From positions 64,001 to 128,000 of the forward strand of contig JACAEQ010000036.1 in NCBI GenBank assembly GCA_013388755.1: DNA of 64,000 bases, given 5' to 3'. Source of the DNA: Chloroflexota bacterium. Lineage in GTDB: Bacteria; Chloroflexota; Chloroflexia; Chloroflexales; Roseiflexaceae. The position numbers were made by a program, and so were the translations under genes. Of the stretch, positions 1-64,000 are shown one piece after another. How positions within the stretch are numbered: position 1 is the first letter of the stretch; each line of letters starts with the position of its first letter. The notes beneath the pieces are model-generated. The model was given only the letters and a program-made list of their open reading frames with translations, was not told the origin of the DNA and searched no databases.

Positions 1-1
1 T

Positions 2-256
2 GAGGCGCTGGTCGTTTCGCAATTCACTCTGTACGCCGACACACGGCGTGGGCGACGTCCGGGGTTCTCCGGCGCCGCATTACCAGCGAGGGCAGCGCCG
101 CTGGTGGCGGCATTCGTGGCCGAATTGCAGCGCCTGGGAGTCGCTACATCCGCCGGGCGCTTCGGCGCCATGATGCAGGTTGCCCTGGTCAACGACGGCC
201 CGGTGACCATCCTGCTCGATAGCGCGACGTTTCGCGAGCCACGCAGCAGCCATTGA
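2..256 (+). CDS. dtd: D-aminoacyl-tRNA deacylase, C-terminal part
   Basis: The gene enters from the left edge, so its N-terminus is missing; 84 residues remain of a family usually about 145-150 long. The fragment carries the two DTD signatures: SQFTLYAD near its start and [11 protein letters not shown] near its end, the latter containing the Gly-Pro cis-dipeptide loop used to exclude L-aminoacyl substrates. The enzyme hydrolyses D-aminoacyl-tRNAs (and glycyl-tRNA-Ala) in the cytoplasm. A small ORF follows after 13 bases. The identification is secure from the motifs. Confidence 0.95.
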
Positions 257-269
257 TACGGGGTACCCT

Positions 270-512
270 GTGAACACAGCACACGCAGATGAGTCGCTTG
301 AACGCCTCGCGACTGCGATCGCCCGGCACGGTCTGACAACCCCGGCGCGCATCGCGCTTGACGCCCTTGCCCCACTCGATGTCATCGCTGGCCAGGTGGT
401 GCTCTTTGCCCGGCCGTTCCTGCCACACGGGTACTGGGCCGCGTCCATGGATGCACTGTGTGACGCCGGCGGATGGGCAAGGTTACGCGATATCCTTAAC
501 CGGGACTGTTGA
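270..512 (+). CDS. small conserved-looking protein of unknown function
   Basis: An 80-residue ORF starting at GTG, 13 bases after dtd, probably in the same transcript. It has no signal peptide and no recognisable domain. The composition is protein-like: an amphipathic N-terminal helix (ESLERLATAIARHG) followed by a hydrophobic stretch with Pro-Gly-Tyr (ARPFLPHGYW). Its stop codon overlaps the -35 box of the next promoter. The function is unknown and a start slightly further downstream cannot be excluded. Confidence 0.6.
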   Translation: MNTAHADESLERLATAIARHGLTTPARIALDALAPLDVIAGQVVLFARPFLPHGYWAASMDALCDAGGWARLRDILNRDC

Positions 513-537
513 CAAACGATTTGATTTGAATTACACT
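509..537 (+). promoter_or_regulatory. sigma-70-type promoter of the GlmL-locus operon
   Basis: TTGACA at 509-514, a 17-base spacer and TACACT at 532-537. It sits directly upstream of the membrane-protein operon beginning at 588. The -35 box overlaps the stop codon of the preceding small ORF. The same TTGACN-17-TACACT arrangement recurs at 8669 and 22776. Confidence 0.75.
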
Positions 538-587
538 CAAAGCCGGCATGGCGCATGACTGTGTAAAGAATTGTGCGGAGGCGGCTT

Positions 588-1361
588 GTGGAGATCCCCC
601 TGCAAACCCTGGCTCTGCTCCTGGTCGTCGTCATCGTTGTCATTCTCACGCTCCTCTACCATGCACGCGCGCTCGACACCCGGCGTACCTTCAACCGGCG
701 CCCGCTTCCCGCTCTCGACGCCCTGCGTCGCGGGCTTGGCGTTGGCGCGGAGACGGGGCGCGCCATCCATCTCTCGCCTGGCGGCGGGACGATCGGGGCA
801 CGCGCGACGACCGCAGAGACGATCGCAGGATTGCTTGCAGCGGAACGCACCGCCGCTGAGGCTGCGTTGAGTGGCGCTCCGATTATCGCCAGCAGCGGCG
901 ATGCCGTGGCACACCTTGCGTTGCGCGGCACCTTGCGCCAGGCATATCAGCGCGCCGGGCTCGGGCAAGACTATGACTCCGCCAATGTACAACTGCTTGC
1001 GCAACAGGATCCGATGGCCTATGCTTCCGGCGTAACCACCCTGTATGGGCGCCAGCGGCTTGAAGCCAGCCAGCTTATCGGCAGCTTTGGCCACGAAGTG
1101 CTAGTGGCGGTTGAAGTTGGAGCGCAACAGGCGGTACCACAGGTCGCCGGAGCGACAACATCTACGGCTTTGCCACTCGTGTATCTGACAGCGGATGGAA
1201 CACTCATCGGCGAAGAAATCTATGCTGCTGAAGCGTACCTGGCGCGCGCGCCCGAAGCGCACGCCCGCCTGCTGACCCAGGATGCCTTGCGCACCGTGGC
1301 AATCGCTGCCCTTGTGGTGCTGGCGATCTGGCGCATCGCACAACCGCTGATCGGCATATAA
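588..1361 (+). CDS. membrane-anchored protein, DUF6754-like
   Basis: A 257-residue protein with an N-terminal transmembrane segment (residues about 6-25, LALLLVVVIVVILTLLY) and a C-terminal one (about 235-252). Between them lies a soluble domain rich in small residues. The GTG at 588 is preferred because GGAGG lies at 577-581 with a six-base spacer; the upstream in-frame GTG at 573 has no such site. From memory it resembles the DUF6754 family found beside GlmL/MutL-like genes in Chloroflexota, but I cannot verify that. It heads a run of tightly packed genes to 7527. The biochemical role is unknown. Confidence 0.7.
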   Translation: MEIPLQTLALLLVVVIVVILTLLYHARALDTRRTFNRRPLPALDALRRGLGVGAETGRAIHLSPGGGTIGARATTAETIAGLLAAERTAAEAALSGAPIIASSGDAVAHLALRGTLRQAYQRAGLGQDYDSANVQLLAQQDPMAYASGVTTLYGRQRLEASQLIGSFGHEVLVAVEVGAQQAVPQVAGATTSTALPLVYLTADGTLIGEEIYAAEAYLARAPEAHARLLTQDALRTVAIAALVVLAIWRIAQPLIGI

Positions 1362-1375
1362 CGGAAGTTGATCCC

Positions 1376-2047
1376 ATGTCCTTTCTGCGCGACCCGAAAC
1401 GCTTCATCGCTACTATCGTCGCGGGTGTCGCTGGCCTGCTGGTGTTGCTCGACTTCACCGATGTGTTGCCGATCGCCGGCACCCTGGCGCGAACCGTCCT
1501 CGACTGGGCCGCGCTCCTTGCAGCGCTGGCATTGATCGTCGGGTTGTTGAATGTCGCCGGTAGTCACGTGCAGCGCGTGATACAACGTCGTGCGGACTGG
1601 GGCTATAGCCTGATCTTGCTGGGAGCGATGCTGGCTGTGATTGTTGCCGGTACACTCTATCCGCTCCAGCGGGCCGACGGGAGCCTGACCGTACCCTCCA
1701 GCCTGATAGAACAACCGGTGCGGCTCGTGTTTAGTGCCGTGTATACCCCCCTGGCAAGTTCGTTCCTGGCGTTGCTGGCGTTTTTCAGCCTGAGCGCCGC
1801 ACTCCGTGCCGTTCGCAGGCGAACGGCCGATGCGCTGGTCATCGTCGCTGTGGCGCTGGTTGTCCTGCTCGCCACGTCGCTGCCGCAGATCGAAACAGCG
1901 CCGCTGTTTGGCGACGGGCTGCGCTGGGTGTCTGATTATGTCGCGCTGGCCGGTGCACGCGGCCTGCTGATCGGCGCGGCAATCGGTGCGCTGGTCGCCG
2001 GTGTGCGGGTCTTGCTCGGCTTCGACCAGCCATTTCTTGATCGTTGA
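1376..2047 (+). CDS. multi-spanning membrane protein of unknown function
   Basis: A 223-residue hydrophobic protein with roughly six predicted membrane spans, at about residues 11-32, 40-62, 75-95, 120-140, 150-168 and 190-212, separated by short basic loops (RRRTAD, QRRADWG). It begins 14 bases after the preceding gene and belongs to the same operon. No catalytic motif is seen. The context, between a DUF6754-like protein and a large anchored protein upstream of a GlmL/MutL ATPase, suggests a membrane assembly of unknown purpose. Confidence 0.75.
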   Translation: MSFLRDPKRFIATIVAGVAGLLVLLDFTDVLPIAGTLARTVLDWAALLAALALIVGLLNVAGSHVQRVIQRRADWGYSLILLGAMLAVIVAGTLYPLQRADGSLTVPSSLIEQPVRLVFSAVYTPLASSFLALLAFFSLSAALRAVRRRTADALVIVAVALVVLLATSLPQIETAPLFGDGLRWVSDYVALAGARGLLIGAAIGALVAGVRVLLGFDQPFLDR

Positions 2048-2162
2048 ACGCGCCGGGCATACCTGGTAGCGTAGGTGGTCGGCATATCGGTGGCGCGCTT
2101 CTTTCAACGGCTCCTGGCCACGATCACTGCTGACTGGCGCGCTGATGCCCGAGGAGTAGTCG

Positions 2163-4811
2163 TTGAGTCAGTCGAAGCGTAACCCGAATCTGCCGCCCTG
2201 GCTTCAGGATGTGCCCTTGCCGCCGCAACCACCGGCAACCGGCGGTGCGCCGCTGTTTTCCGGCCTTCCCGAGTGGTTGCGCGACGAGGATGAGGCCGAG
2301 ATCGCACCCGCTGCCGCTGCTGCTGATGTTCCGTCCTGGTTGCACCCGACACCTGAGCCACCCGATACTGGCCCGGCAGCGCCGCCACAACCGGTTCCAC
2401 CAGGCGCGGTTCCTTCGGATGAGCCGGCACCGCCATCCTGGCTACAATCGCTACGTGCAACTATCACGCCAGATGTGGAACCTGAGGCTGCTGAAGCAAC
2501 CAGCGGGCTGGTGCCGTTCTCACTCGATAACGTGACGGGTGCAGCGGCGCAACCAGAATCGCCGCTGACCGAAGGCGCGGAAACAGCATTTCCGTCGTGG
2601 CTGGCAGAGACAGGTGCAGGTGATCGTGCCGGCGACCAGCCACCTGTAACCGACGCTGCGCCTCCCGCCAGCGAAGGTTCGATGCAATCCTGGCTGGATA
2701 CCGTCGCCGAATCTGAGCAACCTGCCGACCTCCCGTCATGGCTGCGCGAACTGCCCGCGACCGAACCGGCAGCGGCTCCCACGTCGCCTGTTCCGCAGGC
2801 AGGCGCTGAAGAACTGCCCGCCTGGCTGCGTGACGTTGCGCCAGCCGAGCGTCCCGCGCCGCCGGCCGAGGCGCCCACCAGCGATCTGCCAGAATGGTTA
2901 CGCGTTCAGGAGGAAACGGCACCAGCCGGACCGCCCTCCGTCGCACGACTACCCACAGATGAACTTCCGGCGTGGCTCCGCGAAATCAGCAGTGATACCG
3001 GCACAGCCGATGCAGCCGCAACCGGCGCCGACCTTCCGGACTGGCTGCGTGATGCGTCAATAAGCCAGCCGGTACCGATTGAGCCGCCACCCGCGCCTGC
3101 TCAACCCGCACCGGCCCCGGCGGCCCCCGCGGCGCTTCCACCAGCCGAGGAACTTCCTGACTGGCTCCGAGACATCGCTCAACCAGCCGGCGCTGCCCCT
3201 GCGCCTGAGCCACCCGCCGCGCCGCCGGGCCTTCCAGGCGCCGATCTCCCTGACTGGCTCACCTCCGCCGTTGAAATGCCACCCATCGCATCGGCGCCCG
3301 ATCGGCCACGCGACACGCTGCCTGCCGCCCCTGCCGCACCCGCCGATGACCTGCCTGAATGGCTGGCAAGCCTTGCCGCCATTCCCGACACAACTCCGGC
3401 AAGCTCGCACCCTGCCCCACCGCCTCCGGCAACCGACCTGCCAGACTGGCTGCAATCTACCATTGCTCCACCGGCCGGAGGCGCGGCAGAATCACTACCG
3501 CCCTGGCTGGAAGATGAGAGCGGCAGCCCGCTCCCCACGGCTGATAGCGCCAACCTGCCGGACTGGCTGCGTGGCGCTGAGATCCCGCTGGTCACGAGCG
3601 AAGGCCATGCCGCTCCGGCCCGGCCGGCGGAGCCCGCCACACCACAGGGAGCCGGCGATCTGCTGGGTGGCATGGATCTCCCGGCATGGCTGCGCGCCGA
3701 GCCCGAGCCAAAACCAGAGATGACGCCGACCGATGCACGCGCGCTCGACTGGCTGACCCGGCTTGGCGGGCCGGACGAGGAGGCGGTGGTTCTCTCGGCT
3801 GCGACTGCGCCGAAGCTGGCGTTACCCCCCCCTCCCTCGCGAACCACAGCACAGCGAGAAGCACTGGCGTTGCTGAATCGCCTCGCCGCTGAACCGATCC
3901 CTGCCGCCGTTCCGCAACCGCCGGCTACACGCGCCGGCGCACTCCAGCGCATCGGGTTCGAGCGTCTCCTCTCGATCCTCTTGCTTGTGCTCCTGGTGGT
4001 GGCGATCGCCATACCAGGAATCGCACCGGTGCTCGATGTACCACCTGCGCTCGACCGGGCAAATGCGCTGCAACAGCAGATCGCCTCCCTGGGCGAGAAT
4101 GACGTGGTACTGATCGGCTATGAGTGGGATGCACGTCGCGTCGGTGAGTTGCGGCCCCTCGAGCGGGCCGTGATCGGCCAGTTGATCACCCGGCGCGTCA
4201 AACTGGTCCTTCTGAGTACCGACCCGCAAGGGACCCTGCTGCAATTCGACCTGCTTGATACCCTGCGCGCATCGGGGTACCGCCAGCAGGGCGAAGGCTT
4301 TCTATTGCTCGGGTACAAACCAGGTGGTGAAGTGGCGCTGCGCGCCCTGGCGCGCGATCTGCAAACCGCCCTGCGCAGCGACTATCGTGGCGATGATGCA
4401 ACCCGCAGCGCCCTGGTCGGCGGTATCGACACCGGACGGCCACTCACGCAACTGAACGACTTTTCGCTTGTACTGGTGCTTGCCGACGATACTCCCGATG
4501 TCCAGGGGTGGATGGAACAGGTGTATCCCGTCACGCGCGCCTCCGAACAGCCGGTGCCATTCAGCTTCCTGCTGCCCGAAGAAGCCGCACCAATCGTCCA
4601 GCCGTACATGCGCCAGCCGGATGTCAACTACCTTGCGGGGCGCCGCGGCGCCCTGGCATACGCAGCGCTCGACCGCGACACAACGTTGCCGATCGGGGCG
4701 ATCGCCTCAGAAGCCGCGCAGCAACGCCTGGCGTCACTACTGTTCGTGGCTGTGTTACTGATCGGGCTCGCGGGCAGCGGTATCACCGCCGTACGCAGGA
4801 GGCGCTCGTGA
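2163..4811 (+). CDS. large anchored protein with 19 W-L motifs
   Basis: An 882-residue protein starting at TTG, supported by GAGGAG at 2151-2156 six bases upstream. Residues 1 to about 535 are Pro/Ala/Glu-rich and contain 19 short motifs of the type [LP]-P-x-W-L-[RQ]-[DE], for example LPDWLRD and LPAWLRE, spaced about 20-40 residues apart. A transmembrane segment follows at about 605-625. After it comes a folded domain of about 220 residues, then a C-terminal transmembrane helix ending in a basic tail (RRRRS). The W-L motifs look like linear binding motifs on a disordered tail facing the cytoplasm; that is inference. The last bases overlap the next start (GTGA). Confidence 0.8.
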   Translation: MSQSKRNPNLPPWLQDVPLPPQPPATGGAPLFSGLPEWLRDEDEAEIAPAAAAADVPSWLHPTPEPPDTGPAAPPQPVPPGAVPSDEPAPPSWLQSLRATITPDVEPEAAEATSGLVPFSLDNVTGAAAQPESPLTEGAETAFPSWLAETGAGDRAGDQPPVTDAAPPASEGSMQSWLDTVAESEQPADLPSWLRELPATEPAAAPTSPVPQAGAEELPAWLRDVAPAERPAPPAEAPTSDLPEWLRVQEETAPAGPPSVARLPTDELPAWLREISSDTGTADAAATGADLPDWLRDASISQPVPIEPPPAPAQPAPAPAAPAALPPAEELPDWLRDIAQPAGAAPAPEPPAAPPGLPGADLPDWLTSAVEMPPIASAPDRPRDTLPAAPAAPADDLPEWLASLAAIPDTTPASSHPAPPPPATDLPDWLQSTIAPPAGGAAESLPPWLEDESGSPLPTADSANLPDWLRGAEIPLVTSEGHAAPARPAEPATPQGAGDLLGGMDLPAWLRAEPEPKPEMTPTDARALDWLTRLGGPDEEAVVLSAATAPKLALPPPPSRTTAQREALALLNRLAAEPIPAAVPQPPATRAGALQRIGFERLLSILLLVLLVVAIAIPGIAPVLDVPPALDRANALQQQIASLGENDVVLIGYEWDARRVGELRPLERAVIGQLITRRVKLVLLSTDPQGTLLQFDLLDTLRASGYRQQGEGFLLLGYKPGGEVALRALARDLQTALRSDYRGDDATRSALVGGIDTGRPLTQLNDFSLVLVLADDTPDVQGWMEQVYPVTRASEQPVPFSFLLPEEAAPIVQPYMRQPDVNYLAGRRGALAYAALDRDTTLPIGAIASEAAQQRLASLLFVAVLLIGLAGSGITAVRRRRS

Positions 4812-5452
4812 TACCGGATATCGTCAATCTGATCGCAGTACTGCTGACGATCCTGGTGCTCAGCCGCGTGGCAGGTGATAATCCGCTGTTCCGCGTCGCA
4901 CAGTATCTGTTCGTTGGCACGTCGCTCGGCCTGGCGTTTGTGGTCGCCTATCACCAGGTACTCCGTCCGGCGGCGCTGGCACTGGCGACCGGCTCCACAG
5001 CGGCGTTGTGGCTCTACGCGGTGCCGCTGGCGCTTGGTCTGTTACTGCTGCCACGCGTCATCGGCGGGCAAGGATTGTCATGGCTGGCAAACATCCCGCT
5101 GGCACTGATCTTCGGTGTTGGCGCCGCACTGGCGGTAGTCGGGGCGATCAGTGGTACACTCGTACCGCAAATCGGTGACACGGCGCGGCCCCTTTCGGGC
5201 GCGCCGGCCGAGATTGCCGGTGCACTCGTGCTGATCATCGGCACCATTATCACACTGGCCTCGTTCTACTATACGGCGCCCCCTGAAGGCCGTAGTGGGC
5301 GCCTGATCGCCACAGTTGCCGCCATCGGGCACTGGTTGATCATTGTGGCATTCGGTTTTTTCTTTGCCGGTTCGCTCCAGAGCTACCTCAGCGCCCTGGT
5401 TGAGCGCTTAAGCTTTGTCATTACCACGGTGCGCGGGTTGTTTGGCGCGTAG
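4808..5452 (+). CDS. multi-spanning membrane protein
   Basis: A 214-residue protein with about six hydrophobic spans and short loops. The GTG at 4808 overlaps the stop codon of the preceding gene (GTGA), which argues for translational coupling and fixes the start; an in-frame extension upstream would run inside the previous gene. The C-terminus ends in an amphipathic segment (SALVERLSFVITTVRGLFGA). No known domain is recognised. The GlmL/MutL-family gene starts 20 bases later. Confidence 0.75.
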   Translation: MIPDIVNLIAVLLTILVLSRVAGDNPLFRVAQYLFVGTSLGLAFVVAYHQVLRPAALALATGSTAALWLYAVPLALGLLLLPRVIGGQGLSWLANIPLALIFGVGAALAVVGAISGTLVPQIGDTARPLSGAPAEIAGALVLIIGTIITLASFYYTAPPEGRSGRLIATVAAIGHWLIIVAFGFFFAGSLQSYLSALVERLSFVITTVRGLFGA

Positions 5453-5472
5453 GGAAGAGAGCTGAGCACACC

Positions 5473-7527
5473 ATGTCTGTTGCCCCGGAACTGCACGCCC
5501 TGCTGATTGCCGACATCGGTAGCGTCACGACACATGTCTGGCTGGCTGATGCGGTTGATGGCGAGACGCGCCTGATCGGCCAGGCCGAGGTCCCAAGCAG
5601 TGTTACGCTTCCCGTTGACGATGCGACGGTTGCCATTGTCGAAGCCGCCCGGCGCATCGAAGAACAGACCGGGCGCCGCCTTACCGACGGTGCCCGCCTG
5701 ATCACGCCGCAGAATGCTGAGCGCGATGGGGTTGACGTGGTTATTGCCTGCAGTAGTGCTGCCGGGCTGATGGGTCTGGTCATTGCCGCGGTGGCGGGGG
5801 ACGTGTCGGCGCGGAGCGCGGAGCGCGCCAGCCGGGCAACGTATACGCGGGTGCTCCAGACCGTGACGCTTGATGATGCAGCACACCGCGAGACTGTCAG
5901 TAGCGCGGATGGCGCCGGACTCACCTGGACCGAGCGCCAGGTGCAGGCGCTGCTGGGGCTACGCCCCGATGCCGTGCTGATCGCCGGTGGCCTCGAAGAT
6001 GGCGCACAGGATGCACTGGTTCGCCTGGCGCATATTATCGCGCTGGCGGCACTGGATACGCAGGTGGACACCCAGGGCCAGCAGCGGCAGAGCATCGCAC
6101 GGCGACCCGTCATATTCGCCGGCAACAGCCAGGCGCGCGATCGCGTCACTGCGGTTCTCGCCGAGCGCGCAGACCTGACAATGGTGGATAATGTGCGCCC
6201 GTCACTCGACGTGGAACAACTCGACCCGGTACGACGCGAAATCGTGCGCCTGTACAACGATCGCCTGTTGCCGGGTCTTGCGGGAATGGCTGCATTGCAT
6301 CGCCTGAGCCGGACGCCGCTGCGGGCCGTCTGTGATGCAGCAGGCGTGATGACGCGCTTTGTTGCGGAACGTTACCAGCGTGGCGTCCTGGCGCTCGACG
6401 CTGGCGCAATGCATACCACGGCGCACCTGAGCAGCCAGGGGCGGTACAGCCCGGCCGTTCTGGGAGGTGTCGGCACTGGATACGGCATGGGCGGGGTGCT
6501 GGCCAACCGTGGTATTGCCGCCATCCATCGCTGGCTGCCGTTCCCGATCAGCGAACGCGACCTCCTCCACTGGCTGCTTAACAAGATGCTACGCCCGCAT
6601 GTTCCACCCGCAACACGCGAGGAGCTGCTGATCGAGCATGCCGTGGCGCGCGAAGCGCTGGCATGCGCGCTGGACGCGCTCTGGGATCAGCACCGCGACG
6701 CCGAATACGACCTGGTCATTGTGGGCGGCGGCATACTGCGGCACGCGCCGAGCCCTGGCCTGGCAGTCTTAACCGTTCTCGACGCGCTGCAACCATCGGC
6801 AGCCGAGAGTGTGCTGGCACTCGATCTGCACCTCGACAGCCTCGGATTGATGAACGCATGCGGCGCGCTGGCATTCACCGAAGCAGACGCGGCGCTGACA
6901 TTGTTTGAGCGTGACCTGATGCGCAATACGCCGCTGGCGACGGTCGTTGTGGCACTTGGCGATGGTCGTCCCGGCGAGACAGCCGTCGAGGCAGAACTGC
7001 AGGTTCAGGGTGGAGCCACCCGGCATGTGCGCGTGGCGCATGGCGAAATTGCGCGGCTCAACCTGTCGCCGGGGCGGCGCGGCCAGTTGACGCTGCGACC
7101 GGCGGGGGGCGTACGAATCGGGCGAAACGCGCCAGGGGTCGAGGTGGCGTCCGATGTCGCGGCAATCAGTGGCAGCGCGCTTGGCATTGTCATTGATGCT
7201 CGCGGCCGCCCGCTGCGACTGCCGGAAGATTCGCGGGCACGACAGGACATGCTCTGGTCATGGTTGCTCGCGCTCGGCGTCGAACGCGAGCCATTGCCCT
7301 ATGCGCCGCTGGATAGCGCTGTCGAACCTCCGCCGCCGGCGCTCCTTGCCCAGACGGGCCGCGGCACAGAACCGCGGGCCAGCCGCCCATCAACCACACG
7401 TATTGAGGAAGCACACCCGGTTCCCGAAGGAGTGAACGCGGGTGACTCGATCGAGCAGGATCTGGCAAAACTGCGCCAGACCGTGGAAGAGCCGGAGAAG
7501 AAACGTAGCTGGTTCAGGCGCCGGTAG
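5473..7527 (+). CDS. GlmL/MutL-family ASKHA ATPase
   Basis: A 684-residue protein with the actin/sugar-kinase/Hsp70 fold signatures of the GlmL/MutL family: phosphate-1 loop IADIGSVTT near residue 13, a second phosphate loop LALDAGAMHTTAHLS near 310, GGVGTGYGMGG just after it, and an adenosine-loop-like VIVGGGILRHAP near 415. Characterised relatives accompany coenzyme-B12 glutamate mutase and may act as reactivases or chaperones. No mutase subunit is in this window. Here the gene closes an operon of membrane proteins, so another partner is possible. A C-terminal extension of about 60 residues is charged and ends in FRRR. The start ATG follows GGAAGAGAG. Confidence 0.8.
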   Translation: MSVAPELHALLIADIGSVTTHVWLADAVDGETRLIGQAEVPSSVTLPVDDATVAIVEAARRIEEQTGRRLTDGARLITPQNAERDGVDVVIACSSAAGLMGLVIAAVAGDVSARSAERASRATYTRVLQTVTLDDAAHRETVSSADGAGLTWTERQVQALLGLRPDAVLIAGGLEDGAQDALVRLAHIIALAALDTQVDTQGQQRQSIARRPVIFAGNSQARDRVTAVLAERADLTMVDNVRPSLDVEQLDPVRREIVRLYNDRLLPGLAGMAALHRLSRTPLRAVCDAAGVMTRFVAERYQRGVLALDAGAMHTTAHLSSQGRYSPAVLGGVGTGYGMGGVLANRGIAAIHRWLPFPISERDLLHWLLNKMLRPHVPPATREELLIEHAVAREALACALDALWDQHRDAEYDLVIVGGGILRHAPSPGLAVLTVLDALQPSAAESVLALDLHLDSLGLMNACGALAFTEADAALTLFERDLMRNTPLATVVVALGDGRPGETAVEAELQVQGGATRHVRVAHGEIARLNLSPGRRGQLTLRPAGGVRIGRNAPGVEVASDVAAISGSALGIVIDARGRPLRLPEDSRARQDMLWSWLLALGVEREPLPYAPLDSAVEPPPPALLAQTGRGTEPRASRPSTTRIEEAHPVPEGVNAGDSIEQDLAKLRQTVEEPEKKRSWFRRR

Positions 7528-7551
7528 CGGCGGTTACAACTGTCGCTACCG
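7522..7551. terminator. hairpin across two convergent stop codons
   Basis: A perfect 8-base inverted repeat, CGGTAGCG (7522-7529) and CGCTACCG (7544-7551), with a 14-base loop. The arms contain the TAG stop of the GlmL-family gene and the TAG stop of the cyclophilin gene. No long T-tract follows on either strand, so it may be a weak bidirectional terminator or a 3'-end stabiliser. Confidence 0.45.
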
Positions 7552-8292
7552 CTCCATAATCGTCACCTTCAGCATCGCCTCTCCCGGCGTCGTTGCACCT
7601 TTGTCCGGATCGCGCAGCGGAATGCCGTTGACAATATCCTGGCCCGCAATGACCTCGCCAAAGATGGTATACTGACCATTCAGGTACGGTGCCGGCGCCG
7701 TCGTAATGAAAAACTGCGAACCGCCACTATCCGGCGCATCAGTGCGCGCCATGGCGACGATGCCCGGCCGGTCGAAAATCATTTCCGGGCCGAATTCATC
7801 TTTGATCGTATACCCCGGCCCGCCGCCGCCGGTGCCACTCGGGTCGCCGCCCTGGGCCATGAACCCTTGCAGTACCCGGTGCCAGGTCACGCCATCATAG
7901 AACCCTGCACGCGCCAGGAACACGAAGTTATTCACGGCGATCGGCGCAAGGTCCGGCCGCAGCCTGATCACAATATCACCCCGCGGCGTCGTAATCGTCG
8001 CAGTATACTCCTTCGCCGGGTCGATCGTCATCGGCGGCGGCGCGCTGTAGAAGCCATTGCGCGCGGCAACGTCGGCGGGCAGGGCAGCGGACGTATCGGC
8101 CGGCACGACGGTGGCCACCTCAAACGGCGCCAGCGTCGGCGCAGCGGCCTGCTGCTGGCCGCCGGGTTGCGCCAGCATGATGCCCAGGACGACAAATACA
8201 CCGACGACCACCAGCGCGGCGATCACGCCAGGCAGCGACACACTCCGCACTACCGGTTCCGGCGCTTTTTTGTTGCGTGACGATTGACTCAC
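7546..8292 (-). CDS. membrane-anchored cyclophilin-type peptidyl-prolyl isomerase
   Basis: A 248-residue protein. The GTG at 8292 is chosen because GGAGGAG lies eight bases upstream and a typical basic N-terminus with one transmembrane helix (about residues 20-41) follows; the longer open frame upstream reads as non-protein. After an Ala/Pro/Gln linker, the cyclophilin domain (about 90-248) shows WHRV, GFMAQGGD, GSQFFITTAPAPYLNGQYTIFGEV and a final KVTI strand. The catalytic Arg and the Phe/Gln residues of the active site are present. It should fold proline-containing proteins outside the membrane. Confidence 0.93.
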   Translation of the reverse strand: MSQSSRNKKAPEPVVRSVSLPGVIAALVVVGVFVVLGIMLAQPGGQQQAAAPTLAPFEVATVVPADTSAALPADVAARNGFYSAPPPMTIDPAKEYTATITTPRGDIVIRLRPDLAPIAVNNFVFLARAGFYDGVTWHRVLQGFMAQGGDPSGTGGGGPGYTIKDEFGPEMIFDRPGIVAMARTDAPDSGGSQFFITTAPAPYLNGQYTIFGEVIAGQDIVNGIPLRDPDKGATTPGEAMLKVTIMER

Positions 8293-8668
8293 CAGATCAA
8301 CTCCTCCAACAGTATCATTATGGGCAAGAAGCCTGCGAGGGCGCTGGCGTTGCGGACAGAACCTGCACGATCGCTCGCTTTCGCGCCGCGGAACCTGGCT
8401 TCTTTGCCTTCGACAGAGCGATACAGGCGACTCGCGAGCCACTCGTAGCGCGTGCCGGCCGCCCTTCCACGGGAACACCACGCTGCCACCGGCTGGACAA
8501 CGCGAGGCCGTGCCAGCGCGCCATTCCTGTGACAGGCAGATATTATAGCAGGTCTCCGCATGATACCGGGCCACCCCGCCGTAAACAGGCAGAGCGTCTC
8601 GGAACCTTCGGGGACAGCCCACAGATAGCACGCGACCGACACATACCCCGTAACCAGTACCACTCGAC
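8293..8668. other. intergenic region between divergent genes
   Basis: Open frames here have unlikely compositions (Arg/Cys/Pro-rich) and no ribosome site, so no gene is called. The region holds the leader and candidate promoter of the cyclophilin gene on the minus strand and, at its right end, the promoter of the secreted-protein gene. No tRNA-like or repeat structure was found. Confidence 0.5.
8542..8550 (-). promoter_or_regulatory. extended -10 site for the cyclophilin gene
   Basis: On the minus strand the sequence reads TGCTATAAT, a full extended -10 element (TATAAT at 8542-8547). No good -35 box lies at the usual distance, as expected for extended -10 promoters. It would give a leader of about 240 bases, which is long, so a closer promoter is possible. 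Confidence 0.45.
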
Positions 8669-8697
8669 TTGACTAATCCGCCACGTCGCTCTACACT
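8669..8697 (+). promoter_or_regulatory. sigma-70-type promoter of the secreted-protein gene
   Basis: TTGACT at 8669-8674, exactly 17 bases, then TACACT at 8692-8697. The predicted transcript starts about 110 bases before the ATG at 8814. Confidence 0.7.
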
Positions 8698-8813
8698 CGT
8701 TTCGCGATCCGGTTCGTGGTGGCAACCTCAATATTCGAGCGAACGATCTCTCCTGTCAAAGAAGTCAGCCAGACGTTCTTTCAGAACACTGCTATCGCAA
8801 CAGAGGCAACAGG

Positions 8814-9485
8814 ATGAATACCCGCAGACCCATCGTTGTACCCGTGATATTCGCTATTGCGGCCATACTGGTGGCGTTGTCGGCTCTCGCATATGCGGCC
8901 GGTGAGCAAATAGATCAGGCCGTCGCGCCATCGCCTCAGCTAGTGGGGCCTGCCACGCCGGCGCCACTGCAGCCGTATGTGTCAACCGCTCAGTCGGTGA
9001 CAGGCCCGGCAGCCCTGGCCTCCACGCTCAGTTACTACTTCATCAGTGGGAATACGTTTACGCCTGCCGGACCAGTTTCCTATACGCGCCAGGTGACCGG
9101 GTGTGTGAACCAGATGCCCCAGGGCATTGCGTTCTCGGCACCGGTACACTTGCCACAAGGATCGCAGGTGGTGTCGATCACACTCTATACCTATGATTCG
9201 GCGAGCACGACAACCACCAGCACAGCCTATTTCATTCTGAACAATGGCAGGGGTGACGGCGGATACACGGTGTCGGCCAACAGCCCGCCCAATACGAGTG
9301 GCTACCGGCAAACCAGCAGCACAGAAAATAACCCGGTTACGATTGACAACCAGAACAACAACTACCTGGTCGAATGGCGCAAGGATCTGGGCCCGCCTGA
9401 TTCGGTTACATTGAGTCTGTGTGGGGTGCGGGTGGCTTACTATGCACCGATCAGCCAGCTGTACATGCCGGTTGTCGTGAAGTAG
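8814..9485 (+). CDS. secreted protein with C-terminal YMPVVVK motif
   Basis: A 223-residue protein with a clear signal peptide (residues 1 to about 29, hydrophobic core VIFAIAAILVALSALAYAA). The mature part is Ser/Thr/Asn-rich and beta-like, with two Cys (CVNQ and LCGV) that could form a disulfide. It ends in SQLYMPVVVK; I recall that many exported Chloroflexota proteins end in a similar Y-[LM]-P-[LV]-V-V-[KR] tail, though its role is not established. No enzymatic domain is recognised. The gene is isolated, with its own promoter upstream and no close downstream partner. Confidence 0.75.
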   Translation: MNTRRPIVVPVIFAIAAILVALSALAYAAGEQIDQAVAPSPQLVGPATPAPLQPYVSTAQSVTGPAALASTLSYYFISGNTFTPAGPVSYTRQVTGCVNQMPQGIAFSAPVHLPQGSQVVSITLYTYDSASTTTTSTAYFILNNGRGDGGYTVSANSPPNTSGYRQTSSTENNPVTIDNQNNNYLVEWRKDLGPPDSVTLSLCGVRVAYYAPISQLYMPVVVK

Positions 9486-9930
9486 TCGAGCATCATGCAC
9501 CGTCTCCTACAGCGAAGTGCAGCATGATCAAATCACGTGCATGCCGCGAGCGCGGGCGTTATGCGCGCGCGACGCGCGCGACCCGGCGATCAACGGTTCT
9601 GTGCTTCGCTGTAGGGTACTCGACTGCCGGGTTCCGACCCCGCAATTCAACCATGGACCGTCCACTATACCTCCGCCCGGGTTCTGGCCGATGAGACGGT
9701 CGCCTGCCCCATAAAAAGACGCCCCCATTGCAGCGAGTACCACACGCTCCGACGCGGGGATCGCCCGGTGCAGCTGCTGGATGCCATGCCACGTCTCTAC
9801 GAGTCAGGACGTTCTCACGCGCAAGGACATGCATCCCTCAGGCGTGATGCGTGTGGTGCCGCACGATCATCCTGGAAGCATTCAGGGTAATCTGGTATCA
9901 TGACCAACACACATCTGCTGAGGACGATCC
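9486..9930. other. intergenic region without a supported gene
   Basis: The open frames here look non-protein. A run of alternating GC around 9558-9580 is simple-sequence-like. The only usable signal is the extended -10 site just before the isomerase gene. No tRNA, terminator with a T-tract or repeat-family copy was found. Confidence 0.5.
9894..9901 (+). promoter_or_regulatory. extended -10 promoter of fni
   Basis: TGGTATCAT (TATCAT at 9896-9901) lies 29 bases before the start codon, giving a short leader that contains GAGG at 9919-9922 as the ribosome site. The -35 region is poor. Confidence 0.5.
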
Positions 9931-10968
9931 ATGACCGATAATGACCAGACCAGCAGCCGCAAGCTCGACCATGTGCGGATCGTGCTGGGTGAAGACGTCG
10001 CCGCGAAAGGTGTGACGACCGGCTTTTCTGCCTATCGTCTGCCGCACGAGGCGCTGCCCGAACTTGATCTCGCCGACATTGATACCAGCCTGACATTTCT
10101 TGGCCGGCGCATGCGCGCCCCGTTGCTGATTAGCTCAATGACCGGCGGCGCACAGGATGTGGCCCGGATCAACCTGGCGCTCGCCGAAGCTGCCGAGACG
10201 CTTGGGCTGGCGATGGGGGTCGGCTCGCAGCGCGCGGCACTGGTTGATGCGCGCCTGGCGGATACCTATCGCGTCCGCCACGTCGCGCCAACGATTCCGC
10301 TGCTGGCGAATCTCGGCGCGGTGCAGCTCAACTACGGTTTTGGCGTTGACGAGTGCCGCCGCGCTGTCGAGATGATCGAGGCCGACGCGCTGGTGTTGCA
10401 TTTCAATGCCCTCCAGGAAGCAGTTCAACCTGAAGGCAACACCAACTTCACCGGCCTGCTGCAACGGGTCGAGGCAGTCTGCGCACACCTTGAAGTGCCG
10501 GTGATCGCCAAAGAGGTCGGCAATGGCATCGGCGCGGCGACTGCCCGGCGGCTGGTTGATGCTGGCGTGCGGATCATCGACGTGGCCGGTGCGGGCGGCA
10601 CAAGCTGGAGCGAGGTCGAGCGCTTCCGCCATACCACCGATGGCGGCGCACGCGTTGCCGCAGCCTTCGCCGGCTGGGGCATTCCTACAACCGAAGCGAT
10701 CCGCCAGGTGCGTGCGGCACTGCCGGATGTCACGATCATTGGTAGCGGCGGCGTGCGTAGCGGCGTCGATATCGCCAAAGCCATTGCGCTCGGCGCTGAC
10801 CTGGCGGCCACGGCAAAACCGGCGCTTGGCCCGGCAGTTGAGGATCGCGGCGCCGCAGCCGTCATCGAAGGGTTACAGGCCTACCTTGCCGAGTTGCGTA
10901 TCGCCATGTTTTGCAGCGGGTGCGGCGACCTGGCGGCGCTGCGGCGCCTGCACCTTGAGCGCGTCTGA
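9931..10968 (+). CDS. fni: type 2 isopentenyl-diphosphate delta-isomerase
   Basis: A 345-residue FMN- and NADPH-dependent enzyme that interconverts isopentenyl and dimethylallyl diphosphate for isoprenoids such as carotenoids and quinones. Diagnostic parts: RKLDHV (residues 10-15, substrate phosphate contacts), SSMTGG (68-73) and GVGSQRA (96-102) for [16 protein letters not shown] with the catalytic Gln and metal Glu, and the phosphate loop [16 protein letters not shown]. The length is normal for the family. RecF begins 17 bases after it, so the two may be co-transcribed although functionally unrelated. Confidence 0.97.
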
Positions 10969-10985
10969 GCGCACGCCGCGCCGCT

Positions 10986-12170
10986 ATGTATGTTACCCAC
11001 CTCAATCTGCGCGACTTCCGCAACTACGAACGGCTCGACCTGACGCTCGAACCGGGCGCCACGCTGCTCTACGGCCCGAATGCCGCCGGCAAGACGACAG
11101 TGCTGGAGGCGATCTATTTCCTGGCAACCACCCGCTCGCCGCGCGCCGGCGCCGACCGTGAACTGGTGCGCTTCGAGGCGCAGGGTGACATCGGCGTTCC
11201 ACCATTCGCGCGTCTGGTATGCGACGTCGCGCGCGCCGAGGGTCGCGTGCGGCTCGAAGTCGTCGTGCAGCGTCGCGCTGAGGAGGAAGCGTCAGGGAGC
11301 GCCGTGCAGACGATCAAGACCGTTCGGGTGGACCGCAAGGCAGTGCGCGCGCTTGACCTGGTCGGTCATCTACGGGTCGTGCTGTTTACACCGGCAGACG
11401 TGGCGCTGGTGACCGGTGCACCGGCCGAACGCCGCCGCTACCTTGATGTTACACTTTCCCAGCTCGAGGGACGTTACGTGCGGACCCTGGCGCACTACCA
11501 GAAGGTGGTACAGCAACGTAACAGCCTGCTGCGCGCCTGGCGCGAAGGGCGTCGCCCGCTGCGCTCTGCCGACGACGAACTGGCCTTCTGGGATCGAGAA
11601 CTGGCGATGGCCGGCGCCTACATTCTGCACGAACGGCTCCGCGCCGTCGCCGACCTGAATGCGCTGGTCGGGCCGATCTACGGCCGGGTGACATCGAGCG
11701 ATGTCGCGCTGATGACCCGTTACCAGAGCAGCGTTGCCGGCTTCGGGCCCGAAGCCGACACTCAGGCGATCGAACGCGCATTTCTCGAGCACCTGGCGCG
11801 GCAGCGCGACGACGAGATTGGTCGCGGGCAGACGCTGGTCGGGCCACACCGCGACGATCTGCTGATTTCTGCCGGCACGATCGCCATCGGCACATACGGC
11901 TCACGCGGGCAGCAGCGTAGTGCCACACTGGCGCTCAAGCTCGGGGAAGCGGAATTGATGCGCGCGCGCGCGGGGGATGCGCCGGTGTTGCTGCTGGACG
12001 ATCTCCTGTCGGAGCTTGATGCTGAGCGCCGGGGACACTTGCTTGACGTGCTCGAGCGACCCGATCAACAGACACTCGTCACCGCAACCGGCACGGAAGA
12101 GTTCGAAGCCGGGTTCCTTCGCCGCGCGCGACGCTGGCGGGTTGAGCATGGCAGGTTGTATCCATCATAA
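10986..12170 (+). CDS. recF: DNA replication and repair protein RecF
   Basis: A 394-residue SMC-like ATPase that helps load RecA at gaps with RecO and RecR. It starts with the family's typical [10 protein letters not shown]. Walker A is GPNAAGKT (residues 30-37), the ABC signature region reads [16 protein letters not shown], and the Walker B/D-loop is [12 protein letters not shown]. The length is slightly above the usual 360-375. It is not beside dnaA/dnaN/gyrB here. Its stop is followed three bases later by a half-copy of the dispersed palindromic repeat and then a strong hairpin. Confidence 0.96.
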
Positions 12171-12173
12171 GAA

Positions 12174-12240
12174 GCCTATCCGAAAACCAGATGGTCAATG
12201 TCATTGCGAGCGCGAGCGAAGCAATCTCCTCTCGCGCCGG
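12174..12240. repeat. half-copy of the GCCTATCCGAAAAC palindromic repeat
   Basis: It begins GCCTATCCGAAAACCAG three bases after the recF stop and continues through TGTCATTGCGAGCG and GAAGCAATCTCC to TCGCGCCGG. It matches one arm of the full copies at 27865-27993 and 51613-51764; the second arm is missing. Confidence 0.85.
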
Positions 12241-12282
12241 AGGCACGAGGCAAGAGGACCTGTGGCCTCTCGCCTCGCGCCT
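12241..12282. terminator. strong hairpin between convergent recF and corA
   Basis: AGGCACGAGGCAAGAGG (12241-12257) pairs with CCTCTCGCCTCGCGCCT (12266-12282) over 17 positions with two mismatches and an 8-base loop. It lies between the recF end and the corA stop (12285-12287). There is no T-tract, so it may act as a transcript-end stabiliser rather than a classical terminator. Confidence 0.55.
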
Positions 12283-12284
12283 GG

Positions 12285-13304
12285 TCACAGCCAGCGTCGC
12301 CGTTTGAAGAACACGATCAATGCCAGGCTCGCAAGCATCATCAACCCGAGCGCGAACGCATAACCGAACGGCCAGTGCAACTCCGGCATGACATCAAAGT
12401 TCATCCCATAGATTCCCGCAATCAATGCCGCCGTCATCAGGATGATGGATGCAATCGTCAGAATCTTGACAATCTCATTCAACTGGTTCGACTGGAGCGA
12501 GAGAAATGCGTCGAGCGCGCTTGAGAGCAGATCGCGGTACGTATCGATGCTATCGGTGACTCGAATGGTGTGATCATACACATCTTGAAAGTAGGTCACC
12601 ATCTCACGGGGATAGATCGGCATCTCGCGACGCAGCAATACATTGAGAATATCACGTTCAGGTGCGATAAACCGCCGCATCATCAGCAACTCACGTTTCA
12701 GGGCAAAAATTTCCTGTAGCGCCTCGGGCCGGAAGCGATCAAAGATCTGTTCCTCAATATCTTCGACACGCTCGATCAACGCATCAAGAATCGGGAAATA
12801 GTCATCAACGATCGTGTCGAGAAGATGATAGAGCAACTCGGCCACATCCGCGCCGAAGTCACGCTCATTGCGCTGCCAGCGACGGATCGTTTCATCAATT
12901 GCCGCAACCGGCTCAGCATGAATGCACACCAGGTAATTTAAGCCGACAAAGAGGCTGACCTGCTGGGGCACGATACGCTGCATCTCCGTGTCGTAGCGCA
13001 GCGCATAGAAAACGAGGAAGTAGTAATCGGCAAAGATCTCGATTTTCGGACGTTCATGGGCGCGGGTCGCATCTTCGATCGCCAGCGGGTGAAAGCCAAA
13101 CTCCTCGGTGAGCAATGCCAGATCTGGCTCGTGCGGGCCCTGCAGATCCACCCAGACAAGCTGATCCTTCTGCCGGATCAACTCGCTGATTTCCGCCGGA
13201 TCGATGGTGCTACTGAAGCGGCCATCGTGCTGGCAAACCACAAGCTGGCGCGTGGCGGGGCGCGCCGCGGTTCGCTGGCGAGTAGTGCGCGTGATACGTG
13301 CCAT
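12285..13304 (-). CDS. corA: CorA-family divalent metal channel
   Basis: A 339-residue protein with the CorA layout: a soluble N-terminal alpha/beta funnel, a long helical region (about 190-270) and two C-terminal transmembrane helices. The pore signature is present as YGMNF, with GMN at residues 300-302, followed by the acidic-aromatic loop PELHWPFGY. It should form a pentameric Mg2+ (or Co2+) uptake channel in the inner membrane. Its start abuts the stop of the upstream TrkA-like gene with no gap, so it is the last gene of the argF-trkA-trkA-corA run. Confidence 0.95.
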   Translation of the reverse strand: MARITRTTRQRTAARPATRQLVVCQHDGRFSSTIDPAEISELIRQKDQLVWVDLQGPHEPDLALLTEEFGFHPLAIEDATRAHERPKIEIFADYYFLVFYALRYDTEMQRIVPQQVSLFVGLNYLVCIHAEPVAAIDETIRRWQRNERDFGADVAELLYHLLDTIVDDYFPILDALIERVEDIEEQIFDRFRPEALQEIFALKRELLMMRRFIAPERDILNVLLRREMPIYPREMVTYFQDVYDHTIRVTDSIDTYRDLLSSALDAFLSLQSNQLNEIVKILTIASIILMTAALIAGIYGMNFDVMPELHWPFGYAFALGLMMLASLALIVFFKRRRWL

Positions 13305-13976
13305 CTACTGAAATCGCTCGGACAACGCCGCTTCACGATCGCGATAGGCCAGCGCAATGACCTGGTCGCCCGCCTGGATCATCGTCTCACCCGCAGGCAG
13401 AATGACATCGTCGCCACGCAAGATCGCAGTCAGCACACAATCGGGCGGCAGGCGTAGCGCCGCGACCGTCTTTCCAACCGCGCCGGATTCGGCTGCGACA
13501 GTGAATTCAACCAGCGAGACGCGACCTTCATGCAGGCGGGTCAGCTGAACGATCGCACCGAGATTAATATCAGCCTCAAGGCCACGCCCGATCGTCTGGG
13601 CCGTATCTATCGGCAAATCCACCCCCAGGCGGCGGGTGAAGAGCCAGGCATTCTTCGGATTATTGATGCGCGCCGCAACCCGACCGACGCGAAACTCACG
13701 TTTGCACAACACCGCAACCACCAGGTTATCCTCGTCGTCGCCCGTCACAGCGGCAACCGCATCCGCCACCTCGGCGCCAGCGTCGCGCAGTACCGACGGA
13801 TCACAACCATCGCCTTCGATCACCCGGATGTTTGGCAATGATCGCGCAAGGCTGGTGGCAACATGCTCCTGCTTTTCGATCAGCGTCAGTTGATGGCGCT
13901 GTTCAGTCGTGAGGAACGTCGCCAGGTTACGCCCGATCTTGCCGCCGCCGACAATCAGAATATTCATCACCGTCAC
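13305..13976 (-). CDS. TrkA-family K+ channel regulatory protein (second copy)
   Basis: A 223-residue protein with an N-terminal Rossmann RCK-N domain (ILIVGGGKIGRNLA, then acidic LIEKQEH for nucleotide binding) and a C-terminal RCK-C domain from about residue 140. It gates or senses NAD(H)/ATP for a K+ transporter such as TrkH, which is not in this window. The GTG at 13976 overlaps the stop of the preceding gene (GTGA); an in-frame ATG nine bases later is an alternative. The tandem TrkA pair probably forms a heteromer in place of a single long TrkA. Confidence 0.92.
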   Translation of the reverse strand: MTVMNILIVGGGKIGRNLATFLTTEQRHQLTLIEKQEHVATSLARSLPNIRVIEGDGCDPSVLRDAGAEVADAVAAVTGDDEDNLVVAVLCKREFRVGRVAARINNPKNAWLFTRRLGVDLPIDTAQTIGRGLEADINLGAIVQLTRLHEGRVSLVEFTVAAESGAVGKTVAALRLPPDCVLTAILRGDDVILPAGETMIQAGDQVIALAYRDREAALSERFQ

Positions 13977-14617
13977 CGAACCATCGAGTCAAGCAACCCG
14001 GTTGCAGTCGCAAGCACGGCGACATGCACCACATCGCCGTCTTCCAGCGTCACACCCGGCGTCGGCAGAAAGGCGCGGCCCCGCCGGACGATCGCGACCG
14101 GCATGATCTCACCGGGGACAGCCAGATCACGCACAAAACGGCCTGCGAGCCGCCCGCTCACAGGAATTTCTGCTATCTCCACTTCACCACTGCCGAACTG
14201 AACGGATGTGACGGCTTCATTACCCTGCAGAATGCGCCGGATCGTATGCACCGCCCAGCTCGTTGAACTGATCGTGCGGATGCCGAGTTCACGGTAGATC
14301 ACCTCGCGCTGTGGGTCATAGATTCGCGCGACGACCGTCGGCACACGAAACACATCGCGCGCGACGGTCGCGGAGATATAGTTCGAATTATCGCCGTTGG
14401 TCACCGCTGCCAGCGCATCGGCGCGCTCGACGCCCGCCTCGCGCAAGGTATCGCGATCGAAGCCGATGCCAAGCACCGTCCGGCCGCGAAAATCGCGCCC
14501 GAGGCGCTTGAACGACTGTGCGTTCTTATCAATCACGACCACCTCGTGCCCTTCGGATGCCATCTGCTGTGCAAGCAGGCAACCGACACGGCCGCAACCG
14601 ACGACGATCAGGTACAT
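13973..14617 (-). CDS. TrkA-family K+ channel regulatory protein (first copy)
   Basis: A 214-residue RCK protein: MYLIVVGCGRVGCLLAQ is the GxGxxG dinucleotide loop, with VVVIDKNAQSF as the ribose-binding acidic end. The C-terminal half (about 130-210) matches RCK-C with LEDGDVVHVAV near the end. It starts 10 bases after argF ends and overlaps the second trkA-like gene by four bases. No K+ pore subunit is adjacent. Confidence 0.92.
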   Translation of the reverse strand: MYLIVVGCGRVGCLLAQQMASEGHEVVVIDKNAQSFKRLGRDFRGRTVLGIGFDRDTLREAGVERADALAAVTNGDNSNYISATVARDVFRVPTVVARIYDPQREVIYRELGIRTISSTSWAVHTIRRILQGNEAVTSVQFGSGEVEIAEIPVSGRLAGRFVRDLAVPGEIMPVAIVRRGRAFLPTPGVTLEDGDVVHVAVLATATGLLDSMVR

Positions 14618-14627
14618 ACCGCCACCT

Positions 14628-15581
14628 CTACAACCCGAGCAAGCTCAGGATGAGTGCTTTCTGCACATGCAGCCGGTTTTCAGCCTGTTCGAACACCACC
14701 GAGCGCGGTCCTTCAATGATATCGGCGGTGACTTCCTCGCCGCGATGTACCGGCAGGCAGTGCATAAACAGGGCACCGGGCCGGGCATGATCCATGAGCG
14801 CTGCATTGATCTGGTAAGGCTGAAACACGGGCCGCCGGCGCGCCGCTTCGTGTTCCTGACCCATTGAGGCCCACACGTCGGTATAGATGGCATCGGCGTC
14901 ACCGACAGCTTCGACGGGTGAGGAGGTCACACTGATCACCGCGTCGCTCTCGGCAGCCAGGCGTTCCGCCCGCACCAGAACCTCAGGATCGGGACGATAA
15001 TCAGGGGGGCATCCAATGCTGATGTTCACCCCCAGCGTCGCGCCCATCAGCATGAGCGAATGCGCCACATTGTTCCCATCGCCGACATACGCGAGCCTGA
15101 GCCCCTGGAGGCGCCCGAACTGCTCGCGCAATGTCAGCATATCAGCCAGCGCCTGGCAGGGGTGTTCCTGATCGGAGAGTGCGTTGATCACCGGGACCGT
15201 TGCGTACCGCGCCAGCGTCTCTACCGTGGCATGGCGAAAGACGCGCGCTGCGATCGCCTGTACCCAGCGGCTCAGGTTCCGGGCAACATCAGGAACGCTC
15301 TCGCGGCCGCCCATATCAATGTCATTTGCTGAAAGATAACTGCCATGGCCGCCGAGTTGCGTCATACCCGCCTCGAATGCAACGCGGGTGCGCAATGAAG
15401 GCTTCTCGAACACCAGCGCGAGCGTCTTGCCCTGCAATGGCAGCGCGCCACGCGCATCAGGCTGGTGGCCTGCACCGCGCCACTCGGCCTTGAGCGCCCG
15501 GGCCCGATCAAGCAACGCCTCGGTCTCGGCGCGCGTCAGGTCGGCAGCAGAGAGAAAATGTTTGATTGTCATGTCCGGCAT
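14628..15581 (-). CDS. argF: ornithine carbamoyltransferase
   Basis: A 317-residue enzyme that makes citrulline from ornithine and carbamoyl phosphate in arginine synthesis. The carbamoyl-phosphate loop is FEKPSLRTR (SLRTR at 62-66, the Leu variant of STRTR). HPCQALAD supplies further carbamoyl contacts, DADAIYTDVWASMGQE the central loop, and HCLP (274-277) the ornithine-binding Cys. ATGs at 15581 and 15572 are both possible. It heads a minus-strand run into two trkA-like genes and corA; argH lies upstream on the same strand. Confidence 0.95.
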   Translation of the reverse strand: MPDMTIKHFLSAADLTRAETEALLDRARALKAEWRGAGHQPDARGALPLQGKTLALVFEKPSLRTRVAFEAGMTQLGGHGSYLSANDIDMGGRESVPDVARNLSRWVQAIAARVFRHATVETLARYATVPVINALSDQEHPCQALADMLTLREQFGRLQGLRLAYVGDGNNVAHSLMLMGATLGVNISIGCPPDYRPDPEVLVRAERLAAESDAVISVTSSPVEAVGDADAIYTDVWASMGQEHEAARRRPVFQPYQINAALMDHARPGALFMHCLPVHRGEEVTADIIEGPRSVVFEQAENRLHVQKALILSLLGL

Positions 15582-15730
15582 TCTCCGGCAGCAGGGCCAT
15601 CGCCCATCGTCTCATCTCACAGCAGGTGCCGATGGTTGAGTGGCGCGTTCCAGCAGCCATCCCGTGCTCCTGCGAGCGACCGATGGCCCGACACTCATCA
15701 CCGTAGCCTGTTACTGCATTGCTGTCGTGC

Positions 15731-15739
15731 ATTGTACCA
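15731..15739 (-). promoter_or_regulatory. extended -10 candidate for argF
   Basis: On the minus strand TGGTACAAT (TACAAT at 15731-15736), about 150 bases before the argF start, in the 238-base gap between argH and argF. The -35 match is weak. No arginine operator could be defined by eye. Confidence 0.4.
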
Positions 15740-15819
15740 CGCGACAACCCTGTTTCAGTTATGGAGCGCATGACACATACGGAACAGCGTGGAGCGGCGC
15801 CCGACGGCGTTATCCGTTC

Positions 15820-17208
15820 CTATCGCCCATCCGCTGGCGCCTCGTGGGATGCCAGGCACCGGCGCGCCTGCGCCATTTGTGCCTGTACGGCTTCCGGCGC
15901 GGTTGCGCCAGGCACGCGCCGCATTGCCGCCGAACGGGCGAAGTCGAAGACATGTGGCAGATCGTCAGCGCAAGCCGGGTGTGCCGCGCGGAACATATCG
16001 ACCGGAAGCGCTGCAAGGCTCACTCCGCGCCGCTCGGCTTCGCGCACCAGCCCGCCTACCACCCGATGCGCCTCGCGAAATGGCACACCGCGCTCGACCA
16101 GGTAATCGGCCACGTCGGTAGCCAGCATAGCATCATCGAGCGCAGCACGCATCCGATCGTGGCGGAAGCGCGCCGTCGCCACGGCACCCGCCGCCACCGG
16201 CAGCGCCAGGTCAAGCGTATCGGCAGCGTCGAACAGCGGCTCCTTGTCTTCTTGTAGATCCTTATCGTAGGCGGAAGGCAACCCCTTGAGCACGGTCAGC
16301 AGCGCCATCAGATCGCCAATCAGGCGGCCCGACTTGCCGCGCAGCAACTCGAACGAATCGGGGTTCTTCTTCTGCGGCATCAGGCTCGATCCGGTACTAT
16401 AGGCGTCGGCAAGCACCACAAACCCAAACTCGGCGCTGCTATAGATGACCATGTCTTCGGCCAGGCGGCTGAGGTGCACGCCGATCAGTGCCGCGCAGGA
16501 GAGAAACTCAACGGCGAAGTCGCGATCGCTGACCGCATCAATGCTGTTTGGCGCGATCGCCGCCATCCCGAGATCGGCGGCCAGCGCGGCGCGATCCACT
16601 GCCAGCGGCGTACCGGCAATAGCGCCCGATCCGAGCGGGAGGACAGCGGTGCGTTTTGCGCAGTCGGCAAGGCGCTCACGATCACGCTGGAACGGCCAGA
16701 AATGGGAGAGCAGCCAGTGAGCCAGCAACACCGGCTGCGCGCGTTGCAGGTGGGTGTACCCGGGAAGAAGCGCGTTACCTGCCACTTCGGCCTGGTTCAG
16801 CAAGGCGGCCTGCACTGCGCGCAGGCCATGATCAGCACGCTGGACCGCACCCAGCATCCAGAGACGTATGTCCGTTGCGACCTGATCGTTCCGGCTACGG
16901 CCAGTGTGTAATTTACCGGCGACCGACCCGGCAATCTCGCCAAGGCGGCGCTCGACGGCAGTGTGAATATCCTCGTCAGTGTCCTGCGCTGCAAACTGCC
17001 CGGCGGCAAACTCGGCGCGCACCGTATCGAGACCTGCGAGTAACGCGTCACATTCATCGGCCGTGATCACGCCGGCATGCACCAGCTGGCGCGCCCATGC
17101 CATACTGCCACGAATGTCCTCATCCCACATGCGCCGGTCAAATGGAAACGAACTGTTGAAACGCGCCATCAGCGCGTCAATCCCTTCAGAGAATCGACCG
17201 CCCCACAT
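15820..17208 (-). CDS. argH: argininosuccinate lyase
   Basis: A 462-residue cytoplasmic enzyme that cleaves argininosuccinate to arginine and fumarate. It begins MWGGRFSEG, as the family does. HTGRSRND (101-108), YTHLQ (151-155) and the fumarase/aspartase signature GSSLMPQKKNPD (273-284, with the catalytic Ser) are intact. It lies upstream of argF on the same strand, so two late steps of arginine synthesis are grouped; argG is not in the window. Confidence 0.97.
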   Translation of the reverse strand: MWGGRFSEGIDALMARFNSSFPFDRRMWDEDIRGSMAWARQLVHAGVITADECDALLAGLDTVRAEFAAGQFAAQDTDEDIHTAVERRLGEIAGSVAGKLHTGRSRNDQVATDIRLWMLGAVQRADHGLRAVQAALLNQAEVAGNALLPGYTHLQRAQPVLLAHWLLSHFWPFQRDRERLADCAKRTAVLPLGSGAIAGTPLAVDRAALAADLGMAAIAPNSIDAVSDRDFAVEFLSCAALIGVHLSRLAEDMVIYSSAEFGFVVLADAYSTGSSLMPQKKNPDSFELLRGKSGRLIGDLMALLTVLKGLPSAYDKDLQEDKEPLFDAADTLDLALPVAAGAVATARFRHDRMRAALDDAMLATDVADYLVERGVPFREAHRVVGGLVREAERRGVSLAALPVDMFRAAHPACADDLPHVFDFARSAAMRRVPGATAPEAVQAQMAQARRCLASHEAPADGR

Positions 17209-17342
17209 ACTGAACTCCCTCTACATCCACCTTCTCGCGGCGATCTCACCAGCAGGACGTACGCGGTCACCCCGGCAACGACGGCGCCTCTGCGGATCAC
17301 GGTTGCGCGCCGCTGCCGAGACGCACTCGCAACCGCGGCGCA

Positions 17343-19187
17343 CTATCCCGCCACCGGTGTGGCCATCGGCGTATTCACCGGGAGGCGTACGACAAACGTT
17401 GTGCCCTTGCCATTGACACTCGCGACGGTAATATCGCCACCCATGAGCTGGCAATAATGGTGGCTGATCGCCAGCCCCAGCCCGGCCCCCTTGTTCCCGC
17501 GGACGATCGGGTCGTTGGCGATGGCGAAAGGCGTAAACAGGTGCGGCACCCGTTCGGCCGGAATGCCCGGGCCAGTATCGGTCACGCGAAAGAGCATCCA
17601 CTGCCGGTTATCGATCGTCTCGCGTGTAACCACGAGGGTCACAATACCGTCGTTGGTGAACTTCACTGCATTGCCAAGCACATGCAACAGAATCTGCCGC
17701 ACCTTCGCCGGATCGGCGCACATCATACCAATCGCCGGATCACACTCGATGCGCAGCGTGTTCCGGTTGCGCACAACGAGCGGTTGCACAACGCAGGCAA
17801 CATCATGGATGATCTCCTCCACCGCGAACGACACGACATGCAGATCGGTACGGCCTGCTTCAATGATCGTAATATGCAACACATTATCAATCAACTCGAG
17901 CAGGTGACTGGCGGAGGAGCGAATCGCATCAAGATCGGCCCGGGTCTCGTCGTAGCTCTGGCGATCCAATCCGATCTGCAACAACTGGCAATAGCCCAGG
18001 ATAGAGGTCAGCGGCGTACGCAACTCATGGCTCACGTGGGCCAGGAAGGCGCTCCTGGCCCGGCTCCCCGCCTCGGCAATATCACGCGCCTCCACCAGCG
18101 CTTGCTGCGCTGCGAGCAACTGCTCATTGTTGCGGCGCAACTCTTCGCGAGCGCGATGTTGCTCGCTGATATCACGCCAGACGATCAACCGGCCACGAAA
18201 GACGCGGCGCTCATCATAAATTGGCGAGATGCGCACATCGTACCACCGTTGCTCAGGCCCCTCGCCGATCCCGATTTCATCGGTCAGTTCGGTAATATCG
18301 CGGTAGCGCCGGATCGTGTCGGCCCAGGGTGCCAGCACATCACCTGCGGGCCTGCCGATGATCCTGTTGCCTGGACGCCCGATCAGTCCCTGCGCAGCGC
18401 GATTGACATCAACCACCACCCCACGATCATCCAGCACCATGACACCGTCCCTCATACTCTGCAGTGCCATGTCGCGCGCAACCGGTATGATTCTGAACAG
18501 ACTGAAGTGAAGCATGCTCCAGCCAATCGTCATCAACGTGATCGCGAATGCGAACGGGGTCAGGTCGAGACGGTCCCACGGGCTGAGGCCTGAGAGGTAG
18601 AGTGCGTTGCCCAGCCATGGCGCTGCGACGGCGATCAACAACAGGCCGGCCTGGCCACGAAACAACCGGGATGAACGCACGACGAATTGCACCAGAAGAT
18701 ACGCACCGCCAAGCAGGCATAGATAAGAGTACACCGCGTGCACCCAGAACCAGGCGCCGTAGGTCGAATTAAAGACGGTAAACGGGCCGTCTGTTTCCAG
18801 CGTGACGGATCTCCAGAAGAGCCGATGTACGTCATTCGTCCAGATAATGGCGACCGTGACCAGTGGAACCAGGACCAGCAGCGCGATCCGGCGTCGATCG
18901 AGCCAGGAGGCTGCACCGCTATATTCTACGGCGAACCACACCCAGATCACCGGCACGCTGACAATGCCAAGGTATTCAATCCTGACCCAGAAAAGGGCGA
19001 CCGGCAGATCCAGGCTGCTCAGTTCAAGGGCATAACTGAACAGCCAGACGCTCATACTCATACCAAGGGCGCTGAGCGGTAGCGCGCCCGGTATTGTTCG
19101 GCGCTGCCACGCGTACCATGCAACAGCAAGCGCGATGACGCCAAGCGCTATGAGTGTGGCCGCATAGGGGGTAAAGCGCAGACTCAT
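17343..19187 (-). CDS. 7TM-sensor histidine kinase with PAS domain
   Basis: A 614-residue membrane kinase. Residues 1 to about 230 form seven hydrophobic spans of the histidine-kinase N-terminal 7TM type. A PAS domain follows (about 240-340), then a short coiled coil, the dimerisation domain with H387 in FLAHVSHELRTPLTSILGY, and a HATPase domain with LLHVLGNAVKFTN, VTDTGPGIP and GAGLGLAISHHYCQLMGG. All kinase boxes look intact. Its ATG overlaps the stop of the response-regulator gene (TGATG), so the two are translationally coupled. The signal is unknown. Confidence 0.94.
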   Translation of the reverse strand: MSLRFTPYAATLIALGVIALAVAWYAWQRRTIPGALPLSALGMSMSVWLFSYALELSSLDLPVALFWVRIEYLGIVSVPVIWVWFAVEYSGAASWLDRRRIALLVLVPLVTVAIIWTNDVHRLFWRSVTLETDGPFTVFNSTYGAWFWVHAVYSYLCLLGGAYLLVQFVVRSSRLFRGQAGLLLIAVAAPWLGNALYLSGLSPWDRLDLTPFAFAITLMTIGWSMLHFSLFRIIPVARDMALQSMRDGVMVLDDRGVVVDVNRAAQGLIGRPGNRIIGRPAGDVLAPWADTIRRYRDITELTDEIGIGEGPEQRWYDVRISPIYDERRVFRGRLIVWRDISEQHRAREELRRNNEQLLAAQQALVEARDIAEAGSRARSAFLAHVSHELRTPLTSILGYCQLLQIGLDRQSYDETRADLDAIRSSASHLLELIDNVLHITIIEAGRTDLHVVSFAVEEIIHDVACVVQPLVVRNRNTLRIECDPAIGMMCADPAKVRQILLHVLGNAVKFTNDGIVTLVVTRETIDNRQWMLFRVTDTGPGIPAERVPHLFTPFAIANDPIVRGNKGAGLGLAISHHYCQLMGGDITVASVNGKGTTFVVRLPVNTPMATPVAG

Positions 19188-19627
19188 CAGACATTATCCG
19201 TGTCGCTTCCGGCGTTTCCGGGGGAACGTGCGGCAAGCAGGTGGTGAATCGACCGGATCAGGCGATCGAACTCGATCGGTTTGACCTCGTATGCATCACA
19301 ACCGGCTTCCAGGCCCCTGACCTGGTCCTCCGGAAGAACGTACGCACTGAGCGCAATGATTGGAATGTCGCGTGTCGCATCATCTTGCTTGAGTTGAGCA
19401 GCAACTTCCCAGCCGCTCCGCCTCGGCAATCCCATATCGAGCAGAATAAGATCAGGACGCCGCGCACGGGCAACATGCACAGCTTCGATCCCATCGGCGG
19501 CGATCAGTATCGTGAACCCTTCCCATTGCATACGGCGCGTGAGCATGTCGCGATTCATTGCGTCATCTTCGGCAATAAGAATACGCATCGGCACCGCGCC
19601 ATCACCAGATTGAGTAGAGGTATCCAT
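19187..19627 (-). CDS. single-domain response regulator
   Basis: A 146-residue receiver protein without an output domain. The acidic pair is in LIAEDDAMN (residues 20-22), the phosphorylation site is D64 in ILLDMGLP, and the conserved Lys is K116 in YEVKPIEF. It is the likely partner of the kinase encoded immediately after it. Starting at the ATG at 19627 adds a short Ser/Thr-rich tail; an internal ATG (MRILIAEDD) is the alternative. Output must be through protein contacts. Confidence 0.92.
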   Translation of the reverse strand: MDTSTQSGDGAVPMRILIAEDDAMNRDMLTRRMQWEGFTILIAADGIEAVHVARARRPDLILLDMGLPRRSGWEVAAQLKQDDATRDIPIIALSAYVLPEDQVRGLEAGCDAYEVKPIEFDRLIRSIHHLLAARSPGNAGSDTDNV

Positions 19628-19727
19628 ATGAGTAAAATCCTCTGGACAGTCAGGCATCATCGCCGGGCACCAATACACCCGCCAGGGTAAACCGAGATGG
19701 CACGCCTGACCTGACCCGCACGGGTAT

Positions 19728-19736
19728 ATGATACCA
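19728..19736 (-). promoter_or_regulatory. extended -10 promoter of the response regulator/kinase pair
   Basis: TGGTATCAT on the minus strand (TATCAT at 19728-19733), about 100 bases before the response-regulator ATG. The -35 is not convincing, as for other extended -10 sites in this window. Confidence 0.45.
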
Positions 19737-19814
19737 GAGGCGCATTGCCAATCCGAAATATGCCATACGACACGCCTCCAGCGGCGCGCGGCGCGGTCCA
19801 CCGCGTAACTCGGA

Positions 19815-22673
19815 TCATCTGATCGATGTCAATGGCAGCGGCACTGGCTCAGCATCAACGACCGCGCCGTTACGCACATTGAATCTGGCAATTGGAACCC
19901 CTGGAGCACTGGCGCGAGCAGCAGACTTCAGATAGACGATATACCTCCCATCTTCAGCCTTGCCCGCCTGTGTCACCCATGGCCCGGCAGGTCGCAACAG
20001 ATCCGTTTCAAAGTAAAGCTCGCTTCGACCCGATGGAGCGATCGGCTGGCTGCCTTCGAGTACGTGTACCGGTCGATCGTCGCGCGCCGCCGCGCCGCGC
20101 ACATCCACCATCAGCGCGCCCGCGCCGCCAACATGCGCCGTTACCAGCAGTCTCGATCCTTCAACGCGGCTCTCGGCTGCAACCGCCAGTGCGCCGGTGG
20201 CTGGCGGCGCGGGCGCGCGTGGTGCCGCCAGGATTCGCATGCGTTGCATGGCCGTCACGCCAGGCTGCCCGGCCACGCGGACGGTCTCGTTCAGGGTAAG
20301 CGGCGCAGCGATGGTTGTCACTCCCGGCTCGATCGGAAACGGTACACTGCCAATGGTAACCGTCTGCCGTACCAGGCTGGTAACGTCCAGTTCAAGAAAC
20401 GCTGTAGCGAGCGGTTCGTTCCAGGTAACGAACATGTCGCCAGCGCGCGCTTGATCCGGGTTGACTACCAGGTCAAATGCTGCCGGATAGGCCGGGTGAA
20501 ACTGGCCAGGCACCGGCCGGGCAAGGTCGAGCGCGGCGCGCAGGGTCGGGTTACCAGCATAGAACGCCAGGCCGTTCGAGGTCCACAGGAGCCCGGCCGG
20601 CTCAAATCCGGCGACTGCCGGATCTTCGTCAGCGGCCAGCAAGCCATAGTCGAATACCTGGCCGGGTCGCGGCACCGCCAGCGGCGGGTAATAGCGCGTC
20701 CGACCGGTACCATAGAGTGCCATTCCCGCCGTTTCCCAACGCCTGGCGAGCGCCAGTGCCAGTACTCCCGGCACGCGCTCGTCGCTTGAGACGAACACCG
20801 ACGCGCCTGGCTGCTCTGGCCCGGGTAACAGGGCAGCCTGCGAAATCATGTACACCAGCGCGTCGCCCACTTCGGCGCGACGGCGGAGAAGCGGAGTCGC
20901 TTCGGCCCAGGCCAGCAACGGTTCCAGCCGGGTCTCATCGTACTCATCACGATGGATGATCAGTGTGTCAACCCCGATGAGCGCCAGGTAGCGCACTGTT
21001 TCATTATCGGGCAGGCGCTGGACACGGCGCATCACGTCAGTTGTGCCGAAAGGAATGATGCCACTGTAGCCGAGGATCAGTGGTTTCCAGTGCTGGATCT
21101 GATAGAACTGGCGCAATGCGATCCGCTCGAGTTCGGTGCCGCGCGGCGTCGGCCCAACCGGCAACTCCAGCACGGCGCGGATGTCACGCTGGGCAGGCGC
21201 GCCAAGCCAGGCATACACCGGTGGCGCAGGCGGCGGCACGGCCAGCGGTGGCGGAATGGCCAGATGCTCCGCAAGCATTGCACAAAGGCAGGTGACCAGC
21301 ACGAGGACGCGGCCCGGGGAACGCTGCCACCGGATGCCATGCGCCGGGCCCGAAGCCTGCTGTTGCCTGCGGTACGAACCGCTCAAGAGGTGTGCTAGCG
21401 CGACCCCCGCCAGCAACGCCAGCGCCAGGTGCGCCAGCATGGCCCAGCGCGCCGGGACGCGCAACGCGCCGAAGCCAGGGACGTGTTCGTACAAGAGCAT
21501 GTATGGCAGCGGGAGGGGAAGCGCCTCTGCGCCGCGCTCAAGCCGCACGCCGGTGCCGAGCGAGAGGATGAATGCGCCAGAACCGAGGAGCAGCAGGAAG
21601 ATCGCATCCCGCCGTAAGGTCCCGCCATGGTGGACTCTGCCCCGGACGCTGCTACGCGCCCAGACCAGCATCACGCCAACCAGCGCCAGCGTCAGCGTCA
21701 CCAGCCCGGGGAACAGAGCAAACTCACCGCCGCTGGCCGCGAACGGCCCGCCTGTGGCACCATACAACCAGTTCGCTGGCGGCACCGCGAGGTACGCCTG
21801 GAGCGGCGCTGACCAGTTATCCAGCTCACGCGGCGAGCGAACAATGCCCAGGTAGCGGTAGACATTGAGATACGGCAGAATAAACGGCACGGAAATCGTT
21901 GCTGCAATGGCGCCACCGATCACCAGGCCGGCAGGCTGCCGCCACGAATATGCCGGTCTGGAGCGGGTAGAACGCCAGAGTGCCACGATGAACCACACGG
22001 CGACATACAGGCCAAGGGCGAATACCGCCAGGTAGGCGTAATAGAGCGCCGTGACACACTGGATTCCCGCAAACAACCCGAAGAGCGCCGCATTGCGCCA
22101 CCAGGGACCGTCGCCCTGGGGGGAACGCAGCAGACGGATCAAAAACAACAACGCCAGCGGCAACCACGCCGTCTGCAACAATTGCAAATGGACAAAGTGC
22201 GTCGTCCGGTAGGTCCCGCAGGCAAAGACGGCGCCGGCAACAAACGCGCTGGCAGCGCCTGCAGATGTGTGGCGAACAGGATCAACAATGGTGCGCGCCA
22301 GCACATATACGGCCCAGCCAGTCAACACATAGCTGAGCAGCACAAGCAGGTTGTATGCCAGGATTGGCTCGCCAGATGCCAGTAACGGCAGGGCAACGGC
22401 CGCCAGTAACAGATGATGGTCGCTATAGGCCAGTGTCTCCGGGTATGGGACAAAGATCGGCGCGTGCCAGGCCATAAGCGGGTTGGAGATCAGAATGTGT
22501 GCGTCCCAGGCCAGCACCCACGTCTGCAACAATGGATCAAGGCCCCCGCCGATTGCAGTGGTCAGCTGCATCGCCAGCGGCCAGGTGAAGACGATCGCCA
22601 GAACCGTGTAGCCGGACAGTGGCCACATGATTGTTCGCAAACGCGTCATCCGGGTATCAGTCGCATTCGTCAC
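19815..22673 (-). CDS. large multi-spanning membrane protein, GT-C-like
   Basis: A 952-residue protein. The first 470 or so residues hold about 11-12 hydrophobic spans with acidic or aromatic first loops (GGGLDPLLQTWVLAWD, then AHILISNPLMAWHAPIF), a pattern like GT-C glycosyltransferases that use lipid-linked sugars. Residues from about 480 to the end form a periplasmic-type soluble region rich in Pro/Ala and beta strands. A catalytic Asp cannot be assigned by eye. It stands alone between the two-component pair and the divergently oriented lysine cluster, and has its own promoter at 22719-22747. Confidence 0.65.
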   Translation of the reverse strand: MTNATDTRMTRLRTIMWPLSGYTVLAIVFTWPLAMQLTTAIGGGLDPLLQTWVLAWDAHILISNPLMAWHAPIFVPYPETLAYSDHHLLLAAVALPLLASGEPILAYNLLVLLSYVLTGWAVYVLARTIVDPVRHTSAGAASAFVAGAVFACGTYRTTHFVHLQLLQTAWLPLALLFLIRLLRSPQGDGPWWRNAALFGLFAGIQCVTALYYAYLAVFALGLYVAVWFIVALWRSTRSRPAYSWRQPAGLVIGGAIAATISVPFILPYLNVYRYLGIVRSPRELDNWSAPLQAYLAVPPANWLYGATGGPFAASGGEFALFPGLVTLTLALVGVMLVWARSSVRGRVHHGGTLRRDAIFLLLLGSGAFILSLGTGVRLERGAEALPLPLPYMLLYEHVPGFGALRVPARWAMLAHLALALLAGVALAHLLSGSYRRQQQASGPAHGIRWQRSPGRVLVLVTCLCAMLAEHLAIPPPLAVPPPAPPVYAWLGAPAQRDIRAVLELPVGPTPRGTELERIALRQFYQIQHWKPLILGYSGIIPFGTTDVMRRVQRLPDNETVRYLALIGVDTLIIHRDEYDETRLEPLLAWAEATPLLRRRAEVGDALVYMISQAALLPGPEQPGASVFVSSDERVPGVLALALARRWETAGMALYGTGRTRYYPPLAVPRPGQVFDYGLLAADEDPAVAGFEPAGLLWTSNGLAFYAGNPTLRAALDLARPVPGQFHPAYPAAFDLVVNPDQARAGDMFVTWNEPLATAFLELDVTSLVRQTVTIGSVPFPIEPGVTTIAAPLTLNETVRVAGQPGVTAMQRMRILAAPRAPAPPATGALAVAAESRVEGSRLLVTAHVGGAGALMVDVRGAAARDDRPVHVLEGSQPIAPSGRSELYFETDLLRPAGPWVTQAGKAEDGRYIVYLKSAARASAPGVPIARFNVRNGAVVDAEPVPLPLTSIR

Positions 22674-22718
22674 GACAGAAGCCAGTATCTATACCGTATC
22701 GGCTCGGAAGCGGCGTAC

Positions 22719-22747
22719 AGTATAGCGGCCCACACAATATGTCGCAA
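22719..22747 (-). promoter_or_regulatory. promoter of the GT-C-like gene
   Basis: On the minus strand TTGCGA (22742-22747), a 17-base spacer and TATACT (22719-22724), about 45 bases before the start at 22673. Its -35 lies 28 bases from the -35 of the divergent lysine promoter. Confidence 0.55.
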
Positions 22748-22775
22748 CGACGGGCAAAAAAAGTCATGCATCTGC

Positions 22776-22804
22776 TTGACAGCCGCGCCGGTCAATGCTA
22801 CACT
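22776..22804 (+). promoter_or_regulatory. sigma-70-type promoter of the lysine cluster
   Basis: TTGACA at 22776-22781, a 17-base spacer and TACACT at 22799-22804. It drives a leader of about 180 bases that contains the leader peptide and terminator before the homoaconitase gene. Confidence 0.8.
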
Positions 22805-22838
22805 GCACAGCGGAGCCATAACGATCTTTTCACCACGT

Positions 22839-22901
22839 ATGCCTATCTTGTTTGCCAAGCAGGCCAAGCAGAGCAAGAAGCCGGACCGCAGGTCTGGTTA
22901 A
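22839..22901 (+). CDS. lysine-rich leader peptide of the lysine cluster
   Basis: A 20-residue ORF, MPILFAKQAKQSKKPDRRSG, lying between the promoter at 22776-22804 and an intrinsic terminator. Four of residues 7-14 are Lys, all AAG codons, and the last two are adjacent (22875-22880). The second Lys codon of this pair is part of a 9-bp hairpin whose 3' arm runs into the UAA stop (22899-22901). This is the layout expected of an attenuation leader peptide that senses charged tRNA-Lys upstream of lysine biosynthesis genes. A weak point is the poor ribosome site: the nearest GGAG is about 23 bases upstream. From memory, leader-peptide attenuation was reported for the Thermus thermophilus lysine cluster. 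Confidence 0.7.
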   Translation: MPILFAKQAKQSKKPDRRSG

Positions 22902-22948
22902 GCTCGCTTGTCCCGCACGGCTGGATGACAGGCCCGCTTCACCAGACC
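22879..22948 (+). promoter_or_regulatory. competing hairpins of the lysine attenuator
   Basis: Region 1 (22879-22887) pairs with region 2 (22891-22899) as a 9-bp helix with a GCA loop and two G-U pairs; it includes the last Lys codon and the stop codon. Region 2 can instead pair through GGTCTGGT (22891-22898) with ACCAGACC (22941-22948), eight Watson-Crick pairs, which takes the loop and top of the terminator stem. A small hairpin CTTGTC/GACAGG (22907-22912/22927-22932) could be a pause site. A ribosome stalled at the Lys codons would free region 2 and favour read-through. Confidence 0.65.
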
Positions 22949-22970
22949 AGGTGAGGCGGGCTTTCTTTTT
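22932..22970 (+). terminator. intrinsic terminator in the lysine leader
   Basis: GCCCGCTTCACC (22932-22943) pairs with GGTGAGGCGGGC (22950-22961), 12 pairs including one G-U, with a 6-base loop, followed by TTTCTTTTT (22962-22970). It ends 18 bases before the homoaconitase start codon, so it can only be regulatory. Confidence 0.9.
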
Positions 22971-22988
22971 GCGCACCAGGAGGTTGAT

Positions 22989-24254
22989 GTGGGGCAGACA
23001 CTCGCTGAACAGATCCTTTCGCATGCCGCCGGGCGATCGGTCAGGGCTGGCGAAACCATTGTCGCCGCTGTTGACCTTGCGATGATGCACGACAGTATTT
23101 CACCCGGCATCATCAAGATCCTGCACCACGAACTGGGCGCTGACCGGGTGTGGGACCCTGAGCGCGTGGCGGTGGTGGTCGATCATGTTGCCCCGGCAGC
23201 AACTATCCAGAATGCCGAACATCAACTTGCGTTGCGCCGCTGGGTGCGCACCCGGCAGATTACCCACTTCTTCGATGTCGGGCGCGGCATCTCGCATCCC
23301 GTCCTGGTCGAAGAAGGCCTGGCACGTCCCGGCATGCTGATTATTGGCAGCGACTCGCATTCGACGGCCTATGGCGCGGTCGGCGCCTTCGGCACCGGCA
23401 TGGGATCCACTGATATGGCACTGGCCCTGGCCACCGGCCAGACCTGGTTGCGCGTGCCGGAAACCGTGCGGGTGCAGGCGCGTGGTCGCCTGCGCTCCGG
23501 CGTTGGCGCCAAGGATCTCGGCCTGCGCGTGGCGCGCCTGATCGGCGCCGATGGCGCAACATACCAGTCGGTCGAATGGCATGGCGTTGATGAACTGACC
23601 ATTGCCGCGCGTATGACGCTGGCAACATTATCCATTGAGATTGGCGGTAAGGCGGGCATCGTGCCACCCACCGGTGCGGGATGGGATGCGCATGCCGAAC
23701 AGCGCGGTATCACCGCCCCGGCATGGCTGCGGGTGGAGGAGGATGCACACTATAGCCGGACGATCGAGGTTGATCTTGACTCCCTGGAACCTCAGATCAG
23801 TGTCCCGCATTATGTTGACAACGTACAGGACCTGAGTAACCTCGGGCGCATCGCTGTTGATGTGGTCTATATCGGCACGTGTACCAATGGTCACTACGGC
23901 GACATGGCGGCAGCGGCGCGCATCCTGAAAGGACGTACAGTCGCGCGCGGGGTGCGCCTGCTGATCGTTCCCGCCTCAAGCGAGGCACTCCGCCAGGCAA
24001 CCGACGACGGGACGCTGGCGACGTTGCTTGCCGCCGGCGCGGCGATTGGCACACCTGGTTGTGGTGCCTGTATCGGGCGGCACATGGGTGTGCTGGCGCC
24101 TGGCGAGATCTGTCTGTTCACCGGCAACCGCAACTTCCGTGGCCGGATGGGTTCACCTGATGCGCAGATCTACCTTGGTTCGCCGGAGGTTGCGGCGGCG
24201 ACCGCAGTGCTGGGCTATATTGCGCATCCGGCGGAAGTGGTGAGTGAGGGTTAG
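22989..24254 (+). CDS. lysT: homoaconitase large subunit (AAA lysine pathway)
   Basis: A 421-residue aconitase-superfamily protein of the LeuC/LysT type. The [4Fe-4S] ligands are visible in GTCTNGHYGD and GCGACIGRHMG, and the substrate region in SDSHSTAYGAVGAFGTGMGSTD. With the small subunit at 26252 it should convert homocitrate to homoisocitrate; the surrounding LysW genes favour homoaconitase over isopropylmalate isomerase, though dual use cannot be excluded. The GTG at 22989 follows AGGAGG (22978-22983) by five bases. It is the first structural gene after the attenuator. Confidence 0.9.
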   Translation: MGQTLAEQILSHAAGRSVRAGETIVAAVDLAMMHDSISPGIIKILHHELGADRVWDPERVAVVVDHVAPAATIQNAEHQLALRRWVRTRQITHFFDVGRGISHPVLVEEGLARPGMLIIGSDSHSTAYGAVGAFGTGMGSTDMALALATGQTWLRVPETVRVQARGRLRSGVGAKDLGLRVARLIGADGATYQSVEWHGVDELTIAARMTLATLSIEIGGKAGIVPPTGAGWDAHAEQRGITAPAWLRVEEDAHYSRTIEVDLDSLEPQISVPHYVDNVQDLSNLGRIAVDVVYIGTCTNGHYGDMAAAARILKGRTVARGVRLLIVPASSEALRQATDDGTLATLLAAGAAIGTPGCGACIGRHMGVLAPGEICLFTGNRNFRGRMGSPDAQIYLGSPEVAAATAVLGYIAHPAEVVSEG

Positions 24255-24345
24255 CGGTTCGTGATGCTGAGCGTGGTACACGCGATGCGATGAATCCTTA
24301 CGCTCATCCCTCACCCTGATCTCTGGCAGCACAAAGGACCTCGGT

Positions 24346-24972
24346 ATGGAGGTTGACCCATCGCTTCTCATACGTGGCATGATGATCGGCTTCAGCATTG
24401 CCGCGCCTGTCGGGCCGATCGGCGTCCTCTGCATCCGGCGCACACTGGCGCAGGGGCACGCTGCCGGCCTGGTCTCAGGGTTGGGCGCAGCTACAGCCGA
24501 TGCCGTCTATGGCACCATCGCCGGTTTTGGCCTGACGTTCATATCGGTGCTGCTCGTCGGCGGGCAGTTCTGGTTGCGCCTGCTCGGCGGGTTGTTTCTA
24601 CTCTATCTTGGCGTGACGACCTTCGTCGCCCGGCCAGCCGAACGGGCCGCGCAGGCCGGTGGTCGTGGGCTACTCGGCGCCTACGCCTCGACCTTTGTGC
24701 TTACCCTGACCAACCCGGCGACCGTCCTGGCCTTCGCCGCCATCTTTGCCGGGCTTGGCCTTGCGAGCGATGCCCATGGCGACTATGCCGCCGCTACCTG
24801 GCTGGTGCTCGGCGTCTTCGTCGGATCGGCGCTCTGGTGGGTGCTGTTGAGTAGTGGCGTGAGCCTGCTGCGCTCGCGAGTTGGAGCGCGTTCGCTCACC
24901 TGGGTGAACCGGCTGGCCGGGACCATCATCGCTACCTTTGGCATGCTGGCCATCGCCAGCCTGCGCATGTGA
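24346..24972 (+). CDS. LysE-family amino acid exporter
   Basis: A 208-residue protein with six hydrophobic spans and the LysE/RhtB hallmark near the N-terminus (IAAPVGPIGVLCIRRTLAQGHAAG), then GLGAATADAVYG and TNPATVLAF. It should export a basic or small amino acid across the inner membrane. Its position inside the lysine cluster makes lysine or an intermediate the obvious candidate substrate (inference). AAGGA precedes the ATG. Confidence 0.9.
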   Translation: MEVDPSLLIRGMMIGFSIAAPVGPIGVLCIRRTLAQGHAAGLVSGLGAATADAVYGTIAGFGLTFISVLLVGGQFWLRLLGGLFLLYLGVTTFVARPAERAAQAGGRGLLGAYASTFVLTLTNPATVLAFAAIFAGLGLASDAHGDYAAATWLVLGVFVGSALWWVLLSSGVSLLRSRVGARSLTWVNRLAGTIIATFGMLAIASLRM

Positions 24973-25007
24973 CCGTTCGATCATCGCCCACGTATGAAGG
25001 AGCAGCA

Positions 25008-26126
25008 GTGCATATCGAGACAACCGCCATCCATGCCGGCCAGGAGATTGACCCGGCGACCGGTGCGGTCATCCCGCCGATCTATCTGACGACGACGTTC
25101 GAACGCGCGCCTGATGGAAGCTTCCCTCACGGCTACATTTACACCCGGAACGGTAACCCGAACCGTACGATGCTCGAAACCTGCCTGGCGGCGCTCGAAG
25201 GCGGCGCCGAGTGTGCGGCCTTCGGCTCAGGCCTGGCGGCGGCCATGAGCATCTTTCAGGCGCTCCGACCCGGTGATCACGTGATCGCTCCTGATGACGC
25301 CTACCACGGCGTTACCCGGCTCCTACGCGAAATCATGGCTCCCTGGGGCCTGGAGTATACGCGGGTTGATATGCGCGATCCACAGCATGTACGCCTGGCA
25401 ATGCGTCCGAACACACGCCTTGTCTGGATCGAAACACCCTCGAACCCGCTCCTCAAAATTGCCGACATCGCGGCGATTGCCACGATTGCCCACGCCGGCA
25501 GCGCGCGGTGCGTCGTGGATAACACCTGGGCCACACCGATCCAGCAACGCCCGCTGGAACTGGGCGCCGATCTGGTGTTGCACGCCACCACCAAGTATCT
25601 TGGCGGCCATAGCGATGTCCTGGGCGGCGCGGTGGTCTTCCGTGCCAGCGACGCGTTCTCGGAACGGGTGCGTTTCCTACAGGCAAATGGCGGCGCCGTG
25701 CCGTCGCCCTTTGATTGCTGGCTGGTGCTGCGCGGTATTCAGACACTGGCCTACCGTGTGCGCGCCCATGCCGCGCACGCCATGCAGGTTGCGCGCTTCC
25801 TTGCGGTACATCCACGTATCGAGCGCGTTCACTATCCTGGCCTGACGACTCACCCCGGCCACGCGGTTGCCGCGCGCCAGATGCACGGCTTCGGCGGTAT
25901 GCTGTCAATCGAGGTTAAAGGTGGCGAACCTGCAGCCATGGCCGTCGCGGCGAACGTGAAGATCATTACCCGCGCGACAAGCCTGGGCGGTATCGAAAGC
26001 CTGATCGAGCATCGCGCATCGGTCGAGGGACCTGAGAGCAGCACGCCGCCGAGCCTGTTGCGCATCTCGGTCGGGCTTGAGCATCCCGACGATTTGATTG
26101 CCGACCTGGCGCAGGCGCTGGAATGA
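25008..26126 (+). CDS. cystathionine gamma-synthase/lyase-family PLP enzyme
   Basis: A 372-residue Cys/Met-metabolism PLP enzyme. Typical parts are YTRNGNPNRTMLE, the cofactor stacking region GSGLAAAMSIFQAL, DNTWATP, and the PLP lysine in HATTKYLGGHSDVLGG; SLGGIESLIEHRAS near the end is also diagnostic. The GTG at 25008 is chosen because AAGGAG (24997-25002) is five bases upstream; a GTG at 24969 overlapping the LysE stop is the alternative. It could be cystathionine gamma-synthase, gamma-lyase or an O-acyl-homoserine sulfhydrylase; sequence alone does not decide. It has no step in the AAA pathway, so its place in the cluster is unexplained. Confidence 0.88.
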   Translation: MHIETTAIHAGQEIDPATGAVIPPIYLTTTFERAPDGSFPHGYIYTRNGNPNRTMLETCLAALEGGAECAAFGSGLAAAMSIFQALRPGDHVIAPDDAYHGVTRLLREIMAPWGLEYTRVDMRDPQHVRLAMRPNTRLVWIETPSNPLLKIADIAAIATIAHAGSARCVVDNTWATPIQQRPLELGADLVLHATTKYLGGHSDVLGGAVVFRASDAFSERVRFLQANGGAVPSPFDCWLVLRGIQTLAYRVRAHAAHAMQVARFLAVHPRIERVHYPGLTTHPGHAVAARQMHGFGGMLSIEVKGGEPAAMAVAANVKIITRATSLGGIESLIEHRASVEGPESSTPPSLLRISVGLEHPDDLIADLAQALE

Positions 26127-26251
26127 GACAGACGCGAGAAGGCAGGCAGTCATGCGGCCTGGAGAGAGCTCTGCCACACTGATGGCGCGTATGCGCATGA
26201 TGGGCCGAGACTGATCGCACAGGTCATCTACAAGAAAGGGACAACAAGACG

Positions 26252-26761
26252 ATGGCCCGCATCTGGCGCTTCGGCGCAAATGTCAACACCGACCAGATTG
26301 TTCCCGGGCGGTATGCGCCGTACATGCTGAAGAGCGAAGACGAATTGCGGAACTATCCGTTTATCGAGGCGCGCCCCGAGTTCGCCACAACCGTTCGACC
26401 TGGCGACCTGATTGTTGCCGGGCCGAACTTCGGCTGCGGATCGTCGCGTGAATACGCCCCGCTGGCGCTCAAAATGGTTGGTATCGGTGCGATTATCGCG
26501 CCGCTGTTTGCGCGCATCTTCTATCGCAATGCCCTCAACCTCGGCATTCCACTGTTCGAGGCGGATCTGACCGGCGAACTTGCCGATGGTCAGGAGGTTG
26601 ATTTTGATGTCACCACCGGAACATTGGCGACGCAGAACCGCGCCATCCAGTTGCCGCCGCCGCCCTCCTGGGTGCGCGAGGTGTGGGCCGAGGGCGGTAT
26701 CGTGCCCTACTATCGCAAGTATCGCCGCTTCCCGGGTGCCGGTGTGGAGACCCATGGATGA
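26252..26761 (+). CDS. lysU: homoaconitase small subunit
   Basis: A 169-residue LeuD/LysU-type swivel domain that completes the active site of the large subunit encoded at 22989. It begins RIWRFGANVNTDQIVPGRYAP; the flexible specificity loop is PYMLKSEDELRN; GPNFGCGSSREYAP is the conserved Gly-Ser-Ser-Arg motif that binds substrate carboxylates. Its stop overlaps the dehydrogenase start (ATGA). The 125 bases upstream contain a 20-codon frame with no Lys, not called. Confidence 0.92.
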   Translation: MARIWRFGANVNTDQIVPGRYAPYMLKSEDELRNYPFIEARPEFATTVRPGDLIVAGPNFGCGSSREYAPLALKMVGIGAIIAPLFARIFYRNALNLGIPLFEADLTGELADGQEVDFDVTTGTLATQNRAIQLPPPPSWVREVWAEGGIVPYYRKYRRFPGAGVETHG

Positions 26762-27864
26762 CGACCCGACCGTACACAATTCTGGTAATCCCCGGCGACG
26801 GTATCGGGCGCGAGGTTGTGCCTGCCGCGGTTGCAGTACTGCGCGCGACCGGCCTGCCTTTTGTGTTTGAGGAGGCCGCAGCGGGCTGGGAATGTTTCCA
26901 GCACACCGGCACATCCCTACCCGAACCAACACTGGCAGCCGCCCGCACCGCCGATACCGTTCTGTTTGGCGCAGTCGCCTCGCCCAGCCATCCGGTCGCT
27001 GGCTATCGTAGCCCGATTGTCTGGTTGCGCCGTGAACTGGACCTGTACGCCAATATCCGTCCCGTTGTTGAGGAACGCCCGGGTCACAACATTGACCTGG
27101 TGGTGGTTCGTGAAAACACCGAAGGGCTGTATGCCGGGCGCGAACGTGTTGAAGACAATGGCGCGACCGCTATCGCCGAACGGGTTATCACCCGGCATGC
27201 CAGTGAACGCATCGCGCGTGTCGCTTTCGACCTGGCGCGCGCCAGACATGCTGCACGCGCCGGTGCCGCCGGCAACACCCGGGCCGCGCCGCGTGTCACC
27301 GTCGTGCACAAAGCCAATGTTCTGCGTGCAACGTGCGGCCTGTTTCGCGCCGTTGCGCTGGATGTTGCGCGGACATACCCGGATGTCACAGTTGAAGAGA
27401 TGCTGGTTGATACATGCGCGCTACAACTCGCCACCCGCCCCGAACGGTTCGACGTGATCGTCACAACCAACCTGTTCGGCGACATTCTCTCGGATGTGGC
27501 ATGCGCCCGGGGCGGCGGACTGGGTGTGGCACCCTCGGCGAACATTGGCGAGACGCACGCTCTGTTCGAGCCGGTGCATGGCGCTGCGCCGGATATTGCG
27601 GGCAGGGGGATCGCGAATCCACTGGCGGCAATCGGCTGTGCCGCGTTGCTACTGGAGCACCTTGCGCAGCGCACGGCGCCGGAGGACGCGGCACCGTTCC
27701 GCCGATGCGCGGCGCGCATCCACGACGCGATACGCCGCATCCATGCCAGCGGCCCGCATACGCCCGACCTGGGCGGGAATGCGATGACCGCCGATGTCAC
27801 CACGGCGATCCTTGGGCTGCTACGCGATCCTGTGATCGTTCCATGGTCCGAAGGGAAGCACTAA
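26758..27864 (+). CDS. hicd: homoisocitrate dehydrogenase
   Basis: A 368-residue beta-decarboxylating dehydrogenase that oxidises homoisocitrate to 2-oxoadipate with NAD. It contains [14 protein letters not shown] (substrate Arg residues), [18 protein letters not shown] with the catalytic Lys, [11 protein letters not shown] for Mg2+, and [11 protein letters not shown] then [12 protein letters not shown] for NAD. The [10 protein letters not shown] and ENTEGLY segments read like Thermus homoisocitrate dehydrogenase rather than LeuB. It starts by ATGA overlap with lysU. A full repeat copy begins one base after its stop. Confidence 0.9.
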
Positions 27865-27993
27865 GCCTATCCGAAAACTCATGGGCCTGCTGTCATTGCG
27901 AGGAGCGCCAGCGACGAAGCAATCTACCGGCGCGAGAGGAGATTGCTTCGCTCGCGCTTGCAATGACATTGACCATCTGGTTTTCGGATAGGC
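27865..27993. repeat. full copy of the GCCTATCCGAAAAC palindromic repeat
   Basis: A 129-bp element with perfect 14-bp inverted ends, GCCTATCCGAAAAC and GTTTTCGGATAGGC. Inside, the arms TGTCATTGCGAGGAGCG and CGCTTGCAATGACA continue an imperfect palindrome around GAAGCAATCT/AGATTGCTTC. It carries no ORF and lies right after the homoisocitrate dehydrogenase stop. Confidence 0.9.
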
Positions 27994-28014
27994 TCTAAAT
28001 GCGGCTCCAGATAA

Positions 28015-28127
28015 CGGATTGGATGGCATAGCGCACGCAGCGACGCAATCTACCAGCACACGCCGAGAGATTGCTTTGTCGCTCACGCTCTGCGCCATGA
28101 CAGGAGACATATCGTTTTTCGGATAGG
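28015..28127. repeat. degenerate second copy of the palindromic repeat
   Basis: It retains CGACGCAATCTACCAG, GAGAGATTGCTTTG, GCGCCATGACA and the right end TTTTTCGGATAGG. The left end is eroded to ATAACGGATTGG. It lies 22 bases after a full copy and just upstream of lysW (ribosome site AAGGAGG at about 28134), so the lysW leader begins in repeat sequence. Confidence 0.75.
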
Positions 28128-28148
28128 AACTATGAAGGAGGCATCACC

Positions 28149-28316
28149 ATGAACGCCACTTGCCCCGAATGCGACGCGGAAATTACCCTGCCCGCCGGCA
28201 CCGTCGAAGGAGAGATTCTGACATGCCCCGACTGCGCCGCCGAACTCGAAGTGATCAGCCTCGACCCGCCTGAACTGGCGCTTGCTCCGCAGGTCGGCGA
28301 GGACTGGGGAGAATGA
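28149..28316 (+). CDS. lysW: LysW amino-group carrier protein
   Basis: A 55-residue acidic protein. Two Cys pairs, CPEC (residues 5-8) and CPDC (26-29), form the zinc-binding knuckle, and the C-terminus is EDWGE, the hallmark tail whose last Glu gamma-carboxyl is joined to the alpha-amino group of aminoadipate by LysX. Intermediates stay attached through phosphorylation, reduction and transamination until LysK releases lysine. AAGGAGG lies upstream with good spacing. lysX starts three bases after its stop. Confidence 0.97.
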   Translation: MNATCPECDAEITLPAGTVEGEILTCPDCAAELEVISLDPPELALAPQVGEDWGE

Positions 28317-28319
28317 CAT

Positions 28320-29165
28320 ATGCGCATTGGCATTCTCTGCTCACGCATTCGCGTTGAGGAAAAGCTGCTCTTTGCCGAACTGGAACGCCGTGCCATTGCC
28401 TATGAGCGGATTGACGACGATGAGGTCATCTTTGATCTCAACCAGGGTCGCTACGCGTATGACGTCGTCCTGGAGCGGAGCATTCACCATTCGCGTGCGC
28501 TCTATGCCCTCAAGGTACTGAATGACGCTGGCGTGCCGACCGTCAATACCGCGCAGGTCGCAGATGTGTGCGGCGACAAGTTCAAGACGACCCAGGCATT
28601 GATTCGTGCCGGCGTACCGACGCCTCGCACCCGCATGGCGTTCAGCCCGGCTTCGGCGTTACGCGCAATTGAAGAGCTTGGCTATCCGGCCGTGCTCAAA
28701 CCTGCAATCGGCTCGTGGGGGCGGCTGATCGCCAAGGTCAACGACCGTGAGGCGGCCGAGGCGCTACTGGAGCATAAAGAGATCCTTGGTTCATACCATC
28801 ATTCGATTTTCTATATCCAGGAGTATGTGCCCAAACCGCATGGGCGTGACATCCGCGCCTTCGTGGTTGGTGATGAGTGTATCTGTGCCATCTATCGCGC
28901 CAGCGCACACTGGATCACGAATACGGCGCGTGGTGGCCAGGCGAGTGTCTGCCCGGTGACGCCTGCGCTCGCGGATCTGTGCGTCAGCGCCGCCTATGCT
29001 GTCGGCGGGGGTGTGGTCGCGATCGACGTTCTTGAAGCGCCTGATGGCCGCCTGCTGGTCAACGAAGTCAATTACACCATGGAGTTTCGCAACAGCATTC
29101 AGCCCACCGGGGTCGATATTCCCGCGAAGATTATTGACTACACGCTGGCGGCAGCAAGGAGATAA
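28320..29165 (+). CDS. lysX: LysW-alpha-aminoadipate ligase LysX
   Basis: A 281-residue ATP-grasp ligase that couples alpha-aminoadipate to the C-terminal Glu of LysW. Parts seen: [28 protein letters not shown] (ATP-binding Lys and glycine loop), [21 protein letters not shown], the specificity segment [11 protein letters not shown], and [13 protein letters not shown] with the metal-binding Glu/Asn. NTARGG is the motif associated with aminoadipate-specific LysX rather than a glutamate-specific ArgX. It is downstream of lysW in the same transcript. Confidence 0.95.
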
Positions 29166-29229
29166 CCGATGCAACGCGCTGCACTGATGTTGCGCCTGGC
29201 CGCCACCTGATCCGACATGCGAGGATGGT

Positions 29230-30276
29230 ATGCCAATCAATGTCTCGATAGCTGGCGGTAGCGGCTATGTCGGCGGTGAATTGCTGCGCCTGCTGCTGTT
29301 TCACCCGCACACGGCGGTCGCGCAGGTCACCTCCGAGCGTCTGGCGGGTAAACCGGTCACCGCGGTGCACCCGAACCTGCGCGGCGTGGCAGCAGCGCGC
29401 GAACTCCAGTTCACCTCGCTTGATCGACTGGCGCCGTGCGACCTGCTGTTCCTTGCCCTGCCACATGGTGATGCAGCGCGCGCGATCGAGCGATTCGCGC
29501 AACTGGCGCCGCGAATCATTGACTGTTCCGCCGATTTCCGCCTGCGCGACCCGGCGACCTACACGCGCTGGTATGGCGAGACGCACCCGGCGCCGGCCTG
29601 GCTGGAACGCTTCGTCTACGGCCTGCCCGAACTCATGCGAGATGCACTCCGTTCCGCCAGTTATGTCAGCGGGGTCGGCTGCAATGCTACTGCCGCCAAC
29701 CTGGCGCTACTGCCGCTGGTGCGCGCCGGGCTGATCGATCCCGGGCGCGACGTGGTGGTCGAGGTCAAGGTTGGATCGTCCGAGGGCGGAGCACAACCGA
29801 ATGAATCGTCGCATCACCCCGAACGCAGCGGTGCCGTGCGATCATTCGCGCCGACCGGCCACCGCCATACTGCGGAAATCATCCAGGCGCTGGGGCTGCA
29901 GCGGGTGCATCTGTCGATCACCAGCGTGGAACTGGTGCGCGGTGCGCTCGCAACGGCACATTGCTTCCCGCCATCGCCGGTGACCGAAAAGGATCTGTGG
30001 CGCGCGTTTCGCTCGACGTACGGCAACGAACCATTCGTGCGCATCGTGCGCGAGAAGCACGGCACGTACCGCCTGCCGGAACCGAAGATTCTTGCCGGCA
30101 GCAACTATGCCGATGTGGGCTTTGCCGTTGACGAGGAGCAAGGGCGCATCGTCACGATCTGTGCAATCGATAACCTGATGAAAGGCGCCGCCGGAACCGC
30201 CGTGCAATGCATGAACCTGATGTACGGCTTCGATGAACGCGCCGGCCTGGCATTTCCTGGATTACACCCGGTGTAG
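29230..30276 (+). CDS. lysY: LysW-aminoadipate 6-phosphate reductase LysY (ArgC family)
   Basis: A 348-residue NADPH-dependent semialdehyde dehydrogenase of the ArgC family. The nucleotide loop is ISVAGGSGYVGGELLRLL-like at the N-terminus (VSIAGGSGYVGGEL). The catalytic Cys is in SGVGCNATAANLALLPL, and HRHTAEIIQAL and GAAGTAVQCMNLM are family motifs. It reduces the LysW-bound acyl phosphate to the semialdehyde; given LysX and LysZ here it is most likely LysY, though it could also serve arginine synthesis. A 13-codon frame between lysX and this gene has no Lys and is not called. Confidence 0.92.
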   Translation: MPINVSIAGGSGYVGGELLRLLLFHPHTAVAQVTSERLAGKPVTAVHPNLRGVAAARELQFTSLDRLAPCDLLFLALPHGDAARAIERFAQLAPRIIDCSADFRLRDPATYTRWYGETHPAPAWLERFVYGLPELMRDALRSASYVSGVGCNATAANLALLPLVRAGLIDPGRDVVVEVKVGSSEGGAQPNESSHHPERSGAVRSFAPTGHRHTAEIIQALGLQRVHLSITSVELVRGALATAHCFPPSPVTEKDLWRAFRSTYGNEPFVRIVREKHGTYRLPEPKILAGSNYADVGFAVDEEQGRIVTICAIDNLMKGAAGTAVQCMNLMYGFDERAGLAFPGLHPV

Positions 30277-30334
30277 CAATGCTGAAGGCTGCGTTGTGAA
30301 TACTGAATTGTGACATGCGCACGCTCAATTCCTG

Positions 30335-31885
30335 GTGCCCAAAATGAACAAAACCAGCACAAACCATCCAGATACAAACGTCCCACCGTTTCTCCACGGC
30401 GAAAACCCGGCCCAGTCACGTTACCGCGAGGCAGTTGAGCTATTTGCGCTCTTCGATTATCTCAAGGCGCGGCGCTTCGGTGTGTTCAGTATTCGTGAGT
30501 CGCTGCAGGCGGTTGGTGAGTGTCGCGACGGAACGCTCCAGGGATTTCACCTGACCGTTGATGAAGCATGGGAAGCTGTACGCGGCATGGCATCGCTTGG
30601 CGTCGGCGTGGTAGAGTTGCCGGCATTTCCGGCCAATCCGCCCGGCCAGGCGCTGAACCGCCAGTTGCTGGCGCGCGCCGCCGAGCATCACCTCACAACT
30701 AGCTTCGCCGCTCACGCGCGCTGCGTCGCCGCTGATGTCCGGGCCGCCGCCGAGACCGGCTTCCGCCGCATTCATCTCTATATCGGCGCCAGCCCGATCA
30801 AGCAAGCCACGGCGCGCGCCAGTGCACCAGAACTCGCGGAAAAAGCATTCGACGCCATTCGTCTGGCCCGCCAGCTCGGTTTCGACTGCGTGCGTATCAG
30901 CACAGAGGATGCCTTCCGCACCCCCCTCGACGATTACCGGGCGTTCTACGCGCGGCTGCAGGAATTATTGCTGCGCCACGAGCTGTCTGTCGACGGCATT
31001 GGCATTCCGGATTCGGTCGGCGTCGGGACGATTGATGAACTCGGCGATCGCATCGCCGTGCTGCGCCATGTTGGCATCCAGTTCTCATTCCTGGAGTGCC
31101 ACATTCATAACGACATCGGCCATGCCGATCGTCTGTATGTTGATACGCTCCTCCTGTGCATGCGGCTCGGGATCACGATGCTGCCTGATTTCTCGATCCT
31201 CGGCATCGGCGAGCGAAATGGAACGATCGGTCTTAGTTCGTTGATCGAGGCCATCTACCGGCGATTGCTGCTCCTGTACCCACGCGCCATGGCGACCATC
31301 CGCCAGGCAGTACGCGATAAGCTCGGCGTGTTGCCTGACGGCGAGCTCTTCGTCAATCGCTACCGCGATCTCGACGCATTCTTTTATCGCATCCTGGCGC
31401 GCGGCGGGTTCGTCTTCGACCGCAGTCCATTCTCATCCAACACCGAATATGATGGCTCCGGCGTCCACGCAGACACAACCCGGCGCGCATTTTATCTCGC
31501 CCTTACCGATGGCCACGATGGGCAGCAGGCGATCGATCTCGGCAACAGCGCCTACGCCGGGGCTTTGCCACCATACGACATGCCGCTACGCAGACCGGTA
31601 CTGGCCTGTTTCGGCTGCGGCAAGAGCAATGTGCGCTACTGGCGGGAGTGTGAGCACCTGGCACTGCGCCGCCCGGAGGATATCCAGGCACGCCTCGCGC
31701 CCTACCTGACGGACCTCGATGGGCACGACCCGGCAGCGCCACTGGATGAAACACTGGCTGACGAACTGGCCGCGCGCCTGATCCGGTGCGCCAGTGTGCG
31801 CGCGGGGGGCATCAACCATCACCAGGCGATGGACATTGTGAGGATCTTCTACCAGGCTGCCTGTAGCGGCGAGCAGCAACCATGA
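30335..31885 (+). CDS. divergent homocitrate synthase-like enzyme
   Basis: A 516-residue HMGL-like TIM-barrel protein. The usual N-terminal STLREGEQ is here SIRESLQ (52-58), keeping Arg54, Glu55 and Gln58. RISTEDAFRT (187-196), GIPDSVGVGT (223-232), the metal-binding HIHND (H256, H258) and LGIGERNG (289-296) closely follow homocitrate synthase; GERNG is the same as in the Thermus enzyme. It would join 2-oxoglutarate and acetyl-CoA, the first AAA step, otherwise missing from the cluster. It is about 130 residues longer than typical, with a novel C-terminal part that has a Cys pair in CFGCGKSN. The GTG at 30335 or the ATG at 30344 may be the start. Confidence 0.8.
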   Translation: MPKMNKTSTNHPDTNVPPFLHGENPAQSRYREAVELFALFDYLKARRFGVFSIRESLQAVGECRDGTLQGFHLTVDEAWEAVRGMASLGVGVVELPAFPANPPGQALNRQLLARAAEHHLTTSFAAHARCVAADVRAAAETGFRRIHLYIGASPIKQATARASAPELAEKAFDAIRLARQLGFDCVRISTEDAFRTPLDDYRAFYARLQELLLRHELSVDGIGIPDSVGVGTIDELGDRIAVLRHVGIQFSFLECHIHNDIGHADRLYVDTLLLCMRLGITMLPDFSILGIGERNGTIGLSSLIEAIYRRLLLLYPRAMATIRQAVRDKLGVLPDGELFVNRYRDLDAFFYRILARGGFVFDRSPFSSNTEYDGSGVHADTTRRAFYLALTDGHDGQQAIDLGNSAYAGALPPYDMPLRRPVLACFGCGKSNVRYWRECEHLALRRPEDIQARLAPYLTDLDGHDPAAPLDETLADELAARLIRCASVRAGGINHHQAMDIVRIFYQAACSGEQQP

Positions 31886-32027
31886 TTCGCGGGCGCGCCG
31901 CCGTTCCTGCACACAGACCACACATGTTTGATTGAAGACTCGGCGCGGTGCATCCGGCGCGAGCGACGTCGCGCTGGTTGCCAGACAGATCGCCTGGAAC
32001 TGCACGAGAGAGGAGAGGAGAGGTATC

Positions 32028-32831
32028 ATGATCGTCGTCAAGGTCGGCGGCGGAGCCGGTATCGTGTACGATGCATTGTGTGCCGACGTAGCCACGCTTG
32101 TGCACGCTGGCCAGCAGATCATCCTGGTACACGGCGGCTCGCAGGAAACCAATGCGCTCGCCGAGCGCCTGGGCCATCCACCACGATTCGTCACTTCACC
32201 GTCGGGCTATACCAGTCGCTACACCGATCGCGCGACGCTGGAGATTTTTCTGATGGCTGTCGCCGGCAAAGTCAACAAGCTGATCGTTGAGCAGTTGCAG
32301 CGCCTGAAGGTGAATGCCGCCGGCCTTACCGGCCTTGACGGACGGCTCTTGCAAGCACAGCGCAAAGCCATCATCCGGATCGTCGAGGATGGCAAGCAGA
32401 AAGTGTTGCGCGATGACTGGACCGGCGTCATCGAGCACGTGAATACCGGGCTGATCCAGCTCCTGCTGCATGCTGGCGTGCTACCGGTCGTTGCGCCGAT
32501 TGCTGCCAGCCACGACGGTGAGGCGCTGAATGTTGATGGCGACCGGGCAGCAGCGGCGCTTGCCACGGCGCTTGGCGCAGAAACTCTGCTCCTGCTGACC
32601 AATGTTCCCGGGCTCTTGCGCGCGTTTCCCGACGAAAGCACGCTTATTCGCCACATCCCGCGAGCTGATATCGAGTCATTCCTTCCGCTTGCCCAGGGAC
32701 GGATGAAAAAGAAGCTTCTCGGTGCTTCCGAGGCGCTCAGCCGGGGAGTTGGATGTGTTATCCTGGGAGATGCACGCCGGGCCGAACCGATTTCGCGCGC
32801 GCTTGCCGGTGAAGGAACCATGATACGGTGA
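32028..32831 (+). CDS. lysZ: LysW-aminoadipate kinase LysZ
   Basis: A 267-residue amino-acid kinase of the ArgB/LysZ group that phosphorylates LysW-bound aminoadipate on its side-chain carboxylate. It opens IVVKVGGGAG and has VHGGSQETN, a substrate segment with PSGYTSRYTD, LNVDGDRAAAALA and MKKKLLGASEAL near the end. The SGYTSRYTD sequence replaces the arginine-type GLRVTD segment of ArgB, as expected for LysZ. The ATG at 32028 follows GGAGAGG. Its stop overlaps the next start (GTGA). Confidence 0.94.
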   Translation: MIVVKVGGGAGIVYDALCADVATLVHAGQQIILVHGGSQETNALAERLGHPPRFVTSPSGYTSRYTDRATLEIFLMAVAGKVNKLIVEQLQRLKVNAAGLTGLDGRLLQAQRKAIIRIVEDGKQKVLRDDWTGVIEHVNTGLIQLLLHAGVLPVVAPIAASHDGEALNVDGDRAAAALATALGAETLLLLTNVPGLLRAFPDESTLIRHIPRADIESFLPLAQGRMKKKLLGASEALSRGVGCVILGDARRAEPISRALAGEGTMIR

Positions 32832-34090
32832 ACGCACAGGATCACATGACGCAAAATCAGCCCCAGGGCTGGCAACGCACACTCTATATTCTGGTGGCAG
32901 CCCAGCTGGTCTCGGCAATCGGCTTCGGCATGTTCTTTCCGTTCTTGCCGTTGTACGTCGAACAACTGGGAACTCGCACCGGTCTGAGCCTGGAGTTCTG
33001 GGCCGGGATGGTGTATGCCGGTCAGGCGCTCGCAATGGCGATCACATCGCCGATCTGGGGAGCGCTCGCTGATCGCTATGGGCGCAAGGCGATGATCGAA
33101 CGCGCCATGTATGGCGGCGCGATCATCATCCTGCTCATGGGGTTCGCTCGTTCGGCAGAGGAACTGGCGGCGCTCCGCGCCATCCAGGGCATGATCACCG
33201 GTACCATTGCCGCCATCAACGCCCTCGCCGCCTCGTTTGTGCCACGCGAGCGCACAGGATACGCAATGGGTTTGCTGCAGGTCGGGTTGTGGGCCGGCAT
33301 TGCCGCCGGGCCACTCCTGGGCGGCATTGTGGCGGATGCACTCGGGTTTCGCGCGGCATTCCTCATCACTGCCGTGTTGCTGGTCATCGCCGGCATCGTG
33401 GTGACCTTCGCGGTGAACGAACGCTTTACGCCGCCTGAAGGGGTGCGACGTCCGAATATTCTGAGCGACTGGCGGCGTGTCATGGCATTGCCGGGCGTGG
33501 CTCCAGCCTATGCGACACGATTCCTTAACTGGCTGGGGCCAAATATGTTGCTGCCGGTGTTGCCGCTCTACATCGCGTCACTCTTGCATGGCAGCGATCG
33601 AATCAGCACGTTTACCGGCCTGGTTGTCGGGCTCTCCTCGGCAGCCGGGACTATGAGCGCACTTTATCTCGGCCGGCTGGGCGACCGCGTCGGGCACCGG
33701 CGCGTGCTGCTACCAGGCACGCTGATTGCAGCGTTCGCTTTCCTGCCGCAGGCGTTCGTCACTGAGGGATGGCACCTGTTACTCTTGCAAGCGCTGACCG
33801 GCGCGGCAACCGGCGGTATGAACCCGGCGCTCAGCGCGTTGCTCACGCGCTACACTCGGGCAGGCGACGAAGGGTCCGTGTTTGGCATTGACAACTCGGT
33901 GAACGCAAGCGCCCGCGCCGCCGCGCCGCTCCTGGGCGCCGCGGTGGCTGCATGGTTCGGCCTGCCGTCGATCTTTATCGTTACCGCGCTGGTGCTCCTT
34001 GGCGCGGCGGCGCTCGTGTTCCGTCACCTGCCGGAACATACTCCTGTTCCACCATCCGTGGCGCCTGCCCCCCGGCAACGCCGGGTATAG
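32828..34090 (+). CDS. major facilitator superfamily transporter
   Basis: A 420-residue protein with 12 hydrophobic spans. Motif A is GALADRYGRKAMIE in the loop after helix 2, and a degenerate repeat LGRLGDRVGHRRVLL follows helix 8. It resembles drug/metabolite proton antiporters. GTGA overlap with lysZ indicates coupled translation, so a link to lysine or an intermediate is possible but unproven. It is the last gene before a convergent flavoprotein. Confidence 0.88.
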   Translation: MNAQDHMTQNQPQGWQRTLYILVAAQLVSAIGFGMFFPFLPLYVEQLGTRTGLSLEFWAGMVYAGQALAMAITSPIWGALADRYGRKAMIERAMYGGAIIILLMGFARSAEELAALRAIQGMITGTIAAINALAASFVPRERTGYAMGLLQVGLWAGIAAGPLLGGIVADALGFRAAFLITAVLLVIAGIVVTFAVNERFTPPEGVRRPNILSDWRRVMALPGVAPAYATRFLNWLGPNMLLPVLPLYIASLLHGSDRISTFTGLVVGLSSAAGTMSALYLGRLGDRVGHRRVLLPGTLIAAFAFLPQAFVTEGWHLLLLQALTGAATGGMNPALSALLTRYTRAGDEGSVFGIDNSVNASARAAAPLLGAAVAAWFGLPSIFIVTALVLLGAAALVFRHLPEHTPVPPSVAPAPRQRRV

Positions 34091-34153
34091 AGCGAACCGC
34101 GGTTGTTCGTCAATGACACGCCGTACGCGGTGGCGTACCAGCAGAGTCGATCA

Positions 34154-34208
34154 TCCGGCGGCGGGAAGGCGGTTGCACCGCGGAAGAGAACGCCGTCCCG
34201 CCGGCGGA
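34154..34208. terminator. hairpin between convergent MFS and flavoprotein genes
   Basis: TCCGGCGGCGGGA (34154-34166) pairs with TCCCGCCGGCGGA (34196-34208) over 13 positions with one mismatch; the loop is 29 bases. It lies in the 193-base gap between two converging genes. No T-tract is present, so termination strength is uncertain. The rest of the gap shows nothing else apart from the repeat end at 34282. Confidence 0.4.
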
Positions 34209-34281
34209 TGGGCACTGGCATGCGCCCGGCTGGCCGATGGCGCGCGTGACCGCGTCACTCCAGTCATTGCCAGGACATCGA

Positions 34282-34292
34282 GCCTATCCGAG
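34282..34292. repeat. terminal fragment of the palindromic repeat
   Basis: The sequence GCCTATCCGAG matches the outer end of the dispersed repeat. Its CTA (34284-34286) is the TAG stop codon of the minus-strand flavoprotein gene. Confidence 0.6.
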
Positions 34293-34775
34293 TCGCGAGT
34301 TCATCGCCGCTGCCTGGCGCAGGTGCGCAATGGTCAGGGTATACGCTCGCGCAAACCCGCCAACATAGCGCGCGCCGTCAACCGCGAAACGGTAGAGATC
34401 GAAATCGGCGAAATCGAAGAGCATCGCTGCTGCTGGATGGCGCGCGAGGTATCGCGCCTGGCCGGCCAGGTATGCCGGGCTGTCGCGTGGCGTCAGTTCG
34501 ACACGACCACTGAGGGTCACACGCGCGAGCGTCTGCACATCGTCAACCTCAGGCCGCTCCGGCTCGGCAATCAGCAATGACGCGCGTGGATCGGCTCGCA
34601 GATGCCGGCTATGCGGTGATAGACCGCTCAGGTGCAACAGGAATCCGCAGAGGTCGTCTTCGGCGACATAGGCGACCAGCGAGACAAAAGGTGCACCATC
34701 GGCCAGGGTGCCGAGTGCAGCGACACGCTGGTCACGGATGAGTTGCGCCACAAGGGTGAGTTCGTCCTGGAGCAT
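34284..34775 (-). CDS. pyridoxamine 5'-phosphate oxidase-like FMN-binding protein
   Basis: A 163-residue split-barrel flavoprotein of the PNPOx/HugZ-like group. The start VAQLIRDQRVAALGTLADGAPFVSLVAYV is the typical first strands; HLSGLSPHSRHLRADPRASLLI is the FMN phosphate region; DFDLYRFAVDGARYVGGFARA is the C-terminal dimer segment. Relatives reduce flavin-linked substrates or degrade heme; the substrate is unknown. It is transcribed away from lysJ. Confidence 0.85.
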   Translation of the reverse strand: MLQDELTLVAQLIRDQRVAALGTLADGAPFVSLVAYVAEDDLCGFLLHLSGLSPHSRHLRADPRASLLIAEPERPEVDDVQTLARVTLSGRVELTPRDSPAYLAGQARYLARHPAAAMLFDFADFDLYRFAVDGARYVGGFARAYTLTIAHLRQAAAMNSRLG

Positions 34776-34856
34776 GGCTGGTTCCTTTGATAAGATGTAC
34801 CGGATGTGTTCGCCCTACGGCATACGTCGTATCGCAGCATGGAGCAGCTGCTAGCT

Positions 34857-34882
34857 GTCACGCGACCTGAGGGCCGCGTGAC
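34857..34882 (+). promoter_or_regulatory. hairpin in the lysJ leader
   Basis: GTCACGCG (34857-34864) and CGCGTGAC (34875-34882) form a perfect 8-bp stem with a 10-base loop. It ends about 10 bases before the GGAG ribosome site (34891-34894) of lysJ. There is no T-tract, so it is not a terminator; an effect on translation or RNA processing is possible. Confidence 0.35.
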
Positions 34883-34903
34883 CCTGAGCCTGGAGAATAC
34901 TGT

Positions 34904-36076
34904 ATGATGCCGGCTACGACAACAGAGTCTATCATAGCTACCGAGTCAGCGTACACTTCCGGCGCCTACCCCAAGCGTCCGATCGCTCTTGTACGCGGTG
35001 TGGACGCCACTGTGTGGGATGCAGATGGCCGCGAATATATTGACTGCGTCGGCGGGCAGGGTGCAGCCAACCTGGGTCATGCCCATCCGGCAGTGGTGGC
35101 GGCGATCTGCGAACAGGCCGGGCGCCTGATCAGTTGCCCGGAGATCTTCTATAACGATGTGCGAGCCGCCTACCTGCAGGAACTGGCGGCAGCATTGCCC
35201 TACACGGCACGGATCTTCCTGTGCAACTCCGGCGCGGAGGCAATCGAAGGTGCACTGAAAATTGCACGCCTGCATACCGGACGCACCGGCATCGTCGCCG
35301 CAGTACGTGCCTTCCACGGCCGTACCATGGGCGCACTCTCCGCCACCTTCGAACCAAGGTACCGCGAGCCGTTTCAGCCGCTTGTTCCGGGCTTTCGCCA
35401 CGTCCCATACAATAAGATCGAAGCACTCGACGCTGCCGTTGATGAGCAGACGGCGGCCGTTCTGCTCGAGCCGGTTCAGGGCGAGGGCGGCGTGCACCCG
35501 GCTGCGCCCGGCTACCTGGCCGCCGCGGAACGCATCTGTTGCGAGCGTGGGGCGCTCCTGATCATTGATGAGGTGCAGACCGGTTTTGGCCGCACCGGCG
35601 CACTCTTTGCCATTGAACATCACGGGATCGCGCCCGCACTCCTCTGCCTGGCCAAATCGATTGCTGGCGGGCTGGCAATGGGCGCAATCGCCATGCACGA
35701 ATCGCTCGGCTCGTTGCCACTCGCCAGCCATGGAACGACCTTCGGCGGATCTCCGATCGCCTGCGCCGCAGCCCGCGCCGCGCTCCATGCGCTGCGCGAA
35801 CAGGATCTGCCGCGCCAGGCCGCGGAAAAAGGCGCGTATCTTCTTGGCCGGCTGAACGATCTCCCTCTGCCGCGCGTGCGTGCCGTGCGCGGTCAGGGAT
35901 TGCTCATCGGCCTGGAACTGAAAGAGCGTGTACAGCCGTTCCTCGTGACCCTCATGGAACGTGGCGTGCTGGCATTGCCCGCTGGCCCGAATGTCTTGCG
36001 CCTGCTGCCGCCGCTGGTGATCACCTACGCGCAACTCGATGCCGTTGTTGCCGCAATCGCCGAGGTGCTGGCATGA
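34904..36076 (+). CDS. lysJ: LysW-lysine semialdehyde aminotransferase LysJ
   Basis: A 390-residue class III PLP aminotransferase of the ArgD/LysJ type. It shows [24 protein letters not shown], the PLP-phosphate segment [15 protein letters not shown], the substrate Arg region [13 protein letters not shown], the internal-aldimine Asp in [15 protein letters not shown], and the PLP lysine in [15 protein letters not shown]. It transfers an amino group from glutamate to the LysW-bound semialdehyde. It overlaps lysK by ATGA, so the last two pathway steps are coupled. An ATG three bases downstream is also possible. Confidence 0.93.
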
Positions 36077-37149
36077 TCGATCCAGTTGCCCTCCTGACAC
36101 ACATGCTCGACATCCCATCAGTCTCGACACAGGAAGCGCACCTTGCACGGTTCCTGGTCGCGCAAATGAGCCGCCTCGGGTTTGAGAGTTTTGTTGACGA
36201 CGCCGGGAACGCCGTCGGTATCGCCGGTTCAGGTCCCGATATTGTCTTGCTGGGGCATATTGATACGGTGGCCGGCCATGTACCGGTGCGCGTGGAAGGT
36301 GGCAGGCTCTACGGGCGTGGTGCCGTTGACGCCAAAGGACCGTTCGCCGCCTTTATCTGCGCTGCGGCGCGCCTGGCCGGCAGCAAGGCTCTTCCCGGCC
36401 GGCTGGTGCTCATTGGCGCGGTGGAAGAAGAAGCTGCATCATCAAAAGGCGCGAAGTATGCTGTAACCCGCTACAACCCTGTAGCATGCGTCATTGGCGA
36501 GCCCAGCGGCTGGGATCGGCTGACCCTGGGCTACAAAGGCCGATTACTTGTTGACGGCATCTGGAAGCAACCAGCGGCCCACAGCGCCGGGCGCGAGCCC
36601 TCCGCTGCCGAACGAGCGGTTGCGTGCTGGAATGCGATCGTGGATCATTGCACCGCCTACAATGACGGTCGCGCACGCCTGTTCGACCAGTTACTCCCTT
36701 CGCTTCGCGCCATCCGAAGCTGGAGCGACGGCCTGACCGAGCAGGCTGAATGGACGGTCGGCGTTCGCTTGCCACCGGCAATATCGCCCGATACACTGGC
36801 AACCACGATCACCGGGCTGGCACACGGCGGCATGCTGCAGTTTCATGACCTGTGTCCGGCATACCAGGCGGAGAAGAACACACCCCTCGTGCGCGCCTTT
36901 CTCAAGGGCATTCGCGTTGCCGGCGGCCACCCTGGATTCGTCCTCAAAACCGGCACGTCAGACATGAATGTGGTCGGCCCGGTGTGGCAATGTCCTATCC
37001 TTGCCTATGGCCCCGGCGACTCCAACCTGGATCACACACCCGATGAGCACGTCGTGATTGAAGAGTTCTTGCGGGCGATCGATGTGCTGGCGATCGCATT
37101 GCGGAGCCTTGAAGAACAGGACGCAGGCGGTGGCGGAGCACGCGCGTGA
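36073..37149 (+). CDS. lysK: LysW-lysine hydrolase LysK
   Basis: A 358-residue M20-family metallopeptidase. The first metal His is in [14 protein letters not shown], the bridging Asp in [14 protein letters not shown], and the catalytic Glu pair in [17 protein letters not shown]; a C-terminal His is in [15 protein letters not shown]. It releases lysine from the LysW C-terminal Glu, ending the pathway. ATGA overlap with lysJ fixes the start. Confidence 0.95.
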
Positions 37150-37176
37150 CCATGCGCGTGCACACCCGCCGTGGGG

Positions 37177-37185
37177 TGGTATAAT
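37177..37185 (+). promoter_or_regulatory. extended -10 promoter after lysK
   Basis: TGGTATAAT (TATAAT at 37180-37185), about 36 bases before the ATG at 37222. It suggests that the next gene starts a new transcription unit. Confidence 0.6.
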
Positions 37186-37221
37186 GCACCCGGAGAACCG
37201 CAATATCGCCGGAGGACCGCA

Positions 37222-37566
37222 ATGCCCGAACCGTTTGCGGCGCGCAATGGCGCCGTGCACGGCCTCATCGAGCCGCCTGCGCCTGAAGAAAGTCTGGCTG
37301 ACGCCCGGCGCCGCATGGCGCGCACGTTTCGGCGCGATGAACTGGTATGGATCATCACCGAGCGCTACGACACGCATGCCGCCGCATGGTTGATAGATGT
37401 GCTGCGCCAGGGCGCCGAGGGGCGCTGGATGCGCCAGCGCTACCGCTACGACTCGCAGGCCGGTGTGCTCTATTTCCTCGGCGAAAGCGCGATCGATCCT
37501 GGCTCGTTCCGCGCCTTGCGCCGTGAGAGTGCACCGTTTGATGTGGCTGCGTGGCAGGATCGCTAG
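37222..37566 (+). CDS. small protein of unknown function
   Basis: A 114-residue basic protein. The ATG at 37222 is preferred because GGAGG lies at 37211-37215 and the promoter TATAAT is only 36 bases upstream. It has a helical N-terminal half (SLADARRRMARTFRRDELVWII) and aromatic, charged strands (RWMRQRYRYDSQAGVLYFLG). There is no signal peptide, metal site or known domain. The S9 peptidase gene follows after 27 bases and probably shares its transcript. Confidence 0.65.
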   Translation: MPEPFAARNGAVHGLIEPPAPEESLADARRRMARTFRRDELVWIITERYDTHAAAWLIDVLRQGAEGRWMRQRYRYDSQAGVLYFLGESAIDPGSFRALRRESAPFDVAAWQDR

Positions 37567-37593
37567 TACGCTCAAGCGTCGAGGACATCTGCT

Positions 37594-39654
37594 GTGCCCG
37601 ACTCTCCCGTATGCTTCGAGATTGATGACCTCTATCGCCTCGGCTGGCTGGAAGATCCACGCATCCGCCCCGATGGCAGCGAGATTGCATTCGTGCGTGT
37701 GACGCTCGACCGCATTGGTGATACGTATCAGCGTGCGATCTGGCTCGCACCGGCAGAGGGCGCCCCGCCACGCCGCTTTACGTCTGGCACGAAGGATACA
37801 TCACCCCGCTGGAGCCCCGATGGCACCCGCCTGGCCTTTGTGGCGGCGCGCGACGGTGCGAAGCCGCAGTTGTATGTCATCCGGCGCGATGGCGGCGAAG
37901 CACGTTGCCTGACATCGTTGCCGCATGGCGTCAGTGACCCGGCCTGGAGCCCGGACGGTCGCAGTATTGCGTTTCTGGCGCGCCTGAATGCCGCAGAGCG
38001 CGCTCGCGAGGACTCTGGCGAACCTGCGCCTGCGCCCGCCGATGAGTTTGACCGCCAGCAGGCCATGGCGCGCCGTGAGCATGAAGAACAACGCCGCTTC
38101 GATCCGCGCGTCGTTGCGCGCCTGCCCTACCGCGCCGAAACCAGTTTCTTCGATGACCGCTACGCTCAGATCTATGTGGTGGCGCTGAACGACGACGACG
38201 ATGCACCGCCCCCGACGCCACGCCGCCTTACCGATGCCGACCTGCACTTCGGTGCGCCGGTCTGGGAATCCGATGGCGCCGCGCTTCTGACAACTGCCTC
38301 GCGCGACCCCGAGGGGGACTCGCAGTTCTTCTTCTTCGATGTGCTACGCGTACACGTGCCGCCGGAGGGTCGTGCCGAACCACAGCGCCTCACAACACCC
38401 GGCTTCACCCACGGAAGCCCGCGTATCTCACCGGATGGGCGCTGGATCGCCTGTGTGCGCACACCGGAAGATCGCCCGTTTGCGGCAGCCACGTCGCTCG
38501 TGGTGCTGGATCGCGCTGGCGGCGAGCCGCGCGATCTGACATCCGCTGCCGACCTGAATGTCGTGGCGTATGACTGGTTGCCGGGGAGCGATGGCCTGGT
38601 GTGTCTTTCCGGCGTGCGTGGGGCACAACCACTCTGGCACGTGACCCTGGATGACAACACGTGCCGGCGCACCGGCGATGCAACCGCTGCGCGCATCATC
38701 ACCGAGTTCGATGTGGCCGCCGATGGCAGCGTGGCCTTCGTGGCCGGCGACGCCACCAACCCTTGCGAGCTCTATCTCCGCCGGCCCGATGGCGGTGAGC
38801 AGCGGCTGACGGCCTTTAACGCGCCCCTGCTTGCGGAACGCCTGGTCGCGCCGTTCGAGGAAGTCGTCTACCACGCTCCCGATGGGCGCGAGGTCCAGGG
38901 GTGGATCCTCCATCCGCCTGGCTTCGACCCGCACCGCCCCGGCGGCTACCCGCTGGCGGTCTACATCCACGGCGGGCCATACCTGATGTGGGGGCCCGGC
39001 GTGCGGAGCATGTGGCATGAATGGCAGGTGGCCGCGGCGCGCGGCTATGTGGTGTTCTTCTGCAACCCGCGCGGGTCCGATGGCTACGGCGAGGCATGGC
39101 GCTTTGCCAGCCAGGCGCAGTGGGGGGTCGCCGATGCGCCCGACATTCTTGCCGGCATTGATGAGATCATTAAGCGCGGAGGTATTGATCCGCACCGTGT
39201 GGCGGTCACCGGCGGCTCCTATGGCGGTTATATGACCGCCTGGCTCATCGCGCACAGCGATCGCTTCGCCTGCGCGGCAGCGGCGCGCGGGGTGTACAAT
39301 CTGCTGACACAGCATAGCACCAGTGATGCCCACGAACTGGTTGAGCTGGCATTTGAAGGGTTCCCCTGGGAGAACCACGAACTCCTCTGGCGCCACTCGC
39401 CGCTGGCTCACGCGCACCGTATCACGACGCCGCTGCTCATTTTGCATAGCGAGCATGATTACCGCGTGCCGATCAGCGAAGCGGAACAGTTGTTTGCTTT
39501 CCTGCGCCGACGTAAACAGACGGTTGAATTCGTGCGCTATCCGCGTGAAGGGCACGAGTTGACACGTACTGGCGAACCACGGCATCGGGCCGATCATATG
39601 CGGCGAATCCTTGACTGGTTCGATCGTTTCTGCCAGGCGCACGCAACCGGCTGA
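37594..39654 (+). CDS. S9-family serine peptidase (acylaminoacyl-peptidase type)
   Basis: A 686-residue prolyl-oligopeptidase-like enzyme. Residues 1 to about 400 contain WD40/PD40-like beta-propeller repeats (SPRWSPDGTRLAFVA, DPAWSPDGRSIAFLA, GSPRISPDGRWIACV). The alpha/beta-hydrolase domain has the oxyanion HGGP segment, the nucleophile S542 in GGSYGGYM, the Asp in LHSEHDYRVPIS and the His in REGHELTR. No signal peptide is present, so it likely trims peptides in the cytoplasm. The GTG at 37594 follows GAGGA with eight bases spacing. Confidence 0.93.
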   Translation: MPDSPVCFEIDDLYRLGWLEDPRIRPDGSEIAFVRVTLDRIGDTYQRAIWLAPAEGAPPRRFTSGTKDTSPRWSPDGTRLAFVAARDGAKPQLYVIRRDGGEARCLTSLPHGVSDPAWSPDGRSIAFLARLNAAERAREDSGEPAPAPADEFDRQQAMARREHEEQRRFDPRVVARLPYRAETSFFDDRYAQIYVVALNDDDDAPPPTPRRLTDADLHFGAPVWESDGAALLTTASRDPEGDSQFFFFDVLRVHVPPEGRAEPQRLTTPGFTHGSPRISPDGRWIACVRTPEDRPFAAATSLVVLDRAGGEPRDLTSAADLNVVAYDWLPGSDGLVCLSGVRGAQPLWHVTLDDNTCRRTGDATAARIITEFDVAADGSVAFVAGDATNPCELYLRRPDGGEQRLTAFNAPLLAERLVAPFEEVVYHAPDGREVQGWILHPPGFDPHRPGGYPLAVYIHGGPYLMWGPGVRSMWHEWQVAAARGYVVFFCNPRGSDGYGEAWRFASQAQWGVADAPDILAGIDEIIKRGGIDPHRVAVTGGSYGGYMTAWLIAHSDRFACAAAARGVYNLLTQHSTSDAHELVELAFEGFPWENHELLWRHSPLAHAHRITTPLLILHSEHDYRVPISEAEQLFAFLRRRKQTVEFVRYPREGHELTRTGEPRHRADHMRRILDWFDRFCQAHATG

Positions 39655-39678
39655 CAGACGCCGCACGGAAGGAGACCG

Positions 39679-39939
39679 ATGACCGACCATCACAACGCTG
39701 GCGCACCGCATCCATGGGCCGACCTGACGGCGTCACAGGCGCTGGGGCTGTTGCTGCACGAATTATATGGCCCGGTGAGCGCCCTTGGCGACCAGGTAAG
39801 CCGGCTGACGAACGATACGCTCGATGCACAGGAGCGCACCGAATTGATCAGGCACATGCGCGCGCGGGTGGACGACCTGGGCCGGCTGATCGTGCTGCTG
39901 AAACGGTATCTTGACGAACGGCACGACACCACTTCGTAG
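39679..39939 (+). CDS. small helical protein with a histidine-kinase H-box-like motif
   Basis: An 86-residue, apparently all-helical protein with AAGGAGA just upstream of its ATG. LLLHELYGPVSALGDQVSRL resembles the dimerisation/phosphoacceptor box of histidine kinases (HELRTPL type): His-Glu-Leu, a Gly-Pro after two residues, then a hydrophobic helix; a second helix (RVDDLGRLIVLLKRYLDE) follows at the right distance for a two-helix DHp hairpin. No ATPase domain exists. It may be a stand-alone phosphotransfer-like or decoy domain, or the match may be coincidental. It sits between the S9 peptidase and a dynamin-like gene. Confidence 0.6.
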   Translation: MTDHHNAGAPHPWADLTASQALGLLLHELYGPVSALGDQVSRLTNDTLDAQERTELIRHMRARVDDLGRLIVLLKRYLDERHDTTS

Positions 39940-39956
39940 CCGCTCGATGACATGCT

Positions 39957-41711
39957 ATGCAGGGTATCTTCATTCGTCGCAAGCTGCTGACCGAGCGCCA
40001 GGAAGCGCTGCTTGAACGGATCCGCGCCGTCCTCGAGGCGCTGCGCGCTGCGTTGCACCGCTTCGGCACGGATGTTGCGCCTGCCGATGCGCGAACCCTC
40101 GATGAGACCCTTGCGCATCTCGATGAGCTGTTCTTGCTGGTCGTCGCCGGCGAGTATAACTCCGGCAAGTCGAGCTTCATCAATGCCCTGCTGGGCGAGA
40201 CGATCGTGGCCGAGGGAGTGACGCCGACGACCGACCGCATCACCATCCTGCGTCACGGCGACGAACCGGGCGAGTCGGTTGCTGATGCCTTTCTGGTCGA
40301 ACAGCGCTTCCCCGCCGAGGTGTTGCGTCGCATAGCCATCGTGGACACACCTGGCACCAACGCCATCATCCGGCGTCACGAGGAATTGACGCGCGAGTTC
40401 ATCCCGCGCGCCGACCTGGTGCTGTTTGTCACCTCCGCTGATCGCCCGTTCTCCGAAAGCGAACGCGCGTTCCTTGAAGTCATTCGCGCCTGGGGCAAGA
40501 AGGTCGTGATTGTGCTCAACAAGGTCGACCTGCTTGATGAGGCCGGCCTGGCCGAGGTGGTTGAGTTTGTAGGCCGGCACGCTGAAGACCTGTTCGGCAC
40601 GCGGCCCGAGATCTTCGCCGTGTCGTCGCGCATGGCACGGCTTGCGCGCGAGACGGGCGACCAGTCGCAATGGCAGGCAAGCCGCTTTGCCGCAGTTGAA
40701 CGCTATATTGGCGAAACGCTCGACGAGGAACAGCGTGTGCGCCTCAAACTGCTCTCGCCGCTCGGCGTGGCCCGCCGTTTCGCCGAAGCGTATCTTGGCG
40801 TCGCCGAAGAGCGCCTGGAGACGCTGCGTACCGATATCGCGACGATCGAGAATATTGAACGCCAGCTCGATGCGTTCCGTGACGACCTCCGCACCGATTT
40901 TCGGTACCACCAGACGGAGGTTGAAAACATCCTCAATGAGTTCGAATTGCGCGGTATGCAGTTCTTCGACGACACGATCCGCCTGGGTAACCTGCCGAAC
41001 ATGGTGCGCCGCCAGCACGAGATCGCCGAGACCTTCGAACGCGAGATCGTCGCCGATGTACCGCAGCAGATCGAGGCGCGCCTGCAGACGCTGATTGACT
41101 GGATGGTAGAGAAGAATCTGCGGATGTGGCAGGCGATTATGGATTACCTGCGCCGCGAACGCGCCATCGAACAACGCACCGGCTTGATCGGCGAGGTTGG
41201 CGGCAGCTTTGCGTATAATCGTAGCGCGTTGATTGAGAGTGTGGCGCGTGAAGCGCAGAAAGTAATAGCGACCTACGATCGCGAGGCCGAAGCGCAGGTG
41301 CTGGCCGAGGAAGTGCGCGCCGCGATCGCCGGGTCGGCGCTGGCAGGCGCAGGCGCGGTCGGCATCGGCGCGTTGCTGGTGCTGCTCCTGAAAGGCGCCC
41401 TGCTCGATGTTAGCGGCGTGCTGGCGGCGGGCGTCCTTGCGATTGGCGGCCTGTACCTGATCCCCAACAAACGACGTCAGGTAAAGCGCCAGTTCCACCA
41501 GCGCCTCGTCGAGTTGCGCGATAACCTGGCGCAAACGATGGAACGCCAGTTTGGTAGTGAACTCGAGCGCATGATCGCGCGTATCTACGAAGCGATCACA
41601 CCCTACACCCGTTTCGTCCGCGTCCAGCACGATCTGCTGCTGGCCGTGCAACGTGACCTGTCGGATACCGAGGTGGAGATTGGTAAACTGATTGCAGATA
41701 TTGAACGTTAA
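39957..41711 (+). CDS. bacterial dynamin-like GTPase
   Basis: A 584-residue large GTPase. The G domain has GEYNSGKSS (about 65-73), the G2 Thr in EGVTPTTDRIT, G3 DTPGTNAI and G4 LNKVDLLDE. A long helical region follows, then two adjacent hydrophobic segments (about residues 455-505, split by LLDVSG) that can insert in a membrane as a hairpin, then a final helix. This is the layout of bacterial dynamin-like proteins that remodel or fuse membranes. It starts 17 bases after the small H-box protein. Confidence 0.9.
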   Translation: MQGIFIRRKLLTERQEALLERIRAVLEALRAALHRFGTDVAPADARTLDETLAHLDELFLLVVAGEYNSGKSSFINALLGETIVAEGVTPTTDRITILRHGDEPGESVADAFLVEQRFPAEVLRRIAIVDTPGTNAIIRRHEELTREFIPRADLVLFVTSADRPFSESERAFLEVIRAWGKKVVIVLNKVDLLDEAGLAEVVEFVGRHAEDLFGTRPEIFAVSSRMARLARETGDQSQWQASRFAAVERYIGETLDEEQRVRLKLLSPLGVARRFAEAYLGVAEERLETLRTDIATIENIERQLDAFRDDLRTDFRYHQTEVENILNEFELRGMQFFDDTIRLGNLPNMVRRQHEIAETFEREIVADVPQQIEARLQTLIDWMVEKNLRMWQAIMDYLRRERAIEQRTGLIGEVGGSFAYNRSALIESVAREAQKVIATYDREAEAQVLAEEVRAAIAGSALAGAGAVGIGALLVLLLKGALLDVSGVLAAGVLAIGGLYLIPNKRRQVKRQFHQRLVELRDNLAQTMERQFGSELERMIARIYEAITPYTRFVRVQHDLLLAVQRDLSDTEVEIGKLIADIER

Positions 41712-41735
41712 ACGTTTCACGTTCCACGGTGATCT

Positions 41736-42566
41736 ATGCAAACATCAGGTATTGTCACGCTGACGACTGATTTTGGCCTGGCGGATAGCTATGTGGGGAT
41801 CATGAAAGGCGTCATTCTGGGGATCGCGCGCCAGGCAACGATGATTGACATCACGCACCAGATTTCGCCGCAAAACATCCATCAGGCCGCCTATATCGTT
41901 CAGACATTTGAGGACTATTTTCCTCAAGGTACCGTTCACGTCGTGGTGGTGGATCCGGGTGTGGGCGGCAATCGGCGACGAATCGTGCTTGCCACGCCAG
42001 TGGCGCTGTATGTTGCGCCCGACAATGGTGTGCTGACCTACGTCTGGCGCGATGCAACGGCGCGCTGGGGCATGGAACGCTGCGCCGTCTATGAACTGAC
42101 CGAGCCACGCTACTGGTTGCCGCATGTCAGCAGCACCTTTCACGGGCGCGACGTCTTCGCGCCCGTCGCGGCGCACCTGGCGCTGGGCGTGCCACCGGCC
42201 CGCATGGGCGAGCGGCGCGAACAGATTGTCGAAGCGCCGCTGGAGCAACCGTCGCGTGGCCGCAACGGCGAACTCGTCGGGCGGATCATTCACCTGGATA
42301 ACTTCGGCAATTGCATTACCAACATTACACCGGAGCACCTGCACGCGGCAGGCTTCGGCGACCGCGTCGTGGTCCAGCTCATCGGGCAACGCATTGACGG
42401 ATTGTGCCGCATATACGCTGATGTCGCTCTGGGGGCGCTGGTTGCCCTGATTGGCAGCAGCGACCGGCTGGAGATCGCGGTGCGCAACGGCAGCGCAGCG
42501 CAGACCCTGGGCGCCGGCATCGGCGACACGGTGCGCGTCTTTCCTGCGCCGCACGATCGATCGTGA
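41736..42566 (+). CDS. SAM hydrolase (SAM hydroxide adenosyltransferase, DUF62)
   Basis: A 276-residue protein of the fluorinase/chlorinase superfamily. VTLTTDFGLADSYVGIMKG is the signature N-terminus and VVVDPGVGG contains the conserved Asp-Pro-Gly loop; HGRDVFAPVAAHLA and HLDNFGNCITNI complete the core. Most bacterial members hydrolyse S-adenosylmethionine to adenosine and methionine rather than halogenate. It follows the dynamin-like gene by 24 bases. Confidence 0.92.
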   Translation: MQTSGIVTLTTDFGLADSYVGIMKGVILGIARQATMIDITHQISPQNIHQAAYIVQTFEDYFPQGTVHVVVVDPGVGGNRRRIVLATPVALYVAPDNGVLTYVWRDATARWGMERCAVYELTEPRYWLPHVSSTFHGRDVFAPVAAHLALGVPPARMGERREQIVEAPLEQPSRGRNGELVGRIIHLDNFGNCITNITPEHLHAAGFGDRVVVQLIGQRIDGLCRIYADVALGALVALIGSSDRLEIAVRNGSAAQTLGAGIGDTVRVFPAPHDRS

Positions 42567-42972
42567 CCGTTCACCCTTCCCGACAGGGCGCCGGTGACAA
42601 TGAGCCCCCGCGCGCAGAGCGAATATTTGTTCAGGTTCGACGGCAATTCTGTCACCCAACACTCTTGACGCTCGCCATCCAGGTTGCTATAATACCCGCA
42701 CCTGGAATCCCAGGCCTCCTACCCGCCTCCCTGAGATGTCAAGCTGTATAGGCGCAGCGGCCAGCGGGCAGATCACCCGTAATTCGTTGCAGCAGCCGCA
42801 GTCATACATCCGTTGGAGCGTTGCGGCGCGCACAAACGTAACGTCAGTGCACATTAGCAGGCCACAGGTACTCGACTGGCAGCGGTGGCGCGTGCCATCG
42901 CCGGGCCGGTCCATTCTGCCGCATGATGTCGCTGGAAGAGCGATTGGCGGCGATTAACCAGGAGGACGATTC
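42567..42972. other. intergenic region with long leader of prkA
   Basis: After the SAM hydrolase stop the region holds the promoter at 42665-42693 and a leader of about 275 bases before prkA. An ATG at 42923 opens a frame ([16 protein letters not shown]) that runs into prkA out of frame; it is not called. The leader length leaves room for RNA regulation, but no known riboswitch was recognised. Confidence 0.5.
42665..42693 (+). promoter_or_regulatory. strong promoter of the prkA-yeaH-spoVR cluster
   Basis: TTGACG (42665-42670), 17 bases, TATAAT (42688-42693), with TGC directly before the -10. It combines near-consensus -35, ideal spacing and an extended -10, the best promoter match in the window. 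Confidence 0.8.
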
Positions 42973-45054
<2,082 letters not shown>

Positions 45055-45151
45055 AGGTTCCAGGTTGAGGGTTGAAAGGTGCAGGTTCCAGGTTGAAGGC
45101 ATCCACATTCACCAGCCGCACTCTGGAACCCCCACCCCCAAAGGCATAACC
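45055..45151. repeat. short direct and inverted repeats between prkA and yeaH
   Basis: GGTTCCAGGTTGA occurs twice, near 45057 and at 45084. The second copy's GGTTCCAG (45084-45091) is inverted as CTGGAACC (45123-45130), allowing an 8-bp hairpin in the intercistronic RNA. This could adjust the relative amounts of the two proteins. Confidence 0.5.
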
Positions 45152-46261
45152 ATGTCGATACAACGTGTCGAGCGCGACCTGAATCGGTTCCGCCAGATTG
45201 TGCGCGGCAAGATCAAGAAGGACCTGCGCAAGTATATGTCGCAGGGGGAGATGATCGGCCGCCAGGGGCGGCGCTTCGTCTCGATTCCGATGCCGCAGAT
45301 CGATCTGCCACAGTTTCGCTATGGCGCGCGCCAGGGCGGTGGCGTGGGCCAGGGCGATGGCGATGTCGGCGACCCGATCGGCCAGGGCGACGGCCAGTCC
45401 GGCCAGGGGGAAGCCGGCGCCGAACCGGGACAACATATCGTCGAGGTGGATGTCACGATCGAGGAACTGGCACAGATCCTCGGCGAGGAACTACAACTGC
45501 CCAATATTCAGCCAAAGGGCAAAAAGAATATCATTTCGCAGAAGGATCGCTACTCCGGCATCCGCCGCGTCGGCCCCGACTCGCTGCGGCACTTCAAGCG
45601 CACGTACCGTGAGGCGCTCAAACGCCAGATCTCATCCGGCGAGTATAACGCGGCGGATCCGATCGTGGTACCGATCCGCCAGGATATGCGCTTTCGTTCC
45701 TGGAAGGAGACGCTGCAACCTGAATCAAACGCGGTGATCATCTATATGATGGATGTCAGCGGCTCGATGGGCGCTGAGCAGAAGGAACTGGTGCGTATAA
45801 CGGCCTTCTGGATCGAAACCTGGCTGCGCTCGCAGTATACGGCGATCGATATTCGCTATATCGTTCACGATGCTGCGGCCAAGGAAGTTGACCAGGAGAC
45901 GTTTTACCATATTCGCGAAGGCGGTGGGACGAAGATCAGTTCGGCGTATAAGCTGTGTAACCGGCTGATTGATGAACGCTATCCGGCGGATGAGTGGAAC
46001 ATCTATCCGTTTCACTTCTCCGACGGCGATAACTGGGGCGGCGGCGATACGCGCGAGTGCGTCGAGTTGCTGCGTACTCAGTTGCTGCCGAAAACGAATC
46101 AGTTCTGCTATGGCCAGGTGCGCTCGCTGTATGGCTCGGGGCGCTTCGCCCACGATCTCGAAGAACACCTCGGCAGCCAGGAGTCGCTGGTCATCTCGGA
46201 AATCGCCGATCGCGACGATATTTATGACGCGATCAAGGATTTTCTCGGCAAGGGTAAATAG
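45152..46261 (+). CDS. yeaH: YeaH/YhbH-family protein (DUF444)
   Basis: A 369-residue protein starting at ATG 45152; the upstream in-frame extension lies in repeat sequence. It has a basic N-terminus ([21 protein letters not shown]), a Gly/Gln/Asp-rich linker (about 60-90) and a von Willebrand A-like domain with the MIDAS sequence MMDVSGSMG. It is the standard partner of PrkA and SpoVR; its exact role is unknown. Confidence 0.94.
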
Positions 46262-46362
46262 TGGCTGACCAGAGGGATGGTGCGGGTGGATGGTCCCCAC
46301 GATCCGGCATCATCGCTCTGGCGGGCCGGTAGTGCGCCTCTGCCTGTTCCATACTGAGCATT

Positions 46363-49056
46363 ATGAAGAATACTCGCCTTCCCCCCGACCTCCAGGCTGC
46401 CTGGGAGGAGATCGAAGCCTACGCCAGAGGGTATGGCCTCGATTTCTTCCCGATCATCTATGAGGTGCTCGATTACCGTACCCTCTATGAGACTGCGGCG
46501 CTCGGCGGCTTCCCCACGCGCTACCCGCACTGGCGCTTCGGGATGGAGTATGACCAGCTCATGAAGGGTCATGTCTGGCTTGGCTCCACGATCTATGAAA
46601 TGGTCATCAATACCAACCCGTCGTATGCGTACCTTCTCGAAGGGAATGAGATGGTGACGCAAAAGATGGTGATGGCGCACGTTGCGGCGCACGTGGATTT
46701 CTTCAAGAACAATATGTGGTTCGCGCATACGAACCGCAAGATGCTTGACGAAATGGCGAACCACGCGGCGCGCGTGCAACGTATGATTGATCGCTATGGG
46801 TATGAGCCGGTCGAGGAGTTCATTGACATCTGCCTCTCGCTCGAAAACCTGATCGATTATCATGCGCCGTATATCAAACGCCCCGAAGCGCAGACGCACC
46901 AGTCGGTGATGGTGGAGGACGAACCTGATGTCGTCGAAGGGCTGCGCGTCGAACGTGGCTATATGCGCGACTATATCAATCCGCCTGAGTTTCTTGAACA
47001 GCAGCGCCGGCGCCTCGATGCGGAACGCGCTCGCTTGAAGAAGTTCCCCGAGCACCCGCAAAAAGATGTGTTGCTCTTCTTGATGAACTATGCGCCGCTT
47101 GAGCGCTGGCAGCACTCGATCCTCGAAATTATTCGCGATGAGGCGTATTATTTCGCGCCGCAGGGGATGACCAAGGTGCTGAACGAGGGATGGGCCTGCA
47201 CCGTGGCAGGGACGCTTATCTTCACGAATGAAGGCATCAGGACGGCCAGAGACATCGTTGAGCATAGGCGCGCGGTCCAGGTCAGCGATGGCGAAACGCC
47301 GCAATGGATCTATGACTGGGCGAAGTTTGACAACTACGCCACGATCAAGATTCGCACCCGGCGAGGTCTGGAACTGGAAGGTTCGTGTAATCACCGGGTC
47401 ATGCTGCCCGATGGAAACTGGCGACGGCTTGATGCATTGCGCGCCGGTGAGAAGGTCAGGATCAGTGGTGGTCAGAATCTCTGGGCACAACATTATGTCA
47501 CGCCGGGCCGGTCGCCGGCACGCCGCGTGGCACTCGAGGCGATCGCGCCACGGACCGGTGCGGCGGTTGACGTCGCCGGCGGGTGCCGGCACATTCATGG
47601 CGATCAGATTGCAATGGGTGCATCAGGCGCGCCGGCCCATGCAACGGTAGTGGTCACGCGTGGCCACACCCGGCCATCGCGCATGCCCGCGCAACTACCG
47701 GGGATTGTGGATGAACGACTCGCCGCCTTCCTTGGCTACCTGTGTGGAGGCGGTCACGTCAGTGAGGTCAAGCATACCATTGGCCTGACCACCGGCGACG
47801 AAGAACTGGCGCATACGTTTGCCGACCTGGCCAGGTCGCTGTTTGGTATCGAACCGCACCGGCGCCGGCATCGCGATGGCTGGCGGATCAGCTTCGCATC
47901 ACCGGATGTGTACGATTTCCTTACGCATCTCGGCATGCAGACCGGCGTCGCGGTGCGCCAGCAGAGCGTGCCCGCTGTTATTCTGCGCTCGCCGCAGCCG
48001 GTTGTGGCATCCTTCCTGCGCGCACTGTACGATTGTAACGGCTCGTCGGGCGCGTTCGGCGTCGTTCTCGCCACCTCCAGCGCGGAACTGGGCAGAATCG
48101 TTCAGTTGCTCCTGCTGAACACTGGTATTCTTTCCAGCCGCTGCGCCGACAACAACGGTACATGGCACGTTCATATCACCGGCCGTTCGGCTGCCGCCTT
48201 TTACCGGCAGATCGGTTCTGGCCTGGCGCGGAAGCAGGAAGCCCTGGCACGCATCATTACGGACCACCGCCGGTTCGACCATGAAGACTGGTCGGACGAG
48301 ATTGTTTCCATCGACCATGGGCGCGCCGATGTCTATGATTTCTCAGTTGCGGGAACCCATCGCTATGCTGCACAGGGCTTTATCAACCACAACAGCTACT
48401 GGCATTCCGAAATCATGACGCGCAAGGCCCTGCGTGACGATGAACTGGTTGACTTTGCCGACCACCACTCCGGCGTCGTCGCCGTGCATCCCGGGCGACT
48501 CAACCCCTACAAACTGGGGCTCGAATTGCTGCGCGACGTTGAGCGCCGCTGGGATACGGGGCGCTTCGGCAAGGAGTATGAGGAATGCGATGATCTGGCC
48601 GCCAAGCAGAACTGGGATCGCCAGCTCGGCCTCGGCCGGCGTAAGATTTTCGAGATTCGCCGCCTGTACAACGATGTTACCTTTATTGATGAGTTCCTTA
48701 CGCCCGAGTTCGTCATGGAGCAGAAGCTCTTTTCGTTCCGCTATAACCGCGATACCGATCTGTATGAGATTGCATCGCGTGAGTTCAAGGAGATCAAGGA
48801 GAAGCTGCTCTTCCGCCTGACGAACTTCGGCCAGCCGTTCATCTATGTCGAGGATGGCAACTATAATAACCGTGGCGAGCTCTACCTGCGCCACCGCTAT
48901 GAGGGCGTTGACCTGAAAATGGATTATGCTCGCGATACGCTGCGTAACATTCAGCGGATCTGGACCCGCCCCGTGCATCTGGAAACGGTGGTTGACGAAA
49001 AGCGCCGGCTGATCAGTTTTGATGGTCGCGATTTCACCGAACGGAAGATTGACTGA
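46363..49056 (+). CDS. spoVR: SpoVR/YcgB-family protein interrupted by an intein
   Basis: An 897-codon frame. Residues 1-278 and 678-897 together make a 498-residue SpoVR-family protein of normal length; residues 279-677 are an intein. The host sequence is cut within the conserved NEGWA/SYWH motif (E. coli form NEGWATFWH), between Ala278 and Ser678. SpoVR proteins act in spore cortex formation in Bacillus and in stress responses with PrkA and YeaH elsewhere; this organism is unlikely to sporulate in that way, so the second context applies. It ends the three-gene cluster. Function needs protein splicing. Confidence 0.95.
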   Translation: MKNTRLPPDLQAAWEEIEAYARGYGLDFFPIIYEVLDYRTLYETAALGGFPTRYPHWRFGMEYDQLMKGHVWLGSTIYEMVINTNPSYAYLLEGNEMVTQKMVMAHVAAHVDFFKNNMWFAHTNRKMLDEMANHAARVQRMIDRYGYEPVEEFIDICLSLENLIDYHAPYIKRPEAQTHQSVMVEDEPDVVEGLRVERGYMRDYINPPEFLEQQRRRLDAERARLKKFPEHPQKDVLLFLMNYAPLERWQHSILEIIRDEAYYFAPQGMTKVLNEGWACTVAGTLIFTNEGIRTARDIVEHRRAVQVSDGETPQWIYDWAKFDNYATIKIRTRRGLELEGSCNHRVMLPDGNWRRLDALRAGEKVRISGGQNLWAQHYVTPGRSPARRVALEAIAPRTGAAVDVAGGCRHIHGDQIAMGASGAPAHATVVVTRGHTRPSRMPAQLPGIVDERLAAFLGYLCGGGHVSEVKHTIGLTTGDEELAHTFADLARSLFGIEPHRRRHRDGWRISFASPDVYDFLTHLGMQTGVAVRQQSVPAVILRSPQPVVASFLRALYDCNGSSGAFGVVLATSSAELGRIVQLLLLNTGILSSRCADNNGTWHVHITGRSAAAFYRQIGSGLARKQEALARIITDHRRFDHEDWSDEIVSIDHGRADVYDFSVAGTHRYAAQGFINHNSYWHSEIMTRKALRDDELVDFADHHSGVVAVHPGRLNPYKLGLELLRDVERRWDTGRFGKEYEECDDLAAKQNWDRQLGLGRRKIFEIRRLYNDVTFIDEFLTPEFVMEQKLFSFRYNRDTDLYEIASREFKEIKEKLLFRLTNFGQPFIYVEDGNYNNRGELYLRHRYEGVDLKMDYARDTLRNIQRIWTRPVHLETVVDEKRRLISFDGRDFTERKID
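47197..48393 (+). mobile_element. intein with degenerate LAGLIDADG endonuclease in SpoVR
   Basis: A 399-residue in-frame insertion. Splicing block A starts at Cys1 (CTVAGTLIFTNEG), block B is GSCNHRVMLPDG with the conserved His, block F is VYDFSVAGTHRYAAQGF, and it ends INHN before Ser+1 of the host. Between them lie two LAGLIDADG-like helices: FLGYLCGGG (host numbering 456-464) and LRALYDCNG (552-560). The catalytic acid at position 8 is Gly463 in the first and Asn559 in the second, so cleavage is probably lost while splicing residues are intact. I recall a SpoVR intein listed from Chloroflexus aurantiacus. Confidence 0.93.
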
Positions 49057-49092
49057 GCCGACCACTTCATGAGACGGAGGAGCTGCACGACA

Positions 49093-49626
49093 ATGTCGCT
49101 TGGAAAACAGACCATTGACACGCTGAAGCGCCTGGCGAGCGACGGGCCGGCAGCCGTTGCCGCGCTCGCCGGGTCCGGCGATCCATCCGGGTCGATCACG
49201 GTTGCCGCCGAGACCGCTGAGGCGCGCATTGGCATCGCCGACCTGGATCGTTTCAGCATTGCATTCCGCACACTTGATGTACGCCGCGCCGCAGCGTCGC
49301 CGGGTGATCCGCGTAACTGGTTGAGCGCCCACGCGGCGACACTCATTCGCTCGCTTGCCTTCCTTGAAGAGCCGCTGGCAGTCTGGGAGCTCGATGGTAG
49401 CGAGCGGCTGGCACAACTCCGTTCGTCACCGCCGCAGCGCGATGGGGATGAGGTGATCTACTGGGAGGTCGCGCTGCGCCTCGCCGATCAGCCAGTGGCA
49501 ACGCTGGCGCGCTATCGCTGGGCGCCTGGCATGCCTGAGCGTGAGCGTGTGGACTATCCCGCAACCTTTGCGCTCACCGGCCGCATGGTCGCTGCGCTCG
49601 AGGATGGCCTCGCCGACGAGCCGTAG
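49093..49626 (+). CDS. protein of unknown function
   Basis: A 177-residue, acidic, soluble protein. The ATG at 49093 follows GGAGGAG (49076-49082). It is Ala/Leu-rich with mixed helices and strands and ends [10 protein letters not shown]. No motif is recognised. It lies 36 bases after spoVR and seven bases before prmC, so it is probably co-transcribed with one of them. Confidence 0.7.
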
Positions 49627-49633
49627 CGGCGCC

Positions 49634-50536
49634 ATGGCAACCCTGCCCGCGAACCCAACCATTGCCGCCGCGCTGGCCTGGGCAACGGCGCAGTTGCAGG
49701 GTGCAAGCGAGACGCCACGCCTGGACGCAGAGCTTTTGCTTGGCCATGCGCTCGGCTGGGGGCGCGCCCGGGTCGTGGCCGAATTGCCGTCGGTCATCCC
49801 TGCTGCGGTGCTGCATACGTTTCGTGAGCTGGTCGCGCGCCGCATGGATCACGAGCCGGTGGCCTATCTCACCGGTCGTAAAGAGTTCTTCGGATTGGAG
49901 TTTTTCGTTGACCGGCGTGTGCTTGTCCCGCGCCCCGAGACCGAGATGCTGGTTGAACTGGCGCTCGAATGGGCGTCCGGGTGGCGCCGGTCTCACCCCA
50001 CGGCCGGGCCGCTGATCATCGCCGATGTCGGCACAGGCAGTGGATGTATCGCGGTCGCGCTGGCCGTCCACCTGCCAGATGCCCGGGTGTACGCCATTGA
50101 CCTCTCGCCCGGCGCGCTCGACGTAGCGCAGCAGAATATCGCGCGGCACGCCGTCGCCGGCCGGGTGACGCTGCTGCAGGGCGATCTGCTCGCCCCCCTG
50201 CCGCACCCGGTGGATCTGCTGGTCAGCAATCCACCCTACACCATCCTGGCCGAGATTGACGAGGGCGTGCGCCGCCACGAACCACGGCTGGCACTCGATG
50301 GGGGTATGGCCGGCCTCGATGTGTACCGCCACCTCCTGGCAGCGGCTCCTGCCGCGCTCCACCCCGGCGCCGCCATGTTGCTCGAGATCGGTGCGACACA
50401 GGCGGCTGCCGTGACGGCCATGGCGCGCACAGCTTTTCCCACGGCTCAGGTCATTGTGCGGCAGGACCTGGCCGGGCGCGACCGGGTCGTCATGATACAG
50501 ACGCGGGTATCCGCTGCGGCTGCCGCATCGCTCTGA
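49634..50536 (+). CDS. prmC: release factor glutamine methyltransferase
   Basis: A 300-residue SAM-dependent N5-glutamine methyltransferase that modifies the GGQ motif of RF1 and RF2. The helical N-terminal domain holds [41 protein letters not shown] is the family signature; [15 protein letters not shown] binds SAM; SNPPYT is the catalytic NPPY. The ATG at 49634 gives normal length. prfA is not beside it. Confidence 0.95.
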
Positions 50537-50547
50537 GGAGAGTACGA

Positions 50548-50695
50548 GCCTGTCCGAACATTGCTACGCCTCGTATCATTGCGCGGAGCACGAGCGACAG
50601 CCGGCAGCGGGCGACGCGTGGCTGAAGAATCTCCTACCACGCCAGTAGATTGCTTTGCTTCGCGCGCACTGCCATCCAACGTTCTTCGAATAGAC
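50548..50695. repeat. diverged copy of the palindromic repeat
   Basis: Ends GCCTGTCCGAACA (50548) and GTTCTTCGAATAGAC (to 50695) match the family with several changes. Internal ATCATTGCGCGGAGCACGAGCG and AGATTGCTTTGCTTCGCGCG keep the two-arm plan. It fills the gap between prmC and the HAD gene. Confidence 0.75.
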
Positions 50696-50713
50696 ACGAA
50701 GGGGAACCATTGC

Positions 50714-51553
50714 GTGACCTACCAGCTTGTCGCCCTCGATCTCGATGGCACCGTTGTTGATCATGACCTTGTCATCCACCCGGATGTGCGTGAGACGATT
50801 GCCGCGGCGCAGGCGCGTGGCGTGCACGTAACGCTGGCAACCGGGCGCATGTATGGCGCCGCCGTGCCATTCGCCCACGCGCTCGACATTCAGACACCGA
50901 TCATTTGCTACCAGGGGGCGCTCATCCGCCACCCGAAGAGTGGTGAGGTGCTGTACCACGTCACCATGCCGCCCGACCTGGCTGCTGCAGCGGTACGCGT
51001 GTTACTCGCCGCCGATGTCTTTGTCATCGCCTACATTGACGAACGCCACTGTATCGCCGCCCGACGCCCGGAACTCGATCGCTACGAAGCATTTCACCCG
51101 GAAGGGGTAGAGATCGTGGTCGAGCCGGACCTGGCCGGCCTGGTTGCGACCACGCCGCCGACCAAACTGCTGTTCGTCGCCGAGCCGCCTGTGGTCGAAA
51201 GCGAACTGGCGCGCCTGGTTGCACGGTTCGGCGAGTCGCTCGCTATCGTCCGTTCGCACGCCATCTTTGGCGAACTGACGGCACCGCGTGTCAGCAAAGG
51301 GGATGCCCTGGCCGCACTGGCGGCGCGGCTGGGAGTGGTGCGCGACGCCGTCCTGGCGATTGGCGACCAGGAAAATGATCTCTCGATGATTGCCTGGGCC
51401 GGGCTTGGCCTGGCCATGGGGAATGCCGTGCCGGCGGTGCGTGCCCTGGCGCGCGAGGTGCTGCCGCCGGTGAGCGAAGCCGGCGTGGCCTACGCCCTGC
51501 GACGCTACGTTCTCGACGGTGCCTGCCAGGAGCCTATCCGAGTAACGCATTAG
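50714..51553 (+). CDS. Cof-type HAD phosphatase
   Basis: A 279-residue haloacid-dehalogenase hydrolase of subclass IIB. Motif I is ALDLDGTVVD, motif II LATGRMYGAA, the Lys motif VSKGDALAALAARL and the acidic motif IGDQENDLSM. Relatives dephosphorylate sugar phosphates or flavin precursors; the substrate is unknown. The GTG at 50714 gives the normal start 8 residues before the Asp motif. Its last codons and TAG stop lie inside a repeat fragment, so the natural C-terminus has been replaced by a short repeat-encoded tail (EPIRVTH). Confidence 0.92.
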   Translation: MTYQLVALDLDGTVVDHDLVIHPDVRETIAAAQARGVHVTLATGRMYGAAVPFAHALDIQTPIICYQGALIRHPKSGEVLYHVTMPPDLAAAAVRVLLAADVFVIAYIDERHCIAARRPELDRYEAFHPEGVEIVVEPDLAGLVATTPPTKLLFVAEPPVVESELARLVARFGESLAIVRSHAIFGELTAPRVSKGDALAALAARLGVVRDAVLAIGDQENDLSMIAWAGLGLAMGNAVPAVRALAREVLPPVSEAGVAYALRRYVLDGACQEPIRVTH

Positions 51554-51575
51554 TGTCATTGCGCGCGACGCGACG
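51532..51575. repeat. end fragment of the palindromic repeat
   Basis: GCCTATCCGAG at 51532 followed by TGTCATTGCGCGCGACGCGACG resembles one outer arm. It overlaps the 3' end of the HAD gene and supplies its stop codon. The right boundary is uncertain. Confidence 0.65.
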
Positions 51576-51612
51576 CCATCGAGCGGCGCGCCAGGCAGGA
51601 CGCTCTATGAGA

Positions 51613-51764
51613 GCCTATCCGAACACCAGATGGTCACTGTCATGGCGAGCGCAAGCGAAGCGATCTCCGCTCGCGCCGGTCGATTGCGTCAGCCACGCTG
51701 CGCTCGCTGCACGCGGTCGCTGGCGCGCCTCGCAATGACCGCATGCCATGGGTTTTCGGATAGG
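51613..51764. repeat. full, longer copy of the palindromic repeat
   Basis: A 152-bp element with ends GCCTATCCGAACACCAG and GGTTTTCGGATAGG. The arm TGTCATGGCGAGCGCAAGCGAAGCG resembles the half-copy at 12174; the other arm ends CTCGCAATGACC. A central stretch around CAGCCACGCTGCGCTCGCTGCACG is not present in the shorter copies. Confidence 0.85.
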
Positions 51765-51774
51765 TACCAGGCGC

Positions 51775-51908
51775 AATACCTTTCAAATAAGGCGTTCTGC
51801 ACCGCACCGCCCCCCACCCAACCTCCCCCCGCCGGGGGGAGGAGTCGGACTCCCTCCCCCGGCGGGGGAGGGCCGGGATGGGGGTGACGGGCGTATGTGA
51901 AAGGTATT
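51775..51908. repeat. second palindromic element with AATACCTTTCA ends
   Basis: Perfect 11-bp inverted ends, AATACCTTTCA (51775-51785) and TGAAAGGTATT (51898-51908), bound a 134-bp segment. Inside are two very GC-rich hairpins, CCTCCCCCC/GGGGGGAGG and CCCTCCCCC/GGGGGAGGG. It is non-coding and lies 10 bases after a full copy of the other repeat. From 51909 to 52058 nothing else is seen. Confidence 0.75.
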
Positions 51909-52058
51909 AGTACTAAGCCCCCCGTCATCTCGCCCCGCCGACGCACAACACCATGCGTTCGAGACGTGTGCACCCTCTCCAGAAAAACTGGGTATTGCGC
52001 ACGGTAGTCCTATCGCCTATAATGTCGGGCGTTTTCCTTCCGGCGCTGAAACGACAAA

Positions 52059-52087
52059 GGGCCGGCGTCGCGTGGCGACACCGGCCC
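52059..52087 (-). terminator. intrinsic terminator of rpmB
   Basis: The GGGCCGGCGTCG (52059-52070) arm pairs with CGACACCGGCCC (52076-52087) with one mismatch. On the minus strand it is followed by CTTTGTCGTTTC, a partial T-tract, 17 bases after the rpmB stop. Confidence 0.75.
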
Positions 52088-52103
52088 CGAGCATGAGGCT
52101 CGA

Positions 52104-52310
52104 TCAGCGCGTTCGGTACATTGTTCGCAGGCAGCTTGTGCATACCTTGATCTGTACCTTCTGGCCGTCAACAACGATCGTGGTCTTCTGCACATTCGCC
52201 TTGAAGGTGCGATTGGTGCGTGGCGCGCGGCGCGCCCACCCACCCGATGCCTGGTGGCGGATGTTGCGCCCGAAGCTGACGCCTTTGTTACATACCATGC
52301 ACTTGGCCAT
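52104..52310 (-). CDS. rpmB: 50S ribosomal protein L28
   Basis: A 68-residue zinc-type L28: CMVC at the N-terminus and CTSC near the C-terminus give the four-Cys site. GVSFGRNIRHQASGGWARRAPRTNRTF is the rRNA-binding core. It starts at the ATG at 52310, with GGGGGAG upstream. It is divergent from the asp23 gene, as in Bacillus. Confidence 0.97.
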   Translation of the reverse strand: MAKCMVCNKGVSFGRNIRHQASGGWARRAPRTNRTFKANVQKTTIVVDGQKVQIKVCTSCLRTMYRTR

Positions 52311-52323
52311 ATCACCGTCACTC

Positions 52324-52338
52324 CCCCGGCTTCGCCGG
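52324..52338 (-). promoter_or_regulatory. hairpin overlapping the rpmB ribosome site region
   Basis: CCCGGC/GCCGGG with a 3-base loop lies in the rpmB leader immediately upstream of the GGGGGAG ribosome site, whose first bases fall in the stem. It could limit rpmB translation; autogenous control is possible but not shown. Confidence 0.35.
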
Positions 52339-52373
52339 GAACATGTTGCATATCGTAAACACACTGCTCGGAA

Positions 52374-52382
52374 ACTATACCA
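52374..52382 (-). promoter_or_regulatory. extended -10 promoter of rpmB
   Basis: TGGTATAGT on the minus strand (TATAGT at 52374-52379), about 64 bases before the rpmB ATG. It lies in the divergent gap with the asp23 gene. Confidence 0.55.
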
Positions 52383-52427
52383 TATCCCGGCACAGGGCGC
52401 AACCGCGAGCGCTGGCCGGTCACAGGC

Positions 52428-52802
52428 ATGCGCATGATGAATGAACACCCCGCAGGAAGCTGGTCTGGCGAATTTCCCGCCGGGCGGGTCACGGTGACGC
52501 CACGCGCGATCGCGTCCATCGTCGCCGGCGCCGCATTACAGTGCGAGGGCGTCGCCAGCCTGGCGAATCCGCCCGAGGGCCGGGCACCGTTGCTGGCCAG
52601 CGAGGCCCGGCGTGGCGTGGAGGTACACCTGCACCAGAACCAGGTGATCGTTGATGTGTATCTTCTGGTGCGCGCGGGCGTACCGATCGCTGATGTCGCG
52701 CATACGGTTCAGGAACAGGTGCGTGCCGCGCTGGAACTGGCACTCGACGCGCGTGATCCTCAGGTCAATGTGCGTGTGCAGGGGATACGAGGCAGATACT
52801 GA
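52428..52802 (+). CDS. Asp23/Gls24-family (YloU-like) protein
   Basis: A 124-residue protein with the Asp23 fold: VTPRAIASIVAGAALQCEGVASLANP, then VDVYLLVRAGVPIADVAHTVQEQVRAALE and a final VNVRVQGI strand. Firmicute homologues are membrane-associated alkaline-shock or envelope-stress proteins and YloU is encoded just before YloV. Its TGA overlaps the ATG of the fatty-acid-kinase-like gene by one base. Several in-frame ATGs (52428, 52434, 52437) are possible starts. Confidence 0.9.
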   Translation: MRMMNEHPAGSWSGEFPAGRVTVTPRAIASIVAGAALQCEGVASLANPPEGRAPLLASEARRGVEVHLHQNQVIVDVYLLVRAGVPIADVAHTVQEQVRAALELALDARDPQVNVRVQGIRGRY

Positions 52803-54379
52803 TGAATAGTGCGTGGAACGGTGAGCATCTGCTGGAAGCGCTGCGCGCGGCCTCACGCGCGCTCGATCGCCATGCTGCGACACTGAATGCCCTGAATGTC
52901 TTCCCCGTCCCTGATGGTGACACGGGGACAAACATGGCGTTCACGTTGAGCGGCGCGCTGCGCGATGTCGCTCCCGATCCTTCCTGCGCGGTCGTTGCGG
53001 AGCGTGTCGGCTACTGGGCGACGATGCGCGGGCGCGGCAACTCCGGGATCATCCTGTCGCAGATTCTGCGCGGCGTTGCCACAGCGCTCAGCGGCCACCG
53101 CCTGATGGGTGGCCGCGAACTGGCGGCAGCCCTGGCACAGGGGAGTGTGCGCGCCTATGAGGCGGTCCTGCGCCCGGTTGAGGGGACGATGTTGACAGTT
53201 ATTCGTTGTGCTGGAGATGCAGCTCAGCGGGCGATCAGCGCGGGCGAAGCTTCCCTGGGTGCGGTGCTCGACGCAGCGGTGCGCGAGGCGCGCGCCGCGG
53301 TTGCCCATACACCACTCCTGCTGTCGTCGCTGCGCGAGGCTGGCGTGGTGGATGCCGGCGGTCAGGGGATGCTGGTGATGCTTGAAGCGCTGCTGCGCTA
53401 TGCGCGTGGCGAGCCAGCTGAACTGGTCGCGCCAACTCCCGTGTTGCTGGCGCTGGTTGACGACCATGCCGCCAGCGCCGGCTATTGCACCAGCTTTGTG
53501 CTGTACAACATAACAACGCCATTGACAACCCTCCGGCAGGCGTTCGCCCGGCTCGGCGACTCGCTCGTCGTCGCTGGCGATCAGCAACTGGTGAAGATTC
53601 ACCTCCATACATTGCGCCCGGGTGATGCGCTCAACCAGGCGCTTGAATATGGCGCACCCGACCAGATTGAAATCGCGAATATGGATCTGCAGCGCGCTGC
53701 AGCGCGCCATCCGCTGCCGGCCCTCCCTGCAACCGGCCAGATCGCGGCGTTGCGCCCGCCCGACAAACCACGCGCACCGGTTGGTATCATTGCACTGGCG
53801 CTCGGCGCCGGGTTCGCCGCGATCCTGCGCGACCTGCATGCCGATCTTGTCTGGGAGCCGTCAACGGCGCCGACGGTTGATGAGTGGCTGGCGGCGTTTG
53901 AGCGCCTGCCGCAGCATGAGTTGATTGTGCTGCCAAATGACGGTCAGGCGGCGGCTACCGCCCGGCAGGCTGCCGCGCGCAGCACCAGGCGCGTCGAAGT
54001 GCTGCCTTCCGCAGTGGCGCCGCAGGGGATCGCGGCGTTGCTGGCGCTCAATTTCCAGGCCGGTTTCGAGCAAAATGTGCAGGCAATGACCGCGGCGTTG
54101 CAACGTGTGCGTGTCGCGGCATTAGAGCGGATCCATGCCGGTGGCGCGGCGGATCACGTAGCGCATCCTGCGCCAGCGGAGGATCGGGCCGTCATGGATG
54201 CGTTGCACCGCCTGAAGGCCGATCAGGCAGACATCGCGACACTCTACTATGGGAATGGGGTTGACCCGGCGCGTGTAAAAGAGCTGGTCGGGCGCATTCG
54301 GCGCGTTTTTCCCGCGTTGCAGATCGAGGTTCATGCCGGCGGCCAGCCCGAAAGTGAGTTGATTCTTGCGCTCGAATGA
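52802..54379 (+). CDS. fakA: FakA/YloV-like DAK2-domain kinase
   Basis: A 525-residue protein. The N-terminal DhaL domain has LNVFPVPDGDTGTNMAFTL (metal-binding D38, D40) and RGRGNSGIILSQILRG. A middle domain and a C-terminal part with VGRIRRVFPALQIEVHAGGQPESELILALE follow, as in YloV. FakA transfers phosphate from ATP to fatty acids bound by FakB (DegV) proteins; two such proteins are encoded next. The length is typical. Confidence 0.93.
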   Translation: MNSAWNGEHLLEALRAASRALDRHAATLNALNVFPVPDGDTGTNMAFTLSGALRDVAPDPSCAVVAERVGYWATMRGRGNSGIILSQILRGVATALSGHRLMGGRELAAALAQGSVRAYEAVLRPVEGTMLTVIRCAGDAAQRAISAGEASLGAVLDAAVREARAAVAHTPLLLSSLREAGVVDAGGQGMLVMLEALLRYARGEPAELVAPTPVLLALVDDHAASAGYCTSFVLYNITTPLTTLRQAFARLGDSLVVAGDQQLVKIHLHTLRPGDALNQALEYGAPDQIEIANMDLQRAAARHPLPALPATGQIAALRPPDKPRAPVGIIALALGAGFAAILRDLHADLVWEPSTAPTVDEWLAAFERLPQHELIVLPNDGQAAATARQAAARSTRRVEVLPSAVAPQGIAALLALNFQAGFEQNVQAMTAALQRVRVAALERIHAGGAADHVAHPAPAEDRAVMDALHRLKADQADIATLYYGNGVDPARVKELVGRIRRVFPALQIEVHAGGQPESELILALE

Positions 54380-54385
54380 GCGGTG

Positions 54386-55249
54386 ATGGATGAGAACAGT
54401 ATGGCCAGCATCAAAATCGTGACCGACAGTTCCTGCGACATTCCTCTGAGTGTTGCGCACGAACTGGGCATCGAGATCATCCCCATGCATATCGTCGTCG
54501 GCGACCAGACGTATCGTGCCGGCCTCGATATCACATCCGAGCAGTTCTATCAGATGATGCAGGAAAACCGGGCACGCATTGCGGTCCAGGCGCCACCGGT
54601 CACGGTCTTTGAGCAACTCTATCGCCGCCTGACGCTGGAACACGACCACGTGTTTTCGATCCATCTCTCCGGGCGGCTCGGCGCGAATTACCGCATTGCG
54701 CAGCAGGCGCGCGCCAGATTGCCCGCCTCATCGAGTCGCGTCGAGATTATCGATAGCAAACTGCTGTCCATGGCGCTGGGCATGGTCGTGCTCCATGCAG
54801 CACGCGCGGTGCGCGACGGCGCAACTCCCGAAGAAACGGCACACCTGATCAATCTTCTGATCCAGCATTGCCACCTGGTCTTCTTTGTTGATACCATCGA
54901 ATATCTTGAACAGAGCGGGCGCCTCGCACTGGCAACGACGGTTCTGGGTTCGATGCAGCGTATCAAACCGCTGATGTTGCTCGATGAAGGCGAGATCGTT
55001 CCCTATGAGCGTACCCGTACGCGCGCCAAAGCGATCGAGGGGTTGTATACCTTTGTTGAGGATTTCCCGCGTGTGCGCGAGGTAACGGCGCTGTACGCCA
55101 CGACGCCCGAAGATATCGAGAAGTTGCTCGAAAAGGTTGACCCCATCTTCCCGCGCGATCGTGTGCAGACCGCGCAGTTTGGCCCGAGTATCGGCGCCTA
55201 TCTTGGCCCGGGCGCGATGGGTGTGGCTGTGTTTGAAGGGATTGACTAA
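54386..55249 (+). CDS. DegV-family fatty-acid-binding protein (FakB-like), first copy
   Basis: A 287-residue DegV protein. KIVTDSSCDIPLSV is the N-terminal strand-loop; HLSGRLGANY (family form hlSs.lS.ty) contacts the carboxylate; LGPSIGAYLGPGAMGVAV is the C-terminal signature. It should present a bound fatty acid to FakA. GTG 54383, ATG 54386 and ATG 54401 are all possible starts; the internal one (MASIKIVTD) is closest to the family. It is followed two bases after the stop by a full repeat copy that separates it from the second degV. Confidence 0.92.
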   Translation: MDENSMASIKIVTDSSCDIPLSVAHELGIEIIPMHIVVGDQTYRAGLDITSEQFYQMMQENRARIAVQAPPVTVFEQLYRRLTLEHDHVFSIHLSGRLGANYRIAQQARARLPASSSRVEIIDSKLLSMALGMVVLHAARAVRDGATPEETAHLINLLIQHCHLVFFVDTIEYLEQSGRLALATTVLGSMQRIKPLMLLDEGEIVPYERTRTRAKAIEGLYTFVEDFPRVREVTALYATTPEDIEKLLEKVDPIFPRDRVQTAQFGPSIGAYLGPGAMGVAVFEGID

Positions 55250-55251
55250 GT

Positions 55252-55377
55252 GCCTATCCGAAAACCCATGGGTATGCTGTCATTGCGAGGAGCGCCAGCG
55301 ACGACACAATCTACCGGCCCGAGAGGAGATTGCTTCGCTTCGCTCGCAATGACATCCAGTCCGTTATTCGGATAGGC
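55252..55377. repeat. full copy of the palindromic repeat between the two degV genes
   Basis: A 126-bp element, GCCTATCCGAAAACCCATGGG to ATTCGGATAGGC, starting two bases after the first degV stop. Arms TGTCATTGCGAGGAGCG and CGCTCGCAATGACA are nearly the same as in the copy at 27865. It interrupts an otherwise tight gene run. Confidence 0.9.
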
Positions 55378-55478
55378 TCTAAATAGAACCCTGCAATTCT
55401 TCCGCGAAGATTGAGCAGGGCCAGTTGATGCGCGTCTGTCAACCTGTCCGGAAGATATGTGTGGAGGTATGTTGCATC

Positions 55479-56354
55479 ATGCCGCCTGTTCGCATCGTTG
55501 TCGACTCGACGGCTGATATTCCACCGGATGTCCGCGCCATGCACGACATCCATGTCGTGCCGGTACTGTTGCACCGGAATGGCGAAACTCTGCGCGACGA
55601 CATTGACATCAGTCGCGACGAGTATTATCGCTGGCTGGCCGAGCATGACACGCTGCCGACAACCTCGGCGCCACCGGTGGGCATGTTCGAGCAGGTCTTT
55701 CGCGAACTGACGCGTGATGGGGGCGCCGTGCTGTCGCTGAGCGTCGCTGCCGGGCTGAGCGCAACCTACGGCGCCGCGGTGCAGGCCGCGCGGCTCGTTC
55801 CTGAGGCGCGTATTGTGTGCGTGGACAGCCACTCGATTGCGATGCCGATCGCGTACCTGGCGCTGGCCGCCGCGCGCTGCCTGGCACAGGGCGCAACCCT
55901 CGACGAGGCCGTGGCGCTGGTCGAAACGCTGCGCGACCGCACTGTGGCCTATGTGTCGTTGCAGACGTTACGCTACCTGGAACGTGGCGGGCGCATCAGC
56001 CGCACACGCGCCTTGCTCGGCACGCTGCTCGATGTCAAGCCGGTGCTCGAAGTGCGCGACTCGCAGGTGCTGCCGGTTGAACGTGTGCGTACCTGGCGGC
56101 GCGTGCCGCCGCGGCTGCTGGAACTGGCACAGGCGCGCGGCGCCTACCAGGAGTTGAGCGTCGTCTATACCACCGGGCGGGATGAAGCCGAAACGCTGGC
56201 CGATGCCTGTGCCGCCGCCGGATTGCTCGAACGCGATCGCATCCGGACGGTGCAGATCGGTGCCGTACTTGGCACGCACATGGGGCCGGGCGCGCTGGGG
56301 ATTACCGGGTTGCTGGCCGGGGGCAGCGACCCAACGCCGTCGCGCCGGGAGTGA
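55479..56354 (+). CDS. DegV-family fatty-acid-binding protein (FakB-like), second copy
   Basis: A 291-residue DegV protein with RIVVDSTADIPPDV, TTSAPPVGMFEQVFREL, SLSVAAGLSATYGAAVQA, and GAVLGTHMGPGALGITGLLAG. The ATG at 55479 is preferred over the longer frame because the family starts at this strand; GGAGG is 11 bases upstream, a little far. It is diverged from the first copy, so the two FakB-like proteins probably prefer different fatty acids. Confidence 0.92.
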   Translation: MPPVRIVVDSTADIPPDVRAMHDIHVVPVLLHRNGETLRDDIDISRDEYYRWLAEHDTLPTTSAPPVGMFEQVFRELTRDGGAVLSLSVAAGLSATYGAAVQAARLVPEARIVCVDSHSIAMPIAYLALAAARCLAQGATLDEAVALVETLRDRTVAYVSLQTLRYLERGGRISRTRALLGTLLDVKPVLEVRDSQVLPVERVRTWRRVPPRLLELAQARGAYQELSVVYTTGRDEAETLADACAAAGLLERDRIRTVQIGAVLGTHMGPGALGITGLLAGGSDPTPSRRE

Positions 56355-56450
56355 GGGCGTCCCGCGCTCAGCAGTGTGCCAGGGCGAGATGCCCTCGCCC
56401 CGGCGGTTGGCAAGAACACTGAGTTGCCAGTGTAGTACACCGTTACGTCT

Positions 56451-59030
56451 ATGGATGGGAAAGATCAGATCATCCACCTTGGCCAACTGCTGGCCGAAGA
56501 GCAGCGTCGTGATTGCGACGACGGCGCGGCGGCGGGCGGCCTGGAGCGTTTCCTGACCGCGTGGCGCATGGAAGCCGGGAGTGCCCTGCAGTACGAACCG
56601 GTACAGCAAACCCTCGAACTTCTGACCGGCTATGCCATGTTCGATCAGGCGACACGGCGCGCGCGAATCGGCATCGCACTCGAAAGCCTGCGTACCCTGT
56701 TTCGCGCTCCGGTTGCAACGCCAGCGACGGCGGCGCACCTCCCCCCGGCTAGAAGCCGGCAGCGTCCCGCTGCCACCCCACCACCACGCCCGCTGACCCT
56801 CGACTCGTCGCTGGAAGCGCTGCCGGGCGTCGGCCGCCAGACTGCGCAATCGTTCCGCCGCCTCGGCGTGCGCACCGTGCGCGATCTGCTCTACCACTTC
56901 CCGCATCGCTACGATGATTTCACGTCGCGCAAGACGATCGCTGACCTCCAGCCCGGCACGGTCGAGACGATCGTCGCCGAGGTGCTCGATGTGCGCAGTG
57001 TGCCCATGAAGAGCGGCGGAGCGCGCCTTGATATCCTGGTCGGCGATACAACCGGTTCGCTGAAGGTCGTCTTCTTCCGCCAGCCCTGGCTGGCGCGGCA
57101 GTTCAATGTCGGCGCGCAGGTCGTTCTGAGCGGCAAAGTAGGTATGTACGACGGCCTGCGCCAGATGGCGTCGCCAGAATGGCAACCGTTCACCAGCGAC
57201 GATCTTGTGCATGCCGGGCGCCTGGTGCCGGTGCATCCTCTGACCAGGGGACTCGTTGAGCGTAGCGCGCGCACCCTGATCAAGCAGGTGGTCGATCGGT
57301 GCGCGCCGATGCTTGCCGATCACCTGCCGCCGGCCGTCCTGGAGCGCGCCGGGTTGATGCCGTTGCAGCAGGCAATCGCCCAGGTCCATTTTCCAGACGA
57401 TCACGCGGCACTCGAACGGGCACGCCGCCGGCTTGGCTTTGACGAGTTTCTCTTCATTCAGCTCGGTGTTCTGCAGCGCAAGGCACTCTGGCAGGCGCAG
57501 CGCGGCTACTCAATCGTGCGCCGTGATGATGTCCACGAAGCCTTTCTCGGCCAGTTGCCCTTCGAACTGACCGGCGCCCAGGTGCGGGCGCTGGAGGAGA
57601 TCTTCGCCGATCTTGCACGACCGGTACCGATGGCACGGCTTCTCCAGGGTGATGTCGGCAGTGGTAAAACCGCCGTGGCTGCGGCTGCGGCGCTCCAGGT
57701 CATAGCTGCCGGCTACCAGGCGGCCATCATGGCGCCAACCGAAATCCTCGCCGAGCAGCATTATCGCGGTCTGCGCGCACTCCTCGGCAGGGTGGCCGTG
57801 CCACGCGGCGCGCGCCACCAGCATCACGACGTGTCAGACGGCGACGATCCCGGCGATGCACCCCGCGCCGGGTCATCCGCGACCGACTGGCGTGACGACG
57901 CGGACCCTGAGCAACTTGCGCGGATCGACGAGATCAAGCGAATCCTCGGGATGAGCGGCGATGACGATCTCGACGGGCGCGGCGTGCGGGTTGCGCTGCT
58001 CACCGGCAGCCTCGGCGCCAGGGACCGCCGGCGGGTACTGGAGGGTATCGCGCGCGGCGATGTCGATCTGGTGGTCGGCACGCACGCGCTGATCACCGAG
58101 CGCGTCCAGTATGCCGCGCTCGGCCTGGCGGTGATTGACGAACAGCACCGTTTCGGCGTCGAACAGCGCCAGCGTCTCAAAGATAAGGGATATAACCCGC
58201 ATATGCTGGTGATGACGGCGACCCCCATTCCACGCACACTGACACTGACCATCTATGGCGACCTTGATGTGTCGGTGCTCGACGAATTGCCGCCGGGACG
58301 CCAGGAGATCAAGACGCGCTGGATTTCCACCGCCGAACGAGAGAAGGCCTACAAACACATCCGGCGCGAGGTGACAAAGGGCCGCCAGGCATTCGTGATC
58401 TGCCCGCTGGTCGAAGAGAGCGAGAAGGTTGATCTGCCGTCTGCCGAAGAAATGCACGCCACCCTGGCAGGCGACGTCTTCCCCGATCTGCGAGTGGCGT
58501 TGATCCACGGTAAGATGCTGCCGCGTGAGAAAGACGCGGTCATGATCGCGTTCCGCAACCACGAATATGACATCCTGGTCGCCACGGCGGTCATCGAAGT
58601 CGGCATTGACGTGCCCAACGCAACAACGATCGTCATCGAGGGGGCGGAGCGTTTCGGCCTGGCGCAACTCCACCAGTTCCGCGGGCGGGTCGGGCGCGGC
58701 ATTCATCAGAGCTACTGTATTCTGGTGTCCGACAAGGAGCAGAATGACGTAACGCGCCAGCGCATGGAAGCAATGGAGCAGATCCGCGACGGCTTCCAGC
58801 TGGCTGAGATTGACTTACAGATCCGCGGCCCGGGTGAGTTCTTCGGCACGCGACAGAGCGGTACCCCCGATCTGAAGATCGCCCGGCTCGCCGATACGCG
58901 CCTGCTCCATGCCGCCTTCCGCGAAGCGCAAACGATCCTGGCCGATGACCCGCAGCTTGAACGGCCGGAACATGCCATGCTACGCGCCAAAGTGGACGAA
59001 TTCTGGTCCGAAGCCTTGCAGGCCGGGTGA
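56451..59030 (+). CDS. recG: ATP-dependent DNA helicase RecG, with lineage-specific insertion
   Basis: An 859-residue superfamily 2 helicase that remodels stalled replication forks. A non-standard N-terminal region of about 110 residues with a Pro/Arg linker precedes the wedge domain (LEALPGVGRQTAQSFRRLGVRTVRDLLYHFPHRYDD-like segment). Walker A is GDVGSGKT (400-407), motif Ia APTEILAEQHY, motif II DEQH (563-566), and FRGRVGRG is in motif VI. Between Ia and Ib, residues about 446-512 are an acidic insertion (e.g. DVSDGDDPGDAPRAG) absent from E. coli RecG. The stop overlaps the next start. Confidence 0.95.
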   Translation: MDGKDQIIHLGQLLAEEQRRDCDDGAAAGGLERFLTAWRMEAGSALQYEPVQQTLELLTGYAMFDQATRRARIGIALESLRTLFRAPVATPATAAHLPPARSRQRPAATPPPRPLTLDSSLEALPGVGRQTAQSFRRLGVRTVRDLLYHFPHRYDDFTSRKTIADLQPGTVETIVAEVLDVRSVPMKSGGARLDILVGDTTGSLKVVFFRQPWLARQFNVGAQVVLSGKVGMYDGLRQMASPEWQPFTSDDLVHAGRLVPVHPLTRGLVERSARTLIKQVVDRCAPMLADHLPPAVLERAGLMPLQQAIAQVHFPDDHAALERARRRLGFDEFLFIQLGVLQRKALWQAQRGYSIVRRDDVHEAFLGQLPFELTGAQVRALEEIFADLARPVPMARLLQGDVGSGKTAVAAAAALQVIAAGYQAAIMAPTEILAEQHYRGLRALLGRVAVPRGARHQHHDVSDGDDPGDAPRAGSSATDWRDDADPEQLARIDEIKRILGMSGDDDLDGRGVRVALLTGSLGARDRRRVLEGIARGDVDLVVGTHALITERVQYAALGLAVIDEQHRFGVEQRQRLKDKGYNPHMLVMTATPIPRTLTLTIYGDLDVSVLDELPPGRQEIKTRWISTAEREKAYKHIRREVTKGRQAFVICPLVEESEKVDLPSAEEMHATLAGDVFPDLRVALIHGKMLPREKDAVMIAFRNHEYDILVATAVIEVGIDVPNATTIVIEGAERFGLAQLHQFRGRVGRGIHQSYCILVSDKEQNDVTRQRMEAMEQIRDGFQLAEIDLQIRGPGEFFGTRQSGTPDLKIARLADTRLLHAAFREAQTILADDPQLERPEHAMLRAKVDEFWSEALQAG

Positions 59031-60697
59031 TGATGATGGTTCGGCGCATCTTCTCTCTCATAGGTCCGGCCGTATTGCTGGCGGCGTGTGCCGGCCAGCC
59101 ACTCGCTGCGCCGCCTGCCATCGCCGTCGAACACCCCATCGCTGTCAGTGTGACGCCAGTACAACTGGCGCACGACACCGCCTGCGAGAACCGCTTCGTC
59201 GCCCATCGTCTCGGCGTGGCGACCGGCGTTCGTATGCGCGAGATCACGACCTATGCCAGCAACGGCGCCGGTCTGGCCGCCGGTGACCTCGACGATGACG
59301 GAGATCTCGACCTGGTCTTCGCCAGTATTGACCGTGAAGCTACCATTCTCTGGAACGAAGGCCGCCTGGCGTTTGCCGCCGAACCGCTCGACGCCTTCTT
59401 CACGCGGGCGGTCAACATTGTCGACGTTGACGGCGACAGCCTGCCCGATATTGTGTTCACCCACCGTGGTATTGAGGTGCCGTCCTACTGGCGCAATCAA
59501 GGGTCGGCCGCCACCGGCCGTTTTCTCCGGCAACCACTTGACGGCGTCGATCGTTTTGCCTATGCCATGGCATGGGGCGATCTCAACGGCGACAACCAGC
59601 TCGACATGGTGAGCGGCAGTTATGAGGTAGAACTGAGAAGTCACGGTGTCGCTCAGGAACAGATACAGGTGCAAGCCGGCGTAACGGTGTTTACGCAGCA
59701 GGATGGCCGCTTCAGCGCGCAGCAACTGACCTCGCGCGCCGAAACGCTGGCCGTGGCACTGGTGGACCTTGATGGCGATGGGCGGCGCGACATCTGGGCC
59801 GGCAACGATTTCGCGCTGCGTGACGACGTCTGGCTGCAGCGCGATGGTGCGTGGCTGGCAGCGCATCCATTCCGCCAGACATCGCACAGCACCATGAGCA
59901 TCGACTGGGGCGATCTCGAGAACGATGGCCGGGTGGAGTTGTTCAGCACCGACATGAATCCCGGCACGATCGCGCCCGCCATCCTGGCGGCCTGGCTGCC
60001 AGTGATCAGCGCGCTCGAAGAAAAGCATGGCCCCGACGACCCGCAGATCATGGCGAATGTGTTGCAAGCACCAGGCGCTGGCGGCTGGCGCAACGAGGCC
60101 GCCTGGCGCGGCATTGATGCCACCGGCTGGAGCTGGAGCGCGAAGTTTGGCGACCTCGACAACGATGGGTTCCTCGACCTGTATGTCGTCAACGGCATGA
60201 TCGCCGAAAACCTGTTTCGGCATTTGCCTGGCGGCGAGCTGGTTGAAGAGAATCGGGCATTTCGCAACCATGGCGACGGGCGTTTCGCGCCCATGCCACA
60301 ATGGAACCTGGGTTCGCCGGCCAGCGGGCGCGGCATGCTCCTGGCCGATCTGGACAATGATGGCGATCTGGACGTTATTGTGAACAACCTGCGCAGCAAT
60401 GCGCAATTATTCGAAAACCGGCTCTGTGGTGGAACCGGCCTGGAGGTTGACCTGTTCTGGCCCGGGTCGGGCAACTCGCGCGCCATCGGAGCGCAACTTG
60501 AGTTGCATACCAGCGCCGGCGTGCTGCGACGCGATGTGCGCGTCGCCAGTGGCTATCTTGCCGGCGAACCGCCACGTGTGCACTTTGGCATTCCGCATGG
60601 CGCGGAACTCATCACGCTCGTGATTCATTACCCGGATGGCATGACCGCCGTCGTTGACAGACCCGCACGGCAGACACTCCTCCAGGTGACACGATGA
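59030..60697 (+). CDS. lipoprotein with FG-GAP repeats and ASPIC/UnbV domain
   Basis: A 555-residue exported lipoprotein; the lipobox is LLAACAG near residue 20. Seven Ca-binding FG-GAP/VCBS-type loops follow: DLDDDGDLDLVF, DVDGDSLPDIVF, DLNGDNQLDMVS, DLDGDGRRDIWA, DLENDGRVELFS, DLDNDGFLDLYV and DLDNDGDLDVIV, suggesting a beta-propeller. The C-terminus is an ASPIC/UnbV domain (SRAIGAQLELHTSAG to HFGIPHG). Substrate or partner is unknown. GTG 59027 or nearby ATGs overlap the recG stop, and its stop overlaps the next ATG (ATGA). Confidence 0.92.
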   Translation: MMMVRRIFSLIGPAVLLAACAGQPLAAPPAIAVEHPIAVSVTPVQLAHDTACENRFVAHRLGVATGVRMREITTYASNGAGLAAGDLDDDGDLDLVFASIDREATILWNEGRLAFAAEPLDAFFTRAVNIVDVDGDSLPDIVFTHRGIEVPSYWRNQGSAATGRFLRQPLDGVDRFAYAMAWGDLNGDNQLDMVSGSYEVELRSHGVAQEQIQVQAGVTVFTQQDGRFSAQQLTSRAETLAVALVDLDGDGRRDIWAGNDFALRDDVWLQRDGAWLAAHPFRQTSHSTMSIDWGDLENDGRVELFSTDMNPGTIAPAILAAWLPVISALEEKHGPDDPQIMANVLQAPGAGGWRNEAAWRGIDATGWSWSAKFGDLDNDGFLDLYVVNGMIAENLFRHLPGGELVEENRAFRNHGDGRFAPMPQWNLGSPASGRGMLLADLDNDGDLDVIVNNLRSNAQLFENRLCGGTGLEVDLFWPGSGNSRAIGAQLELHTSAGVLRRDVRVASGYLAGEPPRVHFGIPHGAELITLVIHYPDGMTAVVDRPARQTLLQVTR

Positions 60698-61491
60698 AGC
60701 TACTGACCCGCACATTCGGTATGCCCGTTGTTGAACGATGGTTCCCCATACTGGTCTTGCTCGATCCCGGGAGACTGGCCCCTGCTGCCTGGGCCGCACT
60801 GGCTACCGGCCTTGCCGCCGGATGGGCGGGATACTTTGCCCTCCAGTGGCCGCTCTGGTCGATTACCCTGACGGTCCTGCTGGCGCTATTACCGGTAGGC
60901 ATCCTCAAGTGGCGCAACGATTTGCGGCGCTTCGGCCCGACGGCAATGCTGCTAAGCATCATTCTGATGGCACAGGGTGCCCATACAATTGAGCATATTA
61001 CCCAGTGGGTACAATACTATCTCCTGTACCTTCCTGCACGCCAGTCGAATGGGTTGCTCTCGGCAGCCAACGCCGAGTGGGTACATTTTGTGTGGAACTG
61101 GGGGGTGCTGCTGGTCGTGGCGCTCCTGATACATGGCGGTATGCGCAATGGATGGGCATGGCTATTGCTGGCGGTAGCGACGGCACACACACTCGAGCAT
61201 ACCTATCTGTTCATCCGCTATCAGCAGGTGCTCAACGAACTGGCCAGCGCTGGCGTCTTCACTGTCACAGCGCAAGGGCTGCCGGGTGTGCTGGGACGTG
61301 ACGGATGGCTGGCGCGCAGCGAATGGACCCAGGGCACGTTTCTCTGTACCCTGCCGGGGCTGACGACCGCCAATCGCCTGGATGTCCACTTCTGGTGGAA
61401 CGTGATCGAGATGACCCTGCTCTTGGCGGCGGGGTCGGTCTACATACGGGGCCATGCAGCCGGCCCGGGCACTCGACGTATCACACGGTGA
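60694..61491 (+). CDS. integral membrane protein with paired AHT[IL]EH motifs
   Basis: A 265-residue protein with about seven hydrophobic spans. Two helices carry matching motifs: GAHTIEHITQW and TAHTLEHTYLF; a third His is in LDVHFWWNVIEM near the C-terminus. Such paired His/Glu sites in helices could bind metal or heme; this is inference. It is translationally coupled (ATGA) to the UnbV lipoprotein gene, so the two likely work together at the membrane. Confidence 0.7.
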   Translation: MKLLTRTFGMPVVERWFPILVLLDPGRLAPAAWAALATGLAAGWAGYFALQWPLWSITLTVLLALLPVGILKWRNDLRRFGPTAMLLSIILMAQGAHTIEHITQWVQYYLLYLPARQSNGLLSAANAEWVHFVWNWGVLLVVALLIHGGMRNGWAWLLLAVATAHTLEHTYLFIRYQQVLNELASAGVFTVTAQGLPGVLGRDGWLARSEWTQGTFLCTLPGLTTANRLDVHFWWNVIEMTLLLAAGSVYIRGHAAGPGTRRITR

Positions 61492-61530
61492 ACAGTTACA
61501 ATACTTCAAATGATTGACTATTTTATGATG

Positions 61531-61547
61531 TATAATCTCTTTATAAT
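61531..61547 (+). promoter_or_regulatory. AT-rich promoter region of the sugar ABC operon
   Basis: Two TATAAT hexamers, 61531-61536 and 61542-61547, lie in an AT-rich segment that also contains TTGACT (about 61514-61519), which is unusual in this GC-rich window. Spacing does not single out one pair, so overlapping promoters are likely. Confidence 0.5.
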
Positions 61548-61700
61548 CAGCACACATGCGAAAGGAGAACGCCGCAGCCAGGTAGCACCTCTCTCATGAG
61601 GCGCGAGCGGCCAGCATCCAGCACCGCGCTCGCGCAACCGCGATGAACCCGGACAGACTCCTCGTTGAGAAGCATCGAAGCTTATCTAGGAGGCAACGAC

Positions 61701-63089
61701 ATGGCCAAGCGCACGATGAGTCGGCGCGATTTCCTCCGCGCGGCAGCTTTCGCATCCACCGGTGCGATCCTCGCCGCCTGTGGCGGCCAGGCGCCCACGA
61801 CGCAGCAACCGGCTGCCGGCCAGGCGACCACCGCCCCCGCTGCCGAACAGCCAGCCGCCGCCCCTTCGGGCAAGACCGTCCAGTGGTGGTTCGCCTGGGG
61901 CAATCTCGAAGCAGCAGTCAACAAGATCGTTGAGACGCCCGAATTCAAGGAAATGATGGGTGACAATGTCCTTGAATACAAGGGTAGCGTCAACCGTGAA
62001 GCCATCCTGACAGCTATTGCGGGCGGTACGCCCCCTGATGGCGGCTCAAACTTCGACTACTTCAATTTCTGGACTCGTGGCGCGACGGTTGCCGTCAATG
62101 ATCGCGTGGCTGCCAGTTCGATCATCAAAAAGGATGACATGATCCCTGCGTTGTGGGATAGTGTCATTACTGATGGTCAGATGATCGGTGTGCCCGGTAT
62201 CGAGAGCTACCTGCAGTGGGGCCTCAACTACAACGCCAAGGCCGTCGAGGATGCCGGGCTCGACCCGAATACTCCACCGGTTACCTGGGACGATGCGCTT
62301 GCCTGGCATAAGGAATTGACCAGGTTTGATGCCGCCGGCAATCTGCAGCAGTTCGGCCTCGACCCATACGATGCGATGGCCGGCGAGACCGACTTCGGCG
62401 TCCAGTCGTTCGGTGGTTTCAACTGGTGGGATGAGCAGGCGCGCACGATCAACCTGAATAATGATGCAATGGCGCAGTGCTTTGACGTGTGTGGCGAGTT
62501 CATCAAGATCGTTGGTCCGGATAAGTTCGCCGGTATGCGCCAGGATCAGAACCTGGGCGGCTGGGGGGCGGCGTTCAATGCCGGCGTCCAGACGATGATT
62601 ATCGAAGGCTACTGGCACCCCGGCGAAACGCAGATCCAGAAGCCGGAGATTGCGCAGTATAACCGCGCCACCTGGGCACCGGTGCCGACCAGTCGGGCTG
62701 GCAAGAAGATCATGGCGACCGGCGCGCATATGGTTGTGCTGTTCAAGGACGGTAAGAACCTCGATGGCATGTTCAAAGTGTCGGAGTTCTTGTGGACGAA
62801 GACCGCCCTCGATATCATCTTCAAGGAAGTCGGCTGGATCACTGGTATTCTCTCCTGGCTGTCAACGGTCGATCCAAAGACATACCCTGGTCTCGACTTC
62901 TATATCTCCTCGGTTGACAAGGTGGACGAATGGATCATCGGCCGGCGGTGCCCGATCCATCCCTTCGTGCAGACGCAGTACCAGGAATTGCGTGAGCAGG
63001 TGTATCGCGGCAACCTGACGGGTAAGGAGGCTGCAGCCGAGATGCAGGTGCGCGCCGAAGCGGAGTGGAAGGCTCAGGGTCTGGGTTAA
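61701..63089 (+). CDS. sugar-type ABC transporter substrate-binding lipoprotein
   Basis: A 462-residue extracellular solute-binding protein of family 1. The N-terminus combines a twin-arginine-like [15 protein letters not shown] with a lipobox LAACGG, then a Gln/Ala/Thr/Pro linker. The binding-protein body follows ([19 protein letters not shown] onward). The ATG at 61701 follows AGGAGG. The permease downstream is of the MalF/UgpA type, so an oligosaccharide or glycerol-phosphate-like ligand is plausible; the exact ligand is unknown. Confidence 0.93.
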
Positions 63090-63110
63090 CAGTTCGTGGG
63101 TCCGATGTGC

Positions 63111-63165
63111 AGACCTGTCGGGTCTCAGGGCGATATGCCGTTCGCCAGACAGATCCGACAGGTCT
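63111..63165 (+). promoter_or_regulatory. intercistronic hairpin after the binding-protein gene
   Basis: AGACCTGTCGG (63111-63121) and CCGACAGGTCT (63155-63165) form a perfect 11-bp stem. There is no T-tract. Such hairpins between a binding protein and its permease usually stabilise the upstream message so that more binding protein than permease is made. Confidence 0.6.
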
Positions 63166-63196
63166 TGTTCTGGACCCCTGACAGGAGAGAGCGACC

Positions 63197-64000
63197 ATGC
63201 GGTTGACGACAGCGCGATTTGAGCAGATGACCAGGCGCGACAGGCATAGCCTCATGACCGGTTTACTCTTTATTTCCCCCTGGATTATCGGCTTTCTTGC
63301 TTTTACGGTCTTTCCGCTGTTCTACTCGTTTTATATTAGTCTGACGCGCTATGATCTGATTCGTGATCCCGTATTTATCGGATTTGCAAACTATACCGAG
63401 CTTTTCTTTGCCGATCCACAATTCTGGAAGGTTGTCTATAATACATTCTTCTATGTCAGCTTAAGCGTACCATTGTCGCTGGGTTTCTCGTTCCTGATCG
63501 CCAACCTGCTGAATACCAATATTGTCGGCCGTTCATTCTTCCGTGCGGTCATGTACATCCCGGCGATCGTGCCGGCTATCTGTACTGCGATGGTCTGGCT
63601 GTTCCTGCTCAACATCCAGTATGGTGCGGTCAATGGCATTCTGCAGTCTTTTGGCTTGCCGGCCATTCCCTTTCTGTCGAATCCGGAACTCACCAAACCA
63701 AGCCTGATCATGGTGTCGATCTGGGCGACCGGCAATGCCGTGGTCGTGTTCCTGGCCGGGTTGCAGGATGTGCCACGCTCGCTCTATGAAGCCGCGGTCG
63801 TTGACGGCGCCAATGGCTGGCAGCAGTTTCGCCATGTGACCATCCCGATGAGCACGCCGGTGATCCTGTACAACCTGGTGGTTGGCTTCATTGGTGCATT
63901 CCAGGAGTTTACCTCGGCATACCTGATCATGGGGAACAATGGCGGTCCGCTTAACTCGGCACTACTCTTCTCGCCATTCCTCTATATGAACGCCTTCCAG
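63197..64000 (+). CDS. sugar ABC transporter permease (MalF/UgpA type), 5' part
   Basis: The frame is open from ATG 63197 (preceded by AGGAGAG) to the end of the window, 268 codons, so the C-terminus is cut off. LMTGLLFISPWIIGFLAFTVFPLFYSF-type first helix and further spans precede the permease EAA loop, YEAAVVDGANGWQQF, then IPMSTPVILYN. It should pair with a MalG-type permease and an ATPase beyond the window. Confidence 0.95.
   Translation, partial: MRLTTARFEQMTRRDRHSLMTGLLFISPWIIGFLAFTVFPLFYSFYISLTRYDLIRDPVFIGFANYTELFFADPQFWKVVYNTFFYVSLSVPLSLGFSFLIANLLNTNIVGRSFFRAVMYIPAIVPAICTAMVWLFLLNIQYGAVNGILQSFGLPAIPFLSNPELTKPSLIMVSIWATGNAVVVFLAGLQDVPRSLYEAAVVDGANGWQQFRHVTIPMSTPVILYNLVVGFIGAFQEFTSAYLIMGNNGGPLNSALLFSPFLYMNAFQ

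Follow-up and report, generated by a model that had tools for sequence, protein, structure and literature searches.

A probable lysine leader-peptide attenuator before the LysW-dependent lysine cluster of a Chloroflexales bacterium and its apparent relatives with other control codons

Leader-peptide attenuation is a classical mechanism. The trp, his, leu, and thr attenuators of enterobacteria combine a leader peptide bearing control codons, four RNA regions (1–4) with mutually exclusive pairings, and a terminator before the first structural gene. T-box leaders sense uncharged tRNA, which prevents termination, while the lysine riboswitch (L box) controls lysine genes, often by termination. For the lysine cluster of Thermus thermophilus, a leader-peptide attenuator has reportedly been described by Tsubouchi and colleagues.

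The window (the whole 64,000-nucleotide stretch of Chloroflexota DNA analyzed) harbors a putative attenuator of this kind at 22776–22970, directly before lysT. It shares with the enterobacterial systems the control-codon leader peptide, the exclusive pairings, and the intrinsic terminator. It differs from them in that most families have region 3 in the terminator loop and upper stem, one RNA core appears to be used for several amino acids, and the host belongs to the Chloroflexota. As in T-box leaders, uncharged tRNA would be sensed to counteract termination, but here sensing would proceed via translation, and no T-box is matched. The lysine riboswitch also targets lysine genes; the present leader, in contrast, has no Rfam match and no aptamer. 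Rfam searches at gathering and lax thresholds returned nothing relevant, including no match to the T-box or Lysine covariance models.

The Thermus lysine leader is similar in pathway and control codon. Thermus loci carry MLARAKKLGRRGVG-stop or a one-residue variant (MLAR[AG]KKLGRRGVG), with a terminator immediately 5′ of the homocitrate synthase gene, consistent at the sequence level with the reported lysine attenuator. However, they lack the Chloroflexota core: no TCTGG/CCAGA element is discernible by eye, the peptides differ outside the Lys residues, and a scan of two Thermus genomes with the core model returned nothing significant. Separately, Lys-rich short ORFs and terminators without the TCTGG core precede lysine genes in Acanthopleuribacter and Anaerolineae records (L089:2281-2385, L095:1771-1848, and L141:99-173); these are possibly independent lysine attenuators. 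Neither the open-access literature searched nor Rfam yielded an entry or paper on the Chloroflexota elements. Lysine leader attenuation is reportedly already known in Thermus; the Chloroflexota core family appears to be new.

Architecture of the leader and its operon

The features of the leader and of the downstream operon, all on the forward strand, are as follows.

22776–22804, + strand: sigma-70-type promoter, −35 TTGACA (22776–22781), 17-nt spacer, −10 TACACT (22799–22804), with an extended −10 TG; from the sequence, hexamers kept in the ten closest leaders
22839–22901, + strand: leader peptide ORF MPILFAKQAKQSKKPDRRSG-stop, 20 codons, ATG at 22839 and stop TAA at 22899–22901; cognate in 46 of 46 assessable Chloroflexales lysT genomes
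22857–22880, + strand: AAG control codons at 22857, 22866, 22875, and 22878; position kept across 52 leaders
22865–22887, + strand: region 1, CAAGC.GAGC (overlapping Lys codons) and AGCCGGACC; from the fold, CCGGAC kept in another frame in family f2
22891–22899, + strand: region 2, GGTCTGGTT (final codons and stop); TCTGG(T) before the stop near-invariant in 52 leaders
22902–22910, + strand: GCTCGCTTG, 3′ strand of the outer 1:2 stem; from the fold, nearly invariant in the closest ten leaders
22907–22932, + strand: possible small hairpin between regions 2 and 3, CTTGTC (22907–22912) with GACAGG (22927–22932); from the alignment of the ten closest leaders
22930–22970, + strand: intrinsic terminator, 14-bp stem (22930–22943/22950–22963), then TCTTTTT (22964–22970); stem covaries
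22941–22948, + strand: region 3, ACCAGACC, terminator loop and top of the 5′ arm, complementary to region 2
22989–24254, + strand: lysT, homoaconitase large subunit, putatively the first regulated gene; NCBIfam TIGR01343 and PRK00402, above cut-off
24346–32831, + strand: remaining lysine (LysW) cluster; profile matches, lysW by sequence reading
from 24346, + strand: LysE-type gene, second gene of the lysine operon
from 24969, + strand: PLP enzyme
from 26252, + strand: lysU
from 26683, + strand: isocitrate/homoisocitrate-type dehydrogenase
from 28149, + strand: lysW (sequence reading)
from 28320, + strand: lysX
from 29230, + strand: argC/lysY-like reductase
from 30335, + strand: HMGL-like (homocitrate synthase-like) gene
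from 31932, + strand: lysZ

The promoter, the 20-codon ORF with four Lys codons, a 9-bp hairpin, and an 8-bp alternative pairing had all been placed correctly by the original prediction, as judged from sequence and fold. The promoter hexamers have 10 of 12 matches in addition to the extended −10 TG. In the minimum free energy fold, the 9-bp hairpin (22879–22887/22891–22899) caps a larger 1:2 arm, whose outer part pairs the Lys-codon sequence CAAGC.GAGC (22865–22874) with GCTCGCTTG (22902–22910) past the stop codon. In the alternative 2:3 pairing, GGTCTGGT (22891–22898) is complementary to ACCAGACC (22941–22948). The small hairpin between regions 2 and 3 also occurs in the predicted antiterminator folds of relatives. 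The terminator ends 18 bases 5′ of the lysT GTG at 22989, as proposed; its stem comprises 14 pairs rather than the 12 first given. The poor ribosome site raised as a weak point is partly borne out, in that a Shine–Dalgarno sequence is absent from the window leader and from 10 other leaders; many others have one.

Lys codons account for 1.4% (33/2328) of the codons in seven lys-cluster genes, giving a probability of 1.6e-4 for at least four in 20 codons, and the window leader folds with z = −2.6. These values, and decisively the conservation of the whole unit across Chloroflexales, place the leader beyond chance.

On the basis of profile matches and sequence reading, the downstream genes constitute a LysW-dependent aminoadipate lysine cluster, presumably transcribed as a single message. 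Its homocitrate-synthase-like gene (30335–31885) is of an unusual form, scoring far under the curated homocitrate synthase cut-off (E 6e-23, 82 versus 414 bits).

Conservation and covariation in Chloroflexales

A search of 60 related genomes for lysT found a close orthologue in 47, and the DNA upstream of these genes was compared. One genome (G043), whose contig ends 195 bases 5′ of lysT, was left out; among the remaining 46 assessable genomes, the leader of G047 was detected by the covariance model. A Lys-rich short ORF followed by a terminator heads the lysine cluster in 46 of 46. Most members of the window's family have the leader immediately 5′ of lysT, and the other families have it 5′ of the homocitrate synthase gene; because it precedes whichever gene comes first, it is tied to the operon head and not to one gene. 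The alignment suggested by the original prediction thus found the Lys codons, the 1:2 and 2:3 complementarity, and the terminator kept in every assessable Chloroflexales genome, with no homologous leader devoid of Lys codons or terminator among the 46, and this comparison across leaders supports the lysine-attenuator interpretation.

The peptides are variants of K[QK]xxKxKKPxxxSG-stop, with two to four Lys codons at a fixed place (L013 retains just two Lys) and five extra codons beyond the usual end in Herpetosiphon-type leaders. Of the Lys codons within the last 20 codons of 52 leaders, nearly all occupy the stretch from −14 to −7, counted in codons from where region 2 ends. Invariant or nearly so among the ten closest leaders are the promoter hexamers, the Lys-codon strand, CCGG, GTCTGG, the stop codon, GCTCG.TTGTC, and GCGGGC; the spacers vary. 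In a background scan of the named loci, nearly all Chloroflexales records showed the leader on the forward strand, whereas the reverse strands of these records yielded no comparable ORF. The window's genome has no further copy beyond reverse-strand echoes and weak partial matches, and a Pfam search of the leader peptides gave no matches. In the Chloroflexus-type leaders L084, L085, L156, L158, L160, and L161, the −10 box lies about 9 nt 5′ of the ATG, so close that transcription may begin at or next to the ATG and give a leaderless message.

Both-sided changes that preserve the pair occur in 8 of the 13 consensus pairs of the terminator stem, which is the sole structure that RNAalifold detects in the lysine leader alignment. 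In the 1:2 hairpin (CCGGAC:GTCTGG), one pair is broken in about half of the sequences and the other five are kept in 32–33 of 33. In family f2, CCGG[AG]C sits one base out of its usual reading frame, such that the peptide reads GRT instead of PD, with the pairing intact and the Lys codons still in frame. Essentially all 39 distinct non-Herpetosiphon sequences retain the central pairs of helix 2:3, and the flanking positions pair above the expectation from column composition (19 versus 12.4 and 25 versus 19.6); in the table of 1:2 and 2:3 pairings, L062 stands in the wrong register. Two leaders carry double changes from T-A to C-G, namely L057 and L075; in the latter, Ser becomes Leu and region 3 changes to match. 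The near-invariance of regions 2 and 3 in most families limits covariation there.

The terminator loop or 5′ arm stays complementary to region 2 across the leaders. In the Herpetosiphon type, the loop motif is gone and 2:3 is rebuilt with other letters, as seen by direct reading for GCGAGTCT with AGGCTCGC, GCGGGTCTGG with CCTGACCCGC (one mismatch), and CGGGTCTGG with CCAGCCCG (one bulge). Duplexes with the leader's own partner are the stronger ones, at −15.0 kcal/mol versus −13.1 kcal/mol for other partners, and 0 of 5000 permutations are as good, a result that is supportive and not proof, as the permutation ignores relatedness.

The RNA core with other control codons

Scanning 400 Chloroflexota genomes with a covariance model built on the lysine leader (R1) recovered the lysine leaders as well as weaker second sites that leave out the Lys-codon part. 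On reading, these sites have the same C-terminal half with different codons. RNAalifold returned no pair for the mixed-family alignment; therefore, the core model (R2) is sequence-only. Ten genomes outside the Chloroflexota gave no hit to it with E below 0.008. Together with further loci, R2 brought out three groups of leaders.

Arg-rich leaders (e.g., CGT CGT CAG CGT CGT ... P...PG-stop) precede argG, a phosphoglycerate-mutase-like gene followed by argJ, and argC (L199–L206, L208, and L253–L259 at argG/argJ operons; L218 and L260 at argC). Nearly all Chloroflexaceae-type (f4) genomes scanned have one Lys and one Arg copy. Pro leaders (NPNPSPR...RSG-stop; L261–L266) come from a single Chloroflexota family (f13) that lies outside the window's class. 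The operons they precede contain MazG-like and LOG-family genes and proline--tRNA ligase, the last directly seen in L261 and L265. Gln-rich leaders (QQQQ.NQP..RSG) precede LysE-type translocators (L207, L211, L213, L216, L217, L268, L269, L271, and L272); to our knowledge, no Gln leader-peptide attenuator has been described so far. The argG, argJ, proS, and LysE identities were assigned with Pfam/NCBIfam on one example each, and those of the other members and of argC by sequence reading.

Within the 12-residue control stretch, the mean cognate counts are 3.8 K for lys, 4.9 R for arg, 4.0 Q for LysE, and 2.8 P for pro leaders. The cognate total is 347 versus 182 with shuffled labels (maximum 238), a descriptive figure and not one from an independent sample, as the groups were assembled by reading. 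To judge from these sequences, the window leader is apparently one member of an undescribed modular attenuator family. A phylum-wide Chloroflexota cassette is the slightly favored reading, in which one core (CC[AG]G..., TCTGG-stop, CCAGA terminator) was inherited or spread between operons with only the control codons exchanged: Lys for lysine clusters, Arg for argG/argJ/argC, Pro for proS, and Gln (or Lys) for LysE-type transporters.

The LysE-type genes present a puzzle. In G007 (L209/L275), which has no close lysT orthologue, a Lys leader precedes a LysE-type gene and a Cys/Met PLP enzyme, and the same gene pair also resides inside the window's lysine operon (24346–26126). Under leaders of the Gln or Lys starvation type, supposed exporters would be switched on by Gln or Lys shortage. 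Starvation-induced export would make little sense; these proteins could import, handle another substrate, or serve as a safety valve coupled to synthesis.

Ribosome position, proposed mechanism, and alternative explanations

Each leader was folded with the ribosome-covered RNA masked at every codon, with an assumed distance of 14 nt between the A-site codon and the mask edge. As long as strand 4 has not been made, 2:3 remains available with the ribosome at codons −14 to −7 (mean 6.5–8.8 pairs) and is reduced to approximately zero from −5 on. In full-length folds, the mean terminator probability is 0.54–0.67 at codons −14 to −9, 0.81 at −8, and 0.92 at −7, versus approximately 0.88 far upstream and 0.96 downstream (from −6 on) of the Lys codons.

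With the ribosome placed at the first Lys codon, the RNA of about 15 leaders (e.g., L002, L009, L058, L061, and L067) flips as a whole into an antiterminator, predicted to pair strand 1 with strand 4 and to enclose 2:3. For these leaders, the flip answers the earlier worry that the alternative pairing disrupts only the top of the terminator. For the window leader the worry holds: 2:3 disrupts only the top, and at equilibrium the terminator out-competes it and stays formed for every ribosome position (probability 0.8–1.0). The switch there must therefore act during transcription (kinetically) or via a strained pseudoknot. Most Arg leaders behave as attenuators in the folding test, and the Gln leaders keep their terminators at equilibrium.

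The lysine leader comprises an ORF with cognate control codons before the cognate operon, an intrinsic terminator that separates this ORF from the first gene, and mutually exclusive 1:2 and 2:3 pairings with the control codons in or beside strand 1. On comparative and modeling grounds, it very probably represents a ribosome-mediated (leader-peptide) transcription attenuator controlling the lysine cluster. With ample Lys-tRNA, the ribosome would reach the stop codon and cover region 2, and the terminator would form; untranslated RNA would adopt 1:2 plus the terminator and also terminate. When Lys-tRNA is scarce, the ribosome would pause at an AAG codon and open the 1:2 arm, such that the freed region 2 could pair with region 3 once transcribed and RNA polymerase would continue into lysT. 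In many relatives, the freed strand 1 would also pair with the 3′ arm of the terminator, yielding a stable global antiterminator.

The best surviving alternative, itself improbable, is an arrest peptide, in which the nascent KQxKxSKKPxxxSG would sense free lysine in the ribosome tunnel and stall at a fixed site, instead of Lys-tRNA being sensed via codons. The C-terminal half does look conserved, with Pro and Ser-Gly before the stop; however, its residues follow the needs of the RNA, which disfavors this explanation. Family f2 keeps the CCGGAC nucleotides at the cost of PD, L075 replaces Ser as region 3 changes, and the same C-terminal half accompanies runs of Arg, Pro, or Gln in the leaders of arg, proS, and LysE genes; L013, moreover, is down to two Lys. 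Even less probable is a constitutive leader whose terminator merely fixes a basal level, the Lys-rich ORF having no regulatory role. The very stable terminator and a window antiterminator that opens only its top would suit such a leader, but the kept complementarity of regions 2 and 3 and the operon-matched codon identity would be left unexplained. Least probable is a ligand- or tRNA-binding RNA (lysine riboswitch or T-box) driving the terminator beside an incidental ORF, for although many bacteria use these in lysine operons and the structure is a terminator-linked leader, neither is matched in Rfam at either threshold, the in-frame Lys codons at fixed positions go unexplained, and the entire element is just ~130 nt.

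The leader-peptide attenuator offers a sequence-level account of the control of aminoadipate/LysW lysine synthesis across Chloroflexales and would indicate that leader-peptide attenuation is used widely outside the well-studied phyla. A shared core with exchanged codons would show the re-specification of an attenuator between amino acids, and its natural variants constitute ready test material. If the cassette reading is true, the LysE-type "exporters" may be importers or handle another substrate, and the direction of LysE-type transport in Chloroflexota becomes testable.
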